Part shown: positions 1-25,934 of the stretch, piece after piece | Numbering within the stretch: position 1 is the stretch's first letter | Layout of the letters: each line of letters begins with the position of its first letter | The notes under the pieces: model-generated | The model's input: only the letters and a program-made list of their open reading frames with translations | What the model was told of the DNA's origin: nothing | The model's database searches: none | Virus record (IMG/VR): IMGVR_UViG_3300030060_005321 | Location: 37,822 to 63,755 of that record | DNA length: 25,934 bases | Direction: 5' to 3' (one strand) | DNA from: a virus | Program-made: the position numbers and the translations under genes

Positions 1-621
1 ACCGATCTCGCCAGTCTCTTCCATTAACTTAATGTATTGTGTTTTAGGATCGCCTTTGTCATACAAACCACGTTCATCTGCCCACATTCTAATAAGCTCA
101 AATATATTTTCTTCACAACCAGGAACTGTGCAGTCTTCTACTTTTGTAATAATTTTGTTATTATCAAACCACCTAGCAAAAGCCTTATTGTATACATAGC
201 ATCGATCGCTAGTATACTGCGAAGATTTAACATTGTTCATTATCCATTTAATAGACTCTTTGGTTACTACAACATGACCAGCTTCTGTTTGCCAAGACAT
301 ACCTATGTTATCCATAAGTCTGCCTTTAAGCTTGTTAACTGGACACGGAAACGTTGTAGTCATTTCTGTTATGTTTATATCCATATTGTTTAATTTTATA
401 AAATTGTTATTAAATAATTCCTTGTATAGTTGTCTGTCAACTCTATAACCATAACGCTCTTGTAAATACAGCTCACGCTTAGATATATAATCTATATCAT
501 CAGACATTTCTAGTATTTCATACTCGCTAGGTTTATAACCTTGTTGCTCTTCAACTCTACTTTTAATATTGTTTGTTACACCTATTTTTATACCCGGTAT
601 ATGGTAAATAGCATACGTCAT
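1..621 (-). CDS. GIY-YIG-like / MazG-like fusion protein (3' end outside window)
   Basis: An open minus-strand frame runs from an ATG at 621 off the left edge, giving 207 residues without a stop. Residues 3-55 resemble a GIY-YIG (T5orf172/Mug113-like) nuclease domain: YAIY at 3-6, KIGVT at 12-16, Arg22, and a candidate catalytic Glu50 in the KREL segment. Residues 171-207 match the start of a MazG-type NTP pyrophosphohydrolase: W180, ERGLYDKGDPKTQ (183-195) and the metal-binding pattern EETGE (201-205). Residues 75-170 are unassigned. The start overlaps the TGA of the upstream thymidylate synthase-family gene in an ATGA junction, so the two are probably co-translated and may act together on nucleotide pools. 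The MazG assignment is the stronger one; nuclease activity of the N-terminal part is inference, and the missing C-terminus prevents a check of the remaining MazG metal ligands. Confidence 0.7.
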   Translation of the reverse strand, partial: MTYAIYHIPGIKIGVTNNIKSRVEEQQGYKPSEYEILEMSDDIDYISKRELYLQERYGYRVDRQLYKELFNNNFIKLNNMDINITEMTTTFPCPVNKLKGRLMDNIGMSWQTEAGHVVVTKESIKWIMNNVKSSQYTSDRCYVYNKAFARWFDNNKIITKVEDCTVPGCEENIFELIRMWADERGLYDKGDPKTQYIKLMEETGEIG

Positions 622-1262
622 ATCTTATCGTTATATAAATGTAAGTTGTGTGCAAAGTGATAATATGTACCAACATCATATCCTGTTCTGTGCGCAACTA
701 ACATTTGCAAAGATGAAAACTGATACTGATCGTTACAGAAGCCATACCAGAGATCATTAGAACGCATTACAACAGACATATTAAGCTTATCATTTAATAC
801 TGTAAACTGTACAGCATAAGTACACGGAGTGTCATGTGCATAATCGCTTATCTCTTTACCATCGTAAATAGATATTGCAGCTTGCCTAGTTTCAGGATTA
901 TCTTTTAACATTTGTATAACAATATCTAGTTGGCTTGTTCTTTCCCATTGCCAACCGTAGTTAGAGTTTACATTGCCATCAGCATCAGCCATACGTTGCC
1001 ATATCTGTGGTACTTTGCCGTATAACTCACCAAGCTTTGCTATATTACGATTGCCAGACATATACCATCGCCACTCAGCGTAAGCATATTCTATCGACCA
1101 GTTGCGCTTAACTTTACTGTCTGAAATACTATTTAAAGCAGGATATTCTATTTCAAAACCTACGTTAAACAAAGCTTTAGTGCCAGCAAAGTCTATACCG
1201 TCTTTAATTATCATATCATATAGCTCATGAAAAGCTTCGTTAGCTGTATTAAACTTAAGCAT
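618..1262 (-). CDS. Thymidylate synthase-family enzyme, probable dCMP hydroxymethylase
   Basis: The 214-aa product belongs to the thymidylate synthase fold family, which methylates or hydroxymethylates pyrimidine deoxynucleotides using folate. Visible family features are NSNYGW (99-104), catalytic Cys147 in TPCT, the phosphate-binding RSND (167-170), GFCND (174-178) and the C-terminal HLY (208-210). The residue that reads out the base is Asp178, where thymidylate synthases have Asn; T4 dCMP hydroxymethylase also has Asp (its Asp179, 31 residues after its catalytic Cys148, the same spacing as here). That favours dCMP as substrate and hence modified cytosine in the phage DNA. The protein is shorter than E. 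coli ThyA (264 aa). It sits in an operon with a MazG-like gene downstream. Family membership is secure; the choice of dCMP over dUMP is inferred from one residue and its motif context. Confidence 0.85.
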   Translation of the reverse strand: MLKFNTANEAFHELYDMIIKDGIDFAGTKALFNVGFEIEYPALNSISDSKVKRNWSIEYAYAEWRWYMSGNRNIAKLGELYGKVPQIWQRMADADGNVNSNYGWQWERTSQLDIVIQMLKDNPETRQAAISIYDGKEISDYAHDTPCTYAVQFTVLNDKLNMSVVMRSNDLWYGFCNDQYQFSSLQMLVAHRTGYDVGTYYHFAHNLHLYNDKI

Positions 1263-1392
1263 ATATCTCGCCTTTAATATTGTACCATGATGTTAAACCT
1301 AAAGTACTAATACGTTTAGTAAGTATTTTAGTTTTGCCATTACAATTCATTGCTATTGTTTTATAATCAAGTTGTTTTATTGTATTTGTCAT
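1255..1392 (-). CDS. Small hypothetical protein, 45 aa
   Basis: A 45-aa frame starts at the ATG at 1392 and ends in TAA at 1255, overlapping the end of the 90-aa gene upstream and the start of the thymidylate synthase-family gene downstream. It fills an otherwise uncovered gap of about 100 bases in a tightly packed operon, which is the main argument that it is real. It is basic (several KxTK pairs) with no recognisable domain, membrane segment or cysteine motif. No function can be assigned. Confidence 0.5.
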   Translation of the reverse strand: MTNTIKQLDYKTIAMNCNGKTKILTKRISTLGLTSWYNIKGEIYA

Positions 1393-1639
1393 AATAGTAT
1401 TTATAATATTCGTACATTTTTTCGTGAACGTTTGCTACTGTATAATTAGTAGGATCAACATGTACTTTGTTATTAATTCTAATTTCTATTTTCCAGTTAC
1501 CGTCAGACATATCCCAATTAGGCACAACACAGACAGCAATACTGTTGTCTAAACACCATTGTATCATTTTACTATAACCTATTGGAATTGGGTTTGGCCC
1601 TGCAGATCGACTAACTTTTCTTTGTTTCTTCTTAAACAT
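1367..1639 (-). CDS. Hypothetical protein, 90 aa
   Basis: The start is the ATG at 1639, which overlaps the TAA of the primase-helicase gene (TAATG) and so looks translationally coupled; an upstream in-frame TTG at 1648 is less likely. The N-terminus is strongly basic (KKKQRK), followed by a hydrophobic strand pattern around CVVPNW and a Tyr/Lys-rich C-terminus with four near-consecutive tyrosines. No family is recognised. Its place directly after the primase-helicase suggests a DNA-metabolism accessory role, but that is only a guess from position. Confidence 0.8.
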   Translation of the reverse strand: MFKKKQRKVSRSAGPNPIPIGYSKMIQWCLDNSIAVCVVPNWDMSDGNWKIEIRINNKVHVDPTNYTVANVHEKMYEYYKYYYDKYNKTT

Positions 1640-3357
1640 TATTCCCAAGGCATTGGCTCGGCTTCAGCTTCAGATGTAACGTGAGGCACAAAGCTACCAG
1701 ATCTTGGTTCCCATGTAAAGAAAGACTCAGCACCGTTTTCGCCAAGGTTTTGGAACTTAACCTTAAGTACTTTAACCTTAGTTGTTTTAGCGTCGTAGTC
1801 TCTATGAACTAACAGGCCATGATAACTAGCATCGTACCATTCACCACCGCCTTTAATATTATACATTGTTGGCTCTTCCATCTTACCATCTTGGCCTTTA
1901 TACATTTTAGTAGGGTGTGCAACAATAAATGTAAGCACATCATACTTTTTGCAAAAAGCTTCGATCTTAGCTAGATAATCCATTGTATAACGGTTAACGT
2001 CATCTGAGTGTGCATTAACATCTCTGATCTTATTAAATGGATCGAGAACTAAACATTTAATGCCTTTACGTTTAACAAGCTCAGCGCCCTTACGTAATAC
2101 TGCTTCTAAATTGTATTTATCCATATCAATAAAGAAGTAGTTGTCATTAACATGATCAGTAACTTGCTCCCATTTATCACCGCCAATATCGCCTACAGCT
2201 GGCATGTCTTGCCAGTGTTTACGCATTAGTTTGTGCGCGTGTAAATACACTGGTTGGTTTTCTGGACTTGCATACGCAGTTTTCCAACCGTAAAGTTGAT
2301 TGTAGCCCACAACCATTTGGTCAACAAAGTCAGACTTGCCGCTACTGGGTACGCCAGTAACAGTAATAAACTGACCGGTGTAAGTAGAGAAAACATTATC
2401 AAAGTTTTTAAGTCCGATTTGAAAGCCGGGCTTAAAGCCGTTTTTAACAAAATCTTTAAGTTCATCTTCTATATCTTTTAATGTAGACACGCCCTCAAGA
2501 GGTACAGGCCTAACGTTATCAATTACATCTCTGAGCTTTTCAGCTCCGTACTTAACTAAATAATCGTTTGCGTCTTTACAGTCCTCGAAATCGACTAGAT
2601 AACAAACTTCAGCGCCGAGCCTACGAATAAACTCTTGCTTTAGCGCTTGGCCAGGTTCATCAGCATCAACTGCTAATATAACTTTTTCTTTGTCATCAAA
2701 ATAGTCTATGCAATTATCTAAATAATCGAGATTGTTTGAGTTTAACGTAGCACCGTTAGGCACTGATATAACGTTTTTAACTCCCGCTTCGTGCATTGCA
2801 AGCACGTCCATTTCGCCTTCAACTATGACACAAGCGTCATAACCGATAATACTGTTGATGTTATAAAATATTTTCTCTGCACCTTTGTACAGTTTAAAAT
2901 TCTTACGGCCATCACGGTATTTAACGTTTATGAGTTGATCGCCCATGTAATAGTTAAATTGAATTGTATTCTCAGATTTACCTGTCTGTGGCATATACTC
3001 TTCACCTGTGGTAACGTTTAAGTCACGAAGGGAAGCTGGTGATATACCACGTTCTTTAAACCAGCCTTCAACTTTCGTACCTACCTCGTTTAAGTCAGTG
3101 GGCTTAGTAGGTCTAGTATAAACCTTCTCGCTTGCACCCTTGCGTCGATAAGTATGAAGTTGAAAACTAGTATTACAGTTATGACAGGTACCAAGACCAC
3201 GTTCCCAATCATAAGAAGCACATTTAGCCTTCTTGTTCTCAGGTTTCCTAGTGTGAGAACACGTAGGGCATATACCCTGCGTCTTCCCAACTTCTAGGCC
3301 ATACTGATTGAACTGGTCAATCGCAAATCCATTGATCTCTCTTTCCTGTACGTTCAT
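1639..3357 (-). CDS. DNA primase-helicase (T7 gp4 / Twinkle-like)
   Basis: This 572-aa protein combines a primase and a replicative helicase. Residues 30-61 form a zinc-binding domain (C30-x2-C33 and C58-x2-C61). Residues about 175-250 form a Toprim primase domain with the acidic motif VEGEMD (179-184) and DAD (231-233). Residues about 305-555 form a RecA-like, DnaB-family helicase with Walker A GVPSSGKS (335-342), a Walker B strand ending LVLDP (436-440) and a sensor His481. Length and domain order match T7 gp4-like enzymes, which prime lagging-strand synthesis and unwind DNA at the fork. The SSB-like gene lies immediately upstream and a coupled small gene immediately downstream. There is no sign of damage to any motif. 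Confidence 0.95.
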   Translation of the reverse strand: MNVQEREINGFAIDQFNQYGLEVGKTQGICPTCSHTRKPENKKAKCASYDWERGLGTCHNCNTSFQLHTYRRKGASEKVYTRPTKPTDLNEVGTKVEGWFKERGISPASLRDLNVTTGEEYMPQTGKSENTIQFNYYMGDQLINVKYRDGRKNFKLYKGAEKIFYNINSIIGYDACVIVEGEMDVLAMHEAGVKNVISVPNGATLNSNNLDYLDNCIDYFDDKEKVILAVDADEPGQALKQEFIRRLGAEVCYLVDFEDCKDANDYLVKYGAEKLRDVIDNVRPVPLEGVSTLKDIEDELKDFVKNGFKPGFQIGLKNFDNVFSTYTGQFITVTGVPSSGKSDFVDQMVVGYNQLYGWKTAYASPENQPVYLHAHKLMRKHWQDMPAVGDIGGDKWEQVTDHVNDNYFFIDMDKYNLEAVLRKGAELVKRKGIKCLVLDPFNKIRDVNAHSDDVNRYTMDYLAKIEAFCKKYDVLTFIVAHPTKMYKGQDGKMEEPTMYNIKGGGEWYDASYHGLLVHRDYDAKTTKVKVLKVKFQNLGENGAESFFTWEPRSGSFVPHVTSEAEAEPMPWE

Positions 3358-3360
3358 CTA

Positions 3361-3669
3361 TTAAAACGGTAAATCTTCTTCAACTGCAGGTGCAGGTGCT
3401 GGTGCAGCTGGTTGATCGTTACGTGGTGCAGTGTCAACGTTTGTACCGTTAGTCCACACAACTTTAACATTGCCAAGGTATGTCTTCGGCGCCTTAGCAT
3501 CACGCTCTTCTTTTGTTTGTTCAACAACAACTGGGCCTTGATTACCAAACTGATCAGGCTCATCGTTAAGCGTAATCGTTATTGGTAAATACTTACCTTT
3601 TTTACCGACATAGATCTTGTCTTTCGGTATATCGTTGAGGTTGATACTTGTTTTAATAATACTTGCCAT
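3361..3669 (-). CDS. Single-stranded DNA-binding-like protein with acidic DLPF tail
   Basis: The 102-aa product has a beta-rich body (residues 1-75), a Pro/Ala-rich linker (PAAPAPAPA, about 87-95) and the C-terminal tip EEDLPF. That layout, a folded ssDNA-binding domain, a flexible linker and an acidic tip ending in Pro-Phe, is characteristic of bacterial and phage SSBs, whose tip recruits replication and recombination partners. The body is shorter than a bacterial SSB OB fold (about 110 aa), and the fold was not confirmed. The gene lies three bases before the primase-helicase and in the same operon as an ERF annealing protein and an exonuclease, all natural partners of an SSB. Confidence 0.7.
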   Translation of the reverse strand: MASIIKTSINLNDIPKDKIYVGKKGKYLPITITLNDEPDQFGNQGPVVVEQTKEERDAKAPKTYLGNVKVVWTNGTNVDTAPRNDQPAAPAPAPAVEEDLPF

Positions 3670-3837
3670 TTAGTAATTATTTATTTGGTTAAACATATTT
3701 TTAAGTTGATCTTTAGTAGCCGTAGTGTTACGTCTAATGTTGTCAACAGCTTTAACGTGAGTTTGATTAGTATAAAAATTCTTTTCAGACGTTTTCATAC
3801 CTGTAACGTCACATACTCTAGTTTTAGTTCTAGGCAT
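3670..3837 (-). CDS. Small basic hypothetical protein, 55 aa
   Basis: A 55-aa frame from the ATG at 3837 ends in TAA immediately before the ATG of the SSB-like gene, so the two abut exactly. The product is rich in Lys, Arg, Thr and Asn, has one cysteine and no membrane segment. It fills the only gap between the exonuclease and SSB-like genes. No family is recognised; a nucleic-acid-binding role would fit its charge and neighbours but is not shown. Confidence 0.65.
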   Translation of the reverse strand: MPRTKTRVCDVTGMKTSEKNFYTNQTHVKAVDNIRRNTTATKDQLKNMFNQINNY

Positions 3838-3841
3838 TGGT

Positions 3842-4573
3842 TTAAAGGGTTTTAGTTAATAAATGTTGCTTGTGGTCAAAATTATCTGTTTGATAGAACA
3901 ACTCGTATGCGTCACAAGCTTTCCGCACCTTGTCTTCGCCACGACTGTAAAAGTCAGGCGAACAGTCAAACAAACCTATTTGATGTGTTTCTTTGTCAAT
4001 AACAATGAATAACATCTCATAGCCAAATAGAGTGCTATAAATAAAGGCTTGGCTGTCGTAGTTAAACTTATTAGCTGACCACTGAAACCTGTCTATATCG
4101 CTTGTAGTTTTAAGATCGATAACTAGTTTTTCTTCGTGGTTTATTACATCAGCTTTGCCTTTCCACATTTGACCGTAAATTTTTTGTACACGTGGCTCTT
4201 CATAATCAACCTCGCCAAGTATAGGTTTAATCAAGTCTCTACACACGTCGTTGTTTTGTATAGCTTCTGTCATCAGTTGTATCTTATCGACTTCATGTTG
4301 TAACAAACATATTTCGCCTTGTGATATTTCTTTGTAAGCTTTTGTGTTGCGTGTTGTAGCTTCAGCTATTTTAAATCTATTTAACTTATCGGGCTCTAGT
4401 ATTGCAGTATGAAAATATCCACCAACTAAGAGAGCTGGGCTGCTAGGCTTAGGCTTATGCAGATCTTTAGGATTTTTTAACAAAGTAGATATGTCAGAGT
4501 TGCTAAGGAACTGTTTACCAAAGTCGCCGTAGTAATGCTCGTCATCTCTTAGTTTATCGTAGATTTCTTTCAT
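3842..4573 (-). CDS. PD-(D/E)XK exonuclease (RecE / Cas4-like)
   Basis: The 243-aa protein has the core of the PD-(D/E)XK nuclease superfamily: His55 in the FHTAILEP segment, Asp142 in GKADVI, the catalytic D153-L-K155 in IDLKTT, and the helix with Y172, Q175 and Y179 that is usual in RecE/lambda-exonuclease and Cas4-like enzymes. Such enzymes resect double-stranded ends to give single strands for annealing. Its start overlaps the stop of the ERF annealing gene (TAATG), the classical exonuclease plus annealing-protein pair of phage recombination. Length fits the family. The exact subfamily is not determined. Confidence 0.85.
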   Translation of the reverse strand: MKEIYDKLRDDEHYYGDFGKQFLSNSDISTLLKNPKDLHKPKPSSPALLVGGYFHTAILEPDKLNRFKIAEATTRNTKAYKEISQGEICLLQHEVDKIQLMTEAIQNNDVCRDLIKPILGEVDYEEPRVQKIYGQMWKGKADVINHEEKLVIDLKTTSDIDRFQWSANKFNYDSQAFIYSTLFGYEMLFIVIDKETHQIGLFDCSPDFYSRGEDKVRKACDAYELFYQTDNFDHKQHLLTKTL

Positions 4574-5115
4574 TATGCTAGTTGTTTTATTTGATCGCTA
4601 GTTAATGTATACTTCTTTTTAATAGCGTCAACTGATCCACCGTCTTTTACAAACTTAATAGCTTTAGTCATTTGCTCTTTTGTTATTTTAGCTTTAGGCT
4701 TTGTAGTAACTTGAGCTGCTTTGCCATGATTATTTGTAGCGTCAGCGTCTTCAGTATCGTCAATTAATAATAAATTACCAAGTGCATACTTTTTTGCGTA
4801 TGTAGATGCTGCGCCAAACTGTTGGGCAGTCTGCATACCTTTTTGCTGCATATCAACGCCAACTACTGCAGTAGCGTGTATAGCATTTTCGCCATCGCTA
4901 ATTGTAGCGGTTGACTTAATCATTGGAACTGGATCTGTAGCGATAAGCTCTTCTGATATTGTTACATAAATATTGTGTTGTAATAAGAAGGGCTTTATAC
5001 CTTCAAGGATGTCTTCAGCTTTACGGAAGTAGTACTTACCAAAGCTATTGTATGAAGACTTTTTAGCTTTTAACTTAGTCTGTACATCAGCTAGTTTTTT
5101 AGTTAATTCTGTCAT
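4573..5115 (-). CDS. erf: ERF-family single-strand annealing protein
   Basis: The 180-aa product matches the ERF superfamily of phage single-strand annealing proteins: an N-terminal helical segment (1-45), a beta region (48-88), and the signature around 97-124, AQQFGAASTYAKKYAL followed by an acidic stretch (DDTEDADA). The C-terminus (140-180) is a basic helical region. ERF proteins form rings on single-stranded DNA and promote annealing during recombination and genome circularisation. The nuclease partner is the next gene, with coupled translation, and an SSB-like gene follows. Confidence 0.85.
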   Translation of the reverse strand: MTELTKKLADVQTKLKAKKSSYNSFGKYYFRKAEDILEGIKPFLLQHNIYVTISEELIATDPVPMIKSTATISDGENAIHATAVVGVDMQQKGMQTAQQFGAASTYAKKYALGNLLLIDDTEDADATNNHGKAAQVTTKPKAKITKEQMTKAIKFVKDGGSVDAIKKKYTLTSDQIKQLA

Positions 5116-5176
5116 TGGTATATTGGTTTGGTGTATATATATAATTACATATAATAATTAGTATTTAACGAGTAAC

Positions 5177-5926
5177 TTACAGGTAGTCAGCCACTTGCGA
5201 GTAATTCATTACAGATTTTAGTTTGTTTATAGCTTGCTTTTTTAATTGTGAAACCCGAACATAAGAGCTCACACCGTCCATGTTTAAATATTTAGCTATT
5301 TGTTTAGCTGATAGCTTATCACAGTTAATACCGTATGATAATCTAATCACATGGTACTCTTTATCAGTTAATGTTTTTAGCATTATATTTCTTATAACAT
5401 TATGAAGTTTACTATGTAAATAAGGATCTTCTGATTTATCTTCTATTTGATACAGATAAGAGTTTTCATCTTCAAGTTGAACATCAATACTTTCAAACAT
5501 AGAGTTAAAGAACAACAAAGAATTATCTTCATCAAAGTTTTTGCGTATTTCATTTAGCTTGTGCTCAGGTAAACGCATGCCAGCTCTGTTACCATCAACA
5601 GATCTTCTTATTGCACCGCGTATACGTTTAGCTAAGTAAGATTTAAGAGTTCGCTCAGGATCTTTTGAATTATCTATTGTTGACCAAATAATTTTATCAA
5701 CAGCTTTTATTAAGCCAACATGGCCAAACTGTATTCTATCAGATAAAGATACTACGCCGTTAGCAGCATCACTATCTTTAAACTTACGAGCTATATTTTC
5801 TACTAAAGGCATAAACTTAATTATAAGTTCGTCTCTAGTATATTCGTCCCAAAATTTACCTTCAGGCTGAGATGCTCTAACATCTTTTTTATATCTGTTA
5901 AAATTTTCTGAATTATATTGTTTCAT
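5177..5926 (-). CDS. Phage sigma-70-family RNA polymerase sigma factor
   Basis: The 249-aa protein has the architecture of a group 3/4-like sigma factor. Region 2 spans about 32-115, with MPLVENIARKF (39-49), an aromatic/hydrophobic core around LSDRIQFGHVGLIKAVDKI and the -10-recognition helix KSYLAKRIRGAIRR. A short region-3-like helix RLPEHKLNEIRK follows (118-129), then an acidic linker (about 130-172), and region 4 at 183-240 with an HTH that would contact a -35 element. It would redirect host RNA polymerase to phage promoters. It overlaps the upstream HTH gene in an ATGA junction. The leftmost member of a repeated promoter-like motif (7,786-7,816) lies upstream in the same transcription unit, so it may control its own expression. 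Confidence 0.88.
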   Translation of the reverse strand: MKQYNSENFNRYKKDVRASQPEGKFWDEYTRDELIIKFMPLVENIARKFKDSDAANGVVSLSDRIQFGHVGLIKAVDKIIWSTIDNSKDPERTLKSYLAKRIRGAIRRSVDGNRAGMRLPEHKLNEIRKNFDEDNSLLFFNSMFESIDVQLEDENSYLYQIEDKSEDPYLHSKLHNVIRNIMLKTLTDKEYHVIRLSYGINCDKLSAKQIAKYLNMDGVSSYVRVSQLKKQAINKLKSVMNYSQVADYL

Positions 5927-6543
5927 AGTTGTTGATTAAGTAATTCTTTTTCTTTTTTAAGTTCAACACACATATATCTGTGTATTGTACGGCTAGACAC
6001 ACTAAGAAGCTCAGACAGCTTACGTATTGTAATCTTTTGTTTGTTGTCATGCATATCAACCATAACCGAATAAATGTCGTCTGATTGTATTCTAGGGCTT
6101 TGACCTACTAGTTGACCTACAATAGATAATTTCTGTTCTTTTGTTAATCCACTAAACGGTTTAAATATAACTTTACGTAGTTTATTTTTAGGTGGACGAT
6201 CAAGATCAGACATGCTAACCCCGTAGACAACTTTTTCTAGCAAACGTTCTGATACGTTAAAACTTACAAAGCCATTTGGCTTGTGCACTATATATTCAGC
6301 TAGTTTTATAAAGTCGTCTTGGTTGAGGTTAGGGTTTAAATACCAAAGTACTAGTAAATGCCATTTAAGTGAACGATACGTAGTAATCTTTGCTGTTGAT
6401 CTAAATAGTTCGTAGCATTGATGTGTGCCGTTTTCAAAGTACATAAACTCTTTAGTATCGATGTCTGGTTTATCTGATACTGGATGTCGCCTGTATATTA
6501 AACGCTTATTATTAAGGTATGTTAGGTTTCTATCGTGTGACAT
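5923..6543 (-). CDS. HTH-containing protein, 206 aa
   Basis: The C-terminus (171-192) reads as a helix-turn-helix: ITIRKLSELL, turn at SVSS, recognition helix RTIHRYM, followed by a charged helix (KKEKELL). The N-terminal 150 residues are mixed alpha/beta with no recognised family. It is translationally coupled (ATGA) to the sigma factor gene, so it may be a DNA-binding partner, activator or antagonist of that sigma factor; this is inference from position. Without the HTH it would be called hypothetical. Confidence 0.75.
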   Translation of the reverse strand: MSHDRNLTYLNNKRLIYRRHPVSDKPDIDTKEFMYFENGTHQCYELFRSTAKITTYRSLKWHLLVLWYLNPNLNQDDFIKLAEYIVHKPNGFVSFNVSERLLEKVVYGVSMSDLDRPPKNKLRKVIFKPFSGLTKEQKLSIVGQLVGQSPRIQSDDIYSVMVDMHDNKQKITIRKLSELLSVSSRTIHRYMCVELKKEKELLNQQL

Positions 6544-6553
6544 TAGCCTGTTA

Positions 6554-6700
6554 TTATTTATTCTTAGAGGCTTGTGTCACGCCCCACTCTAACTTTTTAA
6601 TATCTGTATTTAACGATGCTACAATAATTCTTTTAGAATTATCATTAGGATATTTAACTTTATTAAATTCTTTAATGCGGTTTTTTAGTTTTTTATTCAT
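6554..6700 (-). CDS. Small basic hypothetical protein, 48 aa
   Basis: A 48-aa frame begins at the ATG at 6700, overlapping the last eight bases of the DNA ligase gene, and ends ten bases before the HTH gene. It is very basic in its first half (KKLKNRIKEFNKVK). A longer reading of the same frame upstream lies inside the ligase coding sequence and was discarded. No family is recognised. Confidence 0.6.
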   Translation of the reverse strand: MNKKLKNRIKEFNKVKYPNDNSKRIIVASLNTDIKKLEWGVTQASKNK

Positions 6701-7532
6701 AATCACGTATTGCTTTAAATAATGGATGCCTGTACGAGCCAGCTTTTGTACGCTCGAAGTATGTAAACGTAGCTTCTTTACCGACCCAGCCTTGCATCTC
6801 TTTGAACATTGTTTGTAACTTTTTAAAATTGTCCATAACTGGCATGCCAAATGTATTACCATCAGCATCGATAGCCATAAACTTGCCAATTGTACCTTTA
6901 CGTTTGCCTTTGCCTTCAACCCATTCGGTTAGTACAGCTTCAGCATCGTGAAAGTCTTTAAACTTACGTAGTGACCATGATCTGCCGCATTTATATACAT
7001 CGTTTAGACGTAGTATAGAGCCTTCATAGGCAGCGCCTAAGTTTTCTTGATGATATATTTTAGATCGTTCTTCACAATCAACACTAAATGCTGGTAAAAA
7101 TCTAACACCATAAGAATCTCTTAAATTACTTATTAAAAATTTAGCTCTGTCGTGATATTTCATGCTTTCATCTACAATATCGTAACAGTGAAACTGTACA
7201 AGTTTACGTGACTCAGCTCTGTCAATAGCAGTTGGCTTTTGTTTACGCACACAAGATATAATCTTTTCAAAGTCATCACGCAGTGCATGGTTGTATAGCT
7301 CGCCATCGAGTACAACATCAGGGTTAGCTTGAAAGAAAGGTTTAAGACTTTGTAGTATGTGGTCAATGTTTAGCCACTGTTTACCTGTACGTGAATAAGC
7401 TGTTACTACGCTATTGTCATACTGTATAAGACAACGTACGCCATCAAGCTTTGGTTGCATAAATACAGGTTTAGTATAATCAATTGGTTTATCGCTAACA
7501 GGATATGCTAGCATTGGTTTTTTTCTCATCAT
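6693..7532 (-). CDS. ATP-dependent DNA ligase
   Basis: The 279-aa enzyme is a compact nucleotidyltransferase ligase. Motif I is KLDG with adenylated Lys28, motif III is LDGELY (75-80), motif IV is EGSILR (170-175), motif V is LRKFKDF (188-194), and residues about 200-279 form an OB-fold-like domain. Size and motif spacing fit small T7-like phage ligases, which seal nicks in replication and recombination. Two adjacent ATGs (7532, 7529) both overlap the TGA of the upstream gene; the first is used here. It lies in the replication operon between a small acidic gene and the HTH/sigma pair. Confidence 0.93.
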   Translation of the reverse strand: MMRKKPMLAYPVSDKPIDYTKPVFMQPKLDGVRCLIQYDNSVVTAYSRTGKQWLNIDHILQSLKPFFQANPDVVLDGELYNHALRDDFEKIISCVRKQKPTAIDRAESRKLVQFHCYDIVDESMKYHDRAKFLISNLRDSYGVRFLPAFSVDCEERSKIYHQENLGAAYEGSILRLNDVYKCGRSWSLRKFKDFHDAEAVLTEWVEGKGKRKGTIGKFMAIDADGNTFGMPVMDNFKKLQTMFKEMQGWVGKEATFTYFERTKAGSYRHPLFKAIRDYE

Positions 7533-7795
7533 AAGTTTTCTATTATTTTTTCTAATTTTTTAATGTGCTTGTTTATTAAATGGCATTTTTCATATTCTTC
7601 TCTATCTTGATACAGATTTAATAGTGTCATTAGCCTAGCTAACTCACCGACAGCGTGATCATCATCTCTGTCTGCGTACCACATCATATCGTTATTTTCA
7701 GATGCAGGATTTGCAATACCATAAATTCTTTTAGTAAGATCTGAAGCTATATATTTAGCTAGCTTTTGCATTTGTTCATCGTTCATATTATCCAT
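7529..7795 (-). CDS. Small acidic hypothetical protein, up to 88 aa (start uncertain)
   Basis: The longest ATG frame gives 88 aa, acidic and helical, with a charged C-terminal helix. The first ATG (7795) lies inside the GGATAATA box of promoter-like element A (7786-7816). If that element is the promoter, transcripts from it start near 7780 and only the in-frame ATG at 7771 (80 aa) would have a leader. Read-through from upstream could still use 7795. It is coupled to the ligase gene by a TGA/ATG overlap. No family is recognised. Confidence 0.75.
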   Translation of the reverse strand: MDNMNDEQMQKLAKYIASDLTKRIYGIANPASENNDMMWYADRDDDHAVGELARLMTLLNLYQDREEYEKCHLINKHIKKLEKIIENL

Positions 7796-7816
7796 CAGAG
7801 TTCGTATTTAGTTTGT
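7786..7816 (-). promoter_or_regulatory. Promoter-like element A
   Basis: On the minus strand: ACAAACTAAATACG, 9-bp spacer, GGATAATA. This copy matches the shared consensus at every position. If GATAAT is the -10 hexamer, CAAACT stands at -35 with a 17-bp spacer. It lies in the 3' end of the upstream gene and points into the ligase-HTH-sigma-recombination-replication operon. Confidence 0.7.
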
Positions 7817-8249
7817 ATTTAAATATAAGATTACTTGCTTGGCCTACGAATATACAGTGTTCAGTAGTAGTGTGGTCGTATCTAAATATACTAATCCATA
7901 TCTCACCTTTACCCCACCATAAATAATATGTGTAGTCAAGATCACCGTGTTCATCGCCTGGTGTTTCTAGGTACACATTATGTGAATCGTTACTACATTT
8001 ACCGTAATGCACACCCATTTTTAAGTGTGTTAACAACTGTGCTGCAAAACAGTGTACGCCATTGTGTTTGTTACCTATATTATTAATAAAGTCTGCTAAC
8101 GCAATACCTAAAAAGTCAGGCGCACCATCATAGTGATGGTATATTTGGTGTGTAACTCTTGCTCTACCGCAGTCGTCATATAATTGAAAGTCACTAAACG
8201 ATACTCCATCTTCACGTTTAGCAAAACATATTAATGCTCTAGTTGCCAT
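7788..8249 (-). CDS. Hypothetical protein, 153 aa
   Basis: The chosen start (8249, ATG GCA ACT) overlaps the stop of the upstream gene by 11 bases; an earlier frame-open region adds 25 residues but would overlap that gene deeply. The protein is rich in His, Tyr and Trp (for example THQIYHHYDG, and a WWGKGEIWIS strand), soluble, with a single compact domain judged by length. It resembles small proteins often found in marine phage accessory regions, but no family is recognised. Its last residues (KLNTNSDG) are encoded by promoter-like element A, whose GGATAA supplies the stop codon. Confidence 0.8.
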   Translation of the reverse strand: MATRALICFAKREDGVSFSDFQLYDDCGRARVTHQIYHHYDGAPDFLGIALADFINNIGNKHNGVHCFAAQLLTHLKMGVHYGKCSNDSHNVYLETPGDEHGDLDYTYYLWWGKGEIWISIFRYDHTTTEHCIFVGQASNLIFKYKLNTNSDG

Positions 8250-8511
8250 TGTTTCTTTTATAACTGTTATAATTTTCTGTAAATAATTCTCGTAAACCTC
8301 TGCCGCTACGCGTATGAAAGCCATAGCTATGAGTTGCTAGCGTTGGTATTGGTTTGTCTGCTAGCATAAATTCAACAACTTGCTCAGCTGTTGTACTACT
8401 ACTATATAGGTATGCAACTTCACTAGCCGCATGAGATATAGCATCTACATCGTGCATTGGCTCACGGCTAAACTCTTCTTTAATATATTTTTCTACTTCT
8501 TCTCCTGTCAT
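8239..8511 (-). CDS. Hypothetical protein, 90 aa
   Basis: A 90-aa frame from the ATG at 8511 begins two bases after the stop of a 26-aa membrane peptide gene. The N-terminus is acidic and helical; the C-terminus is Gly/Arg-rich (SGRGLRE). No family, cysteine motif or membrane segment is visible. It belongs to the run of small genes read from promoter-like element B at 9420-9450. Confidence 0.75.
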   Translation of the reverse strand: MTGEEVEKYIKEEFSREPMHDVDAISHAASEVAYLYSSSTTAEQVVEFMLADKPIPTLATHSYGFHTRSGRGLRELFTENYNSYKRNNGN

Positions 8512-8512
8512 A

Positions 8513-8593
8513 TTATTCTTTATATTTATTGTTTTTCTCGTGATATAATTCTAGTATAGCCCATACAGCTAGTGCTATTAATGCTATCTTCAT
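8513..8593 (-). CDS. 26-aa membrane microprotein
   Basis: A 26-aa frame starts in an ATGA overlap with the stop of the 35-aa gene upstream. Residues 3-16 are a continuous hydrophobic stretch (IALIALAVWAIL) and the tail is charged (EKNNKYKE), so it would be a single-span membrane peptide with a cytoplasmic or periplasmic charged end. Tight coupling supports its being real; function unknown. Confidence 0.5.
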   Translation of the reverse strand: MKIALIALAVWAILELYHEKNNKYKE

Positions 8594-8697
8594 CTTCGTT
8601 TTTTATTTGAAAGTTCATTTAATTTATCTAATAGCTTAATTGCTATGTCTACAGATATTTCTTCTGCATAGTACATGTCATATATTAATCTTCGCAT
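8590..8697 (-). CDS. Small hypothetical protein, 35 aa
   Basis: A 35-aa frame (ATG at 8697) overlaps the preceding 36-aa gene by 13 bases and the following 26-aa gene by 4. It is helical with a basic end (SNKKRR). The chain of overlaps through three tiny frames that together fill a 275-base gap supports coding. No function is suggested. Confidence 0.45.
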   Translation of the reverse strand: MRRLIYDMYYAEEISVDIAIKLLDKLNELSNKKRR

Positions 8698-8795
8698 AAC
8701 TCATATAGTTCTGCTAGTGTCATATCATCTATTTGTTCATCTGAGTACCCTAACTCCTTGAGTTTAGGCCTCATAATTTCCCATGGACTATTCAT
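8685..8795 (-). CDS. Small acidic hypothetical protein, 36 aa
   Basis: A 36-aa frame (ATG at 8795) overlaps the end of the 78-aa gene by eight bases. The sequence is acidic with a helical pattern resembling a small protein-interaction helix pair (SDEQIDDMTLAELYELCED). No family is recognised. Confidence 0.5.
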   Translation of the reverse strand: MNSPWEIMRPKLKELGYSDEQIDDMTLAELYELCED

Positions 8796-9024
8796 CTGCG
8801 ATAAGGAATTTTTCACCATAAGACCAGTCGTAACTAGACAAGCTAGCTAAAGCGGCATCTGTGAAGTAAACAAGATCTCTTGCTTGGCCAATTGATAAGT
8901 GTGACCATAAATAATTTTCTTTCAACGCTATTTTAACACCTTTAACTAATGAAGGGTATTTTTCTTCTTGGTCGTTTAGCGCTTGTTTAATCTCTGGTTT
9001 GAGTTTATCATACAGTGTATTCAT
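8788..9024 (-). CDS. Hypothetical protein, 78 aa
   Basis: The start is placed at the ATG at 9024, just after the TAA of the upstream coiled-coil gene; a longer frame would run back into that gene. The protein is mainly helical with several aromatic residues (YLWSH, YDWSYGEKF). No family is recognised. Confidence 0.75.
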   Translation of the reverse strand: MNTLYDKLKPEIKQALNDQEEKYPSLVKGVKIALKENYLWSHLSIGQARDLVYFTDAALASLSSYDWSYGEKFLIADE

Positions 9025-9025
9025 A

Positions 9026-9394
9026 TTAGTCTTGGTTTTCTTGGTTATTATCTTCAGCTTCAGCAAATAGCTCTGATATGTAGTTATATATCTCGCGACC
9101 TAAATCATCAGCATTGTCAAAGTCAAACGACTCACAATGTACTCTGCCATCGTAGTCAATACCGTAGTCAATACTGTAGTTGTCGGTGTCGCTGAAGTCC
9201 CATTGACCGATAGCTTCTTCAATAGCATCACGTAGCTCATCGAACTGTAATGGTGTAAGCTTTGGTTTGTTTATGTCTTTTAATTGTTTTTCTAAGTCTC
9301 TTATTTGACTCGCATAAGATGCTTGCTCGTTTGCTTTTTCATCAAGCAATTTTTGTAAAGCTTCTAACTTTACTTCTAATTCTACTTTATTCAT
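9026..9394 (-). CDS. Coiled-coil acidic protein, 122 aa
   Basis: Residues 1-42 form a heptad-rich coiled coil (LEVKLEALQKLLDEK onward). The rest is strongly acidic (long runs of Asp and Glu, C-terminus EDNNQENQD). Acidic phage proteins can mimic DNA or bind host DNA-binding proteins, but nothing specific is visible. It is the first gene after promoter-like element B, with its ATG 26 bases from the -10 box. Confidence 0.75.
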   Translation of the reverse strand: MNKVELEVKLEALQKLLDEKANEQASYASQIRDLEKQLKDINKPKLTPLQFDELRDAIEEAIGQWDFSDTDNYSIDYGIDYDGRVHCESFDFDNADDLGREIYNYISELFAEAEDNNQENQD

Positions 9395-9419
9395 AATGGT
9401 TTATTTAATTGGTTTATAA

Positions 9420-9450
9420 TATTATCCGTCTTTATTCGTATTTAGTTTGT
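9420..9450 (-). promoter_or_regulatory. Promoter-like element B
   Basis: Perfect match to ACAAACTAAATACG, 9 bp, GGATAATA on the minus strand. The ATG of the next gene is 26 bases beyond the -10 box, leaving a leader of roughly 20 nt. The element overlaps the 3' end of a 42-aa gene, and its GGATAA provides that gene's stop. Confidence 0.72.
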
Positions 9451-9550
9451 GTTTCTTTTTACGAGTATATTTTTTTTTATTACGCTCTATGTTAGGCTTA
9501 CTAGCGTCCCATATAGCTTTTAATGTTTCTTTATCTAACTTTACTTTCAT
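9422..9550 (-). CDS. Small Lys-rich protein, 42 aa
   Basis: A 42-aa frame starts at the ATG at 9550, overlapping the TAA of the upstream 179-aa gene (TAATG). It is very basic (KKKYTRKKKHK at 26-36). Its C-terminus KLNTNKDG is encoded by promoter-like element B, almost identical to the C-terminus of the 153-aa protein at 7788-8249, because both genes end inside copies of the same motif. Possible nucleic-acid binder; function unknown. Confidence 0.6.
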   Translation of the reverse strand: MKVKLDKETLKAIWDASKPNIERNKKKYTRKKKHKLNTNKDG

Positions 9551-10089
9551 TAAAATCCTTCGTTTGAAGCTTCAGATAAATTGTATCTATGCCCGTTAAT
9601 AATTAGTTGTATATCGTCTTCTGGCGAAGAGTCTGGGTGTACAATATCGCCAAATGGTAACCTATTATTAGGATTATTGTTATAATCTCTTAAATAAGCT
9701 TCTTTTAAACACTTAATAACATAGTCATTTATTAAGTATGTAGGCTTTTGATAGTAATTTTTTAGTATAAAATTAGCTAAGTATACTAATCGCTCATCGT
9801 AATTAGGTATAAGTATACGCTCTTTGCTTATACCATATTTTGCTACTATTGATCTAGTTTTGTTAATTTGATAAGCACTATGGTTGTATTCACTTACGTT
9901 ACGCACGTAACCTGTTCTATAACAAGCAAAGCGTAAAGGTTTTGGTGTACACGTCTGCCACATTTGGTGTATAGGTAGCTCGTATACTTGTGTACCATTT
10001 TTCTTCTGTCGTCTTGTTGAGACGTTTTTAATACCGAGCATATCAAAAACTTGTAATGCTTCAGTTGCTGTTGTTACTTTATATTTCAT
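9550..10089 (-). CDS. Hypothetical protein, 179 aa
   Basis: The 179-aa protein is basic and Tyr/Asn-rich, with an N-terminal helix (residues 1-20), a segment with two cysteines in the first third (TCTPKPLRFACYR) and an Asp/Pro-rich region near the C-terminus. It could be a small DNA-binding protein, but no family is recognised. It follows the structured-RNA region directly, with a 20-base A/T leader. Confidence 0.75.
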   Translation of the reverse strand: MKYKVTTATEALQVFDMLGIKNVSTRRQKKNGTQVYELPIHQMWQTCTPKPLRFACYRTGYVRNVSEYNHSAYQINKTRSIVAKYGISKERILIPNYDERLVYLANFILKNYYQKPTYLINDYVIKCLKEAYLRDYNNNPNNRLPFGDIVHPDSSPEDDIQLIINGHRYNLSEASNEGF

Positions 10090-10108
10090 AATTCAATTTT
10101 AATGTTAG

Positions 10109-10195
10109 TAGCTAGTGAGGAATCGAACCTCAAACTCGTCAGTTGTACCTTCTGGTGAACTCGAATAAGCTCTACCGTACTCCTATACCTAGCTT
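10109..10195 (-). ncRNA. tRNA-like element (acceptor stem plus T-arm, non-canonical core)
   Basis: On the minus strand an 87-base unit has a clear T-arm (10116-10132, TGAGG / TTCGATT / CCTCA) and an acceptor-like stem made by AGCTAG and CTAGCT (10189-10194 with 10110-10115), separated by 56 bases as in a long-variable-arm tRNA. GGTAGAGC in the 5' half recalls a D-loop. A normal D-stem and anticodon stem could not be fitted, the first acceptor pair is A-A, and no CCA is encoded (CTA follows). It may be a degenerate tRNA or the 3' domain of a larger structured RNA. Confidence 0.35.
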
Positions 10196-10199
10196 GTTT

Positions 10200-10350
10200 A
10201 AAAACGAGGTGGCCAAGTGAGTAAGATACCTTTGCTTACGCCGGGGTTACACACCTCACGCGCCACGCTCGTATACCGGCGTCAGGTGGTAGAACTTATC
10301 GCCTACACTTCGGCTCCCACATCACTTCTGATGTTTCGCTTATTGTTAAA
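10200..10350 (-). ncRNA. GC-rich candidate structured RNA
   Basis: This gene-free stretch is clearly richer in G+C than its surroundings and full of complementary segments. On the minus strand: a 6-bp hairpin ACATCA-GAAG-TGATGT (10319-10334), a 7-bp pairing ACGCCGG/CCGGCGT (10276-10282 with 10238-10244), CACCT/AGGTG (10284-10288 with 10252-10256) that interleaves with it in pseudoknot order, and GTAAG/CTTAC (10235-10239 with 10221-10225), which competes for two bases. It leads directly into the tRNA-like element. No known RNA family is recognised. Confidence 0.35.
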
Positions 10351-10361
10351 CCTGACTAGTA

Positions 10362-10574
10362 TTATCTAAGACAAGTACCGTAACCTTTACGTCTACCTGC
10401 CTTAGCAACTGCATCTGCTACTGCTTGTGATACAATTTGTATTGTGTTACCTGTTTTGTGATTAGTAATAGGTGCCGATGCGACACGCTCTACATTACTA
10501 CATTTTACACATGTTTTGTACCCGTATTTTTGTCTAACTGGGTGTACGGGCTCACCACATTTACAGTAACTCAT
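10362..10574 (-). CDS. Zinc-ribbon protein, 70 aa
   Basis: The N-terminus carries C4-x-C6 and C22-x2-C25, spaced like a zinc ribbon. This recalls the C4 zinc fingers of DksA/TraR-type proteins, but the rest does not look like that family. The C-terminus is basic (KAGRRKGYG). Probably a small zinc-binding nucleic-acid or RNA-polymerase-interacting protein. It lies 37 bases downstream of promoter-like element C. Confidence 0.7.
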   Translation of the reverse strand: MSYCKCGEPVHPVRQKYGYKTCVKCSNVERVASAPITNHKTGNTIQIVSQAVADAVAKAGRRKGYGTCLR

Positions 10575-10610
10575 ATTATTTAATTTTATTTAATAAGCTT
10601 TTGTCATATA

Positions 10611-10641
10611 TATTATCCAATAGTAATCGTATTTAATTTGT
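10611..10641 (-). promoter_or_regulatory. Promoter-like element C
   Basis: Minus strand ACAAATTAAATACG, 9 bp, GGATAATA: one mismatch to the consensus (T for C). It precedes the zinc-ribbon gene by 37 bases and would also drive the structured-RNA region beyond it. Confidence 0.7.
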
Positions 10642-10745
10642 TAAAATACAAAGCCTTCGGTAAGTACATTAAAAACTACTAAAATCGCGACTACAATAGG
10701 AACACCTATCATTACTAAGTCTGTATGTGAAAATTTTCTATTCAT
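10641..10745 (-). CDS. 34-aa membrane microprotein
   Basis: A 34-aa frame (ATG at 10745) with a polar N-terminus (NRKFSHTD) and one hydrophobic span at about 11-27 (VMIGVPIVVAILVVFNV). It ends at the first base of promoter-like element C. Likely a single-pass inner-membrane peptide; function unknown. Confidence 0.55.
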   Translation of the reverse strand: MNRKFSHTDLVMIGVPIVVAILVVFNVLTEGFVF

Positions 10746-10762
10746 GTTATTTAATTTAATTA

Positions 10763-11242
10763 TTAGTAAACTTCTTTTAATTGTAACTCAAAGATTTGAC
10801 CATCACCGTTCTCTACAAAGAACTGAGCTTTATACATATTTTCATGTAATAAGTACACGGCTAAGTCGTCATGACCTGAAAGTTGCATGTTGATATTTCC
10901 TTCAATTATACCTTGTGATAATTTACTCACTTGGTCTTTTAGGTTTTGAAAACCTTTTACTTTTCTGCCATCGAGTATAGCATAGAACTCATACTCATCG
11001 TAGCGAACGTCGTTAATACCCGGCAGGTTTGCTACGTTTATACACATAGCAACGCCAAAGTCAACTACAAAACTAGTATCATTACCAGTACAAGTTGACA
11101 CTGCGTAAGTGCTTACACTGTTATCGCTCATTATTTTTACATGAGTATCTCTGTCAAACTGAACATCATAGTCAGTTTTTTCGCAAGATGTTAACGCAAG
11201 AGTAGCTGCTACTGCTGACGCTATAAATTTACTTTTTATCAT
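10763..11242 (-). CDS. Phage-encoded lipoprotein, 159 aa
   Basis: The N-terminus is a lipoprotein signal: basic MIKSK, a hydrophobic core (6-17) and the lipobox LTSC ending at Cys20, so the mature protein would be a lipid-anchored protein starting CEKTDYD. The mature part is beta-rich, with two further cysteines about 15 residues apart and no known domain. Phage lipoproteins in other systems (T5 Llp is the model) block receptors against superinfection; that role is a hypothesis here. It follows a 24-aa membrane peptide gene with a 14-base overlap. Confidence 0.8.
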   Translation of the reverse strand: MIKSKFIASAVAATLALTSCEKTDYDVQFDRDTHVKIMSDNSVSTYAVSTCTGNDTSFVVDFGVAMCINVANLPGINDVRYDEYEFYAILDGRKVKGFQNLKDQVSKLSQGIIEGNINMQLSGHDDLAVYLLHENMYKAQFFVENGDGQIFELQLKEVY

Positions 11243-11303
11243 ATCTATATATTATATTTCCTAAGTACCAACAGGCAAATATCACCCATGTCCACTCAAA
11301 CAT
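11229..11303 (-). CDS. 24-aa Trp-rich membrane microprotein
   Basis: A 24-aa frame starts in a TAATG overlap with the stop of the 68-aa gene and overlaps the lipoprotein start by 14 bases. The core is strongly hydrophobic and aromatic (WTWVIFACWYLGNII) with a basic end. The double overlap supports a coupled translational cascade; the lipoprotein may depend on it for translation. Confidence 0.5.
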   Translation of the reverse strand: MFEWTWVIFACWYLGNIIYRYDKK

Positions 11304-11509
11304 TAGTAGTACTTATTTGATTCATCTTCTTCGTATTTATCTATCATTGCCTGCTCGGCCTCTAACTCACTTAACCACTCACCAGTGTACTTGTTTTTGT
11401 AATATTCACCACATACAGACACTATCGCGTCATGGTTATGAGTTACTTCTACTGTATTATCGTCACTTACCTTGTAAGTTTTACCGATATTTTTAAATGT
11501 AAATGTCAT
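11303..11509 (-). CDS. Hypothetical protein, 68 aa
   Basis: The start is set at the ATG at 11509, two bases after the upstream stop; the longer frame runs back through the neighbouring gene. The product is short and acidic toward the C-terminus (YEEDES), with a beta-rich first half. No family is recognised. Confidence 0.7.
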   Translation of the reverse strand: MTFTFKNIGKTYKVSDDNTVEVTHNHDAIVSVCGEYYKNKYTGEWLSELEAEQAMIDKYEEDESNKYY

Positions 11510-11510
11510 A

Positions 11511-11702
11511 TTATTTACTGTATTTATCGTATAAGTTGTTCGCCTCGGTGTAATAACCACCATCTTTCAACTCTAACATTATTTTAGTTATTAATTCAAA
11601 TGACTTTCTACCTTGTTTGTAGTATCTGTTATCGTCACTCATCATATAGTACCAGTCGTGACTGACTAGTAGTGCCTCTAGTTCTTTTAATTTTATATTC
11701 AT
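11511..11702 (-). CDS. Small hypothetical protein, 63 aa (start uncertain)
   Basis: The frame is open to an ATG at 11720, but that ATG lies inside the -10 box of promoter-like element D, so the ATG at 11702 is preferred; a transcript from D would then have almost no leader. The protein is helical and Tyr-rich (WYYMMSDDNRYYK). No family is recognised. Confidence 0.65.
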   Translation of the reverse strand: MNIKLKELEALLVSHDWYYMMSDDNRYYKQGRKSFELITKIMLELKDGGYYTEANNLYDKYSK

Positions 11703-11710
11703 ATCATTTA

Positions 11711-11741
11711 TATTATCCATTAGTAATCGTATTTATTTTGT
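11711..11741 (-). promoter_or_regulatory. Promoter-like element D
   Basis: Minus strand ACAAAATAAATACG, 9 bp, GGATAATA: one mismatch (A for C). It overlaps the stop codon of the 37-aa gene and points into the 63-aa, 68-aa, 24-aa and lipoprotein genes. Confidence 0.68.
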
Positions 11742-11846
11742 TAACATAGTTAATTCTTCAAACTCATCTTGAGTAATTAAACCTTCTAGTAAACCGATGA
11801 CGTACTTAGTTACGTCTTCACCTGTAATTTTATTTATCATTTTCAT
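11733..11846 (-). CDS. Small acidic protein, 37 aa
   Basis: A 37-aa frame (ATG at 11846) with the helical, acidic pattern ITGEDVTKYVIGLLEG then TQDEFEEL. Such a pattern recalls very small interaction proteins rather than enzymes. It lies just beyond the T-arm-like hairpin at 11862-11902. No family is recognised. Confidence 0.5.
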   Translation of the reverse strand: MKMINKITGEDVTKYVIGLLEGLITQDEFEELTMLTK

Positions 11847-11861
11847 ATCTATATATTTTAG

Positions 11862-11902
11862 TAGTGTGGGTGGAATCGAACCACCGTTAACCTTTCACAC
11901 TT
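11862..11902 (-). other. tRNA-like minihelix (T-arm on an acceptor-like stem)
   Basis: On the minus strand AGTGTG (11896-11901) pairs with CACACT (11863-11868) around a 10-base linker and a T-arm GGTGG-TTCGATT-CCACC (11869-11885). The eleven bases GGTTCGATTCC are identical to those in the element at 10116-10132. D and anticodon arms are absent. It directly follows, and slightly overlaps, the stop codon of the 75-aa paralog gene, so it may act as a 3'-end structure or processing signal. Confidence 0.4.
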
Positions 11903-12128
11903 AGTCTACTTGACACTCTCGTGCCCAGGTAGGAATATTGTTGGAGTTAGTATAATTACCATACTTTTGGAAACACTCCATAGTTTCTAGTTTCTCTTGA
12001 TTTAAAGAGTAAACACCATCGTGGTCATACTTAATTGTATCACCTTTTTTGTTAGTAAACTGAACTACTAGTTCTTTACCAATCATACCTTTTGAGACTA
12101 CAAATCTCTTTTTTTCTACTACATTCAT
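11901..12128 (-). CDS. Hypothetical protein, 75 aa, paralog of the 13169-13399 product
   Basis: The product shares its whole length with the 76-aa protein encoded at 13169-13399: KKRFV-SK at the start, FTNKK and YDHD in the middle, and the nearly invariant ECFQKYGNYTNSNN near the end. Predicted to be a small beta-rich single domain with one to two cysteines. Phage early regions often carry such duplicated small host-takeover proteins, but no function can be read from the sequence. A T-arm-like hairpin sits at its stop codon. Confidence 0.75.
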   Translation of the reverse strand: MNVVEKKRFVVSKGMIGKELVVQFTNKKGDTIKYDHDGVYSLNQEKLETMECFQKYGNYTNSNNIPTWARECQVD

Positions 12129-12140
12129 AATTTCTAATTT

Positions 12141-12269
12141 TTAATTGTTTAATAAATAGGTTATATCATCTAGAGTTGTTTCTAAATATTTCTCTCTACA
12201 CTCATTATTATTATATTTAAATATATTCTTTAATAATAATTCTAATAATTTAATTTTTAATTTTTCCAT
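12141..12269 (-). CDS. Small hypothetical protein, 42 aa
   Basis: A 42-aa frame (ATG at 12269) lying 27 bases from the -10 box of promoter-like element E, the same leader length as at elements B and F. It is Lys/Leu/Asn-rich and helical with one cysteine. The conserved promoter-to-ATG spacing is the best support for coding. Confidence 0.55.
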   Translation of the reverse strand: MEKLKIKLLELLLKNIFKYNNNECREKYLETTLDDITYLLNN

Positions 12270-12295
12270 TTTATTTTATTTAATAAGTTCATCTA

Positions 12296-12326
12296 TATTA
12301 TCCAATACTGTTCGTTTTTAGTTTGT
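12296..12326 (-). promoter_or_regulatory. Promoter-like element E
   Basis: Minus strand ACAAACTAAAAACG, 9 bp, GGATAATA: one mismatch (A for T). The next ATG is 27 bases beyond the -10 box; the upstream 43-aa gene ends within it. Confidence 0.7.
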
Positions 12327-12429
12327 ACACTCTAAGTTTATTTCTGTAGTGAATATACATGTCTCTATCAAAAGACTTGTAGTAATTCATTTGTGTTTCT
12401 AAGTAGTCTATAAAATCTTTTGTATTCAT
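12298..12429 (-). CDS. Small basic Tyr-rich protein, 43 aa
   Basis: A 43-aa frame (ATG at 12429), helical and rich in Tyr, Lys and Arg. Its last eight residues (KLKTNSIG) and stop codon are formed by promoter-like element E, the third case of a gene ending inside this motif. No family is recognised. Confidence 0.5.
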   Translation of the reverse strand: MNTKDFIDYLETQMNYYKSFDRDMYIHYRNKLRVYKLKTNSIG

Positions 12430-12434
12430 AAGTA

Positions 12435-12584
12435 TTAGTATTTATCAATTAGTAAGTTTAGTTCATCAAATAGTTCAGAGTATTCTGAGTCATAAATATC
12501 ATCAAGTGTATAAGTTACATTGTTGATAGTTATTTCATAGATGTCATTGTCTTCATCTATTTTAAAGGTGATATTTTTTAACAT
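12435..12584 (-). CDS. Small acidic protein, 49 aa
   Basis: The ATG at 12584 is chosen because it lies 27 bases from the -10 box of element F; the frame stays open upstream to a TTG inside the box, which is unlikely as a start. The product is very acidic (clusters of Asp and Glu) with alternating beta-like hydrophobics. It ends six bases before the 43-aa gene. No family is recognised. Confidence 0.6.
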   Translation of the reverse strand: MLKNITFKIDEDNDIYEITINNVTYTLDDIYDSEYSELFDELNLLIDKY

Positions 12585-12610
12585 AGTATTATTTTTATTA
12601 AGTTCATTTA

Positions 12611-12641
12611 TATTATCCAACAAGTACAGTATTTAGTTTGT
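12611..12641 (-). promoter_or_regulatory. Promoter-like element F
   Basis: Minus strand ACAAACTAAATACT, 9 bp, GGATAATA: one mismatch at the last base of the upstream block. The 49-aa gene follows with a leader matching those after elements B and E. Confidence 0.7.
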
Positions 12642-12865
12642 TATCTTTTTAATTTATAATTTAAATCTTTGTTTAAAGTATGAGTATCAATATTATAAGA
12701 TTTTAAAGAATTGATATTTATATAAGTATAACCTTTTAAATTAAATTGTTCTGATAAAGATATTTCATTATAGTACTTTGGAAGTTGGTGTAATTGAAAT
12801 GGAATATAAGTTTGATTATTTAATTTAATTATATTTGTTGAAGAATTATTTTTTATAGTTTTCAA
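12641..12865 (-). CDS. Hypothetical protein, 74 aa, possible TTG start
   Basis: An open frame with protein-like composition (Asn, Leu, Tyr, Lys) contains no internal ATG; the first usable start is TTG at 12865, about 80 bases beyond promoter-like element G. The A/T-rich sequence makes chance openness possible, so this is a tentative gene. It ends exactly where element F begins. Confidence 0.4.
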   Translation of the reverse strand: MKTIKNNSSTNIIKLNNQTYIPFQLHQLPKYYNEISLSEQFNLKGYTYININSLKSYNIDTHTLNKDLNYKLKR

Positions 12866-12945
12866 AATATTTATTTTTTTAAAGATTATTATTTATTTTT
12901 ATTTATTTAAAGAATTTAATTTATATTATTTATTAAACTCATATA

Positions 12946-12976
12946 TATTATCCAACTGACTCCATATTTAGTTTGT
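12946..12976 (-). promoter_or_regulatory. Promoter-like element G
   Basis: Minus strand ACAAACTAAATATG, 9 bp, GGATAATA: one mismatch near the end of the upstream block. It is followed by an 80-base very A/T-rich leader before the possible 74-aa gene. Confidence 0.66.
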
Positions 12977-13027
12977 ATAAAAGTATACATTTTGTTTAGT
13001 GAATAATAATTGTGTTGAGGTATACCA

Positions 13028-13111
13028 TCACCTCACTCTGTTTACAATTTGTTTTTCAATATATTGTAAAGTAATTCCAAGTATTATTAGTATTATTAAA
13101 TCATGTATCAT
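13028..13111 (-). CDS. 27-aa membrane microprotein
   Basis: A 27-aa frame (ATG at 13111) with a hydrophobic stretch at 4-14 (DLIILIILGIT) and a basic end (NRVR). Likely membrane-associated if expressed. It stands alone in the 300-base gap between the 76-aa gene and promoter-like element G, so support is weaker than for the coupled frames. Confidence 0.4.
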   Translation of the reverse strand: MIHDLIILIILGITLQYIEKQIVNRVR

Positions 13112-13160
13112 AATAGTGTGACATTAGGTAGTTAAGTAAAGTATAGTAGTGGGCAAGTGT

Positions 13161-13178
13161 CACAGTTTTTACACTGTG
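13161..13178 (-). terminator. Hairpin at the 3' end of the 76-aa paralog gene
   Basis: Minus strand CACAGT-GTAAAA-ACTGTG, a 6-bp stem overlapping the stop codon. No U-tract follows, so it is not a standard intrinsic terminator. It occupies the same position relative to its gene as the T-arm-like hairpin after the paralog at 11901-12128, and both are followed by a CACTACTA-type tail. Confidence 0.3.
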
Positions 13179-13399
13179 TACTCGCGACCAAATGTTGGAA
13201 CATTGTTACTATTTGTATAGTTACCATACTTCTGGAAACATTCCATTGATTCAAACTTTTCTTGATTTGCACTATACACCGCATCGTGATCATAAGTATA
13301 TGTTTCTTCTTTTTTATTAGTGAAAGTTATTAATACATTTTTTCCAATTAGTGATTTAGATATTACAAATCTTTTTTTAGTTAAAGTCTCTTGTGACAT
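13169..13399 (-). CDS. Hypothetical protein, 76 aa, paralog of the 11901-12128 product
   Basis: First gene of the leftward block, 39 bases beyond promoter-like element H. It is the duplicate of the 75-aa protein at 11901-12128, sharing KKRFV-SK, FTNKK, YDHD and ECFQKYGNYTNSNN, with divergence mainly in the strands at 20-35 and at the last residues (GREYTV versus ARECQVD). Being promoter-proximal, it would be among the first proteins made after infection. Function unknown. Confidence 0.78.
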   Translation of the reverse strand: MSQETLTKKRFVISKSLIGKNVLITFTNKKEETYTYDHDAVYSANQEKFESMECFQKYGNYTNSNNVPTFGREYTV

Positions 13400-13437
13400 A
13401 ATAGTTTAGTTTAAGTTATATATTTTATTTACATTAT

Positions 13438-13468
13438 TATTATCCAGATACTGTCGTAGTTAGTTTGT
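13438..13468 (-). promoter_or_regulatory. Promoter-like element H
   Basis: Minus strand ACAAACTAACTACG, 9 bp, GGATAATA: one mismatch (C for A). It is the rightmost copy and would start the leftward early transcription unit at the 76-aa gene. Confidence 0.7.
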
Positions 13469-13511
13469 AAAAAAAAACGTGAAACATTTACAAAAAACAG
13501 TTTCGATAGTT

Positions 13512-13544
13512 ACAAGAAGGAAACCGCATCGCGCGGATAATATA
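13512..13544 (+). promoter_or_regulatory. Possible plus-strand promoter with the shared -10 box
   Basis: GGATAATATA occurs on the plus strand at 13535-13544, preceded at the usual distance by ACAA and a partial match to the upstream block (about half the positions). A GC hairpin CCGC-ATCGC-GCGG lies just before the -10 box. It would direct transcription rightward into the virion module with a leader of about 170 nt. Weaker than the eight minus-strand copies. Confidence 0.35.
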
Positions 13545-13609
13545 CAAAACAAATATACGAAACGAAAAAACAAAGTGCGGGCTGGTGTGTAAAAAAGCGT
13601 TTTGCTTAT

Positions 13610-13635
13610 GGGGCGGGGCCACCTAGGGGGGTGGG
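13610..13635 (+). other. G-quadruplex-type motif
   Basis: Four G-runs on the plus strand (GGGG, GGGG, GGGGGG, GGG) are separated by loops of 1, 7 and 1 bases, fitting the standard G3+N1-7 pattern. An alternative hairpin CCACC/GGTGG uses part of the same bases. It stands out sharply in an A/T-rich genome and would lie in the 5' leader of the rightward transcript. Confidence 0.6.
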
Positions 13636-13717
13636 CTACACTTCACTCCAAAATTTATAATACTTTTTTTTATGTAATTACTATTGTATAACGTTATAAC
13701 TAAAAAAATATAAAACA

Positions 13718-14554
13718 ATGGCATTTAAAATGAAGAACCCATCTATGGCTAAGCTTACTAAAGCAGCAGGTGATAACCGCGCAGCTATGAAGATGAAGAA
13801 AGAAGCTGCAGCTAAAATGAAAAAAGAGTCTGCAATGAAAAAAGCACATGCTGACAAAGAGTCTATGGCTAAGCTAATGGACAAAGCATCGGCAATGAAG
13901 AAAGATGATAGATCTCTTTTGCAAAAAGCTAAAGATGAAGCTAAGCAATTAATACAAGGCGCTAAAGCAGCTGGAAGCGTGTTAGTTGACAAAGATTACT
14001 TCAGACCTAAAAAAGCAATTCAAGATGCTGTAAAAGCTTACAAAAAAGAAGAAAAAAAGCAAGAGGCAAAAAGAAAAGATAGTAAAAAATCAAAAACACT
14101 AGCCGCTACTAAAATGAAGAAAGAGTCTTCTATGAAGATGGGTCATAAGTCTGCTGCTAAGCTAAAAAAGCCTTCACCTGCTAAGCAAAAGATGAACATG
14201 GTAAAAGGTCCTGATGGCAAGATGGTCCCTGATTTTGCTGCAGATGGTAAAGGCGCAAACGATATGAAGTCTGGCGCTAAGATGAAAAAACCTATGAAGA
14301 TGAAAAAAGGTGAACCAATGAAAATGAAGAAAGGTGAGCCTATGAAGCTAAAAAAAAAAGATAGCGCGGTAAAAATGGTAAAAAGAGTGGATCCAAAAAT
14401 TAGTAAGGAGAAGCCAGAACCAAAACAAATGGCTAGACCACTGCCTAACAAAGGACGCGTAACGCCTAAGCCTAAACCTATAAAGCAAATTAAGGTAGCG
14501 AAGATGAAGCCTATGAAGCCAGTTAAAATGCCAAAGGTAACAGCAAGATTTTAA
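13718..14554 (+). CDS. Lys/Met/Ala-rich basic protein, 278 aa, MAFKMK family
   Basis: The first rightward gene encodes an extremely basic low-complexity protein. It starts MAFKMKNPSMAK, the same N-terminus as the 194-aa protein at 18182. Residues about 20-65 and 125-215 are built from repeated K-M-K-K units, including tandem PMKMKKGE copies; the C-terminus is Pro/Lys-rich. The composition recalls histone H1-like or protamine-like proteins, so it may condense DNA or pack with it in the head, but that is inference. No folded domain is visible except perhaps a helical segment at 60-120. A long A/T leader follows the G-rich island. Confidence 0.85.
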   Translation: MAFKMKNPSMAKLTKAAGDNRAAMKMKKEAAAKMKKESAMKKAHADKESMAKLMDKASAMKKDDRSLLQKAKDEAKQLIQGAKAAGSVLVDKDYFRPKKAIQDAVKAYKKEEKKQEAKRKDSKKSKTLAATKMKKESSMKMGHKSAAKLKKPSPAKQKMNMVKGPDGKMVPDFAADGKGANDMKSGAKMKKPMKMKKGEPMKMKKGEPMKLKKKDSAVKMVKRVDPKISKEKPEPKQMARPLPNKGRVTPKPKPIKQIKVAKMKPMKPVKMPKVTARF

Positions 14555-14585
14555 AACTAATTAATTAACCAATAAATAAACCAAA

Positions 14586-14882
14586 ATGACGTATTTATAT
14601 TACAAAACTAGTACGTGGACCGGTAATCCACAAGTAAACGACAAAACCAAAGAGCAATGGAAGCACTTAGCTAACAAAGAAAACTGGCGAATAGTGCAAT
14701 TGCCAAACGGTTATTACCAAACTGAAGTTTCCAGGCCTGATAACTCTGACGAATGGGCAGATGTTACACGTAGAGAAACTTTAGAAGGCGCTGAATCTGC
14801 AATTGATGGTAGCATCGAGCACTTCAGTAAGAAACTAGAAGCCACAAAAGGCCCAAAAGTAGTTAAAACCTTCAATAAATAA
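14586..14882 (+). CDS. Hypothetical protein, 98 aa
   Basis: The 98-aa product has an aromatic N-terminal half (YLYYKTSTWTGN, KENWRIVQLPNGYYQ) that suggests a small beta-rich domain, and a helical charged C-terminus. It lies between the basic MAFKMK protein and GroEL, with a 31-base A/T leader and no Shine-Dalgarno. No family is recognised. Confidence 0.75.
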   Translation: MTYLYYKTSTWTGNPQVNDKTKEQWKHLANKENWRIVQLPNGYYQTEVSRPDNSDEWADVTRRETLEGAESAIDGSIEHFSKKLEATKGPKVVKTFNK

Positions 14883-14913
14883 ACTCAAAACTAATTTAAT
14901 TAAATCTAATTCA

Positions 14914-16488
14914 ATGGAGTACAACAATCCTAGTCTCCTGATCAAAGAATTAAACTTTGGTCAGGACGCTAAAACCAAAATTACAGCCGGTGTTACTAAA
15001 CTAGCTAATGCAGTTAAGCTAACTCTTGGCGCATCTGGTAAGTGTGTAGTGTATGAAGACGCTAGAGGCTTACCTGTTATAACGAAAGACGGTGTAACCG
15101 TTGCAGAAAGTGTAGTTCTTTACGATCCTGTTGAGAACATCGGCGCTACACTTATTAAAGAAGCTGCTAAAAACACAGTTAAAGAAGCCGGAGACGGCAC
15201 AACTACCGCAACTGTGCTAGCCGAGTCCTTGCTAAACACAGTAAACTCACCTAAATATAAGGGCTGCACCACTCGAGATCTGCGAGATGGTGTTTATTCT
15301 GGCCTAAAAAAGGTAAATGAGTACTTAAATTCCGTAAAAATAGACGTAAATGATGATATGTTGCAGCATGTAGCTGCTATTTCGTGCAATAATGACGTTA
15401 CTCTTGGTAATATCATTGCAGAAGCGTACCAAAAAGTTGGTAAAGACGGTGTAGTGCTTATGGAAGAGTCAGAAACTGAAGAAACTTACGTAGAAATAGT
15501 AGATGGTGTACAAGTAGACTGTGGTTTAACATCAACAAACTTTGTAACTAACAAAGATAAGCACAAGTGTGAGCTAGAAAACCCATTTATATTTATATGC
15601 ATGTCTGAAATACCTAATGTGCGTAAGATACAAAGTATATTAGAACATGCTATAAAAAATAACAGAGCGTTATTAATAGTAGCACCAGTAGCTCAGCCTG
15701 TTAAAGCTACACTTATGATGAACAAAGTAAAAGGTAACATTAAAGTTAATATCATTGACCCACCTGGCTTTGGCCCTACTAAAAAAGATACATGTGAAGA
15801 TCTTGCTATACTTACTGGCGCTACAGTTATGAACGAAGAATTAGGTGATGATTTAGATCTTATTAAGCCTGATTGTTTAGGTGAAGCTGAGCTTGCTACT
15901 ACAGATGACAAAACTACTGTAATAACTACAATAGAAGATTTAAATGAAGATATATCTGAGCGTATAGATCAGGTAGCTAAAATGGTTGCAGATGAAAAAA
16001 ATGGTTTCTTTAAAAAAAGATTGGAGCAGAGATTGTCTATGTTATCGGGTAGTGTTGGAATTATCCGTGTTGGGGCAGACTCGAAGGTGGAGCTTAAAGA
16101 AAAGAAAGACAGAATCGAGGATGCTATTTACGCTACGAAGGCTGCGTTGAAAGAAGGTATAGTACCTGGAGGTGGCGTAGCCCTCTTTAATGCATCTCAA
16201 AAAATTTCGACCGACACAGTCGGCGAAGAAGTGCTAGCTGAAGCTATAATAGCACCTATGGCTACTATACTTGACAATGCAGGTATAGATACTAACATGG
16301 ACATACCCGACAAAGATGGCGAAGGTATTAACGTTATAACCGGTGAGTTTGTTGACATGGTAGCAGAAGGTATCATAGATCCAGTACTTGTTACTAAAGC
16401 AGCACTTAAAAACGCAGTGAGTGTTGTTATGACTATTGTTTCTGCTGATTGTATAATCTCAAACGCTAGAGCAGATGAAGGCAGTTAA
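14914..16488 (+). CDS. groEL: Phage-encoded chaperonin GroEL
   Basis: The 524-aa protein aligns along its length with GroEL (548 aa in E. coli). ATP-binding and hydrolysis residues are kept: Asp59 in TKDGV (E. coli Asp52), GDGTTT at 93-98 (Asp87 region), Asp403 in IEDAIYAT (E. coli Asp398) and GGGVAL at 419-424. The apical region contains PPGFG and LAILTGATV. The GGM-rich C-terminal tail of host GroEL is missing. It probably folds large virion proteins, perhaps with its own co-chaperonin, whose gene overlaps its 3' end by 14 bases. An active double-ring enzyme is inferred from the intact residues; a distant N-terminus and shorter length mark it as phage-type rather than a recent host copy. 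Confidence 0.95.
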   Translation: MEYNNPSLLIKELNFGQDAKTKITAGVTKLANAVKLTLGASGKCVVYEDARGLPVITKDGVTVAESVVLYDPVENIGATLIKEAAKNTVKEAGDGTTTATVLAESLLNTVNSPKYKGCTTRDLRDGVYSGLKKVNEYLNSVKIDVNDDMLQHVAAISCNNDVTLGNIIAEAYQKVGKDGVVLMEESETEETYVEIVDGVQVDCGLTSTNFVTNKDKHKCELENPFIFICMSEIPNVRKIQSILEHAIKNNRALLIVAPVAQPVKATLMMNKVKGNIKVNIIDPPGFGPTKKDTCEDLAILTGATVMNEELGDDLDLIKPDCLGEAELATTDDKTTVITTIEDLNEDISERIDQVAKMVADEKNGFFKKRLEQRLSMLSGSVGIIRVGADSKVELKEKKDRIEDAIYATKAALKEGIVPGGGVALFNASQKISTDTVGEEVLAEAIIAPMATILDNAGIDTNMDIPDKDGEGINVITGEFVDMVAEGIIDPVLVTKAALKNAVSVVMTIVSADCIISNARADEGS

Positions 16489-16732
16489 TCATTACGTTAT
16501 TGTAGATAAAATAAAGACTGAGCAAAAAAAAGTTGCAGGTCTTATTATGACAGAAAACTTAGATGAAGACAACAGATATTTAAAAGGTAAAGTTATATCT
16601 GCTGGTAATTCAATAGAATTTATAAAAGACGGGGATGTAGTTTATTACGACAAACACGCTGGTCACGGTATACATTTTAAAGATAAACTTTATTTTGTTA
16701 TAAAGGCAAGTGATATTGTACTAGTAGATTAA
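16475..16732 (+). CDS. groES: Phage GroES-like co-chaperonin
   Basis: The 85-aa protein has the GroES layout: beta strand HYVIVDKI (6-13), a mobile loop (about 15-33) with the hydrophobic LIM (23-25) where GroES has IVL, then KGKVISAG, a DGDVVYYD strand and the C-terminal ASDIVLVD. It is slightly shorter than GroES (97 aa) and seems to lack part of the roof loop. The start overlaps GroEL by 14 bases in another frame, ensuring joint expression. It would cap the phage GroEL and possibly host GroEL. Confidence 0.88.
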   Translation: MKAVNHYVIVDKIKTEQKKVAGLIMTENLDEDNRYLKGKVISAGNSIEFIKDGDVVYYDKHAGHGIHFKDKLYFVIKASDIVLVD

Positions 16733-16807
16733 ACATAAACTATAAACCAAAATCCTTAAACACAAAATCTAAAGCAAATTATTTATTAATCATTAAAAAA
16801 CAAAATT

Positions 16808-17182
16808 ATGAACTTAATTAGATTTACGTTAGTAACATCAGATGAATTTGTTGCTAACTCTGCAATTATTTTAGACGCATCTAAAATAGTTGAATGCGTT
16901 TGCACAGGAGCTACTTGTGTAACTACGTTTGAAGCTGGATCAGCAAACTCAATTCTTACGGCTACTTTTGACGGTGATGATGGTGCTGAAAAGTTATTAA
17001 ATGCTACTAAATTCCAAAACGAATTAATGAAGATAGTAACTTTAGCTGCTAATCATAACCAAAAAGACGTTTTAGACTTTTTCCCACCCGGAGAAACAAT
17101 TGACGAGTTTGGTGTTAGACTTGGTATTGCACACACTTCTGGTGGCGCTGGAGAAGGACTAATCTCTATTGCTCTAACGTAA
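16808..17182 (+). CDS. Hypothetical protein, 124 aa
   Basis: The protein begins with beta-rich sequence (LIRFTLVTSDEF) containing a CVCTGATC segment with three cysteines, followed by a helical middle and a Gly-rich end. A long, exceptionally A/T-rich leader (about 75 bases) precedes the ATG, which may mean strong expression. It could be a minor virion protein, but no family is recognised. Confidence 0.78.
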   Translation: MNLIRFTLVTSDEFVANSAIILDASKIVECVCTGATCVTTFEAGSANSILTATFDGDDGAEKLLNATKFQNELMKIVTLAANHNQKDVLDFFPPGETIDEFGVRLGIAHTSGGAGEGLISIALT

Positions 17183-17185
17183 TAA

Positions 17186-17626
17186 ATGAGATTAACGTCT
17201 CACGATTTACGTGAATTACAAATCCTTAAGTATTACAGGCTCACTAGAAAGTGGGCTTGTAAGACTTACGGGTTAACAGATGCCGAACTTGAGCTACTAA
17301 TATTTTTAGACTGTCAAGGTCGGTTTACAAGACAAGAGTTTATAGACGGTACTTATACCATGAGCTGGGATAAGAAACGTTGGGATAAACTAAGAAAACA
17401 AGGCTGGATAGAAGTGTGGCGTCATCGAAATCGAACAACGATTAAGTACAGCGTTTTTAAAACTTCATTTAAATGCAGCCAACTTATAAGTAGAATATAT
17501 CGTATATTACTCGGAGAAGAAGACATGCCAGTATCAGATCGTAGTGTATTCTATAATAATAAATCATACACAGATAAAGTCTTTAATAAAGCTATTGATG
17601 ATATGATTAAAGATCCAAACAGATAA
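17186..17626 (+). CDS. Winged-helix-like DNA-binding protein, 146 aa
   Basis: Residues 1-90 have the order of a MarR-like winged helix: helices at about 5-45, a LTDAELELLIFLDCQGRFTR segment, a recognition-helix candidate WDKKRWDKLRKQGWIEVW and a beta wing (RHRNRTTIKYSVF). The rest is helical with an acidic turn. A regulator of late transcription or a DNA-packaging accessory would fit, both unproven. The ATG follows the previous stop within three bases. Confidence 0.7.
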   Translation: MRLTSHDLRELQILKYYRLTRKWACKTYGLTDAELELLIFLDCQGRFTRQEFIDGTYTMSWDKKRWDKLRKQGWIEVWRHRNRTTIKYSVFKTSFKCSQLISRIYRILLGEEDMPVSDRSVFYNNKSYTDKVFNKAIDDMIKDPNR

Positions 17627-17629
17627 ATT

Positions 17630-17821
17630 ATGGCGTTTAAAATGAAAAAGTTTAGTGGGTTTGGTAAGTCGGCTAAAAAAACATATCCAAAAGGTTATAC
17701 CAAAAAAGATATTAAGTTTTTAAAAAAACAACGTGAAGATGTTGTTAGATATGAAGACTTAGATGAAAAAGGTAAAGCTATATGGAGAAAACAAGGCAAA
17801 CCAGTACCTAAAAAGAAATAA
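17630..17821 (+). CDS. Small basic MAFKMK-family protein, 63 aa
   Basis: A 63-aa Lys-rich protein starting MAFKMKKFSGFGKSAKK, three bases after the previous stop, and ending PVPKKK. Apart from the N-terminal tag it shares no clear similarity with the other MAFKMK proteins. Likely a virion or DNA-associated component by composition and position. Confidence 0.75.
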   Translation: MAFKMKKFSGFGKSAKKTYPKGYTKKDIKFLKKQREDVVRYEDLDEKGKAIWRKQGKPVPKKK

Positions 17822-17822
17822 T

Positions 17823-18179
17823 ATGGCATTTAAGTTAGGCAACGAAAAAAGAGGTGTAAAAAACTCTAAAAACACACCTATATTTAGAAAAAAGCTAGAT
17901 AAAGGTATCGTAGCAGAAGCTAACTTAGATGGATCTATATTTATAAATAAAAATGTTAAACCTGGTAGCGCTCTTGAAAAAAGAGCTATACGCCACGAGA
18001 AACAACATTTAAAAGATATGTCAGACCCTAAAATAGGTTTGTCATACGGAGATGATTACGTTAGATACAAAGGTAAGACATATCCAAGAAAAGACGGTAA
18101 AATAAAGTATAACGGTAAGTTCCACGAAGAAGGTAGCATGGTGTTTCCTTGGGAACAAAGAGCTAAAAAAGCAGAATAA
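17823..18179 (+). CDS. MAFK-type protein with HExxH motif, 118 aa
   Basis: The start at 17823 (ATGGCATTTAAG) is one base after the previous stop and is chosen because its MAFKLG matches the N-termini of its neighbours; an earlier frame-open region lies inside the upstream gene. Residues 58-62 read HEKQH in the helical context RAIRHEKQHLKDM, a zinc-metallopeptidase signature; His101-Glu102-Glu103 could supply a third ligand. At 118 aa it is small for a metalloprotease. It may process virion proteins or be a structural zinc site only. Confidence 0.7.
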   Translation: MAFKLGNEKRGVKNSKNTPIFRKKLDKGIVAEANLDGSIFINKNVKPGSALEKRAIRHEKQHLKDMSDPKIGLSYGDDYVRYKGKTYPRKDGKIKYNGKFHEEGSMVFPWEQRAKKAE

Positions 18180-18181
18180 CT

Positions 18182-18766
18182 ATGGCATTTAAAATGAAAA
18201 ATCCTTCAATGGCAAAGATGGTAAAAGAAGCTGGTTCAGCTATGAAAAAACCTCTTGTTGGAGATCAAAGCAAATTAAACGAAGGTTTAAAAAAAGCGAT
18301 TGAAGCATCTCCTGCTAAATCAAAAGAAGACAGAATAATCAAGCGTATGAGTAAGCTTGAAGATAAAGCTCAAAAGCTAAACAAAAAAGGTAAAGACAAG
18401 AGAGCTCAAAGAAAAATTGACAAGATGAGCAAGCTTGAAGACAAGTTACTACCTGGATTGAAAAGACCAGATCCAACTTTTGAAGGTACTGATGAGTTTA
18501 GAAGTAAAAGAGAGATTAGAAAAGCAGAGCGTAAAAATAGAAAAGCGTCTGCAATGAAACTAAAAGAAGGTGAGTTTACTACATCTGGTATACCAGCAAA
18601 TTTATTTAACGCTGACGGTAAAAAAATAAGTACCGACAGAATAGATGAAGGTAACTTAAGTGCTGTTAAAGTAGAAAAAGGTACTAATAGAAAATATGTT
18701 GTTATGCAAGAAAAGTCTGATCTTGGAGATGCTGGCGCTAGATTTTATTTATCAAATCCTAAATAA
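18182..18766 (+). CDS. MAFKMK-family basic protein, 194 aa
   Basis: The N-terminus MAFKMKNPSMAK is identical over twelve residues to that of the 278-aa protein at 13718. A Lys/Arg-rich helical region (35-125) with a repeated MSKLEDK unit is followed by a folded-looking C-terminal part (about 135-194). It lies two bases after the previous stop. Probable virion or internal head protein by position; function not established. Confidence 0.8.
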   Translation: MAFKMKNPSMAKMVKEAGSAMKKPLVGDQSKLNEGLKKAIEASPAKSKEDRIIKRMSKLEDKAQKLNKKGKDKRAQRKIDKMSKLEDKLLPGLKRPDPTFEGTDEFRSKREIRKAERKNRKASAMKLKEGEFTTSGIPANLFNADGKKISTDRIDEGNLSAVKVEKGTNRKYVVMQEKSDLGDAGARFYLSNPK

Positions 18767-18771
18767 ATATA

Positions 18772-19194
18772 ATGATAGGTAAATTAGCAGGAGGTTTATT
18801 TGGTAAAGTACTAGATAACGCTGAAGGTATACTTGATAAAGTTATTACTACAGACAAAGAGCGAGATGAAGCTAAGCTGGCATTAAAATCAATTATGCTA
18901 GAAGCAGAGCGAGAAGCTTTTGCAAAAGAAGTTGAAGATCGCAAGTCTGCACGTGATATGTATAAGGACGATGCTATTATACAAAAAGTATTAGCAACGC
19001 TATTTACTGTAGCTTATTTTGGTATTACATTTGTAATGTTTAATTACTTTGTAACTAAAAGCTTGGAGCTAGGTGAATTTGAGATTAGCTTTATATCAAC
19101 AATATTTGGTGCTATGAGTGCTAAAGTAAACACAATAATAGACTTCTTCTTCGGTGGAAGCTCAAAGAAAAACGAACAAATAAAAGAAAAATAA
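18772..19194 (+). CDS. Putative 3-TM-type holin
   Basis: The 140-aa protein has an amphipathic N-terminus (MIGKLAGGLFGKVL), a charged coil (25-65), membrane spans at about 71-93 and 104-130, and a polar basic tail after IIDFFFGGSSKK. The DRKSARDM segment and the IIDFFFG end are typical of the 3-TM holin family found in phages and gene transfer agents. Holins make the membrane lesion at lysis. No endolysin gene is seen beside it in this window. Confidence 0.65.
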   Translation: MIGKLAGGLFGKVLDNAEGILDKVITTDKERDEAKLALKSIMLEAEREAFAKEVEDRKSARDMYKDDAIIQKVLATLFTVAYFGITFVMFNYFVTKSLELGEFEISFISTIFGAMSAKVNTIIDFFFGGSSKKNEQIKEK

Positions 19195-19195
19195 A

Positions 19196-19903
19196 ATGAT
19201 TAATCATAAAACATTTACAAAAGTACTACCAACTTTACCTGCTAGTATACAAACAGCTACTTACGCAGACACAGAAATATTGTTTGACTGGCATGAAGTA
19301 AAAGGTTTTAAAGGCGCTTCGATTGACGGCATACAAGTTGTAGTAAGAGGTACAAACGGAGCTGATCAAACAATGGTTGCTATAGATTTATTATTCGCAA
19401 CTAGTCATATTAGAGAAGAAGATAGAGGTATATCTGTAGATCAAGCACCTCCAACTTTAGGAACTACCGGCGCTGCAGTAGATACTTTTCAATGGAAAAA
19501 CAATTTAGTAGGCTATGTGCCTATAGCAGCTGGAGATTTTATTGACGGTGATTTAGTAGTTTTAAATATAGCTACAAAGTCAGGTTTAAACATACCTGTT
19601 AGTGGAGATTTATATGTTGCTGCTATCGCTAAAGGTGCTTTAGATTTTAGATCAACAGTACAAGTTGGCACAGAAACAGCTACTAATACAACAGCGGTAG
19701 TAGTTAAAACTACTTCTGCTTTAACTAACTTTGCCCCTGGCGATGTGTTACACGATGAAGATGATTTAGTTATTGGTACTGTTAAATCTGTTACTGATGC
19801 TACAAATATTGTATTAACTAAAAACTGTGCTAGTGTTAGCGCTGTGAATAAAGATTTATACAATATACACCCGATACAATTATTGTTATCAGGTTCTTTA
19901 TAA
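19196..19903 (+). CDS. Probable virion structural protein, 235 aa
   Basis: A beta-rich, Thr/Val/Gly/Ala-rich acidic protein with few basic residues, a composition typical of tail, head-decoration or fibre proteins. The C-terminal third has regular strand pairs (NTTAVVVKTT, DLVIGTVKSVTDATNIVLT). It begins two bases after the holin gene. No named family is recognised. Confidence 0.7.
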   Translation: MINHKTFTKVLPTLPASIQTATYADTEILFDWHEVKGFKGASIDGIQVVVRGTNGADQTMVAIDLLFATSHIREEDRGISVDQAPPTLGTTGAAVDTFQWKNNLVGYVPIAAGDFIDGDLVVLNIATKSGLNIPVSGDLYVAAIAKGALDFRSTVQVGTETATNTTAVVVKTTSALTNFAPGDVLHDEDDLVIGTVKSVTDATNIVLTKNCASVSAVNKDLYNIHPIQLLLSGSL

Positions 19904-19931
19904 TAAAAATTAACTTAAATTAAATTAAATT

Positions 19932-20213
19932 ATGGCAAAAAGAAAGACGCCTAAGGTTAAAGATCTTAGGCCAGATAAAATTAGTGAAGAACAGCTTGGC
20001 AAAATGCAAAATGTTGTTAGAGCTATAAATGAAGGTCAACAACAGCTTGGCGGACTCGAACTAAAAAAGCACTCACTGCTACACGATGTAATGCAGCTTC
20101 AAGGTGTGATTAGTAAAATTCAGCAAGAATTAAAAGAAGAGTATGGTAATATTGACGTCAATATAAATGACGGTGCCATTAAATACAAAGAAGATGAGCA
20201 AGCTGATTCGTAA
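19932..20213 (+). CDS. Coiled-coil protein, 93 aa
   Basis: Basic N-terminus (MAKRKTPKVKDLR), then a long helix with heptads (20-75) ending in an acidic tail. Small coiled-coil proteins of this kind are common next to packaging genes in marine phages, possibly as scaffolding or tail accessory factors. Its 3' end overlaps the next gene by 20 bases. Confidence 0.75.
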   Translation: MAKRKTPKVKDLRPDKISEEQLGKMQNVVRAINEGQQQLGGLELKKHSLLHDVMQLQGVISKIQQELKEEYGNIDVNINDGAIKYKEDEQADS

Positions 20214-20415
20214 AATAACTATAGGTAAAGATTATAAAATAGATGCTATGCATTACTCTGTAGGCCAAGAGGTTTACGGAGGGCATACTATCTGTGATAT
20301 AGTAGAAGAAAAAGATAAGTTTAGCGTTTATATTAGAAAAAATAAAGACGTAATGCCTTGGAAAGATTTTAATAAAAACATGGCTGTATCTGTTGAATAT
20401 AATTTAGAGTACTAA
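20194..20415 (+). CDS. Hypothetical protein, 73 aa
   Basis: The ATG at 20194 overlaps the previous gene by 20 bases; an earlier in-frame start lies deeper inside it. A small beta-rich protein (IRKITIGKDYKI, HYSVGQEVYGGHTICDIVEEKDKFSVYI) with one cysteine. No family is recognised. Its stop overlaps the next ATG (TAATG). Confidence 0.7.
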   Translation: MSKLIRKITIGKDYKIDAMHYSVGQEVYGGHTICDIVEEKDKFSVYIRKNKDVMPWKDFNKNMAVSVEYNLEY

Positions 20416-21029
20416 TGAAGTCGCCGTATAATTATATTATACAACCAAAAGGCGAAAGATACAATAACTCTATAAGTGTTGGTGACAAAACATTAATTAC
20501 TAATACAGATATATTTGATCACAAGCATGTTAATAGAGAAGCTGTAGTTTTGTCTACGCCAAAAGCTTTTGATACAGATATAAAAGAAGGTGACACTGTT
20601 ATTGTTCATCACAACGTATTTAGAAGATGGAACGATGCTAGAGGCAACGAAAGAAACAGTAAAAGCTTTTTTAAAGAAGATATGTACTTTGTAAGTCAAG
20701 ATCAAATATTTGCTTACAAACAAATTAGTAAGTGGAGTAGATTTAAACAGTCAATTTGGAAACCCATGCAAGGCTTTTGTTTTGTTAAACCTATAAAATC
20801 AACTGATAAGTTTTCTCAAGATATAGAAAAGCCGTTAGTTGGTGTAGTTAAATACTCTGATGGATCATACAATGTTGGTGATCTTGTAGGATTTACACCT
20901 AACTCAGAATATGAGTTTGTTATTGAAAAAGAAAGGCTGTATAGAGTTTACTCTAAATTTATTACAATTAAATATGAATATCAAGGAGACGAAGAAGAAT
21001 ATAATCCAAGCTGGGCACAAAGCAGTTGA
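20415..21029 (+). CDS. Protein with two possible GroES-like domains, 204 aa
   Basis: Two similarly laid-out halves are visible. In the first (4-105), EGDTVIVHHNVF (58-69) is followed by an Arg/Asn-rich insert and MYFVSQDQIFAYK. In the second (115-188), GFCFVKPI (120-127), PLVGVVKYSD and VGDLVGFTPNSEYEF lead to ERLYRVYSKFI. Each recalls the strand order of a GroES barrel (a value-gd-V-y strand, then a final dI-a strand). With a GroEL/GroES pair in the same block, a specialised co-chaperonin or adaptor is possible. This is inference from pattern; the alternative is an unrelated beta protein. Confidence 0.6.
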   Translation: MKSPYNYIIQPKGERYNNSISVGDKTLITNTDIFDHKHVNREAVVLSTPKAFDTDIKEGDTVIVHHNVFRRWNDARGNERNSKSFFKEDMYFVSQDQIFAYKQISKWSRFKQSIWKPMQGFCFVKPIKSTDKFSQDIEKPLVGVVKYSDGSYNVGDLVGFTPNSEYEFVIEKERLYRVYSKFITIKYEYQGDEEEYNPSWAQSS

Positions 21030-21249
21030 AGAGCTAATTAAAGTAGCTAAAGAAGCTATCGTTGACAGTGATGATGATATATCGGCTGACAGATTAAAAA
21101 ACGCAGCTGCTACTAAGAAGTTAGCTATATTCGATGCTTTTGAAATACTTAACCGTATACAAGAAGAAGAGAATATATTAGAAGGCAAAGAGCCTGAAGA
21201 TAAAAAAGAAAGAGTGTTTAAAGGCTTCGCTGAAGGAAGATCTAAGTAA
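20974..21249 (+). CDS. Probable terminase small subunit, 91 aa
   Basis: The start at 20974 is chosen because a longer reading lies inside the previous gene, which this one still overlaps by 56 bases. The protein is entirely helical: an N-terminal helix pair, then ADRLKNAAATKKLAIFDAFEILNRI. Its stop overlaps the large terminase start (TAATG). Position immediately before TerL, length and helical character suggest a small terminase or packaging adaptor; no HTH signature is clear, so the assignment is positional. Confidence 0.55.
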   Translation: MNIKETKKNIIQAGHKAVEELIKVAKEAIVDSDDDISADRLKNAAATKKLAIFDAFEILNRIQEEENILEGKEPEDKKERVFKGFAEGRSK

Positions 21250-23465
21250 TGTACGAGCAAACACTATATAAAATTGTTGAACCAGTTAAGAAGACAACTA
21301 TAAGTCGACTTAACAAAAAACGTAAATGGGAATATGGATATAATAAAGAAAACGATATTGTCGTTATTAGCAAAACTGGAAAAATTGGACAAGTGGTGGA
21401 GATTCAAGGTTTGCGAATTGGGTTGCCGAGTGAACCGAAATCAGTGTGTATGTTTGCCAAAAACAAATGGCAAAGGGTAGAATATCCAAAAGAATTAAGT
21501 AAATTAAAAAGTATATTTGATTGGAGAAGTTATCCAGAAGAAGCAAAAGAGCAGTGGTACGATTATATAGACGAAGAATTTAAACGTCGCGATGAAGGGT
21601 TTTGGTTTTATAATAACGATAAACCTACGTACATAACAGGTAGCCACTATATGTATTTGCAATGGAGTAAAATTGATGTTGGCGCTCCAGATTTTAGAGA
21701 AGCTAACAGGTTGTTCTTTATATTTTGGGAAGCGTGCAAAGCCGATAACAGATGTTACGGTATGTGCTACTTAAAAAACAGACGTAGTGGTTTTTCATTT
21801 ATGAGCTCTGCTGAAACAGTTAACTTAGCTACTATATCGAGTGATGCTAGATATGGAATATTATCTAAAAGTGGTGCTGATGCTAAAAAAATGTTTACCG
21901 ACAAAGTTGTACCAATATCTGTCAACTATCCGTTTTTCTTTAAACCGATACAAGACGGCATGGACAGACCTAAAAGTGAACTTGCTTATAGGGTTCCTGC
22001 AAGTAAGTTTACGCGTAAAAAAATTACTGCAAACGAAAAGCAGGAAGAGCTGGTTGGACTTGACACTACTATTGATTGGAAAAACACAGGTGATAACAGC
22101 TACGATGGTGAAAAGCTTAACTTACTAGTACACGATGAAAGTGGTAAGTGGGAAAGACCTGATAATATTTTAAATAACTGGCGAGTAACTAAAACTTGTT
22201 TAAGGCTAGGTGCTCGTATTGTTGGTAAGTGTATGATGGGTTCGACGAGTAATTCGTTAGATAAAGGAGGTAATAATTTTAAAAAATTATACAATGACTC
22301 AGATGTCAGAAGTAGAAATAAAAATGGACAAACAAAGTCTGGCTTATATTCTTTGTTTATGCCAATGGAATGGAACTTTGAAGGATTTATTGACGAACAC
22401 GGACAACCTACATTTAATAACCCTAGCAATGATGTATACGGACCACACGGTGAATTAATAGATATTGGCGTAATAGATCATTGGCAAAACGAAGTTGAAG
22501 GATTAAAGTCAGATCAAGACGCGTTAAACGAGTTTTACAGGCAGTTTCCAAGAACTGAAGAACATGCGTTTAGAGATGAAACAAAAAATAGTATATTTAA
22601 CTTAGTTAAAATATACGAACAAATAGATTATAACGAAGGAGTAACCAGCTCAGCTGTAATTAACACTGGTAATTTTCAGTGGGCTAACGGAGTTAAAGAT
22701 ACCCATGTAATATTCCACCCAAACCCGCAAGGTAGATTTAAAATATCTTGGACACCTCAACCACATTTACAAAATAAAGTAATAATAAAAAATGGAGTTA
22801 AATATCCTGGAAACGAACACATGGGCGCTTTTGGCTGCGATAGTTATGATATTAGCGGTACTGTTGATGGTCGAGGATCCAACGGATCTCTTCATGGATT
22901 AACTAAGTTTAGTATGGAAGACTCTCCTGCTAACTCGTTTTTTTTAGAATATATAGCTAGACCACAAACCGCAGAGATATTTTTTGAAGATGTACTCATG
23001 TCATTAGTATTTTATGGCATGCCAATATTAGCAGAGAATAACAAACCAAGATTATTGTACTATTTAAGACGTAGAGGTTACAGAGGATTTAGTATGAATA
23101 GACCTGATAGAACTTGGAATAAACTATCGACTGCTGAAAAAGAAGTTGGTGGCATACCAAACTCTAGTGAAGATATAAAGCAAGCCCACGCTGCTGCTAT
23201 TGAAATGTATATTAACGATCACGTTGGTCATATAGAAAACGGTAGATATGGATCGATGTATTTTAATGATACGTTAAACGACTGGGCAAAGTTTGATATA
23301 AATAGAAGAACAAAGTTTGATGCTTCTATAAGTTCTGGTTTAGCTATAATGGGTTGCAATAGACACTTGTACGCTCCTAATGTTAAAGTAGAAAGACAAA
23401 AAGTAAATATAAATATTGCTAGATATAAAAATGATGGTTATTCATCGACAATAATTAAAAATTAA
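21249..23465 (+). CDS. terL: Terminase large subunit
   Basis: The 738-aa packaging motor has an ATPase and a nuclease half. The ATPase: a deviant Walker A in LKNRRSGFS (175-183), Walker B LLVHDE with Asp296 and Glu297, and motif III GSTSN (331-335). The RNase H-type nuclease: Asp531 in FGCDSYD, a second acid probably Glu596 (PILAEN) and a third probably Asp691 (KFDASISSG). It cuts concatemeric DNA and pumps it into proheads through the portal, encoded next. Length and the sequence around RCYGMCYLKNRRSGF resemble crAss-like phage terminases as I remember them. Confidence 0.9.
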   Translation: MYEQTLYKIVEPVKKTTISRLNKKRKWEYGYNKENDIVVISKTGKIGQVVEIQGLRIGLPSEPKSVCMFAKNKWQRVEYPKELSKLKSIFDWRSYPEEAKEQWYDYIDEEFKRRDEGFWFYNNDKPTYITGSHYMYLQWSKIDVGAPDFREANRLFFIFWEACKADNRCYGMCYLKNRRSGFSFMSSAETVNLATISSDARYGILSKSGADAKKMFTDKVVPISVNYPFFFKPIQDGMDRPKSELAYRVPASKFTRKKITANEKQEELVGLDTTIDWKNTGDNSYDGEKLNLLVHDESGKWERPDNILNNWRVTKTCLRLGARIVGKCMMGSTSNSLDKGGNNFKKLYNDSDVRSRNKNGQTKSGLYSLFMPMEWNFEGFIDEHGQPTFNNPSNDVYGPHGELIDIGVIDHWQNEVEGLKSDQDALNEFYRQFPRTEEHAFRDETKNSIFNLVKIYEQIDYNEGVTSSAVINTGNFQWANGVKDTHVIFHPNPQGRFKISWTPQPHLQNKVIIKNGVKYPGNEHMGAFGCDSYDISGTVDGRGSNGSLHGLTKFSMEDSPANSFFLEYIARPQTAEIFFEDVLMSLVFYGMPILAENNKPRLLYYLRRRGYRGFSMNRPDRTWNKLSTAEKEVGGIPNSSEDIKQAHAAAIEMYINDHVGHIENGRYGSMYFNDTLNDWAKFDINRRTKFDASISSGLAIMGCNRHLYAPNVKVERQKVNINIARYKNDGYSSTIIKN

Positions 23466-23467
23466 AT

Positions 23468-25906
23468 ATGGCTGAATCAGTATATAAAAATTATTTTCCT
23501 AGTCAAGCTGTTAGCGACTTAGAAAAAATACTACCTGACTATGGTTTAAAAATAGCAAAAGCTATAGAAAAAGAGTGGTTTGAGTCAAACACTATGGGTA
23601 ACAACTATTCTAGTAGTAGATATTATAATAATAAAAATACATTTCACAAGCTAAGATTATACGCGAGAGGCGAGCAAGGTATACAGAAGTATAAAGACGA
23701 GCTTTCTGTAAATGGTGATTTAAGCTATTTAAACTTAGACTGGAAGCCTGTACCTATTATACCTAAGTTTGTAGACATCGTTGTAAACGGTATGAGTGAA
23801 AGAGCTTTTGATGTAAAAGCACACTCGCAAGATCCTTATGGCGTACAGAAAAGAACTGACTACATGCAACGTATGCTAGATGAAATGCGTACAAAAGATT
23901 TTAATAAGTTCTACAAAGATACGTTTAATGTAGATTTAGCTACAGTTCCAGAAGATAAATTACCAGAAACAGAAGAAGAGCTAGAGCTACACATGCAGTT
24001 AACTTATAAGCAAGCAGTAGAATTAGCTGAAGAGCAAGCTATTAATGTTTTATTACAAGGTAGCAACTACGATTTAATTAGAAAAAGAGTTAATTATGAC
24101 TTAACAGTATTAGGTATTGGTGCTGTAAAAACTAATTTTAACACATCAGAAGGTGCTATAGTAGAATATGTTGATCCAGCGGATTTAGTATATTCATACA
24201 CTGATTCACCTTACTTTGAAGATATATACTACGTAGGTGAAGTTAAAGATGTACCTATCAACGAGCTTGTTAAACAGTTTCCAGATTTACAAGAAGATGA
24301 AATAAAGAAAATAATAAATTCTAATAATCAGACTTCAGGTAGATATTCTAGAAAATACTCTTATGGTAGAGAAACAGATAACAACAAAGTTCAAGTTTTA
24401 TATTTTAATTATAAAACATACATGAACAACACGTACAAGGTAAAAGAAACTGCAACCGGTGCTATGAAGATTATAGAAAAAGATGATACTTTTAATCCAC
24501 CTAAAGATGTGCAAGTTAACTTTACAAAGCTACAAAAAACTGTAGAGTGTTTATTTGAAGGCGCTTTTATAATAGGTACCGACATACTTATACAATGGCA
24601 AAAGGTTGATAATATGATGAGACCTAAAAGTGACTTTAATAAAGTAAAAATGAATTACTCTATTGTAGCTCCGCGTATGTATAACGGCAGAATAGAAAGT
24701 TTAGTTGGCCGTATCACTGGTTTTGCTGATATGATACAGCTTACGCATTTAAAGCTACAGCAAGTTATGTCAAGGCTTATACCTGATGGTATTTATTTAG
24801 ATGCTGATGGTTTAGCTGAAATAGATTTAGGTAACGGTACAAACTATAATCCACAAGAAGCTTTAAATATGTTTTTCCAGACAGGTAGTGTTATTGGTAG
24901 ATCAATGAACGAACTTGGCGAAGGTAATCCAGGTAGAGTACCAATACAAGAAATACAAAGTGGTAATGGTGGTGCTAAAATGCAAAGTCTAATAGGTACA
25001 TACAACTATTATTTACAAATGATTAGAGATACTACCGGACTTAACGAAGCTCGTGATGGTAGTACACCTTCAAAAGACGCTTTAGTTGGAGTGCAAAAAC
25101 TAGCGGCTGCAAATAGTAATACAGCAACTAGGCATATACTACAAGCTGGATTATTTTTAACAAAATCTGTAGCTGAAGGTTTATCTCTTAGAATATCTGA
25201 TGTTATAGAATACTCTCCAACAAAAGATGCTTTTATACAAGCTATAGGCGCTCATAACGTTGGTACGCTAGAAGAAATGGCTAATTTACATTTATATGAT
25301 TTTGGTATATTTATAGAGTTATCGCCCGATGAAGAAGAAAAGCAATTACTTGAAAACAATATACAGCAAGCGCTACAGCAAAATAGTATAGATTTATCTG
25401 ATGCTATAGATTTACGTGAGATTAAAAATGTTAGACTTGCTAATCAAATGTTAAAAATTAGACGTAAGAAAAAAATGGATGACGATCAAAAACGTCAACA
25501 AGAAAATATAAAAGCACAAGCTGAAGCTAACGCGCAATCACAGCAAGTTGCTGCTCAGGCAGAAGTACAAAAACAACAAGCTATGACACAGATGAACGCG
25601 CAGCTTGAACAAATACGTACGCAAGCAAAAACAGAACTTATTAGTCATGAAGCTAATGTTAAAAAAGAACTTATGGATCATGAGTTTCAGATTAACATGC
25701 GATTAAAGCAAATGGATCTTGATAAGACTGGTAATAAAGAAAAAGAAAAAGAAGATCGTAAAGATGAAAGAACTAGAATACAAGCTAGTCAACAAAGCGA
25801 ACTTATAGAACAAAGAAAAACAGGTGCACCACCTAAAAACTTTGAGTCATCAGGTAATGATATACTTGGTGGTGGTATAGGCTTAGGTGGCTTTGACCCT
25901 AGATAA
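23468..25906 (+). CDS. Portal protein, 812 aa
   Basis: A large portal follows TerL by two bases. The early segment LDWKPVPIIPKFVDIVVNGM (90-109) resembles portal cores that begin with a conserved helix and a long stem region; the middle is mixed alpha/beta, and the last 150 residues form a Gln/Lys/Glu-rich coiled coil, typical of large podovirus-type portals, ending in a Gly-rich tail. It forms the dodecameric channel for DNA entry and exit. Assignment rests on size, position after TerL and overall pattern. Confidence 0.82.
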   Translation: MAESVYKNYFPSQAVSDLEKILPDYGLKIAKAIEKEWFESNTMGNNYSSSRYYNNKNTFHKLRLYARGEQGIQKYKDELSVNGDLSYLNLDWKPVPIIPKFVDIVVNGMSERAFDVKAHSQDPYGVQKRTDYMQRMLDEMRTKDFNKFYKDTFNVDLATVPEDKLPETEEELELHMQLTYKQAVELAEEQAINVLLQGSNYDLIRKRVNYDLTVLGIGAVKTNFNTSEGAIVEYVDPADLVYSYTDSPYFEDIYYVGEVKDVPINELVKQFPDLQEDEIKKIINSNNQTSGRYSRKYSYGRETDNNKVQVLYFNYKTYMNNTYKVKETATGAMKIIEKDDTFNPPKDVQVNFTKLQKTVECLFEGAFIIGTDILIQWQKVDNMMRPKSDFNKVKMNYSIVAPRMYNGRIESLVGRITGFADMIQLTHLKLQQVMSRLIPDGIYLDADGLAEIDLGNGTNYNPQEALNMFFQTGSVIGRSMNELGEGNPGRVPIQEIQSGNGGAKMQSLIGTYNYYLQMIRDTTGLNEARDGSTPSKDALVGVQKLAAANSNTATRHILQAGLFLTKSVAEGLSLRISDVIEYSPTKDAFIQAIGAHNVGTLEEMANLHLYDFGIFIELSPDEEEKQLLENNIQQALQQNSIDLSDAIDLREIKNVRLANQMLKIRRKKKMDDDQKRQQENIKAQAEANAQSQQVAAQAEVQKQQAMTQMNAQLEQIRTQAKTELISHEANVKKELMDHEFQINMRLKQMDLDKTGNKEKEKEDRKDERTRIQASQQSELIEQRKTGAPPKNFESSGNDILGGGIGLGGFDPR

Positions 25907-25928
25907 CTATTAACTTATATTTTATATT

Positions 25929-25934
25929 ATGGAA
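25929..25934 (+). CDS. Start of the next virion gene (truncated by window edge)
   Basis: An ATG at 25929 follows an A/T-rich leader like those of the other rightward genes, 22 bases after the portal stop. Only two codons are present. Probably the next head gene by position; nothing can be said about its product. Confidence 0.3.

Follow-up and report, generated by a model that had tools for sequence, protein, structure and literature searches.

A phage sigma factor and a multi-copy predicted promoter motif that co-occur in uncultured marine phages

Eight copies of a 31-base motif

A two-block motif, 31 bases long, recurs on one strand of the phage genome studied here, and the question it raises is which RNA polymerase, if any, reads it. 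The window, a stretch of 25,934 nucleotides, covers positions 37822-63755 of a 63,755-bp record. The initial annotation listed eight minus-strand copies with at most one mismatch each, and all eight were recovered at their coordinates (Table 1), the gap of 9 bp between the blocks being invariant as claimed. No copies beyond these eight were found in the whole record. The chance expectation, assessed through 100 dinucleotide-preserving shuffles, was 0.00, and a weight matrix trained on other phages gave 35-45 bits for each copy and no more than 5 bits for the rest of the genome.

Table 1. Coordinates, in the window, of the motif copies and of the two regulatory genes discussed in the text.
Feature	Position	Strand	Mismatches	Score (bits)	Predicted +1	Leader (nt)	Remarks
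Copy H	13438..13468	-	1	42.9	13432 (G)	33	gene 13169-13399 downstream
Copy G	12946..12976	-	1	36.0	12940 (G)		next ATG distant; possibly TTG-started ORF 12641-12865
Copy F	12611..12641	-	1	35.4	12605 (G)	21	ATG 12584
Copy E	12296..12326	-	1	39.2	12290 (G)	21	gene 12141-12269
Copy D	11711..11741	-	1	43.6	11705 (G)	3	first in-frame ATG 11702
Copy C	10611..10641	-	1	44.3	10605 (G)	31	gene 10362-10574
Copy B	9420..9450	-	0	43.0	9414 (A)	20	gene 9026-9394
Copy A	7786..7816	-	0	45.1	7780 (G)	9	first in-frame ATG 7771
Degenerate copy	13512..13542	+					ACAAGAAGGAAACC-N9-GGATAATA; faces structural (rightward) module; putative element
Helix-turn-helix protein, 206 aa	5923..6543	-					directly upstream of sigma gene, overlapping it by 4 bp; proposed partner
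Phage sigma factor, 249 aa	5177..5926	-					Pfam Sigma70_r4; phrog_351 RNA polymerase sigma factor

The copies lie in the leftward half of the genome, in front of small genes that are followed by ligase, sigma and replication genes; those downstream of copy A include the ligase, the helix-turn-helix protein and the sigma factor. The degenerate plus-strand copy is not kept in most relatives.

Two coding explanations were set aside. In copies A, B and E the motif shares sequence with the final codons of the preceding gene (K-L-x-T-N-x-x-G-stop), and conservation at the protein level (KLNTNxDG-stop) was considered; this frame is not coding in the remaining copies, so that the overlap looks incidental. 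GATAAT is also preceded in several copies by an ATG or TTG, which in A, D and F shares its frame with a gene. A reading as start codon or leader peptide was rejected, since around one genome in two has C, A or T at base -13 and the RNA start is predicted further downstream.

The motif and its predicted start site in related phages

At least 119 stretches in IMG/VR contain the motif exactly. A scan of related phages, which the initial annotation had offered as a check, found it conserved in all 27 records examined, with between 1 and 12 copies apiece confined to one strand per record, the only exception being one single copy; a reversed-pattern control yielded nothing in the same scan.

A logo built from 434-660 sites reads TTACAAACTAAATACGA-N7-T(N)GATAATATAAATR, with TT preceding the upstream block. 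The gap thus comprises really only seven free bases, since both its ends, A (96%) on the first base and T (72%) on the last, are conserved as well. The upstream block extends over 15 bp, longer than a -35 box. The assignment of GATAAT as a -10 element agrees with the logo, in which this sequence occupies -12 to -7 relative to a conserved T/R start predicted 7 nt downstream, and in which the G at -12 is invariant. An ATG lies within 40 nt of the predicted +1 at 84% of 665 sites, compared with 24% of random positions. The leaders of 26-27 nt first noted for B, E and F hold as distances from the end of the motif to the ATG; measured from the predicted +1 they shorten to 20, 21 and 21 nt, respectively.

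With its conserved start-site signature, proximity to ATG codons and fixed direction relative to genes, the motif is, as far as sequence can tell, a promoter, as originally proposed. That the repeats might instead lie between gene cassettes as operators or as sites of packaging or recombination is hardly credible to us. Their strong conservation over around 37 bp does exceed that of many promoters, and cassettes could be exchanged more readily with repeats set among small, variable genes. Against this stand the fixed direction, the start-site signature with its leader geometry, the lack of palindromy and, in the L244 lineage, a spacer shorter by one base, a variation that promoters allow.

A phage sigma factor as the candidate reader

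Which protein would read such a promoter? The motif and a phage sigma factor co-occur in more than 100 related uncultured phages of marine Flavobacteria-type bacteria. The sigma gene was present in 22 of 22 motif-bearing records tested and in none of four relatives lacking the motif; these four (MW202828, elemoA, phi38:1 and Panino) also lack the helix-turn-helix gene. A search that began from sigma homologues, found without using the motif, gave a similar picture: of 106 loci offering 6 kb or more of upstream sequence, 104 carry sites there, three or more of them in 101 cases. Three apparent exceptions bear altered, multi-copy versions of the motif; L237 and L277 have the sigma gene and no site. 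For the first 80 sigma loci, 338 sites are upstream on the sigma strand, 21 downstream and one on the opposite strand, and in eight relatives a copy stands 36-39 bp before the sigma ATG. Since all the phages compared are related, sigma and motif could both be markers of the clade.

The sigma factor belongs to the sigma-70 family and has regions 2 and 4. Pfam detects region 2 in 13 and region 4 in 18 of 21 family members, and the family profile finds sigma-28 as its best PDB match (E 7e-12, full-length). The sigma-bearing genomes carry a multi-copy motif, unlike the host consensus, at matching positions. The co-occurrence, the sigma-first search and the association with promoter dialects described below favour this protein among the readers that the initial annotation had put forward, and we consider it probable that the eight copies form one promoter class read by host core RNA polymerase together with the phage sigma factor. 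Under the scheme proposed, sigma region 2 would read GATAATA at -12 to -6, with G rather than the usual T at -12, and contribute to base -13, while region 4 would read ACAAACTAAAT at -36 to -26. The conserved TACGA reaches down to -22, past the limits of a normal -35 box; its reader is probably a partner protein, for which the helix-turn-helix protein is the best candidate. RNA would start at a purine 7 nt after GATAAT, the predicted leaders being either short and A-rich or absent.

The helix-turn-helix gene adjoins sigma in 150 of 160 sigma loci. Its product gives a weak HTH_11 match and an AlphaFold model of pLDDT 89, with no PDB sequence match and no confident fold match; it may help to read the upstream block. 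As the promoters lie upstream of the sigma module, we propose that the switch feeds itself. The role of the sigma factor as reader, the helper protein and this loop are all inferred, and the 'early' timing of the genes concerned is judged from their position only. As a counterpoint, the sigma factor is needed before it can act at its own promoters.

Individual genomes are internally uniform in a promoter 'dialect', defined by base -13 and by bases -30/-23; at -13 the uniformity within genomes is 0.876 against 0.538 when shuffled. Sigma residue 227 (Q/E) goes with base -30 (T/A) at a raw p of 2e-6 that ignores kinship, and residues 118/122/125, picked after looking, go with base -13 (C/T) at a raw p of 2e-5. 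The dialects thus associate with sigma regions 2.4/3.0 and 4.2, though not exclusively. Shared ancestry is a possible source of this association: phylogenetically independent pairs comprise two or three that are concordant and essentially none discordant, too few for significance, and an unfocused mutual information analysis, corrected by average product, gave a noisy signal in which sigma did not stand apart from control proteins.

The activator MotA of T4 binds an upstream block at middle promoters. By analogy, host sigma-A holoenzyme might be assisted here by the helix-turn-helix protein acting on the -36 to -22 block, leaving the phage sigma factor to serve other, late promoters. We hold this to be decidedly unlikely. 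It would account for the length of the upstream block and for a helix-turn-helix gene linked as tightly as sigma; moreover, the structural module must use other promoters, although none was found. Flavobacterial sigma-A promoters have the consensus TAnnTTTG at -12 to -5, and the sigma factors of F. psychrophilum are limited to sigma-A, sigma-54 and the ECF type (PMC9723704). The present motif resembles these promoters in the position of its -10/-7 region relative to +1 and in its A-rich leaders, but GATAATAT fits TAnnTTTG poorly, bearing out the initial annotation on this point, and the upstream block is unrelated. The invariant G at -12 likewise speaks against sigma-A, as do the dialects, with their partial association with the DNA-contact regions of the phage sigma factor, and three of 107 dialect genomes in which TACGA is kept with no helix-turn-helix gene detected.

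First transcription and comparison with known systems

How the first genes are transcribed bears on a further reading. In the leftward modules of sigma-bearing phages (1.13 Mb) host-type promoters are not enriched, with 50 matches compared with 43 for the reversed pattern, and 14 compared with 11 near an ATG. No seed promoter for first transcription was found, and a de novo search of 40 upstream regions for a second motif family serving structural genes returned only codon-bias-like patterns. Without host-type promoters in the leftward module, the sigma factor, by itself or accompanied by the helix-turn-helix protein, would have to come with the virion or from a seed promoter. That it runs the first genes from the outset, entering in one of these ways (the seed promoter being an unrecognised one) and then locking on, we think fairly unlikely. 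If true, the sigma factor would play the part that virion RNA polymerases play elsewhere, and promoter and sigma would be co-evolving into distinct dialects across a large group of marine phages.

The initial annotation also suggested a virion RNA polymerase, should the phage be crAss-like. The position of the promoters where first genes are expected, the lack of enrichment of host-type promoters there and an unannotated virion-side protein of 2,914 aa would fit a polymerase of crAss-like or N4-like type that travels in the virion and transcribes those genes. The crAss-like phage phi14:2, which has such an enzyme, is also a phage of marine Flavobacteriia, and first genes independent of host promoters would suit the comparison. 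Nevertheless, this suggestion found no support. Homologues of the phi14:2 polymerase (gp66) are absent here, in three motif-bearing relatives and in phi38:1 (E up to 1); DFDxD does not occur in open frames 120 codons or longer; the two DxDxD strings of the 2,914-aa protein are unlike the DFDID site of phi14:2; no polymerase match was obtained from PDB, Pfam or PHROG; and phi14:2 contains no copy of the motif. Furthermore, the large terminase subunit (TerL) and portal match Flavobacterium phage elemo, Cellulophaga phi38:1-type phages (Pervagoviridae) and similar, with no crAss-like phage among the matches. The portal matches phi38:1 at 37%, and TerL matches MW202828 at 63% and elemo at 46%, indicating kinship with Pervagoviridae, of which the phage is a possible member. 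A virion polymerase is consequently very improbable.

The phage sigma factor, our preferred reader, has several precedents. The late promoters of SPO1, CGTTAGA(N17-19)GATATT, depend on gp33-gp34 (quoted in PMC3601020) and are similar in involving a phage sigma and a second phage protein, here a candidate partner, and in having two blocks with a -10 that begins with G. They serve late genes, whereas the module here is presumed early/middle and the structural module has just the degenerate copy directed towards it; the -35 blocks of the two systems show no relationship, that of the present motif spanning 15 bp. The promoters of phiEco32 gp36 (tAATGTAtA) and of phage 7-11 gp47 (GTAAtg-16-aCTA; PMC8948821) likewise belong to podoviruses that encode a sigma factor, have multi-copy private promoters and orient early genes against the structural ones, with starts 6-9 bp from the element. 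Their early genes, however, use host sigma-70 promoters, and the phage sigma serves middle and late genes, among them the structural ones; their consensus bears no relation to the present one, and tblastn with the present sigma found no phage of this type at E 1e-5. The lack of the motif in the structural module is thus unlike the middle/late roles of the SPO1, phiEco32 and 7-11 factors. Sigma-28 (FliA) promoters, TAAAGTTT-n11-GCCGATAA (PMC2859248), share with the predicted element a -10 of the form CGATAA/GGATAA with G at -12, sigma-28 being also the first PDB match; G before ATA is common to GCCGATAA and the GATATT of SPO1 gp34. The -35 block and spacing differ, and the present sigma factor is at most a putative member of the flagellar group.

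No paper in the literature searched, where coverage of subscription-journal papers was low, contains the motif string, and the paper on the isolation of Pervagoviridae says nothing of sigma factors or promoters. We therefore found no earlier description of this promoter-sigma pair in the papers searched, although the kind itself, a phage sigma with its own promoters, is known.

The pair would define the transcription switch of widespread, uncultured marine phages with Flavobacteriaceae-type hosts, a group whose promoters the papers searched do not describe, and the motif provides a cheap metagenome marker for these phages and for the start of their leftward gene module. The natural dialects, at base -13 and in the block from -30 to -22, together with the matching sigma factors, offer a ready test of how regions 2.4/3.0 and 4.2 choose bases. 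They could also serve as a source of mutually insulated promoters in Bacteroidota, a group short of genetic tools.

Copies, consensus and predicted starts

All eight copies proposed in the initial annotation (A-H, see table) lie at the positions given there, on the minus strand and with a constant gap, A and B without mismatch and C-H with one each; shuffled sequence yielded no copies. The window forms the final 25.9 kb of a 63,755-bp record in which no further copies occur: with a matrix trained on other phages, A-H score 35-45 bits and the rest of the genome below 5 bits throughout. Alignment of 434-440 distinct sites gives the consensus TTACAAACTAAATACGA-N7-TGGATAATATAAATR; the nine-base gap originally described is therefore constant in length but not free at all nine positions, resolving to A-N7-T. 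Alignment positions 36 and 37 are mostly T followed by a purine. With position 37 as +1, GATAAT lies at -12 to -7, bearing out its assignment as the -10 element; the upstream block spans -36 to -22. G at -12 is present in ~100% of the motif-first set, where mismatches were allowed anywhere in the pattern; the scan for the dialect analysis demanded GAT at -12 to -10.

Judged from sequence, the motif is very probably a promoter, because start codons lie close to its predicted +1, leader lengths cluster and sites share the orientation of genes. Of the 665 sites in sigma-bearing loci, 84% have the ATG of a reading frame spanning 40 codons or more no further than 40 nt from the predicted +1; for random positions drawn from those regions the figure is 24%. 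Leaders of these sites peak mainly at 20-25 nt, about one fifth being under 5 nt.

Features of the window (positions in nt; leader, predicted length in nt)
Feature	Position	Strand	Leader
Sigma factor gene	5177-5926	-	
Helix-turn-helix gene	5923-6543	-	
Copy A	7786-7816	-	9
Copy B	9420-9450	-	20
T-arm-like sequences	about 10110-10200	-	
Copy C	10611-10641	-	31
Copy D	11711-11741	-	3
T-arm-like sequences	about 11860-11900	-	
Paralogue of small gene after H	11901-12128	-	
Copy E	12296-12326	-	21
Copy F	12611-12641	-	21
Copy G	12946-12976	-	
First gene after copy H	13169-13399	-	
Copy H	13438-13468	-	33
Divergent region	13469-13718		
Degenerate copy	13512-13542	+	
G/C-rich element GGGGGCAACACTATACCCCTATATTTGTAATA	13631-13662	+	
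GroEL homologue (Pfam Cpn60)	14914-16488	+	
Small gene at GroES position	16475-16732	+	

The first gene after copy H has a paralogue in the window and a relative behind a motif copy in locus L168, so that this small, uncharacterised protein family is tied to the module. The tRNA-like T-arm sequences (GGTTCGATTCC) lie between genes; ARAGORN found no tRNA in these regions, nor was there an Rfam match up to E 1.

Distribution of the motif and its candidate readers

The exact motif occurs in at least 119 IMG/VR stretches. The scan of relatives suggested earlier gave 1-12 copies in each of 27 motif-bearing records scanned in full, restricted to a single strand in 26, with one opposite copy in the other; the reversed pattern, a control, matched nowhere in these records. 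Matches to TerL and portal come from MW202828 (Manatee Spring; 63% and 51%, respectively), from Flavobacterium elemo phages, from Maribacter phage Panino and from Cellulophaga phi38:1 (Pervagoviridae). Since a genome_contigs search found the motif in contigs binned with Flavobacteriaceae, some phage-like, a marine flavobacterial host is likely. Isolated exact copies with good flanks occur in four flavobacterial MAG contigs (L163, L165, L166 and L167; genomes G028-G031) whose genomes lack the phage sigma; one is 70 bp from a contig end, the others lie within large contigs, and one precedes the gene MKTKITIATLLFGF... in two MAGs.

The virion RNA polymerase of crAss-like phages, one of two readers suggested initially, is not borne out: TerL and portal matches include no crAss-like phage, and this genome has no counterpart of the virion polymerase of phi14:2, a phage that itself lacks the motif. 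The other candidate, the phage sigma factor, is the most likely reader. Its family profile has sigma-28 as best PDB match (E 7e-12, over most of its length), and Pfam Sigma70 regions 2 and 4 are recognised in its members. Sigma is encoded in all 22 motif-bearing records tested, and MW202828, elemoA, phi38:1 and Panino lack sigma, helix-turn-helix gene and motif alike. As such co-occurrence could be an accident of clade, a reverse search picked loci by sigma alone: the promoter was present in 104 of 106 loci with at least 6 kb upstream, with three or more copies in 101. The first 80 loci held 338 sites upstream on the sigma strand, 21 downstream and one on the opposite strand.

Two sigma matches (73% and 63% identity) in one motif-bearing genome, G006 (L135, L156), suggest a second gene or a duplicated or mixed assembly. 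In two further motif-bearing records (L155/L157; L153/L158) sigma is split or carries stops or frameshifts, which may reflect sequencing error or decay.

Upstream block and dialects

The 15 conserved bases of the upstream block exceed what sigma region 4 normally reads. In 150 of 160 loci the gene immediately upstream of sigma, with a median overlap of 4 bp, codes for a 206-aa protein carrying a helix-turn-helix at its C-terminus. For these reasons we infer that this protein is a natural candidate reader of TACGA; it would partner the phage sigma as gp33 partners gp34 in SPO1. Its AlphaFold model is itself confident (pLDDT 89) and has no confident match in the PDB. Three of the 107 dialect genomes keep TACGA with no helix-turn-helix gene detected.

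Three of four inspected loci that at first seemed motif-less carry several copies of an altered, recognisable version: CACGA-N7-TTGATAATA in L207, several copies in L232, and CGATAATA or CGATATTA, with a spacer one base shorter, in L244. The fourth, L237, showed no version, and in the enlarged set only L237 and L277 are without sites. Base -13 varies among all four bases across 107 genomes, with a within-genome uniformity of 0.876 vs 0.538 after shuffling. This uniformity agrees with a reader acting in trans from a gene of that genome, although common descent of the copies contributes. At sigma residue 227, in the region 4.2 recognition helix, 30 of 87 non-redundant genomes have E in place of Q; E is associated with an A at -30 (p 2e-6) and with a lost G at -23 (p 7e-4). 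A C or T at -13 is associated with residues 118/122/125 (p 2e-5), which alignment with sigma-70 places at the region 2.4/3.0 border. These associations are suggestive. Phylogenetically independent pairs nearly all agree with expectation, but their number is too small to reach significance, and untargeted mutual information did not set sigma apart from the control proteins.

Private promoters for a phage sigma factor have precedents in SPO1 (PMC3601020) and in phiEco32 and 7-11 (PMC8948821). Our literature search found no description of this promoter class, its placement in a presumed early module, the long upstream block or the dialects.

Divergent region and first transcription

Save for the degenerate copy, the structural module is without the motif, and no replacement was found there. 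The G/C-rich element, between the leftward and rightward modules, is kept in 27 of 29 relatives. An inverted repeat GTGACATTAGCC...GGCTATTGTCAC, with TGTAAGTATATA after it, is present in the divergent region of many relatives, though not in this phage. These conserved elements may contain the late promoter, or act as an origin or seed promoter. The GroEL homologue and the small gene downstream of it lie beyond; the former is also found in cultured relatives.

Sigma can act only once it has been produced. Across 1.13 Mb of leftward modules from phages with sigma, host-type promoters numbered 50 vs 43 in controls, which is no enrichment; the sigma-less elemoA and Panino have a few beside genes, in small numbers. 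The first supply would come either from an unrecognised seed promoter, or in hosts departing from the known consensus, or from sigma entering with the virion. Host core with phage sigma would then initiate at each copy, driving the small leftward genes, and read-through would reach the ligase, helix-turn-helix gene, sigma and replication genes. Where a copy lies 36-39 bp ahead of the sigma ATG, as in eight relatives, the predicted sigma mRNA is leaderless or nearly leaderless and would be self-activating.
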